Positions 1 through 64,000 of a stretch of 64,000 nucleotides of DNA are shown one piece after another. Below the pieces are notes generated by a model that saw nothing but the letters and a program-made list of their open reading frames with translations, had not been told where the DNA came from and did no database searches. The translations under genes were made by a program, and so were the position numbers. How positions within the stretch are numbered: the first letter of the stretch is position 1; each line of letters opens with the position of its first letter. The stretch lies in assembly GCF_000482505.1 (NCBI RefSeq), contig NZ_AXVL01000010.1, positions 1-64,000 of the forward strand, written 5' to 3'. The stretch comes from Leptotrichia trevisanii DSM 22070 (lineage in GTDB: Bacteria > Fusobacteriota > Fusobacteriia > Fusobacteriales > Leptotrichiaceae).

Positions 1-112
1 TAAAACCGATAGAGTCATTGTTAAATTGAAATTGAAAAACAGGCTGCAAGTTATCATTACAACAGAAGCAGTTGTGTTTGTCTTTAGAGACATCGATACC
101 GATATAGAACAT
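1..112 (-). mobile_element. IS110-family transposase, N-terminal part (runs off the window)
   Basis: Reading the minus strand from the ATG at 112 gives MFYIGIDVSKDKHNCF followed by about 20 more residues before the window edge. This is the start of the RuvC-like DEDD domain of IS110-family transposases; D7 would be the first catalytic aspartate. An AAAGGTGG ribosome site lies at 119-126 on the minus strand. The rest of the element is outside the window, so intactness cannot be judged. The plus-strand ORF over the same bases is only its shadow. Confidence 0.85.
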
Positions 113-119
113 AAGAATA

Positions 120-300
120 CCACCTTTCAAAAAGAAAATATTGATACTGTAAAACCACAAACTCTTTGCGAATGTAACCTCGTTCTATATAAACCGTCAA
201 GCGGTATCTAACTAATTAACAATTTAACAAAGAGACTGTGGCTAGAGCCTTTTTAAAACCATCAAGTGGTAGGAGGAGATTAACTAATCCACAGTATCTT
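120..300 (-). ncRNA. Candidate IS110 bridge RNA (two-loop guide RNA) upstream of the transposase
   Basis: About 180 bases of non-coding DNA upstream of the transposase start fold into two adjacent stem-loops. Stem 1 is ACTGTGG (235-241) with CCACAGT (289-295). Stem 2 is CTCTTTG (162-168) with CAAAGAG (228-234). Each loop contains a small hairpin with the same TCAAG loop: ACCA/TGGT at 258-270 and ACCG/CGGT at 193-205. Each also has the shared motif TAACTAAT (281-288 and 209-216 on the plus strand). A minus-strand TATACT at 307-312 could be the -10 box placing the RNA start near 300. IS110-group elements are known to encode a bridge RNA here, with a target-binding and a donor-binding loop. The assignment to this RNA is inference from position and fold. 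Confidence 0.65.
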
Positions 301-375
301 AATAATAGTATATTACAAAATCCTTGAAGAGGGATGTAAAAAACTACAAATATATTATACGAGGAAGGTATTAAA

Positions 376-1524
376 ATGTATATAAATCCAATTATTGAAG
401 GAATTGAGATTTCTGATATTAGAAAAATTCATGAAAGACTAGTAAACTATAAAAATGTGATAAATATGACGATTGGGGAGCCTGATATTGATGTTCCGCA
501 GGAAGTGAAGGAGGCTGTGGCTTATCACGCCTTAAATAGCAGAATAAAATATTCTCCTGTGGGAGGGATGCCTGAATTAAGAGAAAAGATTGCCAAATAC
601 TATAATGAGCAGTTTTTGGGAAATTACAATACTCAAAATGTTTTGGTCACAGTTGGTTCTACAGAAGGGCTTGCTTCGGTTTTGAAAACTATTTTAGCAA
701 AAGATGATGAAGTGATTATTCCGACACCTGCGTATGTGGGATATGAGCCATTGATTACGATTTCTGAGGCGAAAACTAAATTTCTTGACTTGGAAGAAAA
801 TAATTTTGTTTTGACGAAAGAGATTTTGGAAGAAAATATTACTGATAAGACTAAATTGATAATTTTGACATATCCGAATAATCCATCTGGAATTACGCTT
901 GCGGAAGAAGAAATGGTTAAAATTGTGAAATTTTTGAAAGATAAAAATATTTACTTGATAAGTGATGAAATTTATGCAGCAATTACTTTTGAAAAATTTA
1001 CTTCCTTTGCAAAATTTTCTGATGAATTGAAGGAACAGCTTATTATAATTAATGGATTTTCAAAATCGCATTCAATGACAGGTTACAGACTAGGGTATAT
1101 TATTGCTGATGAAAAATTACAGAATCAAGTGAAGAAAGTTAGCCAGTACAACGTAACAAGTGCATCAACATTGTCACAATATGGAGCGATTGTAGCCCTT
1201 GATAAATGTTCTGATACAACAAAAATTTCTGAAATTTATAAAAAAAGAGTGGAATATTTTGTAAATGGATTGGAAAAATTAGGTTTTGAATGTCTGAAAC
1301 CTAAAGGGGCGTTTTATGTTTTTGCAACTTATAAAAATATTGAGAAGTTTAAAAATATGAAATCATTTGATTTTGTTCTTGATTTATTGGAAAAAACGGA
1401 ACTTGCGATTGTACCTGGAATTACATTTCAAGTGGAGGGATACGTAAGATTTTCAATTGTGCATGATATTCCTGTATTGGAAGAGGCGATTGCAAGGTTG
1501 GGAAAATATATAAAAGAAAAGTAG
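376..1524 (+). CDS. Pyridoxal-phosphate aminotransferase, class I/II
   Basis: A 382-residue fold-type I aminotransferase, of normal length for the family. Visible hallmarks are the PNNPSG loop near residues 167-172, D197 in SDEIY (pairs with the pyridine nitrogen), the Schiff-base lysine K230 in GFSKSHSMTGYR, and R238 plus the C-terminal arginine in YVRFSI for substrate carboxylate binding. It transfers an amino group between an amino acid and a 2-oxoacid in the cytoplasm. It resembles the AspB/PatA group (aspartate or N-acetyl-diaminopimelate aminotransferase), but the sequence alone does not fix the substrate. A GAGGAAGG ribosome site is at 361-368. The IS110 end lies directly upstream, so its promoter may have been altered by the insertion. 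Confidence 0.9.
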   Translation: MYINPIIEGIEISDIRKIHERLVNYKNVINMTIGEPDIDVPQEVKEAVAYHALNSRIKYSPVGGMPELREKIAKYYNEQFLGNYNTQNVLVTVGSTEGLASVLKTILAKDDEVIIPTPAYVGYEPLITISEAKTKFLDLEENNFVLTKEILEENITDKTKLIILTYPNNPSGITLAEEEMVKIVKFLKDKNIYLISDEIYAAITFEKFTSFAKFSDELKEQLIIINGFSKSHSMTGYRLGYIIADEKLQNQVKKVSQYNVTSASTLSQYGAIVALDKCSDTTKISEIYKKRVEYFVNGLEKLGFECLKPKGAFYVFATYKNIEKFKNMKSFDFVLDLLEKTELAIVPGITFQVEGYVRFSIVHDIPVLEEAIARLGKYIKEK

Positions 1525-1554
1525 AAATGATAATTTAAAAAAATGGAGAAATTG

Positions 1555-2988
1555 ATGGAAAAAATGGAAAAGAAAAGTTTGAAAAAAGGGGACTTGATAC
1601 AGTTAAAAATTGCGAATCTTGATACTAAGGGCAGAGCTTACGGATTTTTTGATGAAAATAAAATTTATGTGAATATTAATGCGGCAGAAAATCAAGTTGT
1701 TGAAGGAATTTTTGTAAAAAGACGGAGAAAGTATGAACTGATACATTGCAAAATTATTGACTTTGCTGGGAGACAAAATGTGATATATGATGATATTGCA
1801 AGACAAAATGGAGGCTGTAACTACCAGTATTACATGTATGATGAACAGCTTGAAATAAAGGCAGAGCATATAAAAAAAGAATTAGATAGAATTATTAAGT
1901 ATGATTATATTTTTGAAGAGCCTGTTAGAAGTGTAAAGCCTGATAAATATAGAAATAAAATGGAATTTAGTTTTGGAAATGCTGCAAAAGGCGGGCCTAT
2001 AATTTTAGGGCTTCATAAGCAGAATAGTTTTCACGACATTGTAGAAGTTGATGGGCTGAAATTAATGGATGATAATTTTAATAAAATTTATATTTTTTGT
2101 AACGAATTTTGTAAAAAAACAGGCTTTGATTTTTATCATAGGCTAGATCATATAGGTTTTTTTAGAAATCTTGTAATTAGAAAAGCAGAATTCACAAAAC
2201 AGATTTTGGTAAATATTGTAACAACGACACAAATTAGTGAGATAGAAAAGAAAAAATTTCAAAAGGAATTTAAGGAAGGATTGTTAGCCTTAAATTTGGA
2301 TGATGGTTTTAAAATTACTGGAATTTTACACACATTTAATGATAATTTTTCGGATATGGTTATTTCTGAAAGTGAAACGATTTTGTATGGAGAACGTGAT
2401 TTGACAGAGGAAATTTTTGGATTAAAATTTAAAATCAGCCCATACAGTTTTTTTCAGACAAATTCCCAGACAGTAGAAAAATTATACGGAAAAGTCTTAA
2501 CATATCTTGAAGAAATTGAAAATATTAAAATTGATGAAGCAACAGTTTTTGACTTATTCAGCGGTACTGGTACAATTGGACAAATTGTTTCAAAAAAGGC
2601 AAAGCAAGTTTATGGAATCGAATTAGTGCCAGAGGCGGTGGAAAAAGCTAATGAAAATGCAAAATTAAACAGTATCCAGAATGCACATTTTATCGCAGGA
2701 GATGTCTTTGCAAAATTAGATGAATTTGACAATGACGGAATCAAGCCAGATATTTTAATTTTGGATCCTCCACGAGCTGGAGTAGGTGAAAAAACTATCA
2801 CAAAGCTGGTAAAATACAATACTAAAAATATAATTTATGTGTCTTGTAATCCAAAAACTTTGATGACAGATTTGATAAAGTTTGGGGAGTTTGGGTATAG
2901 GCTGGTTAGGTGTTCGGTGGTGGATATGTTCCCGGTAACCCAGCATTTGGAGGTTGTGTGTTTGCTGGAAAGGAGAAGTTTTGAATAA
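1555..2988 (+). CDS. 23S rRNA (uracil-5-)-methyltransferase, RlmD/RlmCD type
   Basis: About 477 residues. The N-terminus (roughly 15-70) is a TRAM RNA-binding domain, followed by a cysteine motif (NGGCNYQYY) of the iron-sulfur cluster region. The C-terminal SAM-dependent fold has LFSGTGTIG (SAM motif I), LDPPRAG (motif IV) and the catalytic cysteine in YVSCNPKTL. The enzyme makes 5-methyluridine in 23S rRNA. I chose ATG 1555 because GGAG at 1545-1548 sits six bases upstream; the ATG at 1543 overlaps that site. The stop overlaps the start of the next gene. Confidence 0.9.
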   Translation: MEKMEKKSLKKGDLIQLKIANLDTKGRAYGFFDENKIYVNINAAENQVVEGIFVKRRRKYELIHCKIIDFAGRQNVIYDDIARQNGGCNYQYYMYDEQLEIKAEHIKKELDRIIKYDYIFEEPVRSVKPDKYRNKMEFSFGNAAKGGPIILGLHKQNSFHDIVEVDGLKLMDDNFNKIYIFCNEFCKKTGFDFYHRLDHIGFFRNLVIRKAEFTKQILVNIVTTTQISEIEKKKFQKEFKEGLLALNLDDGFKITGILHTFNDNFSDMVISESETILYGERDLTEEIFGLKFKISPYSFFQTNSQTVEKLYGKVLTYLEEIENIKIDEATVFDLFSGTGTIGQIVSKKAKQVYGIELVPEAVEKANENAKLNSIQNAHFIAGDVFAKLDEFDNDGIKPDILILDPPRAGVGEKTITKLVKYNTKNIIYVSCNPKTLMTDLIKFGEFGYRLVRCSVVDMFPVTQHLEVVCLLERRSFE

Positions 2989-4057
2989 AAAAAAGGAATT
3001 AGAGAAATTATATTATGATTATTTAGGAAAAAGAAAAAAAACTAAGTTATATTGGTATAAAATAATAGCTAGCACATTTATTTTGACAACTCCTTTAATA
3101 ATTTTTATTTTAACACAATTTGTTTTTAAACAAAAAGCAGAAGAATTAACGATTGAATGCTATAAATATATAATAGATAAATTAATTAAATTTTTTTCAT
3201 TAAAAGAAGAATACACTAATGATGTACAAATAATAATAAAAATAATTTTAGAATTTTTTATTTATATAATACCAACTACAGTTGTTGCCATACTATTTAT
3301 AATGTTTGATGAACAAGAAACAGAAGACATTTTTTCATTTTATATATACTTAAAGGAAAACAATAAAAATATTGAAAATATTTTAGAAGATATTGATAAT
3401 AAAAACTCAAGTATAATAAAGGTAATGAATAAAGGAACAAAAAAAATTTTAGATGGTGGTATTATTCAAATGTTAATAAGAATTTTTAAATTATTAACAT
3501 TTATGTTAGTTTTTTTATTTGGAATTGAAGAATTAAATACTGAGAAAATAAAATCTATTATAGATAAATTAATTAATCTTCAAAAAAATTGGAAAGTATT
3601 TTTTATTATTGGACTTTTATGGATTGTTATTATAGAAGGTGGAAAAAATATATTGAATATTAATTTTAGAAGAGAAAAAATGTATAATAAAAGAATTAGA
3701 TGGATAGCAAATTATGAAAAATTAAATTCATACTTATCAAAAATTTTAGAATATGATTTGAATAATAAAAAATTTAAGTACAAGGATAGTATTTCCGTTG
3801 AATTAATAGAAGTTCCAGGAATCATAATCTGTAATAAAAATAATAAAAGAAGTATAATAATTACTACAAGTATTGAATATTTAAAATTATTTATGTTTCT
3901 AAAAGAGAAAGAAGAGAAAGATAAAATAAATGAAAAGATAGATTGGGAAACAATCATTGAAAATTACAAAAAGTTTGAAAAATCAGATGAAGATAAATTT
4001 AAAGATATAAATTATTCATATACAAATAAAGAAATTGCTATAGAAATAAAAATATAA
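2981..4057 (+). CDS. Hypothetical membrane protein
   Basis: About 358 residues, very lysine- and isoleucine-rich. I do not recognise a family. Hydrophobic segments lie near residues 25-45, 90-110, 165-185 and 205-220, so it is probably a four-helix inner-membrane protein with a lysine-rich cytoplasmic C-terminal half. The start is placed at TTG 2981: AGGAG at 2971-2975 gives good spacing, and this overlaps the last codons of the upstream methyltransferase gene, implying translational coupling. The codon use is more AT-rich than the upstream gene, which may indicate an acquired gene. Confidence 0.6.
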   Translation: MNKKKELEKLYYDYLGKRKKTKLYWYKIIASTFILTTPLIIFILTQFVFKQKAEELTIECYKYIIDKLIKFFSLKEEYTNDVQIIIKIILEFFIYIIPTTVVAILFIMFDEQETEDIFSFYIYLKENNKNIENILEDIDNKNSSIIKVMNKGTKKILDGGIIQMLIRIFKLLTFMLVFLFGIEELNTEKIKSIIDKLINLQKNWKVFFIIGLLWIVIIEGGKNILNINFRREKMYNKRIRWIANYEKLNSYLSKILEYDLNNKKFKYKDSISVELIEVPGIIICNKNNKRSIIITTSIEYLKLFMFLKEKEEKDKINEKIDWETIIENYKKFEKSDEDKFKDINYSYTNKEIAIEIKI

Positions 4058-4091
4058 AATTTCCGTTTTTTAATAAAATTAGTATTGAACA

Positions 4092-4136
4092 AAATATCGA
4101 CTTATTAGTAAACTCTAACTTAATAAATCGATATTT
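4092..4136. terminator. Bidirectional terminator between convergent genes
   Basis: A 16-base stem with one mismatch pairs 4092-4107 with 4121-4136 around a 13-base loop. T-rich tracts follow on both strands. It sits between the plus-strand membrane protein gene and the minus-strand transketolase gene. Confidence 0.8.
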
Positions 4137-4158
4137 TTTATTTTAATTAAAATGGATT

Positions 4159-5121
4159 TTAATCTTTTAGTAATTCCATCGCAGCCCCATAAATATGCTC
4201 TGCAGTCAACTCATATTCATTCATCAAAAAGTCCAACGAACCAACTTGTCCAAATCTTTCCTTTATTCCAATTCTTCTTAATTTTGCGTTTCCAGTTTCA
4301 GCAATTACCTCGGCAACTGCACTACCTAAACCATTGTGAATGCTGTGATTTTCGCAAGTTACTATTTTCCCTGTTTTTTGTGCATATTTTTTGATTAATT
4401 CCTTGTCTATTGGATTTAAAGTGAACATATCTATTACAGCAACACTTATTTTTTCTTTTTCTAATTTTTCTGATGCTTTTATGGCTTCTGATACCATAAT
4501 CCCGTTAGCAATTAAAGTAATATCAGCCCCATCTTTTAACAAATTTCCTTTTCCAATTTCAAACGTTGAGCCTTTTTCATAAATTGTTGCTGCATTTTTT
4601 CTGATTGTTCTAATCCAGTAGAAACCATCTTTTGTGGCAATTTGTTCGAGAATATTTTCAAACATTACAGCATCTGTCATTTCCATCACAACAGTATCAG
4701 CAAGTCCTCTCATTATTCCCATGTCTTCAAAGGACATATGCGTACCACCATTGTAAACGGCAGTCACTCCAGCGTCGGAGGCAATTACTTTGATGTTGTT
4801 TTTTTGATATGCTCCAGACATAAAGAGCTGATCGAAGCATCTTCGACTTGCAAATGCTGTAAAAGTGTGAGCAAATGGATATTTCCCAGCGATAGACATT
4901 CCAGCCGCAATACCAATCATATTTGCTTCCATTATTCCACAATTTATTACTCTTTCAGGATACTCTTTCTGTATTTTGTCCGTTGTAATTGCGTTCATTA
5001 AATCAGCTTCAAGAGCTACAATTTCATTGTGTTTTCCCATTAATTCACCAAGTTTGGAAGAATAAACTTTTCGCATTTCTATTTCATCTTTTTTTGGAGT
5101 TCCATTATAGATTTTTAACAT
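4159..5121 (-). CDS. Transketolase, C-terminal subunit
   Basis: 320 residues matching the pyrimidine-binding plus C-terminal domains of transketolase. In many anaerobes transketolase is split into two adjacent genes and this is the second half. Visible elements include the ALEADLMNA region near the N-terminus, the conserved glutamate region NCGIMEANMIGIAAGMS that activates TPP, and the GSLDFLMNEYELTAEHI C-terminus. With the N-terminal subunit it moves two-carbon ketol units between sugar phosphates in the pentose phosphate pathway. The stop of the N-terminal subunit abuts this start, so the two are co-translated. The PTS genes upstream suggest it serves a dedicated pentose or ascorbate-like sugar route. 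Confidence 0.9.
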   Translation of the reverse strand: MLKIYNGTPKKDEIEMRKVYSSKLGELMGKHNEIVALEADLMNAITTDKIQKEYPERVINCGIMEANMIGIAAGMSIAGKYPFAHTFTAFASRRCFDQLFMSGAYQKNNIKVIASDAGVTAVYNGGTHMSFEDMGIMRGLADTVVMEMTDAVMFENILEQIATKDGFYWIRTIRKNAATIYEKGSTFEIGKGNLLKDGADITLIANGIMVSEAIKASEKLEKEKISVAVIDMFTLNPIDKELIKKYAQKTGKIVTCENHSIHNGLGSAVAEVIAETGNAKLRRIGIKERFGQVGSLDFLMNEYELTAEHIYGAAMELLKD

Positions 5122-5970
5122 TTATTCCACCTCACTTTCTAATTTTTTTATCACTTTTTCAATTTCCTGCTTCATTTCATCAGTTAATCTCAAGTGATGA
5201 GAATTTTTCATATTTTCAATGTATTTGACACCTTGCCCTTTAATAGTGTCAAGTATTACAAATAGTGGTTTTTCATTGTTTTTACGAGGTACTTTCAAAA
5301 TATCATACATTTTTTCAATATCATTTCCTTTTACAGTAACAGTATCAAAGCCGAATGTTTTCATTTTTTCCTCAAAAGAGAATGGTTTTATTATTTCATC
5401 CAAAGCACCATCTAGCTGCTTTTTGTTGTAATCGAGGAACACAGTTAAATTATTTAAATTATGATGAGCGATAAACTGAAATGCTTCCCAGCACTGTCCT
5501 TCATTTATTTCCCCATCTCCAACAATGCAGAATACCCTATTAGACTTTTTATCCATTTGCAAGGCTTTTGCAATTCCTGTAGCAATTGAGATTCCTTGTC
5601 CCAGAGAACCTGTTGTTGCGTCAACTCCTTTTGTTTTGAGTCTGTCGGGATGGCTTGGTAAATTTGTTCCATTCTGATTTAACGTATAAATCTCTTCAAG
5701 CGGAAAAAATCCTTTTAAGGCTAAAGTTGCGTATAATGCAGGGCCTGCGTGCCCTTTTGACAGCACAAAGTAATCTCTTTCTTCCCAATGTGGATTTTTA
5801 GGATTGATATTCATAATGCCGCCATACAGTACCGCCAATATTTCAACGATTGATAAACTTCCGCCATAATGCCCAAATCCTAGATTGGTAAGGGATTTTA
5901 ATGTGTTTATTCTAATATTGGTAGCTAATTTTTTCATTTCTTTCACTTTTTCATTATAATCACTATTCAT
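5122..5970 (-). CDS. Transketolase, N-terminal (TPP-binding) subunit
   Basis: 282 residues of the TPP pyrophosphate-binding domain. Clear marks are LSKGHAGPALYATLA, TGSLGQGISIATGIA and the TPP/metal motif GDGEINEGQCWEAF. It pairs with the C-terminal subunit encoded directly downstream to form an active heteromeric transketolase. It follows the PTS permease gene by about 40 bases in the same direction, consistent with one operon. Confidence 0.92.
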   Translation of the reverse strand: MNSDYNEKVKEMKKLATNIRINTLKSLTNLGFGHYGGSLSIVEILAVLYGGIMNINPKNPHWEERDYFVLSKGHAGPALYATLALKGFFPLEEIYTLNQNGTNLPSHPDRLKTKGVDATTGSLGQGISIATGIAKALQMDKKSNRVFCIVGDGEINEGQCWEAFQFIAHHNLNNLTVFLDYNKKQLDGALDEIIKPFSFEEKMKTFGFDTVTVKGNDIEKMYDILKVPRKNNEKPLFVILDTIKGQGVKYIENMKNSHHLRLTDEMKQEIEKVIKKLESEVE

Positions 5971-6012
5971 TTTTGGCTCCTTCCAAATGATAGTTTTTTT
6001 TTTAACATTAAT

Positions 6013-7362
6013 TTATTCTGATTTTTTTGATGATACAAATCCGAAAGCTACTAAAATAGCAGTTATTCCAACAATTATTCCAGAAACTACTATTGGAGAT
6101 ACATATTTTGCCATATTTCCTAATACGATTCCAACTGTTACGAAATCTGCATCAGAGAATGTAGTATTTGCAAATCCTAAATTTCCTAATACTGGTAATA
6201 AAATTACAGGTAGGAATGTCAGTAATAGTCCGTTTGCAAAAGCTCCGATTGAAGCTCCTCTTCTACCACCAGTAGCATTTCCAAATACACCTGCTGTCGC
6301 TCCACAGAAGAAATGAGGTACAACTCCTGGTAAGATAAGAGTCCATTTTAACATACCAAGTATAAATAATCCAACAATTCCTCCTAAAAAGCTACATAAA
6401 AATCCGATTAATACGGCATTTGGTGCATAAGGGAATACAATTGGGCAATCTAATGCGGGTTTTGCATTTGGTACAAGTTTTTCAGAAAATCCAACAAAGG
6501 CAGGTACTATTTCTGCAAGGACAAGTCTAACACCTGATAAGATAATATAAACTCCCGCTGCGAATGTTATAGCTTGAATAACTGCAAATACCAAATAATT
6601 ATCTCCGCCGCTTAGTTCCTTTTCAACATAGCCTTTTCCTGCAACTAATGCCAAGATCAAGTAAATCATCATCATAGTCAATGAGATTGAAATAGAGCTG
6701 TCTCTTAAAAAACTCAAGTTTTTAGGCAATTTCATTTCTTCTGTTGATTTTGAACCTTTTCCAACTAAAGAGCCAACAAATCCTGATAAAACATATCCTA
6801 TTGTACTAAAATGTCCAAATCCAACATCATCGCTTCCAGTAATTTTTCTAACATAAGGTTGTGCCAATGCAGGAAATATTGCCATTACAAGTCCTAATGT
6901 CAATGAACCAATGATTACTAGTAAAGGTCCTTGAAATCCTCCAACTTTTAATATTATTCCAATCATACATGCCATATATAAAGTATGGTGTCCTGTCAGG
7001 AAAATATATTTTAATTTTGTAAATCTTGCGATAAATATGTTCCAGAACATTCCAAGTGCCATTATTAACGCTGTTATTGTTCCGTATTCTTTTAATGCCA
7101 ATGAAACAATTGCTTCATTGTTAGGCACTATTCCTTGAACGTGGAATCCTTGTTCAAACATGCTTCCCATAGGTGCTAATGAGTTTACAACCAGTCCTGC
7201 TCCTCCACCTAATACCAAAAATCCTAAAATAGTTTTTATTGTACCTTTTACTATGTCTGTAAATGGTTTTTTCTGAACTAATAACCCAATCATTGCTATT
7301 AATCCGACTAAAATTGACGGGACTTTTAAAATGTCCACAATAAGAGTTAATAAGCCTTTCAT
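6013..7362 (-). CDS. PTS system ascorbate-type permease, EIIC (UlaA/SgaT family)
   Basis: 449 residues with about ten or more hydrophobic helices and a glycine-rich pattern typical of the UlaA/SgaT EIIC family, such as GFLVLGGGAGLVVNSLAPMG near residues 45-65 and the FFCGATAGVFGNATGGRRG region. It forms the membrane channel that imports and helps phosphorylate its sugar. The EIIB and EIIA genes lie immediately upstream in the same operon, as expected for a system with separate subunits. The family includes ascorbate transporters, but related members probably carry other sugars; the adjacent transketolase suggests a pentose-like product. Substrate is not determined. Confidence 0.88.
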   Translation of the reverse strand: MKGLLTLIVDILKVPSILVGLIAMIGLLVQKKPFTDIVKGTIKTILGFLVLGGGAGLVVNSLAPMGSMFEQGFHVQGIVPNNEAIVSLALKEYGTITALIMALGMFWNIFIARFTKLKYIFLTGHHTLYMACMIGIILKVGGFQGPLLVIIGSLTLGLVMAIFPALAQPYVRKITGSDDVGFGHFSTIGYVLSGFVGSLVGKGSKSTEEMKLPKNLSFLRDSSISISLTMMMIYLILALVAGKGYVEKELSGGDNYLVFAVIQAITFAAGVYIILSGVRLVLAEIVPAFVGFSEKLVPNAKPALDCPIVFPYAPNAVLIGFLCSFLGGIVGLFILGMLKWTLILPGVVPHFFCGATAGVFGNATGGRRGASIGAFANGLLLTFLPVILLPVLGNLGFANTTFSDADFVTVGIVLGNMAKYVSPIVVSGIIVGITAILVAFGFVSSKKSE

Positions 7363-7398
7363 TTTGTCCTCCTAAATTTTACATTTTATTTTTTTGTT

Positions 7399-7668
7399 TT
7401 ACTTTTTGAAATAATCTGTTAATTTTTCTTCCAGTTCAGGCATACTTATAATGCTGTCTAAAACAATTAATTTATCAGCTGGAATTGTTGCACTTTCTGC
7501 AATATCCTTTCCCATTACAAATACATCTGCTGCTCCAGGAAGTGCTGATGCCAAGTCGGAATGCTCAACTTCAGCTTCTACACCAATTTTTTTAAGAACC
7601 TTTTTTATGTTCATTTCCACCATAAAGCTGCTTCCCAATCCTGATCCACAAACTGCCATAATTTTCAT
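7399..7668 (-). CDS. PTS EIIB, ascorbate (SgaB) type
   Basis: 89 residues with the phosphocysteine loop near the N-terminus, AVCGSGLGSSFMVEMN, where C7 would carry the phosphate between EIIA and the sugar. Length is normal for the lactose/ascorbate EIIB fold. It lies between the EIIA and EIIC genes. A purine-rich AGGAGG ribosome site precedes it. Confidence 0.9.
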   Translation of the reverse strand: MKIMAVCGSGLGSSFMVEMNIKKVLKKIGVEAEVEHSDLASALPGAADVFVMGKDIAESATIPADKLIVLDSIISMPELEEKLTDYFKK

Positions 7669-7712
7669 AAAAATCTCCTCCTAATTTTTTATTATTTGTT
7701 TTCCACTTTTTA

Positions 7713-8144
7713 TCAATATTTTTTTATAATTTTTTCTATTTCTGCATAATTTTTTGAGTTTATAAGTTTTTCAATACTTTCATCATCTTGAAACAATTCA
7801 ACTAACTTCATAAGTATTTCCATATGACTATCAGCATCCTTAGTTGCCAGCACAAACACCAGCTGAACTTTAGAATCACCATAATATACTGGTTTGTTAA
7901 GTTTCAAAAGGCTTACTCCAGTGCCTATTGCTCCTTCTTCGGGCCTTGCGTGTGGCATTGCCAGATTTTCTCTTAGAATGACGTAAAAACCTAGTTTTTC
8001 AATGCTTTCTATCATAGCTGTTATGTAATTTGCTGTTATTATATTTTTTTGTAGCAGAGGTTTTCCTGCGATTTTGATACTTTCTTTCCAGTCAGATACT
8101 GAATCTATTATTTGTATATTGCCATCAAGTATTTTTTCTAACAT
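7713..8144 (-). CDS. PTS EIIA, mannitol/ascorbate type
   Basis: 143 residues of the mannitol/fructose-type EIIA fold. H65 in LAMPHARPEEG is the likely phosphohistidine that receives phosphate from HPr. Its start codon overlaps the stop of the upstream PRD regulator by a few bases, showing translational coupling. It is a paralog of the EIIA-like domain at the C-terminus of that regulator. Confidence 0.9.
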   Translation of the reverse strand: MLEKILDGNIQIIDSVSDWKESIKIAGKPLLQKNIITANYITAMIESIEKLGFYVILRENLAMPHARPEEGAIGTGVSLLKLNKPVYYGDSKVQLVFVLATKDADSHMEILMKLVELFQDDESIEKLINSKNYAEIEKIIKKY

Positions 8145-10204
8145 ATGAGTTCCTTTCTGAAGTATTCTTCCAATTCTTCATATTCAGTTATTTTTGAGAT
8201 TTTTTCAATAAATTTATATTTTGTAATTAATTCAAATAAGTCATTTAAAATGCCTAGATGCTCTGTCTTGTTGGCAGTTGCAAAACTTAAAAATATGTTT
8301 GCGCCTTTTCCATTTGGAAATAGAACTTTTTCTTTTACAACTAATAATGAAATCCCCGTTTTTAATACATTTTCTGAAATTGGTGCGTGCGGAATTGCAA
8401 TCCCTTCTTCAATAATGATATAAGCGCCGTGCTTTTCAATCATTTTTATCATTTCGCTTATATAGTCATGTCGTATAATTTCATTTTCTTCAAGTATATT
8501 TCCTGCCTTAGTTATCGCTTCTCTCCAATCTTTAACTTTATTTATAAACTGAAAATTGTTTTTGTTAAGCATTTTTTTTAAAATAATTCCAACTTCTAAT
8601 AAATCGTCGATAACTTTATTTCCAAGTTCATTTTTCAAATCATTAATAAGTTTATTTTTATCTATTATAGTTGTATTATTTTTTATTATCTCCATCAGCT
8701 GTTTTAGTGAAATTTTTGTTATATTTTTTCGTATTCCGTATTTTGATAAAAGAATAAAATCTTCCTCTTTAAGCAATGGATTTATTTTTACAACAGGAAT
8801 ATCGTAACTTTCTTCCAAGTCAATAGTAGACAAAATTAAATCAATATTCGCATAATTAGGCATTGAAGTTTTTATCAAGTAGTATGGCAAAACATCCACA
8901 ATATCCAAGTCATAATTTTCCTTGAGGCTCTGCTCAAGCACCTTTGAACTGCCATAACCCAGTCCACAAATTAAAATTACTTTTTTAGTTTTTTCAGAAG
9001 TGTTTCTTTCAATGGAAGCCTTTATATGAAAGCCCATAAGAGCAATTTCATCTTCTGGAAACTTTACTTCAAAAAGTCCTTCAATTTCCTTTATAGCTTT
9101 ATTTACTACATCCAAAATAGGATCTTTTTCTAAAATTAATTCCTGAAAAACCGAATTTGTAATTTGAATATTATTTTTTATTCTATACATAGCAGGCTTT
9201 ATATGGTACAAAAGTCCGTTATATAGTATTTCATCACGTGTCAAGTCAGTTTTTACAATTTTGCTCACTTTGGAAATCATTTTTTTTATAATCAGTTCCT
9301 CGTTTATCCAGTCTTCAAACGAATTATTTTTTAAGCTATTTATATTTATCCCCATTATTAAATCTGTTATTTCAATCAATATCTCAGTCTTTATTTCATT
9401 TTTATTCAAAATATTTTTTAAAATTTTTTCAATTTTTTTGTATTCTTCCGTATTAATTAAAAATTTCTTTGCAGTCAAATCATTGCTGTTTTCATAAATT
9501 TTCTCAAAATTTAATAAAATTAACACATAAGAAAATATTTTATTATAGCTTTCCTCATTTATATTTAAAAACATCACTTTTTCAATTTCTACAATAAATT
9601 TTTTTGTATTTTCAATATTTTTTTGTTTGATATATTTGAAAAAATAACGATAAACCTGTGCCTTTATTACTTTTGAAGAATTTTTATCATTAAGGGAGTC
9701 AAATATTTTCTCCAAAAGTTCAATTTTTTTTATGAGAATGTCTCGAAAATTACCATTAAGGCGATAACCATTAGCATTTTTATAAACTAGCTCAATTCCC
9801 TGCATTTTAAATTCTTCTGACATTAATTTCAAATCTTTTTTTATTGTTGTTCTGGAAATTTCAAGCTCTTCACATATCTTTGTAATATTAAGTCCTTTTC
9901 CATCAAAAAATAATACTAACTTCAAAATATTTATTCTATCTTCTACAGATAACTTATGAATTTTTTCCAAAATCTCAAATAGATTTTTAAAATCCTGATT
10001 AGTATCAAGATAAATACTATTTTTAGCCTTTTTAGTAATTTTATAGTCAAGTAACCGTAAAATGCTGTCGATATTATTAATATAATATCTGGCTGCCCTG
10101 TCTGAAACTCCATATTTCTCAGATATTGACTTAAAATTATATTTTTTCCCTTTAATAAGGTTATTTAATATTTCAGTTTCCCTATAATTTAACATATTAT
10201 TCAC
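8138..10204 (-). CDS. PRD-containing transcriptional regulator with EIIB- and EIIA-like domains
   Basis: 688 residues, the full architecture of BglG/MtlR/LicR-type activators. An N-terminal HTH_11-like helix-turn-helix lies at about 1-60 and a second HTH (GLNITKICEELEISRTTIKKDL) at about 95-130. Two PRD domains follow at about 190-400, then an EIIB-like domain (ILICGLGYGSSKVLEQ, about 410-490) and an EIIA-like domain with AIPHAPIS (about 540-688). Such proteins sense PTS flux by phosphorylation of their PRD histidines and switch on the adjacent PTS operon. It is first in the operon, so it is probably autoregulated. No clear -35/-10 pair was found upstream. Confidence 0.88.
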   Translation of the reverse strand: MNNMLNYRETEILNNLIKGKKYNFKSISEKYGVSDRAARYYINNIDSILRLLDYKITKKAKNSIYLDTNQDFKNLFEILEKIHKLSVEDRINILKLVLFFDGKGLNITKICEELEISRTTIKKDLKLMSEEFKMQGIELVYKNANGYRLNGNFRDILIKKIELLEKIFDSLNDKNSSKVIKAQVYRYFFKYIKQKNIENTKKFIVEIEKVMFLNINEESYNKIFSYVLILLNFEKIYENSNDLTAKKFLINTEEYKKIEKILKNILNKNEIKTEILIEITDLIMGININSLKNNSFEDWINEELIIKKMISKVSKIVKTDLTRDEILYNGLLYHIKPAMYRIKNNIQITNSVFQELILEKDPILDVVNKAIKEIEGLFEVKFPEDEIALMGFHIKASIERNTSEKTKKVILICGLGYGSSKVLEQSLKENYDLDIVDVLPYYLIKTSMPNYANIDLILSTIDLEESYDIPVVKINPLLKEEDFILLSKYGIRKNITKISLKQLMEIIKNNTTIIDKNKLINDLKNELGNKVIDDLLEVGIILKKMLNKNNFQFINKVKDWREAITKAGNILEENEIIRHDYISEMIKMIEKHGAYIIIEEGIAIPHAPISENVLKTGISLLVVKEKVLFPNGKGANIFLSFATANKTEHLGILNDLFELITKYKFIEKISKITEYEELEEYFRKELIC

Positions 10205-10367
10205 CTTTCTATAATAAGGATACCTCGAAAATTTGAATAATCAATCTAAATTACATTTCAAAGATATTTGAAAAAATGTTACCATCTGCAATTTTGTTTA
10301 TAATTTTATTATTTTCTTATTTTTTTTAAGCTTATTAAAAATTACGGAAAAAACATTACTTTAAAAA

Positions 10368-10396
10368 TTGACGTTATAACAAAAATGTGGTATAAT
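10368..10396 (+). promoter_or_regulatory. Sigma70-type promoter for the small secreted protein gene
   Basis: TTGACG at 10368-10373 and TATAAT at 10391-10396 with a 17-base spacer. The predicted transcript has a leader of about 100 bases before the start at 10503. Confidence 0.75.
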
Positions 10397-10502
10397 AATA
10401 TTGTGTTAAAAGGATATTTTGGATTTGAACATTACTTTAATCAAATAGGTAAAATGTCAAGAATTATATTTTCAGTGAAAATAAATGGAAGGAATGATAA
10501 AT

Positions 10503-10838
10503 ATGAAAAAAATATTAGTGTTAGCCATAATGGCTATAGGAATTAGTACAAATGTATTTGCTTGTTCTGGTAATAGTATGATTGAGGATATAATGGCTGA
10601 TCGAATTATTCGTTCAAAAGAACTGGAAGACATAACAAAAAAAGAAATGAAACTTATTAAAAAATGTCGCCTGGAGGATTCGTTAGCATATAAAATTGCC
10701 AGTTCAAAAACTCCAGAAGAAATAACAGAAAAAGAGATGAAACTTATTAAGAAACATGGATATGAATTTTTGCTATCAGATGAATTTAGAAAACAAATAA
10801 AAAAAGAGATGAATAAAAATCTTGAAAAAAAGAAATGA
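10503..10838 (+). CDS. Small secreted protein with an internal tandem repeat
   Basis: 111 residues from ATG 10503, chosen because GGAAGGA at 10488-10494 lies just upstream; an earlier in-frame ATG at 10485 overlaps this site. Residues 1-20 form a signal peptide ending near VFAC, which could also be read as a lipobox-like cysteine. The mature part is charged and contains two copies of a roughly 30-residue unit built around DITKKEMKLIKK and EITEKEMKLIKK. I do not recognise a family. It has its own strong promoter and stands alone. Likely periplasmic or outer-surface; function unknown. Confidence 0.65.
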   Translation: MKKILVLAIMAIGISTNVFACSGNSMIEDIMADRIIRSKELEDITKKEMKLIKKCRLEDSLAYKIASSKTPEEITEKEMKLIKKHGYEFLLSDEFRKQIKKEMNKNLEKKK

Positions 10839-10932
10839 GTAGATTTTTATAAGGATTAAAAGTAAAAAGGGTATTTTTTATGAATAAAATCTTTTAAATT
10901 TCTTCAAATGAAAAAATATCAAGGAAATTCAC

Positions 10933-10961
10933 TTGACAAGTAAAAGGAAATGATATATAAT
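10933..10961 (+). promoter_or_regulatory. Promoter of the rplM-rpsI operon
   Basis: Perfect TTGACA at 10933-10938 and TATAAT at 10956-10961, 17 bases apart. The leader before rplM includes a small hairpin (TATTCT/AGAATA, about 10993-11013) that might take part in ribosomal-protein feedback, but that is only a guess. Confidence 0.85.
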
Positions 10962-11033
10962 TAACTAATATGAGCCTTTCCCACAAAGGACCGTTATTCT
11001 ATAAAATAGAGAATAAAAACAGGAGGAAACAAA

Positions 11034-11468
11034 GTGAGTAAATACACTGTAATGCAAAAAAAAGAAGAAGTTGTAAGAAACTGGTATGAGATAGACGCAG
11101 AAGGAAAAGTGCTTGGAAAACTAGCTACTGAAATCGCAGTTAGATTAATGGGTAAACATAAGCCAAGCTACACACCGCACGTTGACGGAGGAGATTTTGT
11201 TATCGTATTAAACGCTGATAAAATTGCTGTAACGGGGAATAAATTATTAGACAAGAAATATTACAGACATAGTGGATATCCAGGTGGATTGAAAGTAAGA
11301 AATTTAGAAGAAATGTTACAAAAACAACCTACTGAAGTAATCAGAAAAGCTGTAGAAAGAATGTTGCCTAAAAACAAATTAGGAAGCCAAATGATTAACA
11401 GATTGAGATTATTCACAGGAACAGAACATACGCATACAGCGCAAAAACCAGAAAGAATAGAGTTATAG
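11034..11468 (+). CDS. rplM: 50S ribosomal protein L13
   Basis: 144 residues, standard length for bacterial L13, with NWYEIDAEGKVLGKLATEIA at the N-terminus and the MINRLRLFTGTEHTHTAQKPE tail. It binds 23S rRNA early in large-subunit assembly. It starts at GTG 11034 behind AGGAGG, and is followed 13 bases later by rpsI, the conserved bacterial pairing. Confidence 0.97.
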   Translation: MSKYTVMQKKEEVVRNWYEIDAEGKVLGKLATEIAVRLMGKHKPSYTPHVDGGDFVIVLNADKIAVTGNKLLDKKYYRHSGYPGGLKVRNLEEMLQKQPTEVIRKAVERMLPKNKLGSQMINRLRLFTGTEHTHTAQKPERIEL

Positions 11469-11481
11469 GAGGTAAATTTTC

Positions 11482-11880
11482 GTGGCAGAAAAAATTCAAT
11501 ATTTAGGAACTGGAAGAAGAAAAACTTCAGTAGCAAGAGTAAGATTAGTACCAGGTGAAACTGGAGTAACAATAAATGGAAAAGATATGAGAGAATATTT
11601 TGGTGGAAGAGAAATTTTGGCCAAAATAGTAGAACAACCATTAGAATTAACAGAAACTTTGAACAAATACGGAGTAAAAGTTAATGTAATCGGTGGAGGA
11701 AACACAGGGCAAGCAGGAGCAATCAGACATGGTGTTTCAAGAGCTTTATTAGTAGCTGACGCTGAATTAAGAGGAGCTTTAAAAGAAGCAGGATTCTTAA
11801 CAAGAGATTCAAGAATGGTTGAAAGAAAGAAATACGGGAAAAAGAAAGCAAGAAGAAGCCCACAATTCTCAAAAAGATAA
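11482..11880 (+). CDS. rpsI: 30S ribosomal protein S9
   Basis: 132 residues with the family's [15 protein letters not shown]-terminus and the basic C-terminal tail ending SPQFSKR that reaches the P-site tRNA. It starts at GTG 11482 after ATAGGAGGT. Co-transcribed with rplM. Confidence 0.97.
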
Positions 11881-11897
11881 TTGTATTATTTTATATG

Positions 11898-11928
11898 CCC
11901 TTGGAAACACTGGTTTTCAGGGGTTTTT
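11898..11928 (+). terminator. Rho-independent terminator after rpsI
   Basis: An 11-bp stem (11898-11908 with 11913-11923, including G-U pairs) around a 4-base loop, followed by TTTTT. Confidence 0.85.
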
Positions 11929-12002
11929 ATTTTGGAAAAAGTATGGAAAAGTATAGAAATGTATGGCTACAATATACAAGCAATATACAAAATTCTATAT
12001 CT

Positions 12003-12090
12003 TTTACAATAAAACTAAATTTAAAAGTTTACTCAAACCCATTAGTATTTAATTAACAGTTTAATATTAAAGGAGTTTGAGTTTACTTTA
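12003..12090. repeat. Degenerate intergenic repeat (copy A)
   Basis: Contains AAACTAAATTTAAAAGTTT and CTCAAACCC, and closes with GTTTGAGT, forming an ACTCAAAC/GTTTGAGT inverted repeat. It shares this pattern with sites near 20976-21062, 17215-17260, 23525-23560 and 25078-25135. Confidence 0.45.
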
Positions 12091-12143
12091 TAGTAATCCT
12101 TTTTTCTATTATTTTAATATATAATAATTATATTTTTAATATT

Positions 12144-12639
12144 TTAATGAAATAAATCAATATTTTCAAAAGGATGTCTTATTTTTTTCTTTAGTTCACT
12201 TTTACGTACATATCCATATGTGAAGTCAGGATATGTATTACGGTAATATACAAAAACCCATTCTCCAAAATCCTGTATTTCTCCTACAATATCATTTTGT
12301 CCAATTTTTTTTATAATTTTAGATTTTTCACTAGGTTTTTCCATAGTATTTGCAGAATTATTTGGAGATTTCACAGTGTATCCGACAGTAAAATGCCCAT
12401 CCAATTTTGTATAATATTTTTCTTCCAAAGGCTGCTGGATTATCTGGAATAAAATACATTTTTATCAATCCAAGATAATCACAGTCATGGGAATCTTTCC
12501 ATTCAATTTTTAATGTTCCTGTTGTTTCAAAAATATTATTCTCATTTCCGCTTGAAATTATGGTTACTTTAGAAGCATTTGAAATAGAGCAAGTTGTAAA
12601 TAGAATAATAAACATTATTTTTGTCTTTAGAATATTCAT
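12144..12639 (-). pseudogene. Frameshifted SH3-domain secreted protein
   Basis: Two overlapping minus-strand frames together resemble the intact protein at 25181-26005. The first frame (from ATG 12639) has a hydrophobic signal and FETTGTLKIEWKDS...MYFIPDN, matching LKGTFKINWDKS...MLFYPDN of the paralog. After codons around 12425 the reading moves to another frame giving EKYYTKLDGHFTVGYTV and an SH3-like C-terminus ending FTYGYVRKSELKKK, matching RGFVHKSQLRK. About 110 residues of the paralog's middle are missing. A deletion plus a shift of reading frame near 12420-12435 best explains this; a sequencing error could explain the shift but not the missing middle. Confidence 0.6.
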
Positions 12640-12781
12640 AGTTGATCTCGTTAAAAGTCTTAGCATCTGCTCCTTTGATTATTTTGTCTTCAAAATAGAC
12701 TTTATTATTTTTTATTGAATAATCGGAAAATAACTGTATTCCTGCTAAAATCATAACTACAAATAATAACATTTTTTTCAT
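12569..12781 (-). pseudogene. Truncated DKNYY-type secreted protein
   Basis: 70 residues: a signal peptide (MKKMLLFVVMILAGIQLFS) then DYSIKNNKVYFEDKIIKGADAKTFNEI and a DKNNVYY motif typical of DKNYY-family proteins, which carry many such repeats. It stops soon after, running out of frame into the signal-peptide codons of the SH3 remnant. The overlap of the two genes in different frames across AAAGACAAAAATAATG suggests a deletion joined them there. Confidence 0.55.
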
Positions 12782-13001
12782 ATTAAACTACCTTCTTTCT
12801 TCATTTATTTCTACAAATTTTCAACTTTTAATTCAACTTAATCTTTATTATAAATTACACCTTATATTTTATAAAAGTCTCGATTTTTCTTGGTTAAGAA
12901 ATCAATTTTTTTATGCAGGAAATATAAGAAAAAGAAATATGTTTTGAAAATTTAAAAAAATGGGGTATAATTAATTTAAATAGATAACTTTAGGAGGACA
13001 G

Positions 13002-13637
13002 ATGAAAAAAATAAAATTGTTATTTCTAGTTGTAATTTCAATGATAATTTTTACAGCTTGTGGAAATAAATATAGTGTTGAGAATTTGAAAAAAAATGAC
13101 AAACTGTTGAAGGAAGCAGTTTTAAAATGTAAGGAAAAACGTGATGAAAAGATTTGTAAAAATGTTGAGCAGGCACAGAATGAGTTGGCATTAGAGGCTT
13201 GGAATAAGGTAAAATCTGAAATTAAAGCAAGACTTGATAAGGTTTCAAAAGCAATGGAAGCTGGAGATTTTATGGCGGGTATGAATGAAGTCCCAGAAAA
13301 ATATTTGAAGTATCAGGCTGATAAGGCTTCAATATCAGTGGAACAATTAAAGGAAATGTCAAAAAAGCTGTTTAATAATTTGACAAAAGGAATGAAAGTT
13401 ACGAAAAATAGCTATGATATTGAAAATGCAAAAGTTGGGAGAACTGAAACGGGAAGAAATTACGCTATTATTCCTACGACAGTTGCGATGGAAGTCAATG
13501 GACAGGTAGTAGAAACGAAAGGTAAATCAATGGCATTTGAAGATGAAAATAAATGGTACATTATTAATTTTGATAAAGATTTTATATTTTTTATCAAAGG
13601 CGTGTATCCCGATTTAGCAGAAGTAAAAGTAGATTAG
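13002..13637 (+). CDS. Putative lipoprotein of unknown function
   Basis: 211 residues. The N-terminus is a lipoprotein signal with lipobox FTAC, the cysteine near residue 20. The mature domain is helical and lysine-rich at first, then a beta-rich part with GRNYAIIPTTVAMEVNGQVVETKG, which resembles small nuclear transport factor-like lipoproteins but is not a secure match. A -10 TATAAT at 12966-12971 with TTGAAA 16 bases upstream and AGGAGG at 12992-12997 serve it. It lies upstream of the TPP riboswitch but belongs to a separate unit. Confidence 0.65.
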   Translation: MKKIKLLFLVVISMIIFTACGNKYSVENLKKNDKLLKEAVLKCKEKRDEKICKNVEQAQNELALEAWNKVKSEIKARLDKVSKAMEAGDFMAGMNEVPEKYLKYQADKASISVEQLKEMSKKLFNNLTKGMKVTKNSYDIENAKVGRTETGRNYAIIPTTVAMEVNGQVVETKGKSMAFEDENKWYIINFDKDFIFFIKGVYPDLAEVKVD

Positions 13638-13664
13638 TTAAAAATTTTAGACAATTTAATAAAA

Positions 13665-13739
13665 AAATACTGGGGAGCAATTTTGCTGAGAATTAAACCC
13701 ATATAACCTGTACAGATAATGCTGTCGGAGGGAGTATTT
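13665..13739 (+). ncRNA. TPP riboswitch (THI element)
   Basis: The region holds the conserved blocks in order: CTGGGGAGC, GCTGAGA, ACCC, AACCTG, GATAATGC and CGGAGGGA. The P1 helix pairs AAATACT (13665-13671) with AGTATTT (13733-13739). This aptamer binds thiamine pyrophosphate and here lies upstream of thiamine-transport genes. Confidence 0.93.
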
Positions 13740-13816
13740 TATATAAAATAAGAAATAATTTTAAAGTTGTTTTGCATACCTTTTCAAATTATTTTAGAAA
13801 ATTTATAAAAATATAG

Positions 13817-13844
13817 AATCTCCTTGTGATAAGGGGATTTTTTT
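13817..13844 (+). terminator. Intrinsic terminator of the TPP riboswitch
   Basis: A 9-bp stem, AATCTCCTT with AAGGGGATT, around GTGAT, followed by a run of T. It lies between the aptamer and the first gene, so TPP probably causes premature termination. The alternative antiterminator pairing was not worked out. Confidence 0.85.
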
Positions 13845-13897
13845 ATACAAAGAAATTTTAAATAAAAAAACAGTTTTAAGGAAAGGGATGATGGATT

Positions 13898-14209
13898 ATG
13901 GAAAAAAAAGAAATTAATGCGAGTATTGCAATTCAGGTATTGCCAAATGTTGTCGGAAATGAGGAAATTGTAAGAGTTGTTGATGAAGTTATTGAATTTA
14001 TTAAAAGCAAAGGGTTAAAAATGAATGTTGCTCCATTTGAAACGACGATAGAAGGGAATTTTGACGAACTTATGGAAATTGTGAAGGAATGTCAAGTTGT
14101 GGCTGTGAAGGCAGGAGCTGATGGTGTAATGTCGTATGTAAAAATAAATTATAAACCGAAGGGAGACATTTTAAAGATTGATGAAAAAATTTCAAAATAT
14201 AACAGATAA
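13898..14209 (+). CDS. Thiamine-binding protein, MTH1187/YkoF-like
   Basis: 103 residues of the thiamine-binding ferredoxin-like family (formerly UPF0045, MTH1187). Typical segments are SIAIQVLPN at the start and ETTIEGNFDELMEIVKECQ in the middle. Related YkoF proteins bind thiamine or its hydroxymethylpyrimidine moiety in the cytoplasm. It is the first gene under TPP riboswitch control, ahead of the ABC transporter, and its end overlaps the permease start. Confidence 0.85.
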   Translation: MEKKEINASIAIQVLPNVVGNEEIVRVVDEVIEFIKSKGLKMNVAPFETTIEGNFDELMEIVKECQVVAVKAGADGVMSYVKINYKPKGDILKIDEKISKYNR

Positions 14210-14936
14210 AATTGCACCAAGTATTATTATTGCTGTATTATTGATGATTTGGCAAATTTTGTCAATGGTGAACATTATACCAAAATTTATGTTGCCATCG
14301 CCATTTGAAGTTGTAAAAGCGTTTGTTTATGATTTTCCACTGCTTATGGAGCATACAAAAATTACTTTGCTTGAAGCATTTTTGGGACTTGGCCTGGGAA
14401 TAATTCTTGGATTTGCCGTGGCGGTTATTATGGACAGGTTTGAATATGCATATAAAATGATTTATCCTGTTTTGATAATTAGTCAAACAATACCTACAGT
14501 TGCGATTGCACCGCTTTTGGTACTTTGGCTGGGATATGGAATATTGCCAAAGATTACGCTTATTGTTATGACTTCGTTTTTTCCGATAACTATTGGGCTT
14601 CTGGATGGATTTCGTTCGGCTGACAAGGATATGTTGAATTTATTAAAAACGATGGGAGCAACGCCACTTCAGAACTTTATTCATGTCAAATTGCCAGGCT
14701 CATTAGGATATTTTTTCGCAGGGCTTAGAATTTCTGTTTCATATTCTATTATTGGAGCAGTTGTGGCTGAATGGCTCGGTGGATTTAGCGGACTTGGAGT
14801 TTATATGACAAGAGTCAGAAAATCGTATTCATTTGATAAGATGTTTGCAGTAATTTTTCTTATTTCTGCAATAAGTCTGCTACTTATGTATCTTGTAAAA
14901 AAAATACAGAAATGGTGCATGGTTTGGGAAAAGTAA
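14181..14936 (+). CDS. ABC transporter permease, thiamine-precursor uptake (ThiX-like)
   Basis: 251 residues, six hydrophobic helices of the BPD_transp_1 (SsuC/TauC/ThiX) type. The cytoplasmic coupling loop is visible as LLKTMGATPLQNFIHVKLPGS. The ATG at 14181 overlaps the end of the preceding gene by 29 bases; the ORF could also begin at TTG 14178. Together with the binding protein and ATPase that follow it makes an importer, probably for hydroxymethylpyrimidine or a related thiamine precursor, inferred from the riboswitch. Confidence 0.88.
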   Translation: MKKFQNITDKIAPSIIIAVLLMIWQILSMVNIIPKFMLPSPFEVVKAFVYDFPLLMEHTKITLLEAFLGLGLGIILGFAVAVIMDRFEYAYKMIYPVLIISQTIPTVAIAPLLVLWLGYGILPKITLIVMTSFFPITIGLLDGFRSADKDMLNLLKTMGATPLQNFIHVKLPGSLGYFFAGLRISVSYSIIGAVVAEWLGGFSGLGVYMTRVRKSYSFDKMFAVIFLISAISLLLMYLVKKIQKWCMVWEK

Positions 14937-14985
14937 ATTTTTAAATAAAAAAATTCAAAATAAAAAGTGAAAAGAGGTATAAAAA

Positions 14986-15960
14986 ATGAAAAAAATTTCA
15001 AAAATCTTAATTTTATGTTTAATCTTGGTTTTGGCTGTTTCGTGTGGAAAATCTAAAAATAATCAGAAAATAAAAATTGTACTGGACTGGGTGCCAAATA
15101 CTAATCATACAGGACTTTATGTGGCAAAAGACTTGGGATATTTCAAGGAGGAAGGACTGGATGTGGAAATTGTGCAGCCACCTGAAGGGAGTACAACGGC
15201 ACTTATTGGAGCTGGAGGAGCAGAATTTGGAATAAGTTTTCAGGATACATTGGCAAAATCGTTTGCAAAGGAGAATCCTGTACCAGTAACGGCTGTTGCG
15301 GCAATTCTTCAACATAATACATCTGGAATTATTTCATTGAAGGAAAAAGGCATTGATTCGCCAAAAAAACTGGAAGGTAAAAAATATGCCACTTGGGAAG
15401 ATAATATTGAGCAGGCTATTTTGAAAAAATTAGTAACAGATGATAAAGGTGATTTTTCTAAAGTAAAATTGATCCCTTATACTATAACAGATGTTGTAAC
15501 TGGCTTAAAGACTGATGTTGATGCTGTCTGGGTTTATTATGCATGGGATGGAATTGCTACAGAAAGGGCAGGACTTCAGACAAATTTTCTAAAAATTCGT
15601 GACTATGGAGAGGAACTTGACTATTACAGCCCTGTAATTATCGCAAATAATGACTTTCTGAAAAAAAATCCTGAAATTGCAAAAAAAGTTTTGAAGGCAA
15701 TAAAAAAAGGGTATGAATACGCAATGAAAAATCCAGAGGAATCAGCAAAAATTTTGGTAAAAAATTCTCCAGAACTAGACATAGACTTGGTAACAGCAAG
15801 CCAAAAATGGATTTCTAAAGAATATCAGTCTGATGCAAAGGAATGGGGAATAATTAATGCAAGCCGCTGGAACAGATTTTATGAATGGCTTTACAAAAAT
15901 AAGGCTGTAGAGCGTGAAATACCAAAGAATTTTGGATATAGTAATGAGTATCTGAAATAG
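14986..15960 (+). CDS. ABC transporter substrate-binding lipoprotein, NMT1/THI5 family (ThiY-like)
   Basis: 324 residues. A lipoprotein signal ends at LAVSC with the lipidated cysteine near residue 20. The mature protein has the NMT1/THI5-like sequence VLDWVPNTNHTGLYVAKDLGYF, the classic start of pyrimidine-binding ThiY proteins, followed by PPEGSTTALIGAGGAEFGIS. It captures the precursor outside the membrane. Located between permease and ATPase genes in the riboswitch operon. Confidence 0.9.
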   Translation: MKKISKILILCLILVLAVSCGKSKNNQKIKIVLDWVPNTNHTGLYVAKDLGYFKEEGLDVEIVQPPEGSTTALIGAGGAEFGISFQDTLAKSFAKENPVPVTAVAAILQHNTSGIISLKEKGIDSPKKLEGKKYATWEDNIEQAILKKLVTDDKGDFSKVKLIPYTITDVVTGLKTDVDAVWVYYAWDGIATERAGLQTNFLKIRDYGEELDYYSPVIIANNDFLKKNPEIAKKVLKAIKKGYEYAMKNPEESAKILVKNSPELDIDLVTASQKWISKEYQSDAKEWGIINASRWNRFYEWLYKNKAVEREIPKNFGYSNEYLK

Positions 15961-15987
15961 AAAATTTATTAAAAGGAGAAATATTAA

Positions 15988-16746
15988 GTGAAGAAAAACA
16001 AAAAGCTTGAAATAAAAGATATTTCCATTTCTTTTGAAAATAAAAAAGTTTTGGAAAATGTTTCGATTGATTTGTATGAAAATGAGCTGGTTTGTATTCT
16101 AGGAGTGAGTGGTGCCGGGAAAACAACGTTGTTTAACATTATTGCAGGACTTTTAAGGCCTGATGGCGGGAATGTGAAAATGAACGGAGAAGATATAACT
16201 GGAAAATCTGGAAAAATAAGTTACATGCTGCAAAAGGACTTGCTTTTACCTCATAAAAAAATTATTGACAATGTAGCACTTCCGCTTGTAATAAGAGGTG
16301 AAAATAAAAATAAGGCACGGGAAATTGCAAAGCCGTATTTTAAAGATTTTGGATTGGAAGGTACAGAAAATTTGTATCCAAGTAAACTATCAGGTGGAAT
16401 GAAACAAAGGGCGGCATTGCTTAGAACATATTTATTTTCCAGCGAAGTTGCTCTTCTTGACGAGCCTTTCAGTGCATTGGATGCCATTACAAAGCATAAA
16501 ATTCATAGCTGGTATCTGAACATAATGAACAAAATTAAGATGTCAACTTTGTTTATTACTCATGATATTGATGAGGCGATACTACTTTCTGACAGAATTT
16601 ATATTTTGGCAGGAAGTCCAGGTAAAATTGCTGCACAAATAAATGTTGACTTGAAAAATAGTCAAGACAAGAGTTATAATAATGAAGAAGTTATAATGTC
16701 TGAAAAATTTATTCAATATAAACGTGAAATATTGAAATATTTGTAA
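15988..16746 (+). CDS. ABC transporter ATP-binding protein (ThiZ-like)
   Basis: 252 residues with Walker A GVSGAGKTT near residues 39-47, ABC signature LSGGMKQR, Walker B VALLDEPFSALD and the switch histidine in FITHDIDEA. It powers the preceding permease. It starts at GTG 15988 behind AAAGGAG. Last gene of the thiamine operon. Confidence 0.9.
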   Translation: MKKNKKLEIKDISISFENKKVLENVSIDLYENELVCILGVSGAGKTTLFNIIAGLLRPDGGNVKMNGEDITGKSGKISYMLQKDLLLPHKKIIDNVALPLVIRGENKNKAREIAKPYFKDFGLEGTENLYPSKLSGGMKQRAALLRTYLFSSEVALLDEPFSALDAITKHKIHSWYLNIMNKIKMSTLFITHDIDEAILLSDRIYILAGSPGKIAAQINVDLKNSQDKSYNNEEVIMSEKFIQYKREILKYL

Positions 16747-16817
16747 ACTTTTTAAATTTGATTTTGAAATGATTTTACTATATAATAAAATAAAATATTG
16801 AAAGGAAGTTTGAAAAA

Positions 16818-17087
16818 ATGGAAATAAGACATGTAGTAAATGAAGGATTTTTTATATTTGGAGAAAATGGAGATGAACTTGCAAAATTGACTTATAGAAA
16901 AGAAGAGGAAAGGCTATACTTTGAATCGACAGTTGTATCGCCTGAGTTAAGAGGACAAGGGATTGCTGGGAAATTATTTGAAGCTGGTGTGAAGTATGCG
17001 AGGAAAAATGGGTATAAAATTGTTCCGATTTGTAGTTACATTGTGAAAAAGTTTGAAAGTGGGGAATATAATGATTTAAAAGCATAA
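16818..17087 (+). CDS. Small GNAT-family N-acetyltransferase (YjdJ type)
   Basis: 89 residues, the short GNAT form. The acetyl-CoA loop appears as VVSPELRGQGIAGKLFEAGVKYARKNG, followed by the PICSYIVKKFE motif common in this group. Acceptor unknown. It has its own upstream -10-like TATAAT at 16780-16785. Confidence 0.85.
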   Translation: MEIRHVVNEGFFIFGENGDELAKLTYRKEEERLYFESTVVSPELRGQGIAGKLFEAGVKYARKNGYKIVPICSYIVKKFESGEYNDLKA

Positions 17088-17120
17088 AGTAGCGACTAAT
17101 TTATCGAAAATATAAAAAAA

Positions 17121-17190
17121 GCCTTAAACTAAGAATTTTACAAAGAATAAATTATTTTCAAAAAGTAAAAATTTTATTTAAGGCATTTTT
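17121..17190. terminator. Bidirectional terminator
   Basis: GCCTTAAA (17121-17128) pairs with TTTAAGGC (17177-17184); T-runs follow on both strands. It separates the acetyltransferase gene from the convergent phosphatase gene. Confidence 0.7.
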
Positions 17191-17214
17191 ATTTCTTATG
17201 CATAATCAAGTATT

Positions 17215-17260
17215 TTCACATCGAATTTAAGTAGATATTCAAAACTTTTAAGTTTAGTTT
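17215..17260 (-). repeat. Degenerate intergenic repeat (copy F)
   Basis: On the minus strand it reads TTTTAAACTAAACTTAAAAG then TTTTGAATATCTACTTAAATT, closely matching the copy at 20976-21062 (TTTAAAACTAAACTCAAAAG then TTATGACTATTTTACTCAAAT). Confidence 0.5.
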
Positions 17261-17270
17261 AAAAGTGATT

Positions 17271-17855
17271 CTATTTTGAAAAATCATGTTTAATAAGTTC
17301 AATAAATGTAAATTTACCATCTTCATACTCATATTTGAAAATGGCACAGTTTGGAAGTCCTGTAAATGGAACATCTGGAGCATTTTTCAAAAAGAAATTA
17401 TAGCATGCACCACCATGACTCACAGCAAGAACAGTATTATTTCCATCCTTTTCCATAATTTCAGTCAAAGTTTCCTGCATTCTTTTTTCAACTTCCTTAT
17501 TACTTTCCCCACCAAAATTCACAAAAAAATCCCCATAAGTTCTTTCATTTGGATGTTTCGGATTCAAATCTTCACTTTCCCCCTCAAACAATCCAAAATT
17601 CCATTCCTTCAAACCTTTTAACCTCTCATATTTCATCTTATTATCAGTCACAATTTCAAGCGTATCACAAGCCCGTTCCTGAGTAGAAGAATAAGCTGCA
17701 TCAAAAATAATCCCATTATCCGTAAAATATTTTCCAGCCACTTTAGCCTGTCTAATCCCCTCATCAGTCAGTGGAGAATCACAACTTCCTTGAATCTTTT
17801 TACGTAAATTGAATAAAGTCTGTCCATGTCGCATTAAATATAAAATTTTTTTCAT
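17271..17855 (-). CDS. Histidine phosphatase (phosphoglycerate mutase-like)
   Basis: 194 residues with the RHGQT motif at residues 9-13 (catalytic histidine 10), the phosphate-pocket sequence GSCDSPLTDEG, and the second histidine in AVSHGGACY. The family includes cofactor-dependent phosphoglycerate mutases and broad phosphatases; the short length and lack of the mutase insertion favour a phosphatase. Substrate unknown. Monocistronic, convergent with the acetyltransferase. Confidence 0.85.
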   Translation of the reverse strand: MKKILYLMRHGQTLFNLRKKIQGSCDSPLTDEGIRQAKVAGKYFTDNGIIFDAAYSSTQERACDTLEIVTDNKMKYERLKGLKEWNFGLFEGESEDLNPKHPNERTYGDFFVNFGGESNKEVEKRMQETLTEIMEKDGNNTVLAVSHGGACYNFFLKNAPDVPFTGLPNCAIFKYEYEDGKFTFIELIKHDFSK

Positions 17856-17962
17856 AATTAACTCATTCCTTTCTATTTTTTGTAAATATTCTATTTTAGT
17901 TACTGTTTATTTTTAGTATTATTATACCATATTTTTTCATAAGTATTGAAAATTTAATAATG

Positions 17963-17991
17963 TTGATTTTAAGATATAAGTTTGGTATAAT
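17963..17991 (+). promoter_or_regulatory. Promoter for the EndoU toxin operon
   Basis: TTGATT at 17963-17968 and TATAAT at 17986-17991, 17-base spacer. The transcript leader would be about 115 bases. Confidence 0.7.
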
Positions 17992-18114
17992 ATGCTCAAA
18001 TCCATTTAAAACTAAGTTAGATATGCCTAAAGTTAAAGTAAATTGTGATTTTTGAATCTAATTTTAAAGGGAAATTGGTACTAAAATATGTATAAAAAGG
18101 AGAAAATTTAGAAA

Positions 18115-18735
18115 ATGAATAAAAATAAAATTGTAAAAATATTGCTGTTATTCGTTATTATATTGTTTGGGCTAGGAAAACTGTATTTAAGCAGAAATAA
18201 CAGTATAAATGCAAAGGAAAATTCTTCAAAGGAATTTGTTACGCAAAATAAGAGAAATAGCAAAAAGAATGCTATTAAACAGAAAAATATAGAAAATAAA
18301 AATGGAAAACGTACTCAAAATACTTCAAATCAAGGAAATAGAAAATATCAAATTGATTATGATCATGTAATTGGTGGAGATGAAAATTCCCAAGGGAAAG
18401 TTACTGGTGGACATTCACTTTTGCGTGGAGATGTGAGAATTATGAAAAAAATTGGAAATCCAGCTAAAAATGGAGTGTATAGAGCAAGTATTGAAGTAAA
18501 GAAAAAAGATGGAACTTGGCAGGCAAAAACTTCTAATGGCGGTGTAAATACGATGTTTCCAGAAAACTGGGATGAAGCGAGAATTATTGATGAGATAAAT
18601 TCAGCTTGGGAAAATAAAAAAGATTTAAAAGGCAGAGATAATAATATGTGGCAGGGAATCAGCAAAAGTGGAGTTTTGATTCGTGGCTACAAAAGTCCTA
18701 GAATAACAGCCTATCCAGTTTATGAAAATCGTTAA
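18115..18735 (+). CDS. EndoU-domain nuclease toxin with N-terminal membrane anchor/signal
   Basis: 206 residues. Residues 7-24 are hydrophobic (signal or anchor), residues 30-78 form a Lys/Asn/Gln-rich linker, and residues 80-204 match the bacterial EndoU RNase domain. Visible hallmarks are DHVIGGDENSQGKVTGGHSL with candidate catalytic histidines H84 and H100, NTMFPENWDEARIIDEINSA, and the closing SGVLIRGYKSPRITAYPVYE. Bacterial EndoU domains are known as C-terminal toxins of CDI and polymorphic toxin systems and cleave tRNA or other RNA. Here the domain stands alone behind a signal rather than on a large carrier. The next gene is the likely immunity gene. Confidence 0.8.
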   Translation: MNKNKIVKILLLFVIILFGLGKLYLSRNNSINAKENSSKEFVTQNKRNSKKNAIKQKNIENKNGKRTQNTSNQGNRKYQIDYDHVIGGDENSQGKVTGGHSLLRGDVRIMKKIGNPAKNGVYRASIEVKKKDGTWQAKTSNGGVNTMFPENWDEARIIDEINSAWENKKDLKGRDNNMWQGISKSGVLIRGYKSPRITAYPVYENR

Positions 18736-18762
18736 AAGCAAGTCGAGGAAAGGAGAAGTGTG

Positions 18763-19212
18763 ATGATTATAAAATTTGGTTATTACGACGACGAAGATTT
18801 TGGATTGACTGCATTTCCAGAAATAGAGTCTAATGAAAATGAAATATTTGAAAATAAAAAAATAAATAAAATAAAAAACAAAGATTTTAAAAAAAAGAAA
18901 AAAGAATATACGAAATATTTAATAACTGGAATAATGGAAGACTTTCCAGATATAGAAATAATTGATATTTTTTTACCACAGCTAGAAAAAGTTGAAACTG
19001 GAAAATTGCAGGAAGCTGTTTGGGATGGACAGGCTTTTCAGCATAAGATTAATAAAGCAAAAGTGGAATTTGAACATACAATTTTTGGGGTTTGTGAGGA
19101 ATATCCGCTGTGGGAATGTAAGTTTGAAGAATATAGAAAGGTTTTTGAGGGCTGGAAAAAGTTTTTGGGGATGGAAGTTGATTTGAAAAGTGAAGTTGTG
19201 TTGGTGATTTGA
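18763..19212 (+). CDS. Candidate immunity protein for the EndoU toxin
   Basis: 149 residues, acidic and without a signal peptide, so cytoplasmic. It begins 27 bases after the toxin stop behind AAAGGAG (18749-18755); ATG 18763 is preferred over the GTG at 18760. I do not recognise a named family. The Lys-rich stretch near residues 30-50 is followed by a mixed acidic region with several Trp (EAVWDGQAF, YPLWECKFE). The immunity role is inferred only from position and size. Confidence 0.55.
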   Translation: MIIKFGYYDDEDFGLTAFPEIESNENEIFENKKINKIKNKDFKKKKKEYTKYLITGIMEDFPDIEIIDIFLPQLEKVETGKLQEAVWDGQAFQHKINKAKVEFEHTIFGVCEEYPLWECKFEEYRKVFEGWKKFLGMEVDLKSEVVLVI

Positions 19213-19236
19213 AAATAATAGAGGAGGAGAAATTTG

Positions 19237-19998
19237 ATGAGAAGGAAAGGTAAACATATACATACAGTTTTTATAATTATACTTATTATTATTTCTGTTG
19301 TGATGTATTATTTAATTAGAAATGAAGAAAACAAGATAATAGCTGTTTTTTTCTTAGGGTATGGATTAAAGAACTTATTTAAAGAATGGATTGAAAAAGA
19401 AAGTAAAAAAATAGTGAGATATAGAAATAGTTCGTGTTATTTAATCTTATTATTTTTTGAGTTATTTTTAGTAAATTTATTTGAAGTATTACAATGGTTG
19501 TTTCTAAATAATAAGTTTTTTATAGGTGTAAATAAATATTTCTTTATTACTTCGATTATTATAAATATAGTATTTTTAGGTATAATATTCTTTAGAAATA
19601 AAAAAAATGTCAAACTGATTATTAAATTATTTTTTTTAACGTTTATTACAAATTCATTTATTTATTTAAAAAAAGATTTAGTATTCATCATGTCAACAAT
19701 TATTTTAATAACCACTATTTTTATGTTAATGCTGTATGGTGTATTATATAATTTACATAAAGATAAAAAGAAAATATGGAAAGAATTTATGCAAAAGTCA
19801 ATTTTTATTATTACTTTTATATTTGTTCCATTTATATTCTCAATAATATTTTTCTTTATAAGTAAAATTTTAACAGACGATGTAAAAAAAATAATTACTG
19901 ACTTATTCAGTTTAAGTTTTTGTGCTGGGTTTTATACAGAAATTTTAAAATATTTTCTAGATAGTTTAAAAAAAAATCCAAAATCTTATGAAAAATAA
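19237..19998 (+). CDS. Hypothetical polytopic membrane protein
   Basis: 253 residues, highly hydrophobic, with about seven predicted helices and a phenylalanine/isoleucine-rich composition. No family recognised. ATG 19237 follows GGAGGAG at 19222-19228 and lies 24 bases after the immunity candidate, so all three genes are probably one transcript. A role in toxin handling or immunity is possible but unsupported by motifs. Confidence 0.5.
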   Translation: MRRKGKHIHTVFIIILIIISVVMYYLIRNEENKIIAVFFLGYGLKNLFKEWIEKESKKIVRYRNSSCYLILLFFELFLVNLFEVLQWLFLNNKFFIGVNKYFFITSIIINIVFLGIIFFRNKKNVKLIIKLFFLTFITNSFIYLKKDLVFIMSTIILITTIFMLMLYGVLYNLHKDKKKIWKEFMQKSIFIITFIFVPFIFSIIFFFISKILTDDVKKIITDLFSLSFCAGFYTEILKYFLDSLKKNPKSYEK

Positions 19999-20059
19999 AT
20001 TCATAAGTTGTATGATATGTTATGACAAATTTAAAAAATAGAAGCTTAGAAAGGTAATT

Positions 20060-20965
20060 ATGATAAAAAGAATAGATACGAAAAGCGGGAAAATAATTTC
20101 TTATGTGTATAATTTGAAGGATGAAGATTATAAAATTTTATCGGAAAGATTGGAAATTGAAGAGGAAAAGATAAAAAATGTTATTGATGAGGAAATTTTT
20201 ACTCCAAGAATTTCAAAATCGGACTGGGAGATTTATAAACTGTATTATCCAGCTGTGAAAAAATCGACAAAAGATAAAGAATTTACATCTTATGAGATTA
20301 ATCCGATTGTGATTTTTTTGAAGGAAGATAAAATTGTTATTTTAGATGATGATTATTATAGGGATTTTTACGAATTTGTTGAAGAGTATGCTGAGTTGAG
20401 GGATGAAGTTCTTGAAGAAAATCGTTTTTTTCTAAATATGCTTCATAAAATTTCTCAAAGCCTTTATAAATATGTGAGAATTTTAATTGGAGAACACGAT
20501 AAGATAGAAACTGTTTTGAGGGAGCAGCAAAGTAATGAAAAATTAATTTCTCTTGCGGAAGTGGAACAAGGATTTTATGTTTATAATATTGCATTGAGAA
20601 ATTTGGATTATGTTGTTGAGAATTTGAAAGAGGATGAACAGTTTGAACAATATGAAGATTATATGACGAGAATTTTGCAGGAGATAAATTTTACACTTGA
20701 TTTATCGTCTTCATACTGTGAAATCTGTAAAACTACGAGAGAAACATATTCATCATACATTGGAAATAATATGAATATCACAATGAAATTTTTAGCTGCA
20801 GCAACAATATTAATTACAGTTCCAAATATGATTTTTGGATTTTATGGAATGAATGTGAAGTTACCGCTTCAAGATATGGGATTTTGGGCGTTAGTAATAA
20901 TTTTTATAATAATGATGTTGCTAATGCTAGTTTTGTGGAGATATATGAAAAAGAAAGTTTTATAG
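20060..20965 (+). CDS. CorA-family magnesium/divalent cation transporter
   Basis: 301 residues with a soluble alpha/beta N-terminal domain, a long helical stalk and two C-terminal membrane helices. The signature YGMNV, the selectivity-filter motif of CorA proteins, follows the first helix. CorA proteins form pentamers in the inner membrane and conduct Mg2+ or Co2+. Confidence 0.9.
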   Translation: MIKRIDTKSGKIISYVYNLKDEDYKILSERLEIEEEKIKNVIDEEIFTPRISKSDWEIYKLYYPAVKKSTKDKEFTSYEINPIVIFLKEDKIVILDDDYYRDFYEFVEEYAELRDEVLEENRFFLNMLHKISQSLYKYVRILIGEHDKIETVLREQQSNEKLISLAEVEQGFYVYNIALRNLDYVVENLKEDEQFEQYEDYMTRILQEINFTLDLSSSYCEICKTTRETYSSYIGNNMNITMKFLAAATILITVPNMIFGFYGMNVKLPLQDMGFWALVIIFIIMMLLMLVLWRYMKKKVL

Positions 20966-20975
20966 TAAAACTGCT

Positions 20976-21062
20976 TTAAAACTAAACTCAAAAGTTATGA
21001 CTATTTTACTCAAATCCTAAATTTATATAATTTTTAGTAGTTTAATTTTAAGTAGGTTTGAG
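20976..21062 (+). repeat. Degenerate intergenic repeat (copy B, longest)
   Basis: Carries TTTAAAACTAAACTCAAAAG, TTATGACTATTTTACTCAAA, and at the far end GTAGGTTTGAGTA, so its ends can pair (ACTCAAA with TTTGAGT). Matches the copies listed at 12003, 17215, 23525 and 25078. Confidence 0.55.
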
Positions 21063-21175
21063 TATATAATGTAAAAATAGAAATTATAGTAGTTTATTTT
21101 TGTTAAAATAAAAAAATCAAAATAAATATGTATAAATACAATTATACTTTTAAAGTAAATTTATGTATAATAAAA

Positions 21176-21220
21176 GACTATCTAAAAGAATATTTTTTCT
21201 AAAAGATAGTCTAATTTTTT
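21176..21220. terminator. Terminator between corA and fabV
   Basis: AGACTATCT (21176-21184) pairs with AGATAGTCT (21205-21213), with T-rich sequence after it on the plus strand and TTTT on the minus strand. Confidence 0.75.
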
Positions 21221-21247
21221 GTTATTTATTTTTGTAAATTTTTGAAA

Positions 21248-22441
21248 TTAAGGTTTTAATTTAGCTAATTCATCTAAATCAACATCAGCGTCATAATCCA
21301 CATTATCAAAGTCAAATCCATTTAATTGCATAAATTCTTCTCTTGCTCCAGCGTAATCACTTATTTCCTTAAAGTTTTCCGGAGTAACTTTGTCCCAAAG
21401 AGCTTCTACTTCAGCTTGAACGTCTTCACGCATTTCCCAGTTATCTGGACGTAATCTTCTTTCTTCGTCAATAACAGGATTGTTTCCATAAACCATTTGA
21501 GTCAAAAGTCTGTGTTTTTGTTCTATTGTACCTTCGTGGATACCTTTTTCCTTCATTACTTTGTAAAGCAATGCTGCGTATAATGGGAAAATAGGGATAA
21601 CTGCACTTGCTTTTGTCATTAATGCCTTACTTAATGAAACGTATGCTTCTCCATTGTATTTTTCTTTTAAAAAGTCATTTAAAACATCAGAAGTATGTTC
21701 CAAATCTCTTTTTGCAGCTCCAATTGTACCTTCTTTATAGATTCCATAAGTTACTTTTGGGCCTAAATATGAGTAAGCTACTGTTTTGAAGCCTTCCGAA
21801 AGAACTCCACCTTTATCAAGTGCTTCAATCCATAATTTCCAATCTTCTCCACCCATAACTTTTACAGTGCTTTTGATTTCTTCTGGAGTTGCGACACCCA
21901 TTGTTGTTTCTTCCATGATTTCTTTTTCAAAGTTGATAGTTGGACCTGTGATGTCCTTTGTTGTAGATTTTAGGGCTGAACGGTAAGTTACACCGTCGAT
22001 TGGATCAGTTCTGACTGCACTTGCTAAGCTGTAAATTAACAAGTCGATTTTTCCACCAAATTCTTCTTTAATAAATTTTATTACGTCATCTTTCATTTCC
22101 ATTGAGAAAGCGTCACCGATGAAATTTTTAGAAACCAAACCTTCTTTTTCAGCAACTTCGTTAAAGGCAATTGTATTCCACCAACCGGCAGAACCTACTC
22201 TTTTTCCTTCCACACCTTTTTCAAATGCTACTCCGATAGTTTCAGCTCCAGCACCAAAGGCAAGTGAAATTCTTGTTGCAAGTCCATATCCAGATGAAGA
22301 ACCGATAATTAGTACCTTTTTTGGCCCTTCATATTTATCTTGCGATTTTACATAGTCAATTTGCCTTTTTACAAATTCTTTTGCTCCAATTGGATGGTTT
22401 GTAAGTGCTAAACCACCCTTTAATCTAGGTTTTATAACCAT
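21248..22441 (-). CDS. fabV: Enoyl-[acyl-carrier-protein] reductase / trans-2-enoyl-CoA reductase (FabV)
   Basis: 397 residues, the usual FabV size, longer than FabI. The nucleotide-binding loop GSSSGYGLATRIS is near residues 47-60. The catalytic Y-x8-K motif is visible in YGIYKEGTIGAAKRD after AYSYLGPKV. It reduces the enoyl double bond with NADH, the last step of fatty acid elongation, and is the triclosan-tolerant reductase type. No FabI is seen here. Monocistronic. Confidence 0.95.
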   Translation of the reverse strand: MVIKPRLKGGLALTNHPIGAKEFVKRQIDYVKSQDKYEGPKKVLIIGSSSGYGLATRISLAFGAGAETIGVAFEKGVEGKRVGSAGWWNTIAFNEVAEKEGLVSKNFIGDAFSMEMKDDVIKFIKEEFGGKIDLLIYSLASAVRTDPIDGVTYRSALKSTTKDITGPTINFEKEIMEETTMGVATPEEIKSTVKVMGGEDWKLWIEALDKGGVLSEGFKTVAYSYLGPKVTYGIYKEGTIGAAKRDLEHTSDVLNDFLKEKYNGEAYVSLSKALMTKASAVIPIFPLYAALLYKVMKEKGIHEGTIEQKHRLLTQMVYGNNPVIDEERRLRPDNWEMREDVQAEVEALWDKVTPENFKEISDYAGAREEFMQLNGFDFDNVDYDADVDLDELAKLKP

Positions 22442-22622
22442 TTTTTATTTTCCTCCTAAAAATTATTTATTATAATTATTTTTCTTTTTTAAAAAAGCTA
22501 TACATTTAAAATGATACCATATTTTACGGCATTTTTTCAAGAAATATTTTAAATTAAAAGAAAATAAATAACTTTGATAATCAAAATAATTTTTAGAAAA
22601 AATTTTGTATAAAAATTGTAAA

Positions 22623-23366
22623 TTATAATTGTGCTGTTGGATAAAGCGTGATTTCATTCATGCTTACCTCTTCAGGCAAATCAATAGCAAATTTTACAGC
22701 TTCGGCGACTATTATCGGATCTGCTCCAATTGTATCGTAAAGAAATTCAATTCTTTCCTTAATTGTTTTATTTGTGATACGTGTTGCAAGTTCAGTTCTG
22801 AATGCTCCTAGATATAGAGTTGTTGTACGGACATTCATTTTTTCGTTGGCACTTTCTTTTCTCAAAACTTCCATTAGTGCTTTTACACCATGTTTTGTAG
22901 CACAGTAAACTCCTGCTCCAAGATATGTATTTAGTCCAGCAACAGAAGATGTGCTAATAACGTGTCCAGATTTTTGCTTTGTAAAATGAGGAAGTACAGC
23001 TTCTATGCCGTTTAAGACACCTTTTAAATTTACATCAATCATTTCGTCCCATTCGCTATTTTTTAGTTCAGACAATGGTGCATTTGGCATTAATCCTGCA
23101 TTATTGAATATAACATCTATTTTTCCGTATTCAGAAATTGCAAAATCAACCAATGCTTTTACTTCCTCTCTTTTTGATACGTCTGTCACTTTGTAAGTGG
23201 CTTCCCCTCCTTTTTCTTTTATCTCGGTAACAGCTTCCTGTAATTTGTCTTCATTTCTTGCAGCAAGTACAACTTTTGCCCCGCTTTCTCCTAATAATTT
23301 CGCAGTAGCCCTTCCAATTCCTGAAGAAGCTCCTGTAACAATAACGACTTTGTTTTTAACAGCCAT
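22623..23366 (-). CDS. Short-chain dehydrogenase/reductase
   Basis: 248 residues from ATG 23366; AAAGGAG lies about ten bases upstream, while longer in-frame extensions lack one. The Rossmann motif TGASSGIGRATA is at residues 11-22, NNAG near 86, and the catalytic S...YxxxK appears as STSSVAGLNTYLGAGVYCATKHG. It is a classical NAD(P)-dependent oxidoreductase of the YdfG-like group; substrate unknown. Confidence 0.9.
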   Translation of the reverse strand: MAVKNKVVIVTGASSGIGRATAKLLGESGAKVVLAARNEDKLQEAVTEIKEKGGEATYKVTDVSKREEVKALVDFAISEYGKIDVIFNNAGLMPNAPLSELKNSEWDEMIDVNLKGVLNGIEAVLPHFTKQKSGHVISTSSVAGLNTYLGAGVYCATKHGVKALMEVLRKESANEKMNVRTTTLYLGAFRTELATRITNKTIKERIEFLYDTIGADPIIVAEAVKFAIDLPEEVSMNEITLYPTAQL

Positions 23367-23524
23367 TTTAATCATCTCCTTTAAATAATCAATTTTTATT
23401 ACAAACAAATTATAGCACATCTTTTAAAAAAGTCAATAGATATATATAGATGTATTTTAAAATGATTAAGATATGTTGTAGTTGTTATTTTAAGTATTTT
23501 AAAGTATAATTATAATAAATTAAC

Positions 23525-23560
23525 TTTAAAAGTTATGATTATTTTAAGTGAATTAGAGAT
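23525..23560 (+). repeat. Degenerate intergenic repeat (copy D)
   Basis: Contains TAACTTTAAAAGTTATGATT and ATTTTAAGTGAAT, matching the core of copy B. It lies in the promoter region of the GntR regulator gene. Confidence 0.4.
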
Positions 23561-23589
23561 ATACGATATAATTTTGGAAAGGTAAAAAA

Positions 23590-24297
23590 ATGAGTAAATA
23601 TAAAGAAGTATATAACAATATAAAAAAACAAATTAAAGACGGGAAATTGGAACCAAAAGATTATTTGAAAAGGGAAGCAGATTTTGCCAAGGAGTATTCC
23701 TGCTCTGTGCTTACTGTTAGAAAAGCTCTTGCTTTGCTGGAATCAGAAGGATATATTCAAAAAATAAAAGGTAAAAGGTCAATTGTGGTTGAAAAAGGGG
23801 ATTTGAAAAATATTTCGCTTACTTCAATACAGACATTTCAGGAATTGAATAAGATAAAAAATATAGATGTCAAGGCAAATTTAGTTAGTCTATATATAAT
23901 ACAAGGTGTCGAAGAACTGATGGAAAAATTTAATGTTTCTAAAACAGCTGATTTTTACAAGGTTGTCCGTACTTATTCCTTGGATGGCGAAACTGTGCAG
24001 TATGCTACATCTTATTTTGATAGAAAAATAGTCACTTATCTGAATGATGAAATAGCTAGCAAGTCTATTTATGAATATCTGGAAAATGAACTGAATTTAA
24101 AAATATCGTATTCAAGGCGGGAAATAAAGTTCAGAAGTGCGACAGATGAGGAAAGACGGCATATAAATCTTGAAAATATTGACAGAGTTGTAGTCATTGA
24201 AACTTACGCCTATTTATCCAACGGGAATCTTTTTCAATATGAAACAATAACGTACCATCCTGATAAATTTACTTTTACTGCAATTGCTAAAAGATAG
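23590..24297 (+). CDS. GntR-family regulator with UTRA domain (paralog 1)
   Basis: 235 residues. A winged helix-turn-helix fills residues 1-70 (FAKEYSCSVLTVRKALALLESEGYIQKIKGK) and a UTRA effector domain the rest. HutC/TreR-like UTRA domains bind small molecules, often sugar phosphates. It is very similar along its length to the regulator at 47262-47966. It precedes deoC by 78 bases, but a separate promoter for deoC overlaps its stop, so control of deoC is only possible, not shown. Confidence 0.88.
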   Translation: MSKYKEVYNNIKKQIKDGKLEPKDYLKREADFAKEYSCSVLTVRKALALLESEGYIQKIKGKRSIVVEKGDLKNISLTSIQTFQELNKIKNIDVKANLVSLYIIQGVEELMEKFNVSKTADFYKVVRTYSLDGETVQYATSYFDRKIVTYLNDEIASKSIYEYLENELNLKISYSRREIKFRSATDEERRHINLENIDRVVVIETYAYLSNGNLFQYETITYHPDKFTFTAIAKR

Positions 24298-24326
24298 TTG
24301 ATAAAAATATAAAAAGTGGATATAAT
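24298..24326 (+). promoter_or_regulatory. Promoter for deoC
   Basis: TTGATA at 24298-24303 and TATAAT at 24321-24326, 17-base spacer, beginning immediately after the stop codon of the GntR regulator. Confidence 0.65.
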
Positions 24327-24375
24327 ATAAGTAGACAAAAATATAAATAATAAATAAAGAAGGGAAATGGTAACA

Positions 24376-25038
24376 ATGGAAGTAAACAAATTTATTGATC
24401 ACACTATTTTGAAAGCGGCGGCTACAAAGGAAGATGTGAAAAAATTATGTGATGAGGCAAAAAAATATGGATTTTATTCAGTTTGTGTAAATGGGGCGAA
24501 TGTTGAATATGCTTTTAGTCAAGTTAAGGATAGCGATGTGAAAGTTGCGGCAGTAGTTGGATTTCCTTTGGGAGCGATGGCGACAGATGTGAAGGTGTTT
24601 GAGGCGAAAAAGGCGATTGAAGATGGTGCTTCAGAAATTGATATGGTTATCAATGTCGGGGCATTGAAGGACAGGGATTATGATTTTGTGGAAAATGAAA
24701 TTAGAAAAATAAAAAAAGCGATTGGAAACAATGTGTTGAAAGTTATAATTGAAACTTGCTATTTGACAGATGATGAAAAAGTGAAAGCATGTGAATTATC
24801 AGTTAATGCAAATGCTGATTTTGTAAAAACTTCGACAGGATTTGGAACAGGAGGAGCAACATTTGCTGATGTGGAACTTATGAAAAAAACTGTTGGGGAT
24901 AAGGCACAGGTAAAAGCCAGTGGAGGAGTAAAAGACTTTGAAACTGCAAAAAAATACATCGAACTGGGAGCAACAAGACTTGGAACAAGCTCTGGAATTG
25001 CTATTGTAACAGGAATGAGTGGGAAAGCTGGATATTAA
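24376..25038 (+). CDS. deoC: Deoxyribose-phosphate aldolase
   Basis: 220 residues from ATG 24376 (another in-frame ATG at 24367 sits too close to the ribosome site). The Schiff-base lysine is in FVKTSTGFGTGGAT and the second active-site lysine in VKASGGVKD. It splits 2-deoxyribose 5-phosphate to glyceraldehyde 3-phosphate and acetaldehyde. It works downstream of phosphopentomutase DeoB, encoded 6.6 kb away at 31648; in many bacteria the two are neighbours, so the accessory genes between may be insertions. Confidence 0.95.
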   Translation: MEVNKFIDHTILKAAATKEDVKKLCDEAKKYGFYSVCVNGANVEYAFSQVKDSDVKVAAVVGFPLGAMATDVKVFEAKKAIEDGASEIDMVINVGALKDRDYDFVENEIRKIKKAIGNNVLKVIIETCYLTDDEKVKACELSVNANADFVKTSTGFGTGGATFADVELMKKTVGDKAQVKASGGVKDFETAKKYIELGATRLGTSSGIAIVTGMSGKAGY

Positions 25039-25077
25039 ATTTTAGTAAAAAAGAGGGGGTAAATGAAAAGCTGTAAA

Positions 25078-25135
25078 AAAAATGAACTTAAAAATTATGA
25101 TTATTTTTATTTAAATTTTAATATTATTTAGTTAA
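25078..25135 (+). repeat. Degenerate intergenic repeat (copy E)
   Basis: AATGAACTTAAAAATTATGA then TTATTTTTATTTAAATTTTA matches the core of copy B with several substitutions. Confidence 0.35.
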
Positions 25136-25180
25136 ATCTTGGTACATTTATTTTTTTGCAAAAGAGGAGGATTGGTTATA

Positions 25181-26005
25181 ATGAAACTTAAAAATTTTTT
25201 CTTTTGTTATTTTTTTCTATTAATTTCTATAATTTCTTTTGGACAAAATAAGAAATCTGATGAAATTATTTTGATAGATGACGGTGTAATTTTGGATTTG
25301 AAGGGAACATTTAAAATTAATTGGGATAAAAGTGATCCAGATGTACCATGTTCTGCAATAGAATATGGAGAAATGCTGTTTTATCCTGATAATAAGGACA
25401 TTGTGAATGAAAAAGCTATAGTTTTGAAGCCTAGGGATTTTGATTATCATAACTGGGATGAAACCAGAAATGCTGAAAAGGAATTTGCTGATATGGAAAA
25501 GGCTAAAGTTGAAATATTAAAAAAAACTTTTCCAGAAGAAGTTAAAAAAATGGAGAAAATTCAAAAAGGGGAATTGCAGTCTCCGGTAAGAGTTAAAATA
25601 AAAAAAGTAACTCCATACACAGAATGTGATTTTACAACAGTTTATGCACAAGTTATTGAATTAAAGAAAATTGAAGGAGCGAAACCCAAAATTACAAAAC
25701 TTAAAGTGAAAAAATCGGATGAATCAGATGATTTTGATGAGCCGCATCTAGATGAAGTGGGCTACCTGCAAGAATACGAAGTAAAAACAAAAGATGAATA
25801 TGTAAATATGCGTGAAAAGCCAACTACAGATTCAAAAATTGTTTTGAAATTAAAAAATGATGAAACTGTTAAATATATTATGTCAGATGGAAATTGGTAT
25901 TATGTTTATAAAGTTGTGTATCCGAGTAAAAATAATAAGGATTCTAAGATTAGGGAGTTTAGAGGATTTGTACATAAAAGTCAACTGAGAAAGATTAATT
26001 ATTAA
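25181..26005 (+). CDS. Secreted protein with C-terminal bacterial SH3 domain
   Basis: 274 residues from ATG 25181, behind AAGAGGAGG. Residues 1-22 are a signal peptide ending near ISFGQ. The central part is charged and unknown. Residues about 200-272 form an SH3_3-type domain with the YVNMREKPTTDSKIVLKLKN motif and a closing FRGFVHKSQLRK. Such domains bind cell-wall or surface ligands. It is the intact relative of the broken gene at 12144-12639. The location between deoC and a truncated ATPase suggests an accessory gene. Confidence 0.7.
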   Translation: MKLKNFFFCYFFLLISIISFGQNKKSDEIILIDDGVILDLKGTFKINWDKSDPDVPCSAIEYGEMLFYPDNKDIVNEKAIVLKPRDFDYHNWDETRNAEKEFADMEKAKVEILKKTFPEEVKKMEKIQKGELQSPVRVKIKKVTPYTECDFTTVYAQVIELKKIEGAKPKITKLKVKKSDESDDFDEPHLDEVGYLQEYEVKTKDEYVNMREKPTTDSKIVLKLKNDETVKYIMSDGNWYYVYKVVYPSKNNKDSKIREFRGFVHKSQLRKINY

Positions 26006-26036
26006 ATTTGCTTTTGGATTATTTTCCTTTTGTGGA

Positions 26037-27131
26037 GTAAAAATAATACCTGAAGATACTTTGATTATTTTCGATGAAATTCAGGAAGTGCCAAAAGCAG
26101 TTTCAAGCCTTAAATATTTTTATGAAAACGCACAGCAATATCATATTATTTGTGCAGGTTCATTGCTTGGAGTCGCACTTCACAAAGGAACATCATTTCC
26201 AGTGGGGAAAATTGACTTTTTAAAATTGTATCCTCTGTCATTTAAAGAGTTTTTACTTGCTACAGGGAATGAAAATTTTTTGAAACTTATTGAAAATAAT
26301 GATTATCAGATGTTAAAAGTTTTTAAACAAAAATTTATTGACATACTTAAACATTATTATTTTGTAGGTGGAATGCCTGAATGTGTACTTCATTTTTCAG
26401 AAAATAAAGATTTCAATGAAGTCAGAAGTATTCAGGAACGAATACTTTTAGCTTATGAACAGGATTTTTCAAAACATGCTCCAAATGAAATTGTACCTAG
26501 ACTAAGAATGTTATGGAACAGTATTCCTTCGCAACTTGCTAAGGAGAACAAGAAATTTATTTACGGTTTAGTCAGAGAAGGTGCGAGAGCAAAAGAGTAT
26601 GAAATGGCATTGATGTGGCTCATTGATTGTGGACTCGTTTATAAAGTGAATAGAGTTACCGCTCCTAAACTTCCGCTAAAAGCATATCGGAATTTAAAGG
26701 CGTTTAAATTGTTTCTGCTTGACATTGGACTTCTTACTTGCATGACAGGATTAAATCAGAGTACGCTTATTGATGGGAATGAGTTATTTGTAGAATTTAA
26801 GGGAGGGTTAACAGAGCAGTTTGTATTACAGCAATTTGTTACAATTAAAAACTTAGATACATATTATTACACAAATAATCGTGGCTCATGTGAAATTAAT
26901 TTTCTAATAGATGATGGAGAAAATGTAATTCCTGTAGAAGTAAAAGCCGAAGTAAATTTAAAGGCGAAAAGCTTAAAAGTATACAAAGAAAAATATAATC
27001 CCAAAATATCAGTAAGAGTATCAATGAATGATTATAAGAGAGAAGAATGGTTATTAAATTTACCATTATACATGGTAGAAGAAACAGCAAATATAATAAA
27101 AAAAGAAAAAATGATACTAACTAATAATTAA
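26037..27131 (+). pseudogene. 5'-truncated AAA ATPase with DUF4143 (AAA_14 family)
   Basis: The reading frame begins abruptly at VKIIPEDTLIIFDEIQE, which is the Walker B region of AAA_14/DUF4143 ATPases. The N-terminal third with the Walker A loop is missing; the upstream gene's stop is only 30 bases away. The remainder is normal: CAGSLLGVALHK (sensor 1 region), YFVGGMPECV, and a C-terminal DUF4143 domain with nuclease-like EVDF-type motif here read as CEINFLIDDGENVIPVEVKAE. Without Walker A it cannot hydrolyse ATP, so it is called a pseudogene. A fragment could be translated from TTG 26061. Confidence 0.8.
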
Positions 27132-27215
27132 TTTGTTTTAATAGTATTTATAGTATTTGTTATTAAAATAGTTGGAAATTATAAAATGTATTCAAAGAAA
27201 GATAGGAAATAAAAA

Positions 27216-27941
27216 ATGGAATTTAGAATAATGACTTACAATATTTTTGGTGCAAGACTTGCAGATGGGAAGAAACTGGCACAGAGCGTGAAAAAGTATA
27301 AGCCTGATTTTATAGCATTGCAGGAAGTTGATAAAAATACGAAAAGAAGTAACTTTCGTGATGTAACGCAGGATTTTGCACTTGAACTTGGGTATAATTA
27401 TTATTATTTTCAAAAGGCGATGGATTTTGACAAGGGAGAATTTGGAATTGCGTTTGTTTCAAAATATGATGTGAAAAATATATATGTTCACGAGCTGCCG
27501 TCAGCTGGAAATGAAAAAAGACAGGTTTTGGCGGCACAAATTAACAGTTCAAAATATAAAAAACATATTTTGGTTATAAATACACATCTAGATTATGAGC
27601 CTATTGTAAAAAGCACTCAAATTGATAATTTGATGACAGTTGTAGATTATTTTAAGGGAGATGTGAAAATTTTGTGTGGAGATTTTAATCTTTTGCCAAC
27701 AACAGAGTATTATCAGAAAATTATTGAAAACTGGAATGACACTTATTTTGAAGGCAAGGACTTGGAAAATGAATCAGATGTGGAAAACAGAAATCTTGAA
27801 ACGCAGAGAATTGACTATGTAATGGTAAAAAAAGGTGGAGATTACAGAACTAAGGAGAGTTTTTTCGTAAATGATAATTCGCAGGAATGGACAAAGCTGT
27901 CGGATCATTTGCCGTATGTGGCGGTGTTGGAGATTGAGTGA
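27216..27941 (+). CDS. Endonuclease/exonuclease/phosphatase family protein
   Basis: 241 residues of the EEP fold. Key motifs are MTYNIFGA at the start, LQEVDKNT (metal-binding glutamate), VINTHLDYE, CGDFNLLP and the closing LSDHLPYVAVLEIE with the catalytic histidine. Members cleave DNA, sphingomyelin or phosphoinositides; the substrate here is unknown. No signal peptide, so cytoplasmic. A decayed copy of its 3' end exists at 29905-29962. Confidence 0.85.
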   Translation: MEFRIMTYNIFGARLADGKKLAQSVKKYKPDFIALQEVDKNTKRSNFRDVTQDFALELGYNYYYFQKAMDFDKGEFGIAFVSKYDVKNIYVHELPSAGNEKRQVLAAQINSSKYKKHILVINTHLDYEPIVKSTQIDNLMTVVDYFKGDVKILCGDFNLLPTTEYYQKIIENWNDTYFEGKDLENESDVENRNLETQRIDYVMVKKGGDYRTKESFFVNDNSQEWTKLSDHLPYVAVLEIE

Positions 27942-27975
27942 GAAAAAATATAAAAAATAAAGGATAATTTAAAAT

Positions 27976-28977
27976 ATGGAAAAAGAATGTGATTATAATC
28001 CACCATTTGAAATTACAAATGAGATAATCGACCTTGTTGCTCAAATTAACGAATTAACAGGAATGATTATAGTTTCAGAAAAATTATCTTCAAATCCAGT
28101 TTTAAGAAGAGAAAATAGAATAAAAACAATTTATTCATCACTTGCGATAGAGCAAAATACACTAACATTTGAGCAGGTGACAGATGTGATTAATGGAAAA
28201 AGAATTTTAGCTCCGCCAAAGGATATAAAAGAAGTTAAGAATGCTTATGAAATCTATGAAAAATTGACTTTATTAAATCCATATTCGATTAAAGATTTAT
28301 TGAAGGCACATAAAATTTTGACTGCTGATTTAATAAATGAAAGTGGCAGATTTCGTACAAAAGGAGCAGGAGTTTATCAGGGCAATCAACTGATTCATGC
28401 AGGAACACCACTTCAATATATTCCTAAATTAATTGACCAGCTTTTTTCGTGGTTAAAAAAAAGCAAAGTTCATCCACTGATAAAGGCTTGTGTATTTCAT
28501 TATGAATTTGAATTTATTCACCCATTTCAAGATGGAAATGGAAGATTAGGACGACTTTGGCATACATTAATCCTATCAAAATGGAAAGAGTTTTTTGCTT
28601 GGCTTCCGATTGAAACTTTGATTCAGAAAAAACAGCAGAAGTATTATGAAGCTATAAATTTATCGAATAATATTGGAGAATCTACGCCATTTATTACATT
28701 TATTCTCGAAATCATAAAAGAAACTCTGGAAGAATTGCAAAAAAATGACTTAAAAATGACTGATATTTTGACTGATAAAATGACTGATAAAGAGTTACAA
28801 AGGCTGAAAATACTGGAAGAATATTTTGAGAAAAATAATTATATTGAAAATAGTGAGGCTCAAAAGATTTTGAATGTTTCGGATTCTACGGCGAGAAGAT
28901 TTTTGAATAAACTTGTAAAAAATAGAATTTTGGAGACGGTTGGAGAGAAGAAAGGGAGAAAGTATCGGAAGAAATAA
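27976..28977 (+). CDS. Fic-family protein with C-terminal winged helix
   Basis: 333 residues. The Fic core motif HPFQDGNGRLGR is at 182-193, giving the catalytic histidine and the ATP-phosphate loop. An N-terminal inhibitory helix of the class II type is visible as SLAIEQN at 55-61 with E59 as the inhibitory glutamate. A winged helix domain (about 275-333, with AQKILNVSDSTARRFLNKLVKN) follows. Such proteins usually AMPylate a target protein and are held inactive by the glutamate. The target is unknown. The C-terminal HTH suggests DNA binding or autoregulation. Confidence 0.9.
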   Translation: MEKECDYNPPFEITNEIIDLVAQINELTGMIIVSEKLSSNPVLRRENRIKTIYSSLAIEQNTLTFEQVTDVINGKRILAPPKDIKEVKNAYEIYEKLTLLNPYSIKDLLKAHKILTADLINESGRFRTKGAGVYQGNQLIHAGTPLQYIPKLIDQLFSWLKKSKVHPLIKACVFHYEFEFIHPFQDGNGRLGRLWHTLILSKWKEFFAWLPIETLIQKKQQKYYEAINLSNNIGESTPFITFILEIIKETLEELQKNDLKMTDILTDKMTDKELQRLKILEEYFEKNNYIENSEAQKILNVSDSTARRFLNKLVKNRILETVGEKKGRKYRKK

Positions 28978-29062
28978 AATTTAAATTTTTAAATATTTAA
29001 GAATTATAAAAAATTATGATAATTCAAGAATAAATTAATTAATATAAACAGGATGAGATAAA

Positions 29063-29749
29063 ATGGATGTAAGTATAATTACTTGGGATGAAAATTATTA
29101 TGATTGTTGTTATGAGGATTATCTTCAAATTATGAAAAATAATGAAATTGTTTATTATGGATATTAGTATGAATTAATTTCTTATAATGAAAAAGCGCGA
29201 TATAAGTTTGTGTTTGAATTTAATTATGGGAATATAAAAAATAAATGTGATACAGGCATAGTAAAATTTGAAAATAATTTTTTGATGGTTCCATATCGAG
29301 AAAAAATTTATCAATACAATTACAAATATTTACCTTTAAAATTTACTGAACAACAGTTATTGAGGTTAATCTCTAAAGAAGAAATAAGTTTAATAAATAA
29401 AATTTCTTGCTCAGATATTTTATTACAGTGGTTAGGATTGAGTAATTTTAAAGGATATTTTGATATATTTGAAGAATATAAAAAACAATTATTTTATGAT
29501 ATATATTTTGTTGATATAGATAAATTAGATGATAATATTGAAAATTTTTTTAAAGAAGTATCGAAACTAGAAAATAGAGAAATAGTAACAATTTTAAAAA
29601 ATAGTTTTGAAATTGTTACGGTTTATTTGAATACAGGAAAAATTTGGGAAGCATTTTTGAAAAAGGATGATAAAATATATTTGAATACAGGACTGGATGT
29701 AAGCATAGATATAACAGATATTGCAAAGAAGTATTATAAAAAATTTTAA
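29063..29749 (+). pseudogene. Hypothetical gene with an in-frame TAG
   Basis: ATG 29063 begins MDVSIITWDENYYDCCYED and reaches a TAG at 29165-29167 after 34 codons. The same frame then continues without a stop for about 194 codons to 29749. The codon pattern and hydrophobic/acidic composition are uniform on both sides, so this looks like one gene of about 228 residues broken by a single base change (TAG in place of TAT or CAG). The part after the stop has no good start site. No family recognised; similar in size and composition to the immunity-like genes that follow. Confidence 0.6.
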
Positions 29750-29776
29750 AATCAATTGCTTTTAAAACAGATAAAA
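29746..29776 (+). repeat. 31-bp direct repeat, left copy
   Basis: Identical over 31 bases to 31581-31611 (starts TTAAAATCAATTGC, ends CAGATAAAA). It begins at the stop codon of the pseudogene at 29063-29749 and brackets the immunity-like genes. Confidence 0.85.
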
Positions 29777-29904
29777 AAGTAATAATTAATTATAAAAATA
29801 CAAATTTTAATAGTGTAAAATTTAATTTTTATTATTTTCAGAATAATGTTATGCCTAAAAATTATAAAAAATATGATAATTAAAATTATAAAAATAATGA
29901 TTTA

Positions 29905-29962
29905 CAGGAATGAATAAAGTTATCAGATTATTTATCATTCATAGCGGTGTTGGAGATTGGTT
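29905..29962 (+). pseudogene. Remnant of the 3' end of an endonuclease/phosphatase gene
   Basis: Translated in the matching frame it gives an interrupted form of QEWTKLSDHLPYVAVLEI, the C-terminus of the protein at 27216-27941, with a stop in place of the Trp codon and several substitutions. At the DNA level it aligns with 27880-27938 (shared GCGGTGTTGGAGATTG). It shows that the locus was duplicated and then decayed. Confidence 0.65.
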
Positions 29963-29994
29963 AAAAATAAAATGAAGAAAAGAAGGAGAAATTT

Positions 29995-30453
29995 ATGAAA
30001 TATGTAGCAATTGATGAGCAAGATGAAAAAGGGTTTGAGGAATATATTGAAAGTTTGAAAAAAAGTGGAATGGAACTTTCAGAAGAAGAAATACAGGAAA
30101 TAAAGAATGATATTAACGATCAAGTAGCCTTTTGTCTAATGAATAATGATAAAAAATTTGATGAAATTTTTGAAAAAGTATCTGAAATTAATGAAGAAGC
30201 CTATTTAAATGGCTATGGATGGGCAGCTTTAATTGAAAGTTATTTAGAGAATAATTATCCAGAACTTTATGAAGATTATGATTCTGATCCTGAAGCTGGG
30301 GAATATGTTGGACGCTATTTTGGAAATACTGAGGAAAACTGGGAAAAAATTCGGAAAGTGGCTGAAATAGTTGAGGATTTGATTGAAAATGAAGATAAAA
30401 TTTATAAGTATATTGAAGAAAATGGAGATGACATTTTCTGGGATTCATTTTAG
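29995..30453 (+). CDS. Acidic protein, possible immunity protein (Imm51-like)
   Basis: 152 residues, strongly acidic, no signal peptide. The segment NGYGWAALIESYLENNYPELYEDYDSDPEAGEYVG resembles immunity protein 51-type sequences, where a GYxWexli...DPEag pattern is typical. That match is from memory of the family and should be treated as tentative. AGAAGGAG precedes the ATG. The next gene starts directly at its stop codon. Confidence 0.6.
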   Translation: MKYVAIDEQDEKGFEEYIESLKKSGMELSEEEIQEIKNDINDQVAFCLMNNDKKFDEIFEKVSEINEEAYLNGYGWAALIESYLENNYPELYEDYDSDPEAGEYVGRYFGNTEENWEKIRKVAEIVEDLIENEDKIYKYIEENGDDIFWDSF

Positions 30454-30972
30454 ATGAAAATTGAAGTTAGGAAAAATGAAAATGGTATTTAAATAAATGA
30501 TAATGGCGAAATTGAGGATTTTGAAGTTGATTGGCTTGGGAAAAAAGTGTATGTATCAATGGAAGAAGCTGAAATTTATGATAAGGAACTGGAAAAACAG
30601 ATGTCTCTTATTCTTAATAATATAAAAGAATGGGATGCCAAAATAAAAAATAGCATTGTAAAAAAATATTTAGGTATGGCAAACAGCCGTTTAAAAGAGA
30701 ATAAATTGTCTGTTCCACTGGAGAAGGTTATTCAAAAATTGGGAAATAGCTTAACTAAATACGATGTAGAAAATGCTAGAAATGGAATTATTACAGAAAA
30801 CTTTTTTTTCCAAAATTTAACAATTGATGAAATAATGCCATATTCTAGTAGTCAATTTGGTGTGTGGGCTTACGATGAAGTACTTTTTGATGGATATATG
30901 TTTATAACTGATGCTGAAATTTATGAGAAAGTTGTTTTTGATGATTTGACAAATATTTATAAAAAATCATAA
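30454..30972 (+). pseudogene. Immunity-like gene with an early in-frame TAA (DUF2262-like)
   Basis: ATG 30454, directly after the previous stop, reads MKIEVRKNENGI then TAA at 30490-30492. The frame continues with INDNGEIEDFEVDWLGKKVYVSM to 30972. The continuous protein would be about 172 residues. The pattern of an acidic N-terminal strand, a central EWDAKIKNSI and a closing YDEVLFDGYMFITDAE resembles DUF2262-type proteins, which often sit among immunity genes; this match is tentative. No good start lies after the stop, except weak GTG codons near 30547. Confidence 0.55.
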
Positions 30973-30993
30973 TTTTGAAAAGGAATTATCACA

Positions 30994-31572
30994 ATGAAGA
31001 ATAGGGATTACATTGAAGGGTTTATTGAAGGTCTTTCAATGTGTTGGAATAATGGAATGAAGGTTTGTCCTGAATATACGGTAATATATATTGATACATT
31101 TTTTATTGACAATGATAAAAATAATGATTTGAATGAAATAATAAAGAAAAAATTATTGCAATATTATGAAAGTAGTTCATCTGAGAAAAAAGATGATAAT
31201 ACTAGAAAAAAATTGGAAAAATTGAATATTGTTTTCAAAAAAAATAGAAAATATGAAAAATTGATAAAACAAAATGAAACAAAAGCTGGTTACGATAGAA
31301 TTTCTGAATTTATTAAATTGCAAACAGAATTTACTGTTGAGGAAATAATTGAAAATTTAGAAAATAAAGCAGATAAAAAGGAACAATACTGGAATGTAAG
31401 ATGTTTTTTCAATCAAATAACACATTGGTTTGGTGAGCCTGTAAATTTTTATGTAGCGATAAAGAAATATGAAGCTATTTTAAGTGAATTTTATGCATAC
31501 AATGTTTTTTCAGCAGGAATAATACGGTATAAAGAATATTTATTAATGATTGTTTATGGCTCTGATGAATAA
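30994..31572 (+). CDS. Hypothetical protein in an immunity-like cluster
   Basis: 192 residues, soluble, Lys/Glu-rich with several Trp (MCWNNGMKVCPEY, YWNVRCFFNQITHWFGEPVN). No family recognised. AAAGGAATT precedes the ATG. It follows the broken DUF2262-like gene by 21 bases in the same direction. An immunity role is suggested only by context. Confidence 0.5.
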   Translation: MKNRDYIEGFIEGLSMCWNNGMKVCPEYTVIYIDTFFIDNDKNNDLNEIIKKKLLQYYESSSSEKKDDNTRKKLEKLNIVFKKNRKYEKLIKQNETKAGYDRISEFIKLQTEFTVEEIIENLENKADKKEQYWNVRCFFNQITHWFGEPVNFYVAIKKYEAILSEFYAYNVFSAGIIRYKEYLLMIVYGSDE

Positions 31573-31580
31573 AAAAAATC

Positions 31581-31611
31581 TTAAAATCAATTGCTTTTAA
31601 AACAGATAAAA
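31581..31611 (+). repeat. 31-bp direct repeat, right copy
   Basis: Identical to 29746-29776. It lies between the last immunity-like gene and deoB, so recombination between the copies would remove about 1.8 kb including three of the immunity-like genes. Confidence 0.85.
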
Positions 31612-31647
31612 GATATAATTAAATAAAAAAGAAAGGAAGATAAGAAA

Positions 31648-32829
31648 ATGAAAAAAATAGAAAGAATAACAATAATAGTTTTAGACAGTGTTGGAGCAGG
31701 AGAATTGCCTGATGCAAATTTATTCGACGACTGCGGGTCAAATACTTTAGGAAATATGGCGAAAGCTTATGGGGGAATGAGCTTACCTAATATGGGGAAA
31801 TTGGGACTCGGAAATATTACTGAGATTGAAGGGACTCCAGCTGTGGAAAAGGCTGAAGGGGCTTATGGAAGAGCGATTGAAGTATCACATGGAAAAGATT
31901 CTACAACTGGACACTGGGAAATTGCTGGTGTACCGCTAGAACGTCCATTTCCAAATTATAAAGATGGATTTTCAGATGAAGTTATAAAGGAATTTGAAGA
32001 AAAAACTGGAAGAAAAGTTATGTTAAATAAGCCACTTTCAGGAACTGTCGCAATTGATCAATATGGAGAAGAGCAAATAAAAACAGGTAACTGGATAGTT
32101 TACGGTTCAGCAGATCCTGTATTCCAGATTGCTGCAAATGAAGAAATTATACCATTGGAAGAACTTTACAAAGCGTGTGAAATTGCACTTGAAATTTGTA
32201 ATGAGAAATCACCTGTTGCAAGGGTAATTGCAAGACCTTATGTTGGTAAGAAAGTTGGAGAATTTAAGAGAACTGCGAACAGACACGACTTTTCGATTGA
32301 TCCGCCAAAGGAAAGTATGCTTGAAAGATTGGAAAAGGCTGGGTTTGATGTGATTGGAATTGGTAAGACGAGTGATCTATTCAATGGAAAAGGAATTACA
32401 GACAACAGAAAAGCTAATCAGGATAATTTGGATGGAATTAAGAAAACAATAGCTGCATTGAAGGAAGATACAAAAGGACTAATTTTTACAAATTTAGTTG
32501 ACTTTGATGCAGTTTATGGGCATAGAAGAAATGTCGAAGGATATGTGAAGGCTCTAATCGAATTTGATAATTGGCTACCTGAAATTGAGAAAAACTTGAA
32601 AGATGATGAAATCTTGATTATCACAGCTGATCACGGAAACGATCCTACGTACAAAGGGACAGACCATACAAGAGAGTATATACCTATAATGATTTGTGGT
32701 AAAAATGTTAAGAAGAATGTAAATATTGGAACAAGAAAAACTTTTGCCGATATTGCGGCAACTGTTGAGGAAATTTTATTGGGAACTGAAAAAGAAGGAA
32801 GTTTTGCAAAAGAAATTTTGGAAGACTAA
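31648..32829 (+). CDS. deoB: Phosphopentomutase
   Basis: 393 residues, standard length. The alkaline-phosphatase-like fold is shown by VLDSVGAGELPDA (metal-binding Asp), GKDSTTGHWEIAG (nucleophile Thr) and the C-terminal metal ligands ITADHGNDPTYKGTDHTRE. It interconverts (deoxy)ribose 1- and 5-phosphates in nucleoside breakdown, supplying DeoC. AAAGGAAG precedes the ATG. Confidence 0.96.
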   Translation: MKKIERITIIVLDSVGAGELPDANLFDDCGSNTLGNMAKAYGGMSLPNMGKLGLGNITEIEGTPAVEKAEGAYGRAIEVSHGKDSTTGHWEIAGVPLERPFPNYKDGFSDEVIKEFEEKTGRKVMLNKPLSGTVAIDQYGEEQIKTGNWIVYGSADPVFQIAANEEIIPLEELYKACEIALEICNEKSPVARVIARPYVGKKVGEFKRTANRHDFSIDPPKESMLERLEKAGFDVIGIGKTSDLFNGKGITDNRKANQDNLDGIKKTIAALKEDTKGLIFTNLVDFDAVYGHRRNVEGYVKALIEFDNWLPEIEKNLKDDEILIITADHGNDPTYKGTDHTREYIPIMICGKNVKKNVNIGTRKTFADIAATVEEILLGTEKEGSFAKEILED

Positions 32830-32884
32830 AAAATAGATAAATATGGGTTAATTGAGGTTGAAAATTAGATGAAGAGAGAGAGTT

Positions 32885-33388
32885 ATGCTGAAAACACCTT
32901 TTGGAAATATACGAATGTTTTTGGATAAAAAAGAAGTTGAGTTTAATTTTTCTAAAATTCGAAATTCTAAATCTTTTTTGAAAACTGAAACATATTTATT
33001 GAAGTATGAATTTAAAAAGGAAAAAGTAGATAAAATAAACAAACATTTTTTAAAATGTATTTTAGAAATAGATTTTGGATGTAAAAGTTACATTGAGAGT
33101 GGAGAGAGACTGGAAGCAATTTCTTTTGAAATTAATAATGAGAAATTGACGATAGGGACAACTTCTGGATTGTCTATGGCAGAGTCTGATGGGAATAATA
33201 ATGATTTTGATATTGAATATTTGGAAAATGGAATTGAAATTGTAATTTTTGAAAAAACAAGGAATCAAATTTTTAGTTTTGGAGTTTCGTTTCTAGAAAA
33301 TATAAATTTAGAAAATGAAGTTCAAACATGGCTTGCAGCTGATTATGCAATAAATTTAAAAGAAAGGGTAAATAAATGCCAAAATTAA
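32885..33388 (+). CDS. Hypothetical protein
   Basis: 167 residues, soluble, no signal or recognised family. Composition is charged with repeated short beta-like segments. A purine-rich GAGAGAGAG precedes the ATG. It overlaps the start of the next gene by 13 bases, so the two are probably translated together. Confidence 0.5.
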   Translation: MLKTPFGNIRMFLDKKEVEFNFSKIRNSKSFLKTETYLLKYEFKKEKVDKINKHFLKCILEIDFGCKSYIESGERLEAISFEINNEKLTIGTTSGLSMAESDGNNNDFDIEYLENGIEIVIFEKTRNQIFSFGVSFLENINLENEVQTWLAADYAINLKERVNKCQN

Positions 33389-33777
33389 TAATAAACAACC
33401 TGAACATAAAAGAAAAAAATGCCGATAAAAACGGAACAACTGGTTACAGAGTAAAAATAGATGGTGGAAATCCGATAGAATTTAGGAAAAAATATTTGGA
33501 GATTCAAGTTTCAAAAGGGGAGCATGAAGTTACAATATTTAGGACTGGACTTAAAAAGGTTGTGAAGAAAATTAAGGTAGCGGGGAAAGATGCCAAGGTT
33601 TCTGTAAGGATTGATGTTAGTTTGCCGATAATGACGGTAATACTTCAATTAATAATAAATAATTTTATTTTACCGAAACCATCTATTTTGAGAACAATTA
33701 TTAGTGTTATTTTTTTAATTTTGTTTTTGTATTTGATGTTTATGAGGGAAGTAATAAAAGTGGATGTTGAAGAGTAG
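33376..33777 (+). CDS. Hypothetical protein with two C-terminal membrane segments
   Basis: 133 residues. Residues 1-75 are a charged beta-rich domain (YRVKIDGGNPIEFRKKYLEIQVSKGEHEVTI), resembling a PEGA-like or carbohydrate-binding sandwich. Residues about 85-125 are hydrophobic. Function unknown. It overlaps the previous gene and is followed by Nudix. Confidence 0.5.
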   Translation: MPKLIINNLNIKEKNADKNGTTGYRVKIDGGNPIEFRKKYLEIQVSKGEHEVTIFRTGLKKVVKKIKVAGKDAKVSVRIDVSLPIMTVILQLIINNFILPKPSILRTIISVIFLILFLYLMFMREVIKVDVEE

Positions 33778-33810
33778 ACAGCAAGAAATTTTAGCAGAGG
33801 ATGATGATTT

Positions 33811-34461
33811 ATGAAAGATGGAGAGACAAAAGATAGGGAGCAGGAAGAAGAAAAGTGGCTGAAATGGGCGATTGAACTGCAAAGTCTGGCTCAGGCGGGA
33901 CTGGCTTATGGCAAGGATAAGTTTGATATTGAGCGGTTTGAGAGAATAAGGGAGATTTCAGCCGAGATGGTGTCTCATAAGACTGATATTTCGATAGAAA
34001 AAGTAAAAAATCTGTTTTGCAATGAAGTTGGATATCAGACTCCTAAGATTGATACAAGAGCTGCAATTTTTGAGAATAATAAAATTTTACTTATTCAGGA
34101 GAGCAATGGAAAATGGGCATTGCCAGGTGGCTGGGCAGATGTATTTCTTTCTGTTCGGGCAAATGTATTGAAGGAAGTTAAGGAAGAAGCTGGGATTGAA
34201 GCCGGTGCCGAAATGATTATAGCTTTGCTGGATGTAACGAAAAATCAGGAAAAGGAAATACCGTATGGTATAACAAAAATTTTTGTATTATGTAAATATA
34301 TCAGTGGAAAATTTGAAAAGAATATAGAAACGATTGACAGCAGATATTTTGGAATTGATGAATTGCCAGAGCTTGCAACTAATAAAACTACAACTGAGCA
34401 GATACAGATGTGTTTTAAGGCGAATGAGAACAGGGATAATTGGAAAGTAATTTTTGATTAA
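33811..34461 (+). CDS. Nudix hydrolase with N-terminal Nudix_N_2 domain
   Basis: 216 residues. The N-terminal ~65 residues (KWLKWAIELQSLAQAGLAYGKD) match the Nudix_N_2 domain of ADP-ribose/NADH-type pyrophosphatases. The Nudix box is seen as GGWADVFLSVRANVLKEVKEEAG; the first family Glu is replaced by Leu, which occurs in this subgroup, while the KEVKEEAG core is kept. Probable nucleoside-diphosphate-linked hydrolase. Confidence 0.88.
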   Translation: MKDGETKDREQEEEKWLKWAIELQSLAQAGLAYGKDKFDIERFERIREISAEMVSHKTDISIEKVKNLFCNEVGYQTPKIDTRAAIFENNKILLIQESNGKWALPGGWADVFLSVRANVLKEVKEEAGIEAGAEMIIALLDVTKNQEKEIPYGITKIFVLCKYISGKFEKNIETIDSRYFGIDELPELATNKTTTEQIQMCFKANENRDNWKVIFD

Positions 34462-34493
34462 ATAAAAAATATAAAAAATAGATACTAGAGCTG

Positions 34494-34537
34494 TGGACTA
34501 TATCTTTTAATTTTTATTAAGAGTAGTCCATTTTTAA
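34494..34537 (+). terminator. Terminator after the Nudix gene
   Basis: TGGACTA (34494-34500) pairs with TAGTCCA (34524-34530), then TTTTT. Confidence 0.75.
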
Positions 34538-34566
34538 AAATTTTTAATTTTCTTTAATTTTTAGAA

Positions 34567-34595
34567 TTGTAAAAATCACGAAAAAATGGTATAAT
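34567..34595 (+). promoter_or_regulatory. Promoter of pnp
   Basis: TTGTAA at 34567-34572 and TATAAT at 34590-34595, 17-base spacer. The start of transcription would be near 34602, just before a long leader hairpin. Confidence 0.7.
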
Positions 34596-34603
34596 TATAA
34601 AAA

Positions 34604-34692
34604 TTTTAAGAAGGTTTTTTGAGTAAGTAATTGTAAAGTTTTTTATCAAAAATGGATGAAAGATTTTACTATTATTTGCTCCCTTCTTAAAA
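34604..34692 (+). promoter_or_regulatory. Long hairpin in the pnp 5' leader
   Basis: TTTTAAGAAGG (34604-34614) is perfectly complementary to CCTTCTTAAAA (34682-34692). Inside, GAGTAAGTAATTGTAAA pairs with TTTACTATTATTTGCTC with only G-U pairs and a mismatch, after a 6-base T bulge. In E. coli a leader hairpin cut by RNase III lets PNPase repress its own mRNA; a similar control is inferred here. Confidence 0.65.
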
Positions 34693-34716
34693 AATAAAGA
34701 AATTTTAGGAGGAAAA

Positions 34717-36816
34717 ATGTTTGAAGAGAAAATTTATGGTTTTAATTTAGGAAACCAGAAAATTAAAATAAGTACAGGAAAAATTGCACGTCAGGCTGGA
34801 GGTTCAGTTGTTGTTCAATGTGGGGGAACAATGCTGCTTGTTACGGCGACTAGAAGTAAGGACGTCAAGGAAGGGCAGGATTTTTTCCCGTTGACTGTTG
34901 ATTATATTGAAAAATTTTATGCATCAGGGAAATTTCCAGGTGGATTTATAAAAAGGGAAACTAAGCCAGGAACTGATGAAGTCCTGATTTCAAGATTGAT
35001 TGACAGGCCAATCAGGCCATTATTTCCAGAAGGATTTTTAAATTCTGTCCATATTGTAATTACAGTGCTTTCCTATGATGAAGTGAATTTTCCTGAAAAT
35101 CTTGCTACAATCGGTGTTTCTGCCGCTTTGGGATTATCAGATATTCCGTTTGCGGGAACTGTGGCTGGAGTTACAGTTGGATACATTAACGGGGAATACA
35201 TCTTAAATCCTACAGGGGAGCAGCTGTTAGAAAGTGAAATTCAATTATCAGTTGCAGGTACAAAAGATGCCGTAACAATGGTAGAGGCTGGAGCTAAGGA
35301 AGTTTCTGAGGAAGTAATGCTGGAAGCGATTATGTTTGGGCATGAGAGAATTAAGGAAATTTGTGCAGAACAGGATAAGTTCCTGGCACAGTTTGATGTA
35401 CAGAAATATGAATTTGAGAAAAAGGAAGTAGAGCCTGAAATCAAGGAATTTATTGATGGCTTTGAAAGTGAAGTTGAAAATGCGATTATGACGCCAGGCA
35501 AACTGGAAAAATATGAGGCAATTGACAATTTGGAGATAGAACTTTTTGAAAGATATATTGAAAAACTTGAAAATGAAGAAAAGGAAATTGACGAAAACAC
35601 TGAAAAAGAGTTTAAGAAATATTATAGAGATGTGGAAAAAAGACTTGTCAGAGATGCTATTTTGTACAAGCAATACCGTGCTGATGGGCGTCAAACTACT
35701 GAAATCCGTCCAATTGATGTGGAAATAGACACACTTCCAGTGCCACACGGTTCTGCATTATTCACACGTGGGGAAACTCAGGCATTGGTTGTTGCAACGC
35801 TTGGAAGTAAGGAAGATGAGCAAATTATTGATGGAATGGAAGATGAAACACGTAAAAAATTCTTCCTGCATTATAATTTCCCGCCATATTCAGTTGGAGA
35901 AGCTGGATTTATGCGTGCACCTGGGCGTCGTGAACTGGGACATGGAAACTTGGCTGAAAGAGCGTTAAAATACGTTATGCCGGAACAAGACAAATTCCCA
36001 TACACAGTAAGACTTGTTTCTGAAATCACAGAATCAAACGGATCTTCATCCCAAGCTACAATTTGTGGAGGATCACTTGCATTAATGGCGGCTGGAGTGC
36101 CTATAAAGTCAACCGTTGCAGGAATTGCAATGGGACTTATAAAAGAAGGGGATACATTTACTGTTCTTACTGATATTCAGGGACTCGAAGATCATTTAGG
36201 AGATATGGACTTTAAAGTTGCAGGGACAAAGGATGGAATTACTGCGATTCAGATGGATATAAAAATTGAGGGAATTACAAGGGAAATAATGGAAATTGCT
36301 TTAAGACAGGCATTGGAAGGAAGATTGTTCATTATTGATAAAATGGAAGCTGTAATTAGTGAGCCAAGAGCGGAAGTTTCTGAAAATGCACCAAAAATTG
36401 AGATTCTTAAAATCAACCCTGATAAAATTGCTGGGCTTATTGGGCCAGGTGGAAAAGTTATCAGAGCGATTATTGATGAAACTGGAGTTTCAATAGATAT
36501 CGAAGATGACGGAACTGTTTCGATTTTTGGAAAAGATTTGGAAAATATGAAAAAAGCATTGGAACTTGTAAAAAGACAGACACAATCCGTTGAGTTAAAT
36601 GAGGTTTACGAAGGAAAAGTTACAAAATTGATGAAATTTGGTGCATTTGTAGAAGTGCTGCCAGGGAAAGAAGGGCTTTTACATATTTCTGAAATAAGTA
36701 ACAAGAGAGTGGAAAAAACAGAAGATGCCTTAAAAGAAGGGCAAAATGTAAGAGTTAAAGTAATCTCGATGGAAAGTGAAGATAAATTTAACTTAAGTAT
36801 GAAGACATTGTTATAA
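34717..36816 (+). CDS. pnp: Polyribonucleotide nucleotidyltransferase (PNPase)
   Basis: 699 residues, full length. Two RNase PH-like domains enclose a helical linker; the second carries the active-site pattern [23 protein letters not shown] and [22 protein letters not shown] domain ([14 protein letters not shown]-like, seen as [20 protein letters not shown]) and an S1 domain ([29 protein letters not shown]) close the protein. It degrades RNA 3' to 5' with phosphate. First gene of a unit with pgsA and a YggT protein. Confidence 0.97.
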
Positions 36817-36859
36817 TTAAATTCAGGATTTTACTATATATTCAAGGAGTGTGGGAAGA

Positions 36860-37414
36860 ATGAAAATGAATTTACCTAATAAATTGGCAACATTAAGAAT
36901 AATTCTAGTTATTCCGTTTGTAATTTTTTTGAGTTTGGCTCTGGAATTTTCTGAAAATACAGCGATTGCTGTAATAATGAGAATATTTGCAGCCATTATT
37001 TTTGTGGGAGCTGCCATTACAGACTATTATGATGGAAAAATTGCAAGAAAATACAATTTAATTACGAATTTAGGAAAACTGCTGGATCCATTAGCTGATA
37101 AAATTCTTGTTATTTCGGCTCTAGTAACACTTGCAAAATTTAATCAGATAAGCCTTTGGTTTGTAATAATAATAATTTTTAGGGAACTGCTCATAACTGG
37201 ACTTCGTTCAATTGTAGCTGCTGAAGGTGTAATAATAGCTGCTGAAAGTCTTGGAAAATGGAAAACTGCAACTCAAATGGTTGCACTTACTTTAATAATT
37301 CTAATACCTTTCAGCTTTACAATAAACAACATACTACTGCTAATTCCGCTAATACTGACTATAGTTTCAGGAATTGAATATGTTTTAAAATGTAAAAATA
37401 TTTTAAATAAATAA
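36860..37414 (+). CDS. pgsA: CDP-diacylglycerol--glycerol-3-phosphate 3-phosphatidyltransferase
   Basis: 184 residues from ATG 36860, ten bases after AAGGAG; GTG 36851 is the alternative. The CDP-alcohol phosphotransferase motif DYYDGKIARKYNLITNLGKLLDPLADK, with its spaced aspartates and DG/AR pairs, is complete. It makes phosphatidylglycerol phosphate in the inner membrane and has about five helices. Confidence 0.93.
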   Translation: MKMNLPNKLATLRIILVIPFVIFLSLALEFSENTAIAVIMRIFAAIIFVGAAITDYYDGKIARKYNLITNLGKLLDPLADKILVISALVTLAKFNQISLWFVIIIIFRELLITGLRSIVAAEGVIIAAESLGKWKTATQMVALTLIILIPFSFTINNILLLIPLILTIVSGIEYVLKCKNILNK

Positions 37415-37469
37415 TAAAAATCAAACCTTGGAATTGCTTTTCAAGGTTAAATTTTTTGGAGGTACAATT

Positions 37470-37736
37470 TTGGATATTATTGAAGTAATATTAAAAATGT
37501 TTAATTTATACACTATTCTTATTTTATTAAATATTTTAGGAACATGGATTGATCCGTATAATCAAATGGCACTTTTCCAATGGGTAAGAAAATTTACAGA
37601 ACCTTACCTGAAACTATTTAAAATCGTAATTCCGATAGGAAATATGAATTTAGATATGTCTGGAATTATAGGACTAATTGTATTGGATGTTATAAAGGAA
37701 ATATTTTTAAGAGCTTTTTCATTAGGAACATTTTAA
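37470..37736 (+). CDS. YggT-family membrane protein
   Basis: 88 residues from TTG 37470, which follows TTGGAGG at 37455-37461. Two hydrophobic segments surround the family signature TWIDPYNQMALFQWVRKFTEPYLKLFK (NPxxxxI-like conserved region). YggT proteins sit in the membrane and are linked to osmotic adaptation or cell division; role here unproven. Follows pgsA by 55 bases. Confidence 0.82.
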   Translation: MDIIEVILKMFNLYTILILLNILGTWIDPYNQMALFQWVRKFTEPYLKLFKIVIPIGNMNLDMSGIIGLIVLDVIKEIFLRAFSLGTF

Positions 37737-37986
37737 TACGGTTATTTAAAGTTGTCAAAGTTTATTAGTACAGCTTTTTAGATTAACCAAAACGAATACT
37801 AAACGCAATTTCGTTAAAGGAATAAAAAATATAAATAAAAAAACTGTTGTTAATAAAACTTGCAGGAACTAAGATTAAAAACAATAAGAATATCACCTTT
37901 TCTAAGATAAGAGGAGTAAAATAATTAACATTAAATTACTTAAATTAGACAATAGGAAATTTTATGAAAGAGGAGAATCTAAAATT

Positions 37987-39126
37987 ATGAAATTAAAAAG
38001 AGTTTTAACTACATCGTTTATGGCGGCTGCTCTTACAGCAACAGCGGCAGTTTCTAAAGATACAGATATTTTGCATAACAAGCAAATTGTTCAAAATACG
38101 AATATAACAGGGGATATGTACAGTGCACAAAATGCGTTTTCGGCAGTTTACGAGAAGGCGAAGGATTCAGTTGTAAACATAAGAACTAAAAAAACAATTG
38201 TGGTGGAAACATATAATCCGCTTGAAGCGTTTTTATTTGGAACATCTGGAAGAAGACAGCAAAGACGTGAATCTGGAAGTTTGGGTTCTGGATTTATAAT
38301 TTCGAGTGATGGATATATGATGACAAATAATCACGTTATTGACGGAGCTGATGAAATTTATGTAAAATTATCTGACGGACATGAATATTTGGCAAAATTA
38401 GTCGGGACATCACCAGAAGTGGATATTGCAATTTTAAAAGTAAATGCCAACAGAACGTTTAAACCATTGAAATTTGCTGATTCCGATAGTATAAAAATTG
38501 GACACTGGGCAATTGCATTTGGAAATCCGTTAGGGCTAAACAGTTCGATGACAGTGGGAGTAATTGGAGCCTCTGGAAGAAGTTCGTTAGGAATTGAGCA
38601 AGTTGAGAACTTTATTCAGACGGATGCTTCTATTAATCAAGGAAACAGTGGTGGCCCGCTTCTTAACATTAATGGGGATGTTATCGGTGTAAATACTGCG
38701 ATTTATTCTACAAATGGAGGAAGTGTCGGATTAAGTTTTGCAATTCCATCAAACTTGGCTGAAAACGTAAGAGATTCCATAATAAAAAATGGTAGATATG
38801 AACGTCCATACATTGGAATTTCTGTACTTGATTTGACACAGGAAATTAAACGAGAGAGAAGAATTTCGTATTCAACAGGTATTTTAATACAACAAGTTTA
38901 TCCAAATTCGCCGGCAGCAAAATACGGACTAAAAGCAAATGATTTGATCCTTGAAATCAATGGAAAACGTGTAACATCAGCAGGAGCATTCATTGGAGAG
39001 CTTGCAGCTAAGAAAATTGGAGAAACAGTTAATCTGAAAGTTGTATCAAATGGAAAAGAAAAAAATATTTCTATGAAGTTGGAATCATTTAATTATCAAC
39101 AACAAAGACTTCAACAAAGAAGATAA
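37987..39126 (+). CDS. HtrA/DegQ-type serine protease with PDZ domain
   Basis: 379 residues with a signal peptide at 1-21. The trypsin-like domain carries the triad H116 (TNNHVID), D146 (EVDIAIL) and S221 (GNSGGPLL). A PDZ domain lies at about 275-365 (RPYIGISVLDLT...SPAAKYGLKANDLILEINGK). Periplasmic quality control of misfolded proteins. Only one PDZ domain, as in DegS-like or HhoB forms. The 250 bases upstream hold no clear -35/-10 pair that I could settle. Confidence 0.94.
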   Translation: MKLKRVLTTSFMAAALTATAAVSKDTDILHNKQIVQNTNITGDMYSAQNAFSAVYEKAKDSVVNIRTKKTIVVETYNPLEAFLFGTSGRRQQRRESGSLGSGFIISSDGYMMTNNHVIDGADEIYVKLSDGHEYLAKLVGTSPEVDIAILKVNANRTFKPLKFADSDSIKIGHWAIAFGNPLGLNSSMTVGVIGASGRSSLGIEQVENFIQTDASINQGNSGGPLLNINGDVIGVNTAIYSTNGGSVGLSFAIPSNLAENVRDSIIKNGRYERPYIGISVLDLTQEIKRERRISYSTGILIQQVYPNSPAAKYGLKANDLILEINGKRVTSAGAFIGELAAKKIGETVNLKVVSNGKEKNISMKLESFNYQQQRLQQRR

Positions 39127-39149
39127 TAATTATTAGAAGTTATAAAAAA

Positions 39150-39190
39150 ATAGGCTTTCCCGAAACATTTTTTGAGATAGCCTTTTTTAA
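39150..39190 (+). terminator. Terminator after htrA
   Basis: TAGGCT at 39151-39156 pairs with AGCCT at 39179-39183, followed by TTTTTT; partial pairing continues inside. It also lies downstream of the minus-strand kinase remnant. Confidence 0.65.
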
Positions 39191-39203
39191 TTTTTTTTAT
39201 ATT

Positions 39204-39365
39204 TATTCATTTTCATAATCAATTTTTTTAAACAGCATTTTTATATCAAGTCCATCTTTTCTGTTTTCCAGATAAATTTCCCCGTCATTTAGTAAGATTA
39301 TATCTTTCATAATTGAAAGCCCAAGTCCTGCACCTTTTTTAGTATTTTTACCTTGAAAATTACAA
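39204..39365 (-). pseudogene. C-terminal fragment of a sensor histidine kinase
   Basis: The minus strand here encodes GAGLGLSIMKDIILLNDGEIYLENRKDG and a short tail ending KKIDYENE. This is the G2 box and C-terminus of a HATPase_c domain. Everything upstream of the ATP lid is missing, including the phosphorylated histidine. It directly follows the broken end of the response regulator gene. Confidence 0.75.
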
Positions 39366-39980
39366 TTAAACAATTTTTTCTTTTCCCAATTTTTGTCTTG
39401 TTTTTTTTATTGTGCTGTCGAGAAGGTTGTCGCTGGCTTCCCAACCCCATATTTTTTCAACAATTCTATCCCGTGAAACAATTTCCTCTTTATGTTCAAT
39501 CAATAGCTTAACTAATTCAAATTCCGTCTTTGTCAATAAGATAGGTTTATCTTCCAAATAGACAGAATAATTTTCTGTATTTAATTTTAAAGTTTTGTAG
39601 ACAATCTGGGAAACTTTCTCCTTTCTAATATTTATATCAATTCTTGTATCAAGCTCCAAAAAATCAAAAGGTTTTGTAACATAATCGCTCGCTCCTGATT
39701 TTAATAATTCAACTTTTTCTTCCGTATTATTTTTCGCAGAAACAACAATTATTGGAACTTTCGATATTTTTCTAACATTTTTACAAACTTCATTCCCTTC
39801 CATCGAAGGAAGTCCCAAATCCAGAAGCATCAAATCATAAAAGTCCCTTTTTTTGTCAATTTCATTTAATGCATCAATTCCATTTTCGATTATTGTTATT
39901 TCGTGATTTTTTCGTTCCAGCTGTAATTTTAAAATCCGTGATATTTTTTTATCATCTTCAACAATCAGTATTTTTCCCAT
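39366..39980 (-). pseudogene. OmpR-type response regulator, C-terminally disrupted
   Basis: 204 residues. The receiver domain is complete (VEDDKKISR, phospho-acceptor Asp in LMLLDLGLPSMEG, Lys in YVTKPFDF). The winged-helix output domain is present up to IWGWEASDNLLDSTIKKTRQKLGKEKIV, then stops before the wing sequence (IxTVRGxGYxL) that normally ends the family. The adjacent kinase fragment suggests one deletion removed the end of this gene and most of the kinase. It may still fold, but DNA binding is probably impaired. Confidence 0.7.
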
Positions 39981-40322
39981 TTTTATTTTATCTTTTTCCT
40001 TCCTAAAAATTTATTCAGTTTAAATTCATTTTTAAATTTATTTTTTGTGGTATTATTAATTATCAAAATATTATATCTAACATTTTACAACAAAAATAAG
40101 AAGATGTAAATTAAATAACTAATAATTTTTTCATTTAAAATAATAATCTTAAAAATAAAACTGGAACTTTTCATAAGTTTCTTTTTTATTTTTTTGAAGC
40201 AAAGAAAAAAAATAATAAATTTAAATATATTTGTATAAATAATTTCAGAGTGGTCATAGCCACTCTGTTTTCCTTGAAAAAAATTTTTTAAAATATACAA
40301 AAACAAAAATCACAAAAAATCT
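39981..40322. other. Non-coding stretch, about 340 bases
   Basis: Very AT-rich. I see no convincing gene; a 73-codon minus-strand ORF here is low complexity. It holds an 8-bp perfect hairpin, CAGAGTGG/CCACTCTG at 40246-40267, which lies just after bioB on the minus strand and may end that transcript although its T-run is weak. The sequence TTATTCAGTTTAAATTCATT near 40012 recurs near 42200. Confidence 0.5.
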
Positions 40323-41342
40323 TTAAATTTTATAGCCTAATTCTATTACCATATTCTTATCTTTTTCTATTGTTGTTCCTGTAGTTGTTAAAAAATTTCC
40401 TGTAAGTGCAGAATTGATTCCACATTTTAAACCATCTTTTACATAATTTCCTAATTTAATTCTTCCTCCAGCATATCTTAAATGAATTTTGGGCATAATA
40501 AAACGGTAAATAGATATAGTCTTTAAAATTTCTAATGGCTCTACTGCTTTATTATTCTCAAATGGAGTTCCAGGAATTGGAGTTAAAATATTTATCGGAA
40601 CAGAATTGACTTTCAATTCTTTCAAATCAAATGCCATATCAATCCTATCTTCAATAGTTTCCCCTAAACCAAATATTCCTCCACTACAAACATTTAACCC
40701 AATTGCTTTTGCATTTTTTATAGTATTAACTCTATCATCATAAGTGTGAGATGTACAGACATTAGGATAAAATCTTCTCGATGTTTCTAGATTGTGATGA
40801 TACGTCGAAATACCTGCATTAGCCAATTTTTGTAATGCTTCTTTTGTACAGATACCGTGAGAAGCACAAAGGCTTAATTTATCAGTATGTTTTCGTAAAA
40901 ATTCATAAATTTCAACTAATTTATCCAATTCTTTCTCATTTCCATTAAATCCTCTACCGCTTGTTACAAGTGAAAATCTATGAGCACCTTCATTTTCATT
41001 TCTTTTAGCTTCACAAAGTGCTATTTCCTTTGAAATAAGTCCATAGACGTCTACTGCTGTTTTAAAATGAACTGACTGTGCACAGTATTTGCAGTTTTCG
41101 GAGCACTTTCCAGATTTTGCATTAATAATGGTGCATAAATCAAAATTTTTTCCACAGAATGTTTCTCTAATTTGATTTGCTGCTTCAAAAAGTATGTTTA
41201 AAGTTTCCATATCATTGTTAGGAATTTGTGATAAAGAAATTGCCTCTTTACGAGTTATCTCGTATTTTTCATTTATAATTTTATTTTTTAAATTTGATAT
41301 AAATTTAACTAGGTCAATTTGATTATTATTATTTTTTGACAT
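40323..41342 (-). CDS. bioB: Biotin synthase
   Basis: 339 residues from ATG 41342, which follows GAAAGG; an upstream in-frame ATG at 41369 has no ribosome site. The radical-SAM cluster cysteines are C80, C84 and C87 in GKCSENCKYCAQS. Further conserved parts are NLETSRRFYPNVCTSHTYDDR and GGIFGLGET. It inserts sulfur into dethiobiotin. No bioA, bioD or bioF is nearby, so it probably uses imported or scavenged dethiobiotin. Downstream of bioY on the same strand. Confidence 0.95.
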   Translation of the reverse strand: MSKNNNNQIDLVKFISNLKNKIINEKYEITRKEAISLSQIPNNDMETLNILFEAANQIRETFCGKNFDLCTIINAKSGKCSENCKYCAQSVHFKTAVDVYGLISKEIALCEAKRNENEGAHRFSLVTSGRGFNGNEKELDKLVEIYEFLRKHTDKLSLCASHGICTKEALQKLANAGISTYHHNLETSRRFYPNVCTSHTYDDRVNTIKNAKAIGLNVCSGGIFGLGETIEDRIDMAFDLKELKVNSVPINILTPIPGTPFENNKAVEPLEILKTISIYRFIMPKIHLRYAGGRIKLGNYVKDGLKCGINSALTGNFLTTTGTTIEKDKNMVIELGYKI

Positions 41343-41405
41343 TTCTTTTTTTCCTTTCTTTGTATTCAAAAAATTGTATTAATCGAAGATACAATAATAT
41401 AAATA

Positions 41406-41440
41406 AAAAATCTCCTAAAATTTTTATAAAGGAGATTTTT
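41406..41440. terminator. Perfect hairpin between bioY and bioB
   Basis: AAAAATCTCCT (41406-41416) pairs fully with AGGAGATTTTT (41430-41440), 11 bp, with T-runs on both strands. It can terminate or attenuate the bioY transcript before bioB. Confidence 0.8.
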
Positions 41441-41460
41441 CGTTCAACAAATAAAATAAC

Positions 41461-42036
41461 TTAATTTTTATTTTTTTTTATAAATTTCCATAATCTTGGA
41501 AATAAAAGAGTTGCAGCAACTGCTTTTAGCATATCTCCAGGAATAAAAGGAAGTACACCGGCCATAAATACATTTTTAATAGGCACAAATAACATCAATA
41601 CTAATGCACCTAATATCAAAATAATGACACTTACAAGTAATAGTGAAAGAAATGTCTTCACATAAGATTTTGCAATACCTTTATCAGATAAAAATCCTAA
41701 AATTACTGTAGCTGCAATATATCCTAAAATATATCCTCCTGTTGGTGAAAACAACGAACCTGCTTTAAATCCAGCAAAAATTGGAGCTCCTAAACTACCT
41801 GCTGCAACATAGGAAAGCACAGTTGCTGTTCCCAATTTTCTACCATATAATAACGCTATTAATATTATTCCAAGCGATCCTAGTGAAATAGGTACAGGAG
41901 TAAAATAAAGCGGTATTATAAGTTGCGACATTATTGATAAAAATATAACTCCGCTCAATACCAAAAAGATACTTTTTAAAAATTCTTTTTCTTTTGTTTT
42001 AATTTTTATGCTGTTACTTAAAATATTTTGTTTCAT
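41461..42036 (-). CDS. bioY: Biotin transporter, BioY
   Basis: 191 residues, six hydrophobic helices. The BioY signature is visible as FTPVPISLGSLGIILIALLYG and GGYILGYIAA. It is the substrate-specific S component of an ECF or solitary biotin importer. It is controlled by a promoter overlapped by two palindromes. Confidence 0.93.
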   Translation of the reverse strand: MKQNILSNSIKIKTKEKEFLKSIFLVLSGVIFLSIMSQLIIPLYFTPVPISLGSLGIILIALLYGRKLGTATVLSYVAAGSLGAPIFAGFKAGSLFSPTGGYILGYIAATVILGFLSDKGIAKSYVKTFLSLLLVSVIILILGALVLMLFVPIKNVFMAGVLPFIPGDMLKAVAATLLFPRLWKFIKKNKN

Positions 42037-42070
42037 AAAAATACCTCCATTATTTTAATTTTATAATATT

Positions 42071-42120
42071 ATAGCACATGTTATTTATATAATTATAACA
42101 CCTGTTATATAAAAAGTCAA
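42071..42120 (-). promoter_or_regulatory. bioY promoter with two tandem palindromic operators
   Basis: On the minus strand TTGACT (42115-42120) and TATAAT (42092-42097) are 17 bases apart. TATAACACCTGTTATA (42094-42109) overlaps the -10 and spacer, and the related ATAGCACATGTTAT (42071-42084) lies at or just past the transcription start. The centres are 24 bases apart. Together they look like operators for a biotin-sensing repressor; which protein binds is unknown. Confidence 0.7.
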
Positions 42121-42599
42121 CAAATTTTTTTAACGAACACTTTAATATTACTAAATAATATATTAATAACCCAAGTGCAACAAAAATCAAGAATTTTTTA
42201 TTCAGTTTAAATTCATTTAAATGTTAATGTTACTTATCTTAAAAATATTATATCAAAAATGTTTAAAAATAAAGGAGAAATTGTAAAAACAAGTTTTGTT
42301 CCATTTTATAGAAAATTTAATATTGGAATTTTTAAAAGAAAAGTTGCCTAATTAAAATACATTTTACTAACTTTCTCAAATTATAAAGAACTGTTAAGAA
42401 AATAAATTTTTCAAACGGTTCTTTTTTTCTTAAAATTTTATTAAATAATATTTTTTAAATCAATTTATTTGGCATTCAAACGAAAAAAATTTAGATTAAA
42501 AATATGATTTTAAATGTATAATAAAGGTGTATTTATTAAATTACTTAGAATTATTTATAATATATATGTAATTATATAAAAAATATATATTATATATCG
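42121..42599. other. Non-coding stretch upstream of the aconitase gene
   Basis: AT-rich, about 480 bases. A plus-strand hairpin with T-run at 42387-42428 (AGAACTGTT with AACGGTTCT) is an intrinsic terminator with no gene before it. A 30-codon ORF at 42259-42351 (MFKNKGEIVKTSFVPFY) has no ribosome site and may be a remnant. Confidence 0.45.
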
Positions 42600-42628
42600 T
42601 TGACACAATTAACGATTAGTAATATAAT
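42600..42628 (+). promoter_or_regulatory. Promoter of the aconitase-IDH-citrate synthase operon
   Basis: Perfect TTGACA (42600-42605) and TATAAT (42623-42628) with a 17-base spacer, then AGGAGG before the ATG. Confidence 0.85.
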
Positions 42629-42667
42629 TGAAGTATGATTGAAAAGTTATGTTAGGAGGACAACAAT

Positions 42668-44647
42668 ATGTCTATGAGTAAAAATTTGAACTCTAATAAT
42701 ATGAGTTTAACGTATAAGATTTTGGCTAAAAATCTTTTGAAGGGTGAATTAAAGGCGGGGAATGAAATTGCGGTTAGAGTTCATCAGACACTTACACAGG
42801 ATTCCACGGGAACGATGGCTTATTTACAGTTAAATGCGATGAATGTTGATAAAGTTGCAACTGAGATTTCTGTGGCTTATGTTGATCACAATATGTTGCA
42901 GTCAAGTTTTGAGAATGCAGATGATCATGAATTTATTAAAACGTCGGCTGAAAAGCATAACATTGTTTTTTCAAAACCAGGAAATGGGATTTGTCACAGA
43001 TTGCATCTGGAGAGATTTGGAAAGCCAGGGAAAATATTAATTGGTTCAGATAGTCATACTCCCACTGGGGGAGGACTTGGAATGCTTGCGATTGGAGCAG
43101 GAGGGCTTGATGTTGCGATTGGAATGGCACGGGGACTTTATTATTTGAAAGTGCCGAAAGTTTATAATATCGAGCTGAAAGGGAAATTGCAGCCCTGGGT
43201 GTCGGCAAAAGATGTTATTTTATACGTCTTGAAACAGCTTACAGTAAAAGGTGGAGTAGGATATGTAATGGAATATACTGGTGATGGGATTAAATCTTTA
43301 TCAGTTGAGGACAGGGCGACAATTACCAATATGGGAGCTGAATTAGGAGCGACAACATCAATTTTTCCAAGTGATGAATATACAAGGACTTTTTTGGAAA
43401 AACAGTCACGTGGAGAAGATTTTACAGAATTACTGCCTGATGAGAATGCGTTTTATGATGATAAGCTAGTTGTCAATTTGGATGAATTGGTGCCACTTGC
43501 GGCTTTTCCTCATAGTCCTGACAATGTGCATGAAATTTCAAAGTATAAGAAACTAAAAGTCGATCAGATTGCAATTGGTTCATGTACAAATTCGTCTTAT
43601 TCTGATTTTATGAAACTTGCGGCAATTTTAGACGGGAAAAAAGTTCATCCGGATGTGAGCCTTGTATTATCACCTGGTTCAAGCAATATTATGAAAATGA
43701 TTTCTGAAAATAATGCGTTGGCAAAATTTATTGCAGCTGGGGCAAGATTACTGGAAGCTGCGTGCGGGCCTTGTATTGGAATGGGGCAGGCACCAAAGAC
43801 GGATGGAATTTCGCTTAGAACGTTTAACAGAAATTTTAAGGGAAGATGTGGAACAATGAGTGCAGGAGTTTATTTAGTGAGTACAGAAACAGCGGCTGCG
43901 TCAGCAATTACAGGATATTTGACAGATCCTAGGGAATTGGGGGCAGAAATCATTGTAGAAGAGCCTGAAAAATTTGAAATATCAGATAACTATTTTATTT
44001 TCCCAAATCCAAATGAAGAGGAAGCAAAAAGAGAAAGGGAAGCAGTGAAAATTGTAATGGGGCCTAACATTAAGCCGTTTCCGATTGGGGAAGCATTACA
44101 GGACAGTATCACACGAAAAGTTATCTTAAAGACAGGAGATAACATCACGACAGATGATATTTGTCCATCAAATGCCGCATTATTACCATTCCGTTCAAAT
44201 ATTCCAAAATTATCTGAACATTGCTTTGAAACAATAATTCCTGATTTTAAGGAAAGAGCTGAAAAAAATAATGGTGGAATAGTTGTGGGTGGAGAAAATT
44301 ATGGGCAAGGTTCAAGTAGAGAGCACGCCGCATTGTTACCGCTTTATCTTGGTATAAAGGCAGTTATCGCAAAATCATTCGCAAGAATCCACAAGGCAAA
44401 CTTAATAAACAGTGGAATTATACCGCTAGAATTTGAAAATGCGGAAGATTACGACAAAATTGACGAATACGACGAATTACAGTTGTCAGATATTCCAAAT
44501 TCATTAATAAATGGAAGATTTATTGTAAAAAATATTACTAAAAATGTTGAATTTCCTGCAAAATTTAATGGTTCAGAAAGAGAGCTTAAAATATTAAAAT
44601 TTGGTGGATATTTGAAATTTGCGACAAGTGACGAGTTTTTGAGTTAG
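42668..44647 (+). CDS. Aconitate hydratase, Aquifex-type
   Basis: 659 residues, the size of the Aquifex-type aconitase subfamily, shorter than AcnA. Iron-sulfur cysteines are seen in AIGSCTNSSYSDF and EAACGPCIGMGQ. The C-terminal swivel domain carries GGENYGQGSSREHAALLP. It converts citrate to isocitrate. With the next two genes it makes the oxidative branch from oxaloacetate to 2-oxoglutarate, probably for glutamate synthesis. Confidence 0.93.
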   Translation: MSMSKNLNSNNMSLTYKILAKNLLKGELKAGNEIAVRVHQTLTQDSTGTMAYLQLNAMNVDKVATEISVAYVDHNMLQSSFENADDHEFIKTSAEKHNIVFSKPGNGICHRLHLERFGKPGKILIGSDSHTPTGGGLGMLAIGAGGLDVAIGMARGLYYLKVPKVYNIELKGKLQPWVSAKDVILYVLKQLTVKGGVGYVMEYTGDGIKSLSVEDRATITNMGAELGATTSIFPSDEYTRTFLEKQSRGEDFTELLPDENAFYDDKLVVNLDELVPLAAFPHSPDNVHEISKYKKLKVDQIAIGSCTNSSYSDFMKLAAILDGKKVHPDVSLVLSPGSSNIMKMISENNALAKFIAAGARLLEAACGPCIGMGQAPKTDGISLRTFNRNFKGRCGTMSAGVYLVSTETAAASAITGYLTDPRELGAEIIVEEPEKFEISDNYFIFPNPNEEEAKREREAVKIVMGPNIKPFPIGEALQDSITRKVILKTGDNITTDDICPSNAALLPFRSNIPKLSEHCFETIIPDFKERAEKNNGGIVVGGENYGQGSSREHAALLPLYLGIKAVIAKSFARIHKANLINSGIIPLEFENAEDYDKIDEYDELQLSDIPNSLINGRFIVKNITKNVEFPAKFNGSERELKILKFGGYLKFATSDEFLS

Positions 44648-44717
44648 TATTTCAAAATAATTAAAATATAATTTTTTTAAAATAAACAAAAAATATTATT
44701 AAACAAAATAATTTAAC

Positions 44718-44767
44718 ACTAAATCCTATTGGAAAATGGAACATTCACTGTTTAAATGGGATTTAGT
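44718..44767 (+). other. Hairpin between aconitase and isocitrate dehydrogenase genes
   Basis: ACTAAATCCTATT (44718-44730) pairs with AATGGGATTTAGT (44755-44767), 13 bp with one G-U pair, followed by TTTG. The T-run is too short for a sure terminator; attenuation or mRNA processing is possible. Confidence 0.55.
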
Positions 44768-44803
44768 TTGTATAAAATTTGAAAAAAGAAAGAGTGGTTT
44801 ATT

Positions 44804-45805
44804 ATGAAGAAAGTGACATTAATACCAGGGGATGGGATTGGATATGAAATATCTGAAAGTTTAGTGGAAATTTTTAAGGCTGCGAAAGTTCCTGTGGAAT
44901 TTGAAACTGAAAATGCGGGGACAGATATTTATGAAAAAACTGGAGAATTGATTCCTGATAGCCTTTATGAAAGTGTTGAAAGAAATAAAATCGCTATAAA
45001 GGGGCCGATTACTACGCCAATTGGGAAAGGATTTAGAAGTATAAATGTGTATCTTAGAAAAAAATACGATTTATATACAAATTTTAGGCCATCAAGAAAT
45101 TTGCCAGGAATTAAGACTCGGTATGAAAATATTGATTTGGCAATTTTTAGGGAAAATACGGAAGGGATTTATATTGGTGAGGAAAAGTATGAAAATGACG
45201 AAAAGACAAGTGCGATTGCTATAAAAAGAATTACGAAGAAAGGTAGTGAACGTATTGTCAGAAGTGCATTTGAATATGCAAAAAATAACGGGATTTCCAA
45301 AGTTACAGCTGTGCATAAGGCAAATATACTGAAATTTACTGATGGAATGTTTTTGGAAATTGCAAGGGAAGTTGCAAAAAACTATGAAGGAATTGAGCTG
45401 GAAGAGCTTATTGTTGACAATATGTGTATGCAGCTTGTTACAAATCCAGAAAGATTTAAAGTAATTGTTACGATGAATTTATACGGAGATATTTTATCGG
45501 ACTTAGTGGCTGGGCTTGTGGGAGGACTTGGAGTTGCTCCTGGAGCAAATATTGGAGATGATATTGCCATTTTTGAAGCGGTACACGGCTCTGCACCTGA
45601 TATTGCAGGACAAAATAAGGCAAACCCGCTTGCACTATTGCTTTCGTCACTAGAAATGCTAAAATATTTAAAGCTGAATGACTTTGCAAAAAATATAGAA
45701 AATGCTATTTTAAAGACACTGGAAGAAGGATGTAAAACAAAAGATTTAGGTGGAAATGCTACAACGACTGAATTTACAAAAAAAATTATTGAAAATTTAG
45801 GATAG
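44804..45805 (+). CDS. Isocitrate/isopropylmalate-family dehydrogenase (NAD type)
   Basis: 333 residues. IPGDGIGYEI at the start, the substrate arginines in NVYLRKKYDLYTNFRP, IFRENTEGIYIG, the metal-binding NLYGDILSDLVAG and the cofactor loop HGSAPDIAGQNKANP are complete. Context with aconitase and citrate synthase makes isocitrate dehydrogenase the likely role; homoisocitrate or isopropylmalate dehydrogenase share the fold. The next gene starts 9 bases later. Confidence 0.9.
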   Translation: MKKVTLIPGDGIGYEISESLVEIFKAAKVPVEFETENAGTDIYEKTGELIPDSLYESVERNKIAIKGPITTPIGKGFRSINVYLRKKYDLYTNFRPSRNLPGIKTRYENIDLAIFRENTEGIYIGEEKYENDEKTSAIAIKRITKKGSERIVRSAFEYAKNNGISKVTAVHKANILKFTDGMFLEIAREVAKNYEGIELEELIVDNMCMQLVTNPERFKVIVTMNLYGDILSDLVAGLVGGLGVAPGANIGDDIAIFEAVHGSAPDIAGQNKANPLALLLSSLEMLKYLKLNDFAKNIENAILKTLEEGCKTKDLGGNATTTEFTKKIIENLG

Positions 45806-45814
45806 GAGGGCATT

Positions 45815-47146
45815 ATGAAAAGTGATTTTATAAATGAACTCGGTGTTTTATTTAATCAGAATAATTCAATTTCAGATGATATTTACAATAGACTGGACGT
45901 AAAAAGAGGGCTTAGGAATAAAAATGGAACGGGAGTTTTAGTCGGGCTGACAAAAATTGGTTCAGTTCTGGGATATTCAGTGAATGAGGAAGGAAAAAAA
46001 ATTCCAGCGGAAGGTAAACTTTATTATCGGGGAATTTCAATTGATGAACTTGTTGAGCAATTTGAGGAGGAGAGGACATTTTGCTTTGAAAAAACGATGT
46101 TTTTGCTGCTTTTTGGAAAAGTTCCGTCTAACTTTGAATTAAAGATGTTTTTAAGTACATTGAAGGAATATAGGCACTTGCCTGATGAATTTATAGAGGA
46201 TTTTATCTTGCGAAAACCGAGTGCAGATATAATGAATCAGCTACAAAGAGCGGTTTTATGCCTTTATACATTGGACGAGAATCCAGATGATGTGAGTCTG
46301 TCAAATTTGATTGATCAGTCCTTGAATTTAATTGCAAAATTTCCGAGTTTGCTGGTTTACTGTTATCAGGCCTGTAATTATAAACATTTTAACAAGAGTT
46401 TGATAATTCATAATCCAGTCGAGGAATACAGCATTGCTGAAAATATTCTACATATGCTTAGAAATGACAGCCAATTCACAAAACTGGAATCTGAAATATT
46501 GGATTTAATTTTAGTTATACACGCAGAACATGGTGGAGGAAACAATTCAACATTCACTTCGCACGTAATTTCTTCCACAAGGACAGACACATATTCTTCA
46601 ATTTCCGCTTCAATTGGTTCATTGAAAGGGCCTATGCACGGTGGAGCAAATTCAATGGTTACTAAAATGATAGAAAACATAAAAAAAAATACAAATCCTT
46701 ATGACGAGATAAAACTTAAAGAATATTTAAGACAGATATTTGAAGGAAAAGTATTTGACAAAACAGGGCGAATTTATGGTATGGGGCACGCAGTTTATAC
46801 AATTTCGGATCCACGTGCCGAGATTTTGAAAAAAAAGGCTTACGAACTGGCAAAAGAAAAAAATGCATTTGAAGAATTTGAGCTTTTTTCAAATGTTGAA
46901 AAATTTGCTAAGGAAATTGGGAAAGAGATAAAAGGTGGAGATTTTGAAATTTGTGCAAATGTTGACTTGTATTCGGGGTTTGTATATAAACTTCTGAATA
47001 TTCCACAAAATATATTTACACCATTATTTGCATTGTCGAGAATAGCAAGCTGGAATGCACACAGGATGGAGCAGATTCTTGTTGATAAGAAATTAATCCG
47101 TCCAGCATACAAGGCAATTGATGAAGATGGAAATATATTTTTATAA
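45815..47146 (+). CDS. gltA: Citrate synthase
   Basis: 443 residues. Catalytic histidines are in IHAEHGGGNNSTFTS and KGPMHGGANSMV plus GMGHAVYTISDPRAE, where the aspartate/arginine set for the active site is visible. It condenses oxaloacetate and acetyl-CoA. AGGAGG precedes it at 45804-45809, overlapping the previous stop. Length matches the bacterial long form seen in anaerobes. Confidence 0.92.
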   Translation: MKSDFINELGVLFNQNNSISDDIYNRLDVKRGLRNKNGTGVLVGLTKIGSVLGYSVNEEGKKIPAEGKLYYRGISIDELVEQFEEERTFCFEKTMFLLLFGKVPSNFELKMFLSTLKEYRHLPDEFIEDFILRKPSADIMNQLQRAVLCLYTLDENPDDVSLSNLIDQSLNLIAKFPSLLVYCYQACNYKHFNKSLIIHNPVEEYSIAENILHMLRNDSQFTKLESEILDLILVIHAEHGGGNNSTFTSHVISSTRTDTYSSISASIGSLKGPMHGGANSMVTKMIENIKKNTNPYDEIKLKEYLRQIFEGKVFDKTGRIYGMGHAVYTISDPRAEILKKKAYELAKEKNAFEEFELFSNVEKFAKEIGKEIKGGDFEICANVDLYSGFVYKLLNIPQNIFTPLFALSRIASWNAHRMEQILVDKKLIRPAYKAIDEDGNIFL

Positions 47147-47151
47147 TTTTT

Positions 47152-47190
47152 TTAGGACAGGGAGAAAATTTTATTCTCCTTGTTTTTTAT
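47152..47190 (+). terminator. Terminator after citrate synthase
   Basis: ACAGGGAGAA (47157-47166) pairs with TTCTCCTTGT (47174-47183), then TTTTTT. Confidence 0.85.
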
Positions 47191-47261
47191 ATACTTTCGC
47201 CATTGTCATTTTGGAATTTTTGGGATATAATAAATTGATGTTTCTTGAAAGGAGATATGTC

Positions 47262-47966
47262 GTGAGCAAATATAAAGAAGTTTATAATGATATAAAGGAA
47301 AAAATAACAAATGGGACATTTAAGGCCAGGGAATTTTTGAAAAGTGAATCGGAACTGGCACGTAAGTATGCGTATTCTAAAGACACTATAAGAAAAGCAC
47401 TTTCTATGCTTGAACTGGATGGATATATTCAAAAGATAAAAGGTAAAAATTCAATGGTTCTTGAAAATGGGCGGTTTAAAAACAGCTTATCAAACTTAAG
47501 AACTTCAAAGGAGCTTAATAAAATTGAAAATATTGATATTAATACTAATCTGGTTGAATTGAATATTGTTAATGGAATTAGCGAGATTATGGATATTTTT
47601 GAAGTGTCTGAGGATGTTTCATTTTATAGGGTTTCACGTACACGTGTGCTGGATGGGGAGGCTCTTGAATATGAAATTACCTATTTTGACAAAAGAGTTG
47701 TACCATTTTTGGACAAAAATATTGTCGAAAGCTCAATTTATGATTATCTGGAAAAAAAACTACATTTAAAAATATCACATTCACGACGGGAAATAAAATT
47801 TAGATATGCCACTGAAAATGAAAAAAAATATATGGATTTAAAAAATTTTGATTCTGTTGTTGTAATAGAAAGTCATACATACTTATCCAATGGGACACTA
47901 TTTCAATATGGCGTAAATTCATACAGGCCTGACAAATTTGCATTTTCAACAGTAGCAAAAAGATAA
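47262..47966 (+). CDS. GntR-family regulator with UTRA domain (paralog 2)
   Basis: 234 residues from GTG 47262, behind GAAAGGAG; the longer upstream frame runs through the terminator and is not used. HTH at 1-70 (ARKYAYSKDTIRKALSMLELDGYIQKIKGK), UTRA after. It shares most positions with the regulator at 23590 (for example SRREIKFR and YLSNG.LFQY), so the two arose by duplication. It lies 44 bases before a two-component system gene; whether it controls the TCA genes upstream or something distant is unknown. Confidence 0.88.
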   Translation: MSKYKEVYNDIKEKITNGTFKAREFLKSESELARKYAYSKDTIRKALSMLELDGYIQKIKGKNSMVLENGRFKNSLSNLRTSKELNKIENIDINTNLVELNIVNGISEIMDIFEVSEDVSFYRVSRTRVLDGEALEYEITYFDKRVVPFLDKNIVESSIYDYLEKKLHLKISHSRREIKFRYATENEKKYMDLKNFDSVVVIESHTYLSNGTLFQYGVNSYRPDKFAFSTVAKR

Positions 47967-48010
47967 GACTAGGACTGTTAGAAAAACTTGTAAGGAGGTT
48001 CTTTTGAAAA

Positions 48011-48694
48011 ATGAGAATTTTAGTAATTGAAGATGAAAAAAATTTAAACGATATAATTACAAAAAAATTAAAGATGGAAAAATATGGGGTTGATAGCTGT
48101 TTTGATGGGACAGATGCCCTTGATTATATTTTTTCGGCTGAATATGATGTTATTGTTTCTGATATTATGCTGCCAGGAATAGACGGATTTGAGATTTTGA
48201 GAACAATACGTGAAAGAGGGATAAAAACACCTGTTTTACTGCTTACTGCGAGAGATGGGATAGAAGACAGGGTAAAAGGGCTTGATTATGGAGCGGATGA
48301 CTATCTTGTAAAACCATTTGCCTTTGACGAGCTTATGGCAAGAATAAGGGTGCTTTTACGTAGAAATCCAGCAACTAGCAATTCAAATGCAAGCAATGTC
48401 TTTACAATCGCAAATTTAACTGTTAATTGTAATTCACACGATGTTTTCCGTGATAAGATTCCGATAAAACTGTCAACAAGGGAATTTACAATTTTGGAAT
48501 ATATGATTAGAAATAAGGAACGGGTATTATCAAGAGAACAAATTGAACAGCATATCTGGAATTACGATTATGAGGGAGGAACAAATGTGATTGATGTTTA
48601 TATTCGGTATTTACGGCGAAAAATTGATAAAGATTTTGAACCAAAGCTGATTCATACAATTCGTGGGGTTGGATATGTGTTAAAAGCTGAATAG
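48011..48694 (+). CDS. OmpR-family response regulator
   Basis: 227 residues. Receiver domain with D51 (IVSDIMLPG) as phospho-acceptor and K in YLVKPFAFDE. Winged-helix output domain ends VYIRYLRRKIDKDFEPKLIHTIRGVGYVLKAE, complete. Most like ArlR/CutR regulators. AGGAGG at 47994-47999 precedes it. The kinase follows by 35 bases. Confidence 0.93.
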   Translation: MRILVIEDEKNLNDIITKKLKMEKYGVDSCFDGTDALDYIFSAEYDVIVSDIMLPGIDGFEILRTIRERGIKTPVLLLTARDGIEDRVKGLDYGADDYLVKPFAFDELMARIRVLLRRNPATSNSNASNVFTIANLTVNCNSHDVFRDKIPIKLSTREFTILEYMIRNKERVLSREQIEQHIWNYDYEGGTNVIDVYIRYLRRKIDKDFEPKLIHTIRGVGYVLKAE

Positions 48695-48729
48695 GCTTTG
48701 AATTTAAATAAAATAAGGAATAAAAAATA

Positions 48730-50097
48730 ATGAAAAGATTTTTTAATAACAGTTCGATAAAGCTGAAAATTGGTTTATGGTATATGGGAATAATGATACT
48801 GCTTGTATTTTCATCACTGGCTATAGTTTTTTATATAAGTGAAAACATTATCCATTCAAGTGTTCGTACTTACTTAAAAGATGTTGTCAATCATAGACTT
48901 GATTATTTAACGATAAAAAATGGGGAAATTATTATTGACAGCAATTTTGATACAATGATTCAGAATGTGGAAATTGCCATTTATGACAAGGATTTTAAGT
49001 TTCTTTATGGAAATTCGCCAAATGGCTTTGAGATGGATAATAGTAAATCTAAAGACGATAAAATTATGATAATTAGAAGCAGTAATCAGAAATGGTATGT
49101 CTATAACAAAACGATTAAACTGGATAATTATGGAAAAGTATGGATTAGAGGGGTAATGCCTAATATTGGACAGTCAAGTGCGATTGAGACAGTCATTCAG
49201 ATTTCTATTATAATTTTACCATTTTTCCTTATACTTTCAGCAATTGGTGGTTATGTCATTACAAGAAATGCCTTTAGGCCAATTGAACAAATTAGAAGAA
49301 TAGCGGAAAAAATTAACGAAGGAAATGACTTATCACAACGGATTAATTTAAAAAAAGGTGATGATGAGCTTCATACACTTGCAAACACCTTTGATGTAAT
49401 GTTTGACAGGCTTCAGACGTCCTTTGAAAATGAAGTACAGTTTACTTCTGATGTTTCGCATGAGCTTAGAACTCCAATTACAGTTATCCTAACACAGGCA
49501 GAATATGGAAAAGGCTATATAAATTCAGTTGAAGAAGCCAAGAAGTCCTTTGGAATTATAGAAAAGGAAGGGCAGAAAATGTCAAAACTGGTGTCGCAGC
49601 TATTAACTTTGGCAAGGATGGAACGTGGAAAGCAGAAGTTAAATTTGGAACATATTGATTTAAGTGAATTGATTGAAATGACGGTAGAAACACAAATTTC
49701 AAGTGCAAAAGCGAAAAATATAAAATTTATTACAAAAATCGCTCCTGCAATTTATGCAAATATTGACGAAATGATGATGATGCGTGTCTTTACAAATTTA
49801 ATTTCAAATGCAATCTGCTATGGAAAGCAGAACGGGACAGTAACGATAGAACTGTTTTCTGAAAATGATAAAATTATCAGCAAAATTTCTGATGATGGAA
49901 TAGGAATTGAAAAAGATAAGCTGGATAAAATCTGGTTACGGTTTTACCAGGTGGATTCTTCCAAAAGCGGTGATAATTCCGGACTTGGACTTTCGATGGT
50001 GAAAAAAATTATAGAGTTACATAATGGAGAAATTTTTGTAGAAAGTGAATTTGGAAAAGGTACAACTTTTACAATAATTTTAGAAAAAATTTTATAA
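48730..50097 (+). CDS. Sensor histidine kinase
   Basis: 455 residues. Transmembrane helices near 15-38 and 155-178 enclose a ~110-residue extracytoplasmic sensor. A HAMP domain follows (FRPIEQIRRIAEKINEGND), then the dimerisation helix with H244 in DVSHELRTPITV and a HATPase domain with NLISNAICYG, DDGIGIEKDKL and GLGLSMVKKI. Partner of the response regulator. PepSY proteins after it may be targets or ligands. Confidence 0.93.
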   Translation: MKRFFNNSSIKLKIGLWYMGIMILLVFSSLAIVFYISENIIHSSVRTYLKDVVNHRLDYLTIKNGEIIIDSNFDTMIQNVEIAIYDKDFKFLYGNSPNGFEMDNSKSKDDKIMIIRSSNQKWYVYNKTIKLDNYGKVWIRGVMPNIGQSSAIETVIQISIIILPFFLILSAIGGYVITRNAFRPIEQIRRIAEKINEGNDLSQRINLKKGDDELHTLANTFDVMFDRLQTSFENEVQFTSDVSHELRTPITVILTQAEYGKGYINSVEEAKKSFGIIEKEGQKMSKLVSQLLTLARMERGKQKLNLEHIDLSELIEMTVETQISSAKAKNIKFITKIAPAIYANIDEMMMMRVFTNLISNAICYGKQNGTVTIELFSENDKIISKISDDGIGIEKDKLDKIWLRFYQVDSSKSGDNSGLGLSMVKKIIELHNGEIFVESEFGKGTTFTIILEKIL

Positions 50098-50477
50098 AAG
50101 TAACTGAATAAAAACAACACTATAATTAATTACTTAAATTTACTGGAAAATTATACTATAACTAGACTTTTAATATAAAATAATATACAAAAACTCAAAA
50201 ATTTTCAAAAAATGAAAAAAATTTAGAAGTTCTCATTTTTCTTTAATGTTTATATGGTATTATAAATTTGTCAGAAAGAGTGGTACATTAGCTCAATATT
50301 AGTACCAAATTATTACTCGAGTAAAAATGGGCATTTTATAAAAATTGCTTATGTGAAAAATGAAAAAATTAGATTTAGAGGAAAGGAGAAAATTTATTAA
50401 GTAATTGTATATTTTGAAGAAAAAAGTCAAATTATAGATAATAATAGACATAATTACAAGGAAAGGGATGATAAGCT
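50098..50477. other. Non-coding stretch before the PepSY genes
   Basis: About 380 AT-rich bases. It contains a hairpin TGGTAC/GTACCA (50281-50307) and the perfect 12-base palindrome TTACTCGAGTAA (50313-50324). No gene or RNA family recognised. The palindrome could be an operator for the upstream response regulator. Confidence 0.4.
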
Positions 50478-50756
50478 ATGAAGAGGAAATTTCTTAAGAT
50501 GACATTATTCGGAATGTTAATCATCAGTTCATTAATTTTTTCAGGTAATAAGGAAAGAAAAAAAATAACTTCAATTAAAGCAAAGCAAATAGCCTTAGCT
50601 AAAGTCCCTGGAGCAACATTTGCAAATGTTCTGGAGTTTGATTCAGAAAATACTAATCTTTATAAAGGACAAATTAGTTATAGAGGTGTTGCTTATAACT
50701 TTGAAATTGATGTTTATACTGGGAAAATAATTAATTGGAGTGAAGAAAATAAATAA
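50478..50756 (+). CDS. Secreted PepSY-domain protein 1
   Basis: 92 residues with a signal peptide (1-22, ending LIFSGN). The mature part is a single PepSY unit: KAKQIALAKVPGATFANVLEFD, YRGVAYNFEIDVYTGKIINW. PepSY domains are small extracytoplasmic inhibitor or sensor modules, often of proteases or kinases. Followed 30 bases later by a second one. Confidence 0.85.
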   Translation: MKRKFLKMTLFGMLIISSLIFSGNKERKKITSIKAKQIALAKVPGATFANVLEFDSENTNLYKGQISYRGVAYNFEIDVYTGKIINWSEENK

Positions 50757-50786
50757 AAATTAAAAAATGAGTTATGGAGAAAAATT

Positions 50787-51137
50787 ATGATAAATAAAAT
50801 TAAAAAAAGAGGATTTAATAATACAATTACTTTAATAATATTTCTTCTTTCCATCAATTTGATGGCAAAAGAAATTAGTGGAACTGCTAGAGATACAAGG
50901 TTAGCACCAATGGTAAGCATAAAAACTTCTGACGCACAAATAACACCAAATAAAGCAAAGGAAATTGCACTGTCACACGCTGGTGTCGCAGAATCGACTG
51001 CCAATTTTAAACAGATAAAGCTGGATAATAAAAATGGGAAAGCTGTTTATGTGATAGAATTTATTGCAAATAAACTTAGATATGAATTTGATATTGACGC
51101 AAGTAGCGGTTCAATCATAAAATTTGAAAAAAGATAA
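50787..51137 (+). CDS. Secreted PepSY-domain protein 2
   Basis: 116 residues with signal peptide (hydrophobic 12-28, ending LMAKEI). PepSY unit: NKAKEIALSHAGVAESTANFKQIKLD, YVIEFIANKLRYEFDIDASSGSIIKF. Paralog of the previous gene and probably co-transcribed. Close proximity to a sensor kinase suggests a periplasmic sensing role, which is inference. Confidence 0.85.
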   Translation: MINKIKKRGFNNTITLIIFLLSINLMAKEISGTARDTRLAPMVSIKTSDAQITPNKAKEIALSHAGVAESTANFKQIKLDNKNGKAVYVIEFIANKLRYEFDIDASSGSIIKFEKR

Positions 51138-51150
51138 AAATGAAAAATAA

Positions 51151-51190
51151 AGACTATATAAGAAACTGATAATTTATATAGTCTTTTTTT
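51151..51190. terminator. Terminator after the PepSY genes
   Basis: AGACTATATAA (51151-51161) pairs with TTATATAGTCT (51174-51184), 11 bp, then T7. Confidence 0.85.
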
Positions 51191-51212
51191 GTAAATTCCA
51201 TTTGATTAAAAA

Positions 51213-52157
51213 TTACATCATTCCAAGATAAGCGGCACCTAAAATTCCTGCGTCATTTCCAAGAGTTGCTGTAACAATTTTTAGATTTTCCAAAGTAGAT
51301 GGGAATGCTACGTCTTTTAATTTTTCTTTTACACGATCGAATAGAATATCCCCGGCAAGAGCAACTCCACCACCAACTACAACGATTTCAGGATCCAATA
51401 TGCTAAGCAAGTTTCCAATCCCGAATGCTAATTTTTCTGCTTCATAATCTACAATATCAAGCGAAAATTCATCACCTTTTTTAGCGGCATCAAACACATC
51501 CTTTGCTTCTAAATCTCTACCTTTTGTCATTTCATAAAGTAAATTTTGCTTATTTACTGCAAGACGGCTGTTTGCTTCACGGATTATCCCTGTAGCAGAG
51601 GCATAGGCTTCCCAGCATCCTTTTTGCCCGCATCCACATAATTTACCATTTGGTTCAATTTTAATGTGTCCAACTTCTCCGCCTGCACCATGTTCTCCAC
51701 TGACAAGTTTTCCATCAACGATGATTCCTCCACCGATTCCAGTTCCAACAGCAAGTCCTAGCACATTTTTATATCCCTGTGCAGCACCTTTCCACATTTC
51801 TCCAAGTGTAATTACATTTACATCATTGTCAACCTTTACTGGTTTTCCTAAATTTTTCTCAAATTCCAATGCCAAATCCACTCCATTTTTCCAGGGAAAA
51901 TTCGCCCAGAACTTAACAACTCTGGAATTTAACACAGGCCCTGGTACTCCAACACCGACTGATACAACATTATCAAAATTAACATTACTTCCTTCAATTT
52001 GAGTAATTAAAATTTTTGATAATCTTTGGATTGTTTCAGAAAAACCTTCCATTGAATCAGTTTTCACAATAGTTGTAAAAATAATATTCCCTTTTTCATC
52101 CACAAGTCCAATCTTTGTATTAGTTCCTCCCAAGTCAATTCCTACATAATATTTCAT
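51213..52157 (-). CDS. ROK-family glucokinase
   Basis: 314 residues. ATP site DLGGTNTKIG at the start, catalytic Asp in VDNDVNVITLGE, the GTGIGGGIIVDG loop and the ROK zinc motif CGCGQKGCWEAYAS (cysteines and HIxxE nearby as GHIKIEPNG). It phosphorylates glucose or a similar sugar. Monocistronic. Confidence 0.92.
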   Translation of the reverse strand: MKYYVGIDLGGTNTKIGLVDEKGNIIFTTIVKTDSMEGFSETIQRLSKILITQIEGSNVNFDNVVSVGVGVPGPVLNSRVVKFWANFPWKNGVDLALEFEKNLGKPVKVDNDVNVITLGEMWKGAAQGYKNVLGLAVGTGIGGGIIVDGKLVSGEHGAGGEVGHIKIEPNGKLCGCGQKGCWEAYASATGIIREANSRLAVNKQNLLYEMTKGRDLEAKDVFDAAKKGDEFSLDIVDYEAEKLAFGIGNLLSILDPEIVVVGGGVALAGDILFDRVKEKLKDVAFPSTLENLKIVTATLGNDAGILGAAYLGMM

Positions 52158-52270
52158 ATTTCCTCCTAATTATAATTTTTATTTTATTTTCATAACACAT
52201 AGTAAAACATCTTTAAAATTAATTTTTATATCAATATTAGTTTACCTTATTTCTTGTATTTTTTCAATAT

Positions 52271-52299
52271 TTTACAAAATTTTTTTTTAATGATATAAT
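52271..52299 (+). promoter_or_regulatory. Promoter of trpS
   Basis: TTTACA (52271-52276) and TATAAT (52294-52299), 17-base spacer. The 130-base leader lacks the T-box consensus sequence, so no T-box is called. Confidence 0.65.
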
Positions 52300-52432
52300 G
52301 TAAATATGTTTTTTAAAGAGAAAATCTAATTTTTAAATTGAATACTTGTGAATAGGTAGTGGTATTTTAAAAAATTATAGAATAAAAATTAAGTTATTAG
52401 ACAAATTTAATAAGAAAATTATGGAGGTTTTT

Positions 52433-53407
52433 ATGAGAAGTTTATCGGGAATACAGCCCAGCGGAATTTTACATATTGGAAATTATTTTGGGGCTATTAA
52501 GCAGTTTGTGGAATTGCAGGATGAATATGAAGGTTTTTATTTTTTAGCAAATTATCATGCTTTGACGTCTTCACCGAAAGGGGAGGATTTGAAGGCTAAT
52601 ACGATTAATGTGATTTTGGATTATTTAGCTTTGGGATTGGATCCTGAGAAGTCAACGTTGTTTTTGCAGTCGGATGTACCTGAACATGCCGAATTATCTT
52701 GGATTTTATCAAATATTTCCCCAATGGGGCTACTGGAAAGGGCTCATTCATACAAGGACAAAGTTGCGAAGGGAATTAAGCCAAATGTGGGGTTGTTCAC
52801 TTATCCAATACTTATGGCGGCTGATATTTTGATGTACTCGCCAGATATTGTGCCTGTTGGGAAGGATCAGAAGCAACATGTGGAAATGACTCGTGATATT
52901 GCAACTAAATTTAATGAAACTTACGGCAAGGAAGTGTTTAAATTACCAAAAGAAAAAATTGTTGAAAATGTAGCAACTGTGCCGGGAACAGATGGAGATA
53001 AAATGAGCAAATCTTACGGAAATGTAATAAATATGTTTGGCTCAAAGAAAGCATTGAAAAAACAGATAATGAGCATTGTAACAGATTCAACACCTTTAGA
53101 GGAGCCAAAAAATCCTGACAACAACATCACAAAATTATATGCTCTTTTTGCAACAGAAGCAGAAGTAGAAGCATTGAAGAAAAAATTTAGAGCTGGAAAC
53201 TTTGGTTATGGACATGCCAAAAATGAATTGTTTGACAAATTCATGGATTATTTTTCTCCATTCCAGAAAAAACGTGAAGAATTGGAAAACAATATGGATT
53301 ATGTATATGGAATTTTGCGTAAAGGTGCAAATAAAGCTAGAAGCATTGCAACTGAGAAGATGGATGAAGTTAGGGATGTAGTGGGGCTTTTGAAGAAAAA
53401 TTATTAA
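52433..53407 (+). CDS. trpS: Tryptophanyl-tRNA synthetase
   Basis: 324 residues from ATG 52433, with GGAGG ten bases upstream (an ATG at 52421 overlaps it). Class I signatures: PSGILHIGNYFG (HIGH-like) and KMSKS in GDKMSKSYGN. It charges tRNA-Trp. Followed by a terminator. Confidence 0.97.
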   Translation: MRSLSGIQPSGILHIGNYFGAIKQFVELQDEYEGFYFLANYHALTSSPKGEDLKANTINVILDYLALGLDPEKSTLFLQSDVPEHAELSWILSNISPMGLLERAHSYKDKVAKGIKPNVGLFTYPILMAADILMYSPDIVPVGKDQKQHVEMTRDIATKFNETYGKEVFKLPKEKIVENVATVPGTDGDKMSKSYGNVINMFGSKKALKKQIMSIVTDSTPLEEPKNPDNNITKLYALFATEAEVEALKKKFRAGNFGYGHAKNELFDKFMDYFSPFQKKREELENNMDYVYGILRKGANKARSIATEKMDEVRDVVGLLKKNY

Positions 53408-53451
53408 AAGATTAGTGATTTTATTTGAATAATTTTATTTTAATTGTAAAG

Positions 53452-53477
53452 AAAAGGCACATTTAAGTGTCTTTTTT
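53452..53477 (+). terminator. Terminator after trpS
   Basis: AAAAGGCAC (53452-53460) pairs with GTGTCTTTT (53467-53475), then T. Confidence 0.8.
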
Positions 53478-53527
53478 GGCTTTAAAAATTTTACTATGAT
53501 ATTTATAAAAATAAGAGGTAGGATCAA

Positions 53528-54424
53528 ATGAAGAGAATAACAAATTTAGAGGATAAAACAAAAAAAGATATTTTTCTAATTTTATTTATAATTTATATAT
53601 TTCACCTGCTATTTATGATTCCTTTACACAACGATACAGTATTTACCGAGAATAAAATATTTAAATATGTGTATATGTTTAGAATACATAGATGGATACT
53701 TAGTTTTCCAATAATTTATTATTTTGTAAAAACTTATAAAAAATATGAATATTTTAAAACGAATGAAAAATTAAAGGCGAAAGACTTTAGTATTTATTTT
53801 GCATTAGCCTTTTGGGTAGGTAATTTTTTTAGTTTTTTAATTGTATTAATGAGCAGTCATAAGGGACGAACACCTGTGGTAGCGATATACGAACCTTTGT
53901 ATATAGATATGATAATGACAGTTTGTGTGGCACCAATATTAGAAGAAATAGTATTTCGGGGAGTTATAATGAATAATTTAAAAAAATATGGAATAAAAAC
54001 AGCAATAGTTATTAATTCAGTCTTTTTTGCATTATCTCATTATAATATAGATATGATTATCCCGGCATTCTTTACAGGAATTATTTTTTCCTATGTTGCA
54101 TATAAGTATTCAATAAAATATTCTATTTTAATACATTTTTTTATAAATGCAATAACGAAAACATCTCAGGTTTTAATTCTTTTAAGAATTGAGATACTTC
54201 TAATTCTAGTTGGTTTGTTTTCTGCCTTTTTGATTATCTTTTTATTAGTATTTGTTATAATTGGATTGTTGGAAGGGAAGTACAAAGAGGTACTTTCGAT
54301 TTTTGAATTAAATGTTGAAGATAGGGAAAATGTGATTGTGTTTTTAAAAAATAATGTTTTATATTTGCTGGTAATATTTGCAATCGTAGTTTCTAATTTA
54401 GTGTTTAATTATAGGATAGTTTGA
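53528..54424 (+). CDS. CPBP-family intramembrane protease (CAAX-like)
   Basis: 298 residues with about eight hydrophobic helices. The ABI/CPBP signature EEIVFRG, the later FALSHYN with a histidine and a third motif region are present. Members cleave membrane or prenylated proteins or act in bacteriocin self-immunity. No bacteriocin gene adjoins this one, so role unknown. The second CPBP gene follows on the opposite strand. Confidence 0.85.
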   Translation: MKRITNLEDKTKKDIFLILFIIYIFHLLFMIPLHNDTVFTENKIFKYVYMFRIHRWILSFPIIYYFVKTYKKYEYFKTNEKLKAKDFSIYFALAFWVGNFFSFLIVLMSSHKGRTPVVAIYEPLYIDMIMTVCVAPILEEIVFRGVIMNNLKKYGIKTAIVINSVFFALSHYNIDMIIPAFFTGIIFSYVAYKYSIKYSILIHFFINAITKTSQVLILLRIEILLILVGLFSAFLIIFLLVFVIIGLLEGKYKEVLSIFELNVEDRENVIVFLKNNVLYLLVIFAIVVSNLVFNYRIV

Positions 54425-54431
54425 CGAAATG

Positions 54432-54463
54432 GGGAGTTTCTTTTCAGGGAAACTCCTTTTAAA
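54432..54463 (+). terminator. Terminator after the first CPBP gene
   Basis: GGAGTTTC (54433-54440) pairs with GAAACTCC (54449-54456), then TTTT. Confidence 0.8.
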
Positions 54464-54587
54464 TTCAAATTATATTTTATTTATAAAGTTTTTATTTACT
54501 TATTCGATACTTATAAGACTGGTATTTTGGTATATTATTACTGATTCTCTGTGAGAATCTAAAAATCCTAATAATAGTATAACAAAA

Positions 54588-55472
54588 CTATAGACTTTCT
54601 TTTTTGTTTTGTTTCTCTTGTCTTTTTCTCCAGTTTCTAATAGCCAATCCCACTATCAGATAAAGAATTGTCGGAATTATACCTACTGAAAGTGAAAAAA
54701 GAAACGCCTGATTTTTTTCTACAGACACAATTCCTAAAAGAAGCAACGGATTTATCACTGCATCTTCCATAGTATGCATAATAACTAATGGCCACATAGA
54801 TTCAGTAACTCTAAAAATTTCTGTATACATCACCGTCCAGCACGTTACTACTATTGTTCCAATAAGGAAAAAAGTCAGTCTTCCAACTGGTAAAGTATTT
54901 TGTATTTCACTTTCGGACAAAAATATCATAATATAGGGCAAGTGCCAAATCCACCAGATAAATCCGATAAGTAAGTATAATTTCAAATCGGATAATTTTA
55001 ATTTTAACAATTGATTTGTAAGATAGCCTCTCCAGACTGACTCTTCAAATATATTTTTTATAAATTGAGTGGCAATTTGTGCAGACAAGATCCCAATATA
55101 GGCTGCAATTCCAATATTTACATTGGAAAATTTGACACCTTTCGTTATTAATCCCAGTAGTATAACAATTAAAGTAACAGTAGGATATATCAAAAAACCA
55201 ATCAAATAAAACTTTTTATTATTTTTAAAGTTAATAGAAACACCCGAATTTTTCCACCCGTCTCCTCCAAAAGTACGAAGAAGAATTGTACAAATTAATG
55301 GAGATACTAACCAGATAAGCATTCCAAAGGGTTCTTCTCCTGCCATTGTTCCAACATTTTCATAATGAGCTTGACTGAACAACTTATCGACAAGATATCC
55401 TATCCAACCACAAGCGGTACTAAAAATCGTAAAAATAATTATGTTTCGTTTAACCCTATTTGTATTATTCAT
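54588..55472 (-). CDS. CPBP-family intramembrane protease
   Basis: 294 residues, seven to eight hydrophobic helices. Motif EESVWRGYLTNQLL matches the family's EExxxR, followed by IWWIWHLPY with the conserved histidine. It lies 18 bases after the PadR regulator on the same strand, so it is the likely regulated gene. Substrate unknown. Confidence 0.85.
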   Translation of the reverse strand: MNNTNRVKRNIIIFTIFSTACGWIGYLVDKLFSQAHYENVGTMAGEEPFGMLIWLVSPLICTILLRTFGGDGWKNSGVSINFKNNKKFYLIGFLIYPTVTLIVILLGLITKGVKFSNVNIGIAAYIGILSAQIATQFIKNIFEESVWRGYLTNQLLKLKLSDLKLYLLIGFIWWIWHLPYIMIFLSESEIQNTLPVGRLTFFLIGTIVVTCWTVMYTEIFRVTESMWPLVIMHTMEDAVINPLLLLGIVSVEKNQAFLFSLSVGIIPTILYLIVGLAIRNWRKRQEKQNKKESL

Positions 55473-55490
55473 CTTATCTCACCTTTCTTT

Positions 55491-56096
55491 CTATATTCTT
55501 TTCTTCAATTTTTTAAACCATTCCATGTTAAAAGCAGTAATATCAATTCCATAATCTAAAGTAGCCACTGTAAATTTACTGATTTCTTTAATGTTTTCAG
55601 ATATATCGTTTCCTTTATTTAGATTTTTAATTCTCTCCTGATATTCTGTATCTATAAGTAAATAGTTTTTAAGTGCTGCTCTTTCATCTTCGATATGTAT
55701 TGATTCCCTTAATTTTTTTAGTGCTGTATATTCCTCCTCTAAAGAATGAATGATTTTATCAATCAGATTTTTCTGTTCATTTTCTGAAACATATCCCATA
55801 AAAAGAAGTTTTCCGATATCTAAATTTTTTGTCTTTGAAATATCAATGGGAATTCTTATCCATTCTATCAATGCTTTTTGTCCAATATCAGTTATTGCGT
55901 ATCTTTTTTTATTTACTCCTTTTTCAACAAGCTCTTCAAAAGTAACCATTTCCGACATAAGCAATTTTTTGAGAGCTGCCTGAATACTGCCGAGACTATC
56001 ACTACACATAGATTTAAAATTATTTCTGATGACATTTCGAAGTTCATATGCAGTCATTCTGTGTAACATTAAAATTCCTAAAATTATTTTATCCAT
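55491..56096 (-). CDS. PadR-family transcriptional regulator
   Basis: 201 residues. N-terminal winged helix (ILGILMLHRMTAYELRNVI... SLGSIQAALKKLLMSEMVTFEE) and C-terminal Vir_act_alpha dimer domain with RESIHIEDERAALKNYLLIDTEYQERI. PadR proteins repress themselves and their neighbour until a ligand appears. Its own operator is visible at 56127-56141. Confidence 0.9.
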   Translation of the reverse strand: MDKIILGILMLHRMTAYELRNVIRNNFKSMCSDSLGSIQAALKKLLMSEMVTFEELVEKGVNKKRYAITDIGQKALIEWIRIPIDISKTKNLDIGKLLFMGYVSENEQKNLIDKIIHSLEEEYTALKKLRESIHIEDERAALKNYLLIDTEYQERIKNLNKGNDISENIKEISKFTVATLDYGIDITAFNMEWFKKLKKRI

Positions 56097-56119
56097 AACA
56101 CACCTCCTATTATACCTTA

Positions 56120-56148
56120 TAGTAACATACCTTTTAGGTATTGTAAAG
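56120..56148 (-). promoter_or_regulatory. padR promoter with palindromic operator
   Basis: Minus-strand TTTACA (56143-56148) and TACTAT (56120-56125) are 17 bases apart. The spacer is filled by ATACCTTTTAGGTAT (56127-56141), a 6+3+6 palindrome, and a half-site TATACC follows. ATAC/GTAT operators are typical of PadR proteins, so autorepression is likely. Confidence 0.75.
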
Positions 56149-56286
56149 AGTTTATTTTGAAATTTTTAGCATTTCATTTTTTCCATTTTTGTCATTTCAG
56201 CTTCATTGTTGTCAAGGTACAAAGTCATTTTCCCAAATTTATTGCTCCTAAGAGAATATAAAAACGTCAATGATAAAATAAAAAAA

Positions 56287-56304
56287 GACAGCCTTTAGAC
56301 TGTC
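56287..56304 (-). terminator. Terminator of the trmD remnant
   Basis: GACAG/CTGTC hairpin with a T-run on the minus strand. A closely related hairpin (GACAACC/GGTCGTC) lies at 61206-61229 downstream of the intact trmD-linked gene. Confidence 0.7.
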
Positions 56305-56321
56305 CTTATACAAACTACAAT

Positions 56322-56906
56322 TTATATATCTTTCATTTTCAAGTATTTCTTATAAACTTTCTTAAATTCCAAATCTTCATCAATATTTTCTAACTTTTTT
56401 TCAAACAAATCCATTCTATTCTTCATAGTTTTCTCAATTGAGTGAAACTGCCTATATTCATCAATTTTAGCGTGATTGCCACTTCGTAATACTTCTGGAA
56501 CAGTATAGCCATCAATTTCTACAGGTCTTGTATATTGGGGAAATCCAAGAAGTCCGTTGTAAAATGAGTCTGTTTCAAAAGATTCTTTTTTTATTACACC
56601 TTCCTTTATACGAATTACAGAGTCCATAATTACAAGGGAAGGCAAGTCGCCACTGCTTAGGACATAATCTCCAATGGAAATTTCTTCATCTACAAATTTA
56701 TCAATTACCCTTTGATCTAGCCCTTCGTAACGTCCTGAAAATTGTAAAATTCGTAGTTTTCGTAAAAGAAGTTCCAGTAGGCTTCTGGCTTTAAAACCAT
56801 TCCAGCACCGCCTCCAAAAGGGATGTCGTCCATCTGGCTGTGCTTATTTCTGGCGTAATCCCTTATGTTTACGATGTTAAAGTCGATAATATCCTTGTCG
56901 CTTGCT
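56322..56906 (-). pseudogene. Truncated and deleted copy of trmD
   Basis: The frame at 56322-56645 encodes SLVIMDSVIRIKEGVIKKES to the C-terminus, nearly identical to the last 107 residues of TrmD at 61797. Upstream sequence to 56906 also aligns to the intact gene, but 106 bases corresponding to 62216-62321 are missing at the joint near 56740, which shifts the frame, and the first ~24 codons are absent. DNA identity is roughly 90 percent in places and higher in others, so it is a mosaic of an older or foreign copy. Not functional as a methyltransferase. Confidence 0.85.
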
Positions 56907-57110
56907 ACTTAATTATAAGTTGTTTTAGGGTAAATAGGGAGTTTTTAGGAACTCTTTATTTTTTTTTTAGGAAAGTGAATTTATTTTTAAATTTTGAAAA
57001 AGAAAAATTTATTAAAGATGCGATATTAAAGAAATTTTAAACAAGAAATTAAACTTTTTTTGATTTTTGATTATAATTTTAAACTATTTAAAAATTAAAT
57101 AAAAATTAAC

Positions 57111-57139
57111 TTGACAAAATATGGGGGGGGGGGTATAAT
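57111..57139 (+). promoter_or_regulatory. Bacteriocin-like gene promoter with an 11-G spacer tract
   Basis: Perfect TTGACA (57111-57116) and TATAAT (57134-57139). The 17-base spacer ends with 11 consecutive G at 57123-57133, directly against the -10 box. Slippage in the tract would alter the spacing, switching the promoter between active and weak. As written the spacing is optimal, so this cell population is likely in the ON state. Confidence 0.85.
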
Positions 57140-57196
57140 ACACACATTAATAATTAAAAAAAATTATTAAAATTAAAAAATTTAGAGGTGATAAAA

Positions 57197-57547
57197 ATGA
57201 AAATTGTAGAACTAAATGAAATGGAACTAATGACAATCGATGGCGGAAGCATTAGAGACAGAAGCAGATCACATGGACACGGAGGTAATTCAAAAAGTAA
57301 CCGTAGTAATAGTAGAGGAAGTAGTCGTAGTGGGGGGCATAGAAGAGACTGTAGTTGGAGCAACAGAGACTTCAGTAGAGAAGTAGTTAAAGGTGGTGTT
57401 ACTGGAGCTGTTGGAGGAGCTATTGGAGGCTCTTTTGCAGGAGGAGTAGGTGCTGGACCTGGAGCTGCTGCAGGAGGATTAGGTGGAGCAGCAGCGGGAG
57501 GAGTAGGATATGCTTTTGATAGAGGAGCTTGCAAATTAGGATGGTAA
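57197..57547 (+). CDS. Double-glycine leader, glycine-zipper bacteriocin-like precursor
   Basis: 116 residues from ATG 57197 (AGAGGTG upstream; the GTG at 57188 is part of it). The leader MKIVELNEMELMTIDGG has the double-glycine pattern of peptides processed by C39-peptidase transporters, with cleavage after GG at residues 16-17. The core first is Ser/Arg/Gly/His-rich (DRSRSHGHGGNSKSNRSNS), includes one Cys, then switches to a GxxxG glycine-zipper stretch (GGVTGAVGGAIGGSFAGG) and ends FDRGACKLGW with a second Cys. Glycine-zipper class II bacteriocins are usually shorter and lack such a basic head, so this is an unusual form. No known homolog can be claimed here. Confidence 0.75.
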   Translation: MKIVELNEMELMTIDGGSIRDRSRSHGHGGNSKSNRSNSRGSSRSGGHRRDCSWSNRDFSREVVKGGVTGAVGGAIGGSFAGGVGAGPGAAAGGLGGAAAGGVGYAFDRGACKLGW

Positions 57548-57572
57548 TCAAAATTTTTAAGGAAGTAAAATT

Positions 57573-57752
57573 ATGAATAAGAAATATCAAAATATGATAG
57601 TTATAATAGCTTCAATATCGTCAGCCATAATTGGAGGTAGAATAATTGATGAATATGGATGGGTTATAGGTTTAATAACAGCTGCAATTACAGGTGCTGT
57701 TATTGGATTGCTTGGAAAAATTATATTAAAGTTTCTTAAAATTAATAGATAG
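57573..57752 (+). CDS. Small two-helix membrane protein, immunity candidate
   Basis: 59 residues, not in long-ORF lists. MNKKYQNMIVIIASISSAIIG gives the first helix, and VIGLITAAITGAVIGLLGKII the second, with small residues and GxxxG-like spacing. It begins 26 bases after the bacteriocin-like gene behind GGAAG. Small hydrophobic proteins in this position often give immunity to the producer. That role is inferred; it could also be a second peptide, but it lacks a GG leader. Confidence 0.6.
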   Translation: MNKKYQNMIVIIASISSAIIGGRIIDEYGWVIGLITAAITGAVIGLLGKIILKFLKINR

Positions 57753-57822
57753 ATTAAATAAATACGTATTTATTATAAGATTATAGTCCTTAACCTAATC
57801 CTAATAAAACTTTTAGTTAAAT

Positions 57823-57857
57823 AGAGAGTTTCTAGTCTTTAGAAACTCTTTATTTTT
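57823..57857 (+). terminator. Hairpin before the transporter gene
   Basis: AGAGTTTCT (57825-57833) pairs with AGAAACTCT (57841-57849), then TTTATTTTT. Nearly the same hairpin lies at 56936-56970, before the peptide promoter, so both ends of the peptide unit are bounded by related terminators. Confidence 0.75.
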
Positions 57858-57887
57858 AAGAAAGAGAGGTGGAAAAAGATTTTTTCG

Positions 57888-60044
57888 ATGTTTAAAAGAT
57901 ATTGCTGTGTTTTACAAAAGGATGAGAAGGATTGCGGACCTGCCTGTATACTAACAATAGCTAAGCAATATAATTCAAATTTTTCAATTGCCAAGTTACG
58001 CCAAATATCAGGAACAGATAGAAACGGAACTAATCTTGCGGGAATGATAAAAGGACTGGATTATTTAGGATTTGAATCAAAAGCTGTGAAAGTTGAGGAT
58101 AAAAAAATTGATAACAGTGTATCTTTTCCAATAATAGCACATATTCAGTCTAAAAATAATTTTTTGCATTATGTAGTTGTTCATGACGTAAGCAATAAAA
58201 GAATTATTATTTCTGATCCTGAAAGTGGAATAAAAAAACTTTCTCACAAAGAGTTTTCTGAAATATGGACTGGAATCTTGCTTTTAATTGAGCCTAAAAA
58301 AGATTTTCAGAAGAGAAACGAAAAGGATAATTCTTTGACCAGGTTTTTTTATGTTTTAAAAAATCAAAAAAGTCTTTTGTTTAATATATTTCTAGCCTCA
58401 ATACTTTATACTGTGCTTGGCATAGTAACTTCATTCAGTTCTAAATTTCTAATAGACTATATTTTAAAAGATAAGCTTATGACTACATTAACTGTAATGG
58501 TTGTGGGAATGGTAATACTTGAAATAATTCAAATGCTGCTTAGCATATTTAGGGGATATTTACTAATATTTTTAGGACAGAGAATAGATATAGCAATATT
58601 GCTAGGATATTATAATCATGTAATAAAATTGCCAATGAATTTTTTTTCAACAAGAAAAACAGGAGAAATAACATCGAGATTTTCTGATGCTGATAATATA
58701 AATGATGCGGTAGCTGAGACGGTACTAACATTAATGCTAGATGTTATAACAGCTGTTACAGGTGGAATAATTGTTTATATCCAAAATCAGTATTTATTTT
58801 TTGTTTCAATAGTTATATTACTGCTTTATATTGTGATTGTATTTTCATTTAAAGAAATTTTAAAAAAAATAAACAATGAAGTTTTGGAAAATAATTCTCA
58901 GCTAACTTCTTATATAATTCAAAGTATAAATGGTATAGAAACTATAAAAGCATATAATCTTGAAAAAAATATACAAGATGAAACAGAATTTAAATATTTA
59001 AAAGTTATAAAATCATCTTTTAAGAGAAGCAAAATTTATAATTTACTAACTTTTTTATCGGGTGTTGTAGAACTAATAGGGAATACTTTGATAATGTGGG
59101 TAGGTGCAATCCAAGTTATAAATGGAAAATTAACATTGGGAGAAATGATGGTATTTAATACTTTGCTGGGATATTTTACAAATCCAGTAAAAAATTTGAT
59201 AAGTTTACAGCCAACTATTCAGACTGCAACAGTATCAGCAGATAGACTCGGAGAAATAATAGATTTAGATATAGAACAAAGTGATGAAAAAATGATTCCT
59301 CAAAATTTAAAAGGAGATATTGAGATAAAAGGCTTAAATTTTAGATATGGAACAAGAGAGTTAATTTTAAAAAATATTAATATGGAAATAAAGCAAGGCG
59401 AAAAAATAGCATTGGTAGGTGAATCGGGAAGCGGAAAAACAACTTTGGCTAAATTAATTCTTAAATTTTACGATTTTGAAAAAGGTGACATTAATATTAA
59501 TGATTTTAATTTAAAAGATATAGACAATACTTTTTTAAGAAATAAAATATCTTATATTTCACAGGATATGTTTTTGTTCAACAAAACAATAAAAGAAAAC
59601 CTTATGTTAAGTGATGAAATAGAAATTGATGATGTTATAGAATTATCTAAAAAAGTGAATGCCTATGAATTTATAAATGAATTGCCACAAAGATTTGACT
59701 ATATGATAGAGGAAAATGGAACAAATTTATCGACAGGGCAAAAACAGAGGTTGTCTATTCTAAGAGCACTACTTAAAAAACCTGATATCTTAATAATGGA
59801 TGAAGCTACAAGTAATCTTGATTCAATAACAGAGAGTGCTATTCAAAAAACACTAAACAATCCTGAATTTAATATGACTACAATAATAATTGCCCATCGT
59901 TTAAGTACTATTCGATTATGTGACAGAATTTATGTTCTTGATAAAGGAGAAATAATAGAAACAGGTACTCATGAGGAGTTGATAGAATTAAAGAATAAGT
60001 ATTATGCACTATGGAAAGAGCAGGAAAATATTCATGAAAATTAA
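57888..60044 (+). CDS. Peptidase-containing ABC transporter (PCAT, C39)
   Basis: 718 residues. The C39 peptidase domain occupies about 1-130 with catalytic C16 in KDCGPAC, H94 in FLHYVVVHD and D110 in ISDPESG. Six-helix ABC membrane domain follows at about 160-430, and the nucleotide-binding domain carries GESGSGKTT, LSTGQKQR and ILIMDEATSNLD. Such transporters cut the double-glycine leader and export the peptide. A GAGAGGTGG lies 16 bases before the ATG, longer than usual. The adjacent peptide gene fits as substrate. Confidence 0.93.
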   Translation: MFKRYCCVLQKDEKDCGPACILTIAKQYNSNFSIAKLRQISGTDRNGTNLAGMIKGLDYLGFESKAVKVEDKKIDNSVSFPIIAHIQSKNNFLHYVVVHDVSNKRIIISDPESGIKKLSHKEFSEIWTGILLLIEPKKDFQKRNEKDNSLTRFFYVLKNQKSLLFNIFLASILYTVLGIVTSFSSKFLIDYILKDKLMTTLTVMVVGMVILEIIQMLLSIFRGYLLIFLGQRIDIAILLGYYNHVIKLPMNFFSTRKTGEITSRFSDADNINDAVAETVLTLMLDVITAVTGGIIVYIQNQYLFFVSIVILLLYIVIVFSFKEILKKINNEVLENNSQLTSYIIQSINGIETIKAYNLEKNIQDETEFKYLKVIKSSFKRSKIYNLLTFLSGVVELIGNTLIMWVGAIQVINGKLTLGEMMVFNTLLGYFTNPVKNLISLQPTIQTATVSADRLGEIIDLDIEQSDEKMIPQNLKGDIEIKGLNFRYGTRELILKNINMEIKQGEKIALVGESGSGKTTLAKLILKFYDFEKGDININDFNLKDIDNTFLRNKISYISQDMFLFNKTIKENLMLSDEIEIDDVIELSKKVNAYEFINELPQRFDYMIEENGTNLSTGQKQRLSILRALLKKPDILIMDEATSNLDSITESAIQKTLNNPEFNMTTIIIAHRLSTIRLCDRIYVLDKGEIIETGTHEELIELKNKYYALWKEQENIHEN

Positions 60045-61158
60045 AGTTTACAAGTATGATGAAATAGAAACGGTCAAAGAATTATCAAATAAAAAAATCA
60101 ATTCATTTTACGTGATATTAGTATATTTTATATTAACTATTATCATTTCATTCTTAATTTGGAGTTATTTTGGAAAAATAGATTTAAAGATAAAAGGGAC
60201 AGGAACATTAGAAACAAAGCTAGATAGCAGTGTTGTAGTTAATGTTATGACTGGAAAAGTTAAAAATAATAATATAAGCCAAGGGAAAAAAGTAAATAAA
60301 GGGGACTTGTTGTATGAAATAGAAAATAATTCTCTTTCCATTGAAAAGAATTATTTAGAAAAAAGCCTAGCAGAAAAGAAAAATCTTTATAACGCAATTT
60401 CAAGTGGAAAATACAATAAAGATGTGTCTGTTTCAAATTATCTTTCGAAAAGACAAGCGCACCAATCAGAATTAGATTCATTAAATATTGAAATAGGAGA
60501 GCAGGAAAGAGTAGTGTATACTAATTCAGAATTATATAAAGTAGGTGGACTTTCAAGATTTGATTATGAAAAAAGCCAAAATCAATTGTCAATTCTAAAA
60601 GAGAGAAAGAAAAAATTAGAAATAGAATATCAGATATCAAAAAATAGTGAAAAAATAACGCTTAATAATGAGATAAAAGAATTAGAAATGAAAATAAAAT
60701 CAATGAATGACAGTATTAAAGGGACAAAAGTTGTTGCTTCTATTTCAGGATATTTGGAGGTTATGACACCGATTAATAACGGAGATACTGTGGCTTCTGA
60801 TATAAATGTAGCCAAAATTATTCCTTCTGAAAACGATTATAAAATTAATATTTATGTTGAAGAAAAGGATATAACAAAAATAAAAAAAGGAAATAATATA
60901 AATTATCATCTTAATTTTCCTGATGAAAAGAAAAACATATCTTTAAAAGGGAAAATTGAGTTAATTTCAAGAGATAGTATTACGAGAGAGGATGGTAATA
61001 AATATTATCTAGTAGTCGGAAATATAGATGCTAAAAATGTAAATACCTTAAATTTAAAAAAAGGGATGACACTGGAAAGCAATATAATTTATACGAAAAA
61101 GCGTATAATAGATTATATACTTGAAATTTTAAGTTTTAAAGTAAAAACATTAGAGTAA
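60034..61158 (+). CDS. HlyD-family membrane fusion protein
   Basis: 374 residues from ATG 60034, overlapping the PCAT stop by 11 bases, so translation is coupled. One helix at about 30-50, then a biotinyl-lipoyl-like hairpin (VMTGKVKNNNISQGKKVNKGDLLYEIEN), a coiled coil (about 110-210) and the closing half-motif with GYLEVMTPINNGDTV. It joins the ABC transporter to the outer membrane channel. No outer-membrane partner is in the cassette. Confidence 0.9.
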   Translation: MKIKVYKYDEIETVKELSNKKINSFYVILVYFILTIIISFLIWSYFGKIDLKIKGTGTLETKLDSSVVVNVMTGKVKNNNISQGKKVNKGDLLYEIENNSLSIEKNYLEKSLAEKKNLYNAISSGKYNKDVSVSNYLSKRQAHQSELDSLNIEIGEQERVVYTNSELYKVGGLSRFDYEKSQNQLSILKERKKKLEIEYQISKNSEKITLNNEIKELEMKIKSMNDSIKGTKVVASISGYLEVMTPINNGDTVASDINVAKIIPSENDYKINIYVEEKDITKIKKGNNINYHLNFPDEKKNISLKGKIELISRDSITREDGNKYYLVVGNIDAKNVNTLNLKKGMTLESNIIYTKKRIIDYILEILSFKVKTLE

Positions 61159-61203
61159 AAAAGAAAATGTTTTTTCAAATTTATATATAAATGTAAATAA
61201 TAA

Positions 61204-61230
61204 AAAAAGACAACCTTTAGGTCGTCTTTA
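61204..61230. terminator. Terminator between HlyD and the gamma-carbonic-anhydrase-like gene
   Basis: AAAGACAACC (61206-61215) pairs with GGTCGTCTTT (61220-61229) with one mismatch, T-rich on both strands; it can serve both convergent transcripts. Confidence 0.75.
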
Positions 61231-61252
61231 AATAATAATACTTTATGATTTT

Positions 61253-61777
61253 TTAAATATTCTCTTTTTTCAAAGTTTTAGCAAACAATTTTCCATTTTT
61301 TACATAATGGTCAGCATTTTTTTGAATATGTTCTATTTCTTCATTAGTCAATTTTCTCACTATTTTAGCAGGACTTCCTAAAATGAGAACACCTTTCTCA
61401 TAAGGAATTTTATGAGTAACTAAAGAACCTGCACCTATAAGACAGTTAGGAGCGATTTTTGTCCCGTTTAAAACTGTGCTGCCCATTCCTACTATCACAT
61501 TATCTCCTATTTCACAGCTATGAAGTATCACATTATGACCTACAGTAACATTTTCTCCCACGATACAGGGAAGTCCAAAATCAGTATGTAATGTCGAATT
61601 ATCCTGAACATTGCTATTTTTCCCTATAATTATTTTCTCCACATCTCCTCTTAGTACCGCACCGAACCATATATTTACCCCGTCATTCAGTTCTACATTT
61701 CCCATAACATCAGCACTTTCAGCAATAAATACCTCTCCCGATATTTTAGGTTTTATCCCGTCCAATTCATAAATCAT
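61253..61777 (-). CDS. Gamma-carbonic-anhydrase-like hexapeptide-repeat protein
   Basis: 174 residues made of a left-handed beta-helix of repeats such as (VIL)GxxxxV. Zinc-ligand histidines are in STLHTDFG and GHNVILHSCEIG. YrdA-like proteins in this family are often inactive as carbonic anhydrases. It begins 20 bases after the trmD stop, so it is the last gene of the rimM-trmD unit on the minus strand. Confidence 0.88.
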   Translation of the reverse strand: MIYELDGIKPKISGEVFIAESADVMGNVELNDGVNIWFGAVLRGDVEKIIIGKNSNVQDNSTLHTDFGLPCIVGENVTVGHNVILHSCEIGDNVIVGMGSTVLNGTKIAPNCLIGAGSLVTHKIPYEKGVLILGSPAKIVRKLTNEEIEHIQKNADHYVKNGKLFAKTLKKENI

Positions 61778-61796
61778 CCTGAATACACTCTCCTAA

Positions 61797-62558
61797 CTAC
61801 TTGTCTTTCTTTTTCAAGTATTTCTTATAAACCTTCTTAAATTCCAAATCTTCATCAATATTTTCTAACTTTTTTTTAAACAAATCCATTCTATTCTTCA
61901 TAGTTTTCTCAATTGAGTGAAACTGCCTATATTCATCAATTTTAGCGTGATTTCCACTTCGCAGGACTTCTGGAACGGTGTAACCGTCAATCTCTACGGG
62001 CCTTGTGTATTGTGGAAAGCCTAAGAGTCCGTTGTAAAATGAGTCGGTTTCAAAGGATTCTTTCTTAATTACGCCTTCTTTTATCCGAATTACAGAATCC
62101 ATAATTACAAGGGAAGGCAAGTCGCCACTGCTTAGGACATAATCTCCAATGGAAATTTCTTCATCCACAAATTTATCAATTACCCTTTGATCTAGCCCTT
62201 CGTAACGTCCTGAAATAAGTACGATTTCATCTTTTTCTGAAAGTTCTGTAACTTTGTTGTGGGTTAGCTGTTTTCCTTGTGGGGATAAAAAAATTACGTA
62301 AGGTTTTTTTGAATTTTCGTTATTGTAAAATTCGTAGTTTTCGTAAAAGAAGTTCCAGTAGGCTTCTGGTTTTAAAACCATTCCGGCACCGCCACCAAAA
62401 GGGATGTCGTCCATCTGGCTGTGTTTATTTCTGGCGTAATCCCTTATGTTTACGATGTTAAAATCGATAATATCCTTGTCGCTTGCTCTTTTTAGGATTG
62501 TTTGTGATAAATATTGCTCAAATAATTCTGGAAATAGTGTGAGTACATTAAATTTCAT
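61797..62558 (-). CDS. trmD: tRNA (guanine-37-N1)-methyltransferase
   Basis: 253 residues, intact. The SPOUT trefoil-knot SAM site lies at [33 protein letters not shown]. It methylates G37 in several tRNAs to prevent frameshifting. Located after rimM in the usual order. The C-terminal half is duplicated in broken form at 56322-56906, on the other side of the bacteriocin cassette. Confidence 0.97.
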   Translation of the reverse strand: MKFNVLTLFPELFEQYLSQTILKRASDKDIIDFNIVNIRDYARNKHSQMDDIPFGGGAGMVLKPEAYWNFFYENYEFYNNENSKKPYVIFLSPQGKQLTHNKVTELSEKDEIVLISGRYEGLDQRVIDKFVDEEISIGDYVLSSGDLPSLVIMDSVIRIKEGVIKKESFETDSFYNGLLGFPQYTRPVEIDGYTVPEVLRSGNHAKIDEYRQFHSIEKTMKNRMDLFKKKLENIDEDLEFKKVYKKYLKKKDK

Positions 62559-62597
62559 TGATTTTACCTCTTGTATTTATTTTCAAATTCTATTTAT

Positions 62598-63107
62598 CTA
62601 TTCTCGCATTCCGTCGATTAGGCTTACTTCAATTCTGTTGTTTGGGAAGTCGATCTTTGTTACAAATTCGTCAATTAATGGAACCATTATCTCTTTTTCT
62701 GTTTCAATATCTTCAATAATTAAGATATTGTGGGCAGCAGTTTCCATTACATCAATAATTTCGCCAATTTTTTCATTTTCAGAAAACACTTCTATTCCAA
62801 ACAAATCTTTTACGTAAAATTCATCTTCGTTTCTTTCAGGCAGTAAATCACGTCGAATTTTGATTTTATAGCCATTCAGCTCTTTTGCAGCATCAATATT
62901 GTCAATTCCTTCAAAGTCTAAAATTGCTTTTTTGTCATTTAGCCTTTTTACATTTTTTACGACAAGCAATTTCTTTTTGTCATTTTTTTCAAGAAGAACA
63001 CGCTCATTTTCGATAAGTTCAATATTTTCAAAAATTGAGGTAATTTTAACGCTGCCACGTAAATGATGTGTTCCAACGATTGTTCCTATATTTACTAAGT
63101 TTTCCAT
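62598..63107 (-). CDS. rimM: Ribosome maturation factor RimM
   Basis: 169 residues. Start VNIGTIVGTHHLRGSVKI and the C-terminal PRC-barrel part (EVFSENEKIGEIIDVMETAAHNILII, EIMVPLIDEFVTKID) are typical. It helps 30S assembly near helix 31/33b. Precedes trmD in the operon. Confidence 0.94.
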   Translation of the reverse strand: MENLVNIGTIVGTHHLRGSVKITSIFENIELIENERVLLEKNDKKKLLVVKNVKRLNDKKAILDFEGIDNIDAAKELNGYKIKIRRDLLPERNEDEFYVKDLFGIEVFSENEKIGEIIDVMETAAHNILIIEDIETEKEIMVPLIDEFVTKIDFPNNRIEVSLIDGMRE

Positions 63108-63143
63108 TATTTATTATTATTTCTCTCTTTCTTAAATCTTTTT

Positions 63144-63563
63144 CTAAATATCTTTTTTTAATTTTGTGAATTTTCTGCTATCTTCAGCGATCATTTTCAA
63201 TTCATCCAAATCAATCCCGTCAAAGTTGGCTGCAACTGCCGAAATTATTCCTTCCACCAATGGGGCATCTGCAATTTTTGCCTTAACTTGGCCTTCCAGC
63301 TCCTTTATTGCCTTAGCTGCATTAAATACAGAACTTCCCATATCTACAAAAACAAGCACTCCAGCACCGTTATCTGCACGAACGATTGCTTCCTTCACAT
63401 TCTCAACATTCGTTCCGTAAACTTCTCTTTTTACATTTCCCCCATTTTCCAATGCAAATTCTTCTTGCTTAAATACCTTCACAAAGTTAATGATCTCCTG
63501 TGCAAGTGTGTTACTGTGGCTAACTACCACGATTCCTACTAATTTATGATTATTTTCCTTCAT
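63144..63563 (-). CDS. PTS-dependent dihydroxyacetone kinase phosphotransferase subunit (DhaM)-like
   Basis: 139 residues of the mannose-family EIIA fold. H16 in GIVVVSHSNTL is the phosphohistidine, and DMGSSVFNAAKAI matches the DhaM core. DhaM passes phosphate from HPr to DhaL/DhaK. Those partners are not in the window, so their location is unknown. Same strand as rimM and the next gene. Confidence 0.88.
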   Translation of the reverse strand: MKENNHKLVGIVVVSHSNTLAQEIINFVKVFKQEEFALENGGNVKREVYGTNVENVKEAIVRADNGAGVLVFVDMGSSVFNAAKAIKELEGQVKAKIADAPLVEGIISAVAANFDGIDLDELKMIAEDSRKFTKLKKDI

Positions 63564-63622
63564 TTTTTTATTTTTGTCCTTTCATATTATGTTTGTGTTT
63601 TTATTTTTTGTTATTTTGATTT

Positions 63623-64000
63623 TTAATTTTCTCCCAATAATCTGTCTAAAATTATTGAAACGGCACTTCTGACACATAAATGATTGTATCTAGTCTTTCC
63701 TCTAATTGGCTCCAAAATTTTATAGGATAAATCCATAATTTCATTTGTAAGCCCCCAGCCTGTTCCAAACAAGATTAGATATGGTGAATCATCTTCAACC
63801 ATTTCCTTGCCTAAATCAGCATATCCAACAGTATTTGGGAAAATTTTTGCCGAAGTTGTAATAATCTTTGGTTTTTTTCCTTCAATTTTTTCAATTGTTT
63901 CTATTGCACTTTGTACAGAGTCTTCAAGTTCTGTATTTTCAAAGGCTTCATTTCTATTTTTGTTAAATTCTATTCCATTTCCTTCAGTCCAGTAGCCAAT
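63623..64000 (-). CDS. SPOUT RNA methyltransferase, TM1570-like (partial)
   Basis: The minus strand encodes at least 125 residues with no start yet at the window edge. SPYLILFGTGWGLTNEIMDLSYKILEPIRGKTRYNHLCVRSAVSIILDRLLGEN ends it, matching the Methyltrn_RNA_4 (TM1570) knotted methyltransferase family. In related bacteria this protein is encoded beside, or fused to, TrmD. Here it is separate and part of the same rim-trm neighbourhood. Confidence 0.85.
   Translation of the reverse strand: MGYWTEGNGIEFNKNRNEAFENTELEDSVQSAIETIEKIEGKKPKIITTSAKIFPNTVGYADLGKEMVEDDSPYLILFGTGWGLTNEIMDLSYKILEPIRGKTRYNHLCVRSAVSIILDRLLGEN

Follow-up and report, generated by a model that had tools for sequence, protein, structure and literature searches.

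The promoter at positions 57111-57139 on the forward strand of a Leptotrichia trevisanii contig is likely, with a probability of about 0.8, to be a slippage-prone, phase-variable sigma-70 promoter that stands before a bacteriocin-like peptide operon. We call the window the whole stretch of 64,000 nucleotides that was analysed. The anatomy of the promoter, the differing tract lengths of homologous promoters, the recurrence of the architecture in the family Leptotrichiaceae, and the preference of ordinary promoters for spacers of 16-17 bp are shown directly. The reading itself has comparative support and is unproven, and the rate of slippage, its effect on expression, and the activity of the peptide are inferred.

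The poly-G promoter and its peptide operon

The promoter consists of a -35 hexamer TTGACA (57111-57116), a 17-bp spacer made of AAATAT and a G11 tract (57117-57133, with the tract at 57123-57133), and a -10 hexamer TATAAT (57134-57139) that abuts the tract directly; all features described here are on the forward strand. The earlier note had claimed a perfect TTGACA and TATAAT around a 17-bp spacer ending in G11, and this held in both the sequence and the promoter scan, with every coordinate exact. The site thus meets our definition of a poly-G spacer promoter, which is a homopolymer of at least eight bases between recognisable -35 and -10 boxes. A Shine-Dalgarno-like GAGGTG (57185-57190) lies 6 bp 5′ of the ATG, and 57 bp separate the end of TATAAT from the start codon of the peptide gene. 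The G11 tract is the only run of eight or more G in the window, where shuffles lead one to expect 0.09 such runs, and four or more matches to such a run were reached by none of 100 shuffles. It is also the sole run of this kind on both strands of the whole 2.85-Mb assembly. Since the genome contains 30 exact TTGACA-N17-TATAAT sites, the probability of a random G11 falling inside such a spacer is approximately 4e-5 by our own arithmetic. Exact-consensus promoters of this genome have a spacer of 17 bp in 30 of 69 cases and of 16 bp in 18 (48/69 together), and those with spacers of 18 bp or more occur at the background level. Within 56100-61900, the poly-G promoter is the only one matching the consensus at 12/12 positions, and the total of weak promoter-like sites is at background.

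The first gene of the operon (57197-57547), identified by its open reading frame, family searches, and comparison with relatives, encodes a 116-aa precursor peptide with a double-glycine leader, MKIVELNEMELMTIDGG. As general background, an export operon of the class II microcin or microcin V type comprises in diderm bacteria a GG-leader peptide, a C39-ABC exporter, and an HlyD adaptor. The leader criterion for such an operon is met by MKIVELNEMELMTIDGG, and the leader is conserved among relatives whereas the core differs. The leader matches TIGR03949 only weakly (14.2 against a cut-off of 21.5), and the core, which is glycine-zipper-like, rich in Arg, Ser, and Gly, and contains two Cys residues, gives no above-cut-off match to any curated bacteriocin family. 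A small hydrophobic membrane protein of 59 aa is encoded 25 bases 3′ of the peptide stop (57573-57752). It is a candidate immunity protein by inference only, and no curated immunity family was matched. A hairpin followed by a U-run (57819-57855; -17.3 kcal/mol, z -4.5), which is a candidate attenuator or terminator, separates the 59-aa gene from a C39 peptidase-ABC exporter (57888-60044). The exporter scores 660.7 bits against the cut-off of 523.85 for TIGR01193, the NCBIfam bacteriocin_ABC family, and alignment of its C39 domain to PCAT1 showed that the Cys, His, and Asp peptidase positions are conserved. Family searches place an HlyD-type periplasmic adaptor behind it (60034-61158), which completes the expected pair of an adaptor and an exporter with intact catalytic residues. 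The label "bacteriocin-like" given in the earlier note could therefore be maintained on the basis of the GG-leader peptide, the exporter above the TIGR01193 cut-off, and the HlyD adaptor; antibacterial activity is inferred. The window operon shares these three components with class II microcin operons but differs from them in that its core peptide has no curated bacteriocin family match and its immunity gene and activity are not established.

No consensus promoter above background was found in the hairpin region between the 59-aa gene and the exporter. Because the exporter lies behind a strong hairpin without an above-background promoter there, the first genes to respond to a switch at the poly-G promoter would be those for the peptide and the 59-aa protein, and it can be inferred from the sequence that the exporter genes would need read-through or a weak promoter. 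The suggestion that immunity might be switched together with the peptide is thereby refined, in that the protein likely to switch along with the peptide is the 59-aa one at 57573-57752.

The surroundings of the cassette offer some further observations. A truncated second copy of trmD (56329-56910) lies on the opposite side of the cassette from the intact trmD (61797-62558); the two are 93-96% identical in DNA, with approximately 106 bp missing from the middle of the truncated copy. The corresponding site in the relative G006, where a gamma-carbonic-anhydrase-like gene lies beside a PadR gene, is without the cassette. The duplicated flank and the empty site make the cassette look like an insertion at a bacteriocin hotspot. 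Two CPBP (Rce1-like) membrane proteins are encoded close to the cassette (53528-54424 and 54588-55472), and in the relatives G012 and G005 a homologue is encoded between the peptide and exporter genes, in the place that the 59-aa protein takes in the window; this position suggests a role in immunity.

Homologous promoters and related architectures

A homologous promoter region was found in four relatives, G012, G005, G002, and G006. G012 carries TTGACA-AAATAC-G14-TATAAT with a 20-bp spacer and flanks 88% identical to those of the window; the peptide encoded behind this promoter has a GG leader and a core that differs from the window's and is apparently frame-shifted, and the exporter of G012 is intact and 98% identical to that of the window. 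G005 has TTGATA and GGGGAGGG with a 14-bp spacer, and both its exporter gene and its HlyD gene are cut short, while in G002 the promoter boxes have decayed and the peptide is short. In G006, and in a further copy carried by G012, the promoter reads TTGACA-AAATAT-GGGAGAAAGG-TATAAT with a 16-bp spacer and an interrupted tract, and in G006 this less slippage-prone version sits before a CPBP-family gene. In G002, G003, G005, G007, and G022 (L235-L239), the peptide gene is reduced to its final codons, which lie beside the 59-aa gene. At these loci the remnant and the intact 59-aa gene are found beside a thioredoxin-like gene, and in the two studied further the match covered just the start of the exporter. 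Within this small sample, an uninterrupted tract accompanies the intact cassette and interrupted tracts accompany the cassettes that have decayed furthest, with G012, which combines a long tract and a damaged peptide gene, being intermediate. Tract length thus differs among homologous promoters of different species (G11 versus G14), and this evidence is between species, not within one. Another apparently orthologous pair in the genus of the window shows G8 versus G9 (L062/L066).

In 14 of 33 Leptotrichiaceae genomes, TATAAT begins 0-3 bases after a run of eight or more G, whereas neither the reversed pattern nor a run of eight or more C before TATAAT was found in any of the 33. The 13 genomes of the window's genus contain 16 such G runs, of which ten abut TATAAT or TACAAT. 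Other Leptotrichia-like promoters with a G tract (L059, L063, L062, L066, L064, and L220) are without an obvious TTGACA; their layout is an AT-rich stretch ending in AAAATCAAAY, then G8-11, then TATAAT or TACAAT, and they lie mostly 5′ of predicted secreted or membrane proteins. The same architecture was observed in many gut MAGs (Bacilli, Clostridia, Saccharibacteria, and Spirochaetes) and a few isolates (L097-L215), where the distance between the boxes is mostly 15-16 or 18-19 and rarely 17 (7/124 sites). These sites are a lower bound and give no prevalence.

The architecture was also examined in Streptobacillus. One genome, G031, is Streptobacillus notomytis AHL 370-1 (LJRV01000165.1), and two others, G025 and G016, are called Streptobacillus through the shared genus label g5. 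In G025, 36 of 38 tracts of at least nine G are flanked by a perfect TTGACA on the 5′ side and a TATAAT-like box on the 3′ side, and for 34 of those tracts the box has at most one mismatch; the same limit is met by 19/19 tracts examined in G016 and 23/27 in G031. The proteins downstream in G025 contain YadA head or stalk domains in 12 of 33 cases, others match pertactin or autotransporter domains, and many of the remainder have a signal-peptide-like N-terminal stretch. Streptobacillus genomes each carry as many as about 36 promoters with a poly-G spacer (L037-L058, L080-L096, and L270-L307), and their targets are trimeric autotransporters, autotransporters, and a family of proteins of about 180 aa with the N-terminal MKKLLL...GPRYRLE. 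Near-identical promoter copies differ in length within one Streptobacillus genome (L048 G9 versus L051 G11) and between Streptobacillus species (L047 G11 versus L080/L290 G10; L044 G11 versus L096 G10). Ordinary promoters of G025 peak at a spacer of 17 bp, whereas its poly-G promoters have mostly 18-20 bp. A cluster at 19 bp suggested that the total spacing is held constant, with the number of G offsetting flank length, but this was rejected by permutation (p 0.75, 0.10, and 0.41); the independence of G number from flank length is as expected for a freely drifting tract. Two explanations are possible: most poly-G promoters of G025 were OFF when the cells were sequenced, or a G-tract spacer has a shifted optimum.

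A proposed slippage-driven switch and its rivals

In the proposed mechanism, replication slippage would add or remove G residues in the G11 tract, and the distance between the -35 and -10 boxes would shift off 17 bp or back to it. The peptide gene and its 59-aa neighbour would then switch between high and low transcription, and the predicted outcome is a population in which some cells make the microcin-like peptide and others do not. The assembled window promoter, at 17 bp, is predicted to be ON and its G012 homologue, at 20 bp, to be OFF; this is uncertain, since spacers of 18-20 bp predominate among Streptobacillus poly-G promoters, and a G-tract spacer may therefore be ON at a length other than 17. 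Loss of mismatch repair was rejected as a cause, as MutS and MutL occur across the whole family, the window genome included, so slippage is not aided in this way and any hypermutability would be local. The phase variation claimed in the earlier note is thus supported by comparison, that is, by homologues with G14 or interrupted tracts, by recurrence in the family, and by the differences among Streptobacillus copies, and it is not proven; variation within a culture and the effect on expression are inferred.

The likeness to known phase-variable promoters held, but the closest are porA and TP0126 rather than the fimbrial and lipoprotein genes that had been named. In porA of Neisseria meningitidis, as in the window promoter, a poly-G tract lies between the -10 and -35 boxes, and the spacing sets expression (van der Ende 1995, in PMC7864442 and PMC5320596), which is lost once the 17-nt distance is reduced (PMC7864442). 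It differs in its cargo, an outer-membrane porin, and the window promoter in its full-consensus boxes and a tract abutting TATAAT. TP0126 of Treponema pallidum also has poly-G within the spacer and is transcribed best at 17 nt (PMC7864442, citing Giacani 2015), but it drives an OmpW homologue in a spirochaete as opposed to a GG-leader peptide operon in a fusobacterium. The homopolymer between the boxes of N. gonorrhoeae fetA, which alters expression (PMC5320596), is instead poly-C, and sense-strand C is never used by Leptotrichiaceae in the sites searched. The N. gonorrhoeae nap island resembles the window in coupling GG-leader bacteriocin-like peptides, with C39 processing, to homopolymers with predicted phase variation (PMC11798529); its tracts, however, lie inside open reading frames and cause frameshifts, whereas that of the window lies in a promoter spacer.

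The main rival, which we consider unlikely, assigns the G tract a constant role, structural or protein-binding, within a dedicated promoter class and treats the variation in its length as incidental; for example, the tract might be read by an activator, or A-form-like DNA might be needed beside the -10 box. In its favour, the sense strand always carries G, abutting the -10 box, and never C, which a pure "mutable spacer" does not predict and which counts against the slippage model. The tract is also kept at dozens of Streptobacillus loci, where poly-G promoters cluster at 18-20 bp and ordinary ones at 17. Against it, near-identical copies differ in length regardless of flank length, the interrupted homologues (GGGAGAAAGG and GGGGAGGG) retain the boxes and lose the tract, and spacing is decisive in the analogous TP0126 and porA promoters (PMC7864442).

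It is even less probable that the tract is a passive hypermutable relic, in which the promoter works and tract length is near-constant or irrelevant, with no selected switching. The related cassettes are decayed, and the G-tract promoter is a single observation in the window genome, both of which would fit a relic. The window cassette, however, is fully open, and the recurrence of the architecture before many unrelated surface genes points to selection. An artefact of sequencing or assembly can be all but excluded. Homopolymer counts in a draft genome of 78 contigs are error-prone, and the exact number of 11 may be off by one, but sites recur across many independent assemblies, and the long-G-tract version of the same promoter in the single-contig relative G012 led us to reject an artefact as the source of the tract's existence.

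Significance for Leptotrichiaceae

The mechanism is already known from porA and TP0126, and the window promoter adds a new case of it with a bacteriocin-like cargo. The window promoter also belongs to an apparently undescribed, Leptotrichiaceae-wide class of contingency promoters: no description of the class was found in the open-access literature searched, which left out subscription papers and preprints, and no title or abstract there describes phase variation in Leptotrichia or Streptobacillus. A bolder reading, toward which the balance tips only slightly when it is taken jointly with its targets and consequences, is that Leptotrichiaceae possess dedicated genome-wide contingency promoters (TTGACA, a short A-rich stretch, G8-14, and TATAAT). 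Their targets would be mostly adhesins and predicted surface proteins, more than 30 in a Streptobacillus genome, together with the window's microcin-like operon. The composition of the cell surface and the production of bacteriocin would then be independent coin-tosses, set mostly off-optimum, and the strict orientation of G rather than C would mean that the tract does more than serve as a mutable spacer. If the switch is real, bacteriocin production in these host-associated anaerobes would be a reversible, heritable transcriptional coin-toss, a form of bet-hedging that is known for surface antigens and rarely for bacteriocins. In Streptobacillus, the genus of rat-bite fever, the promoter class also yields a ready list of surface genes that are predicted to be phase-variable.
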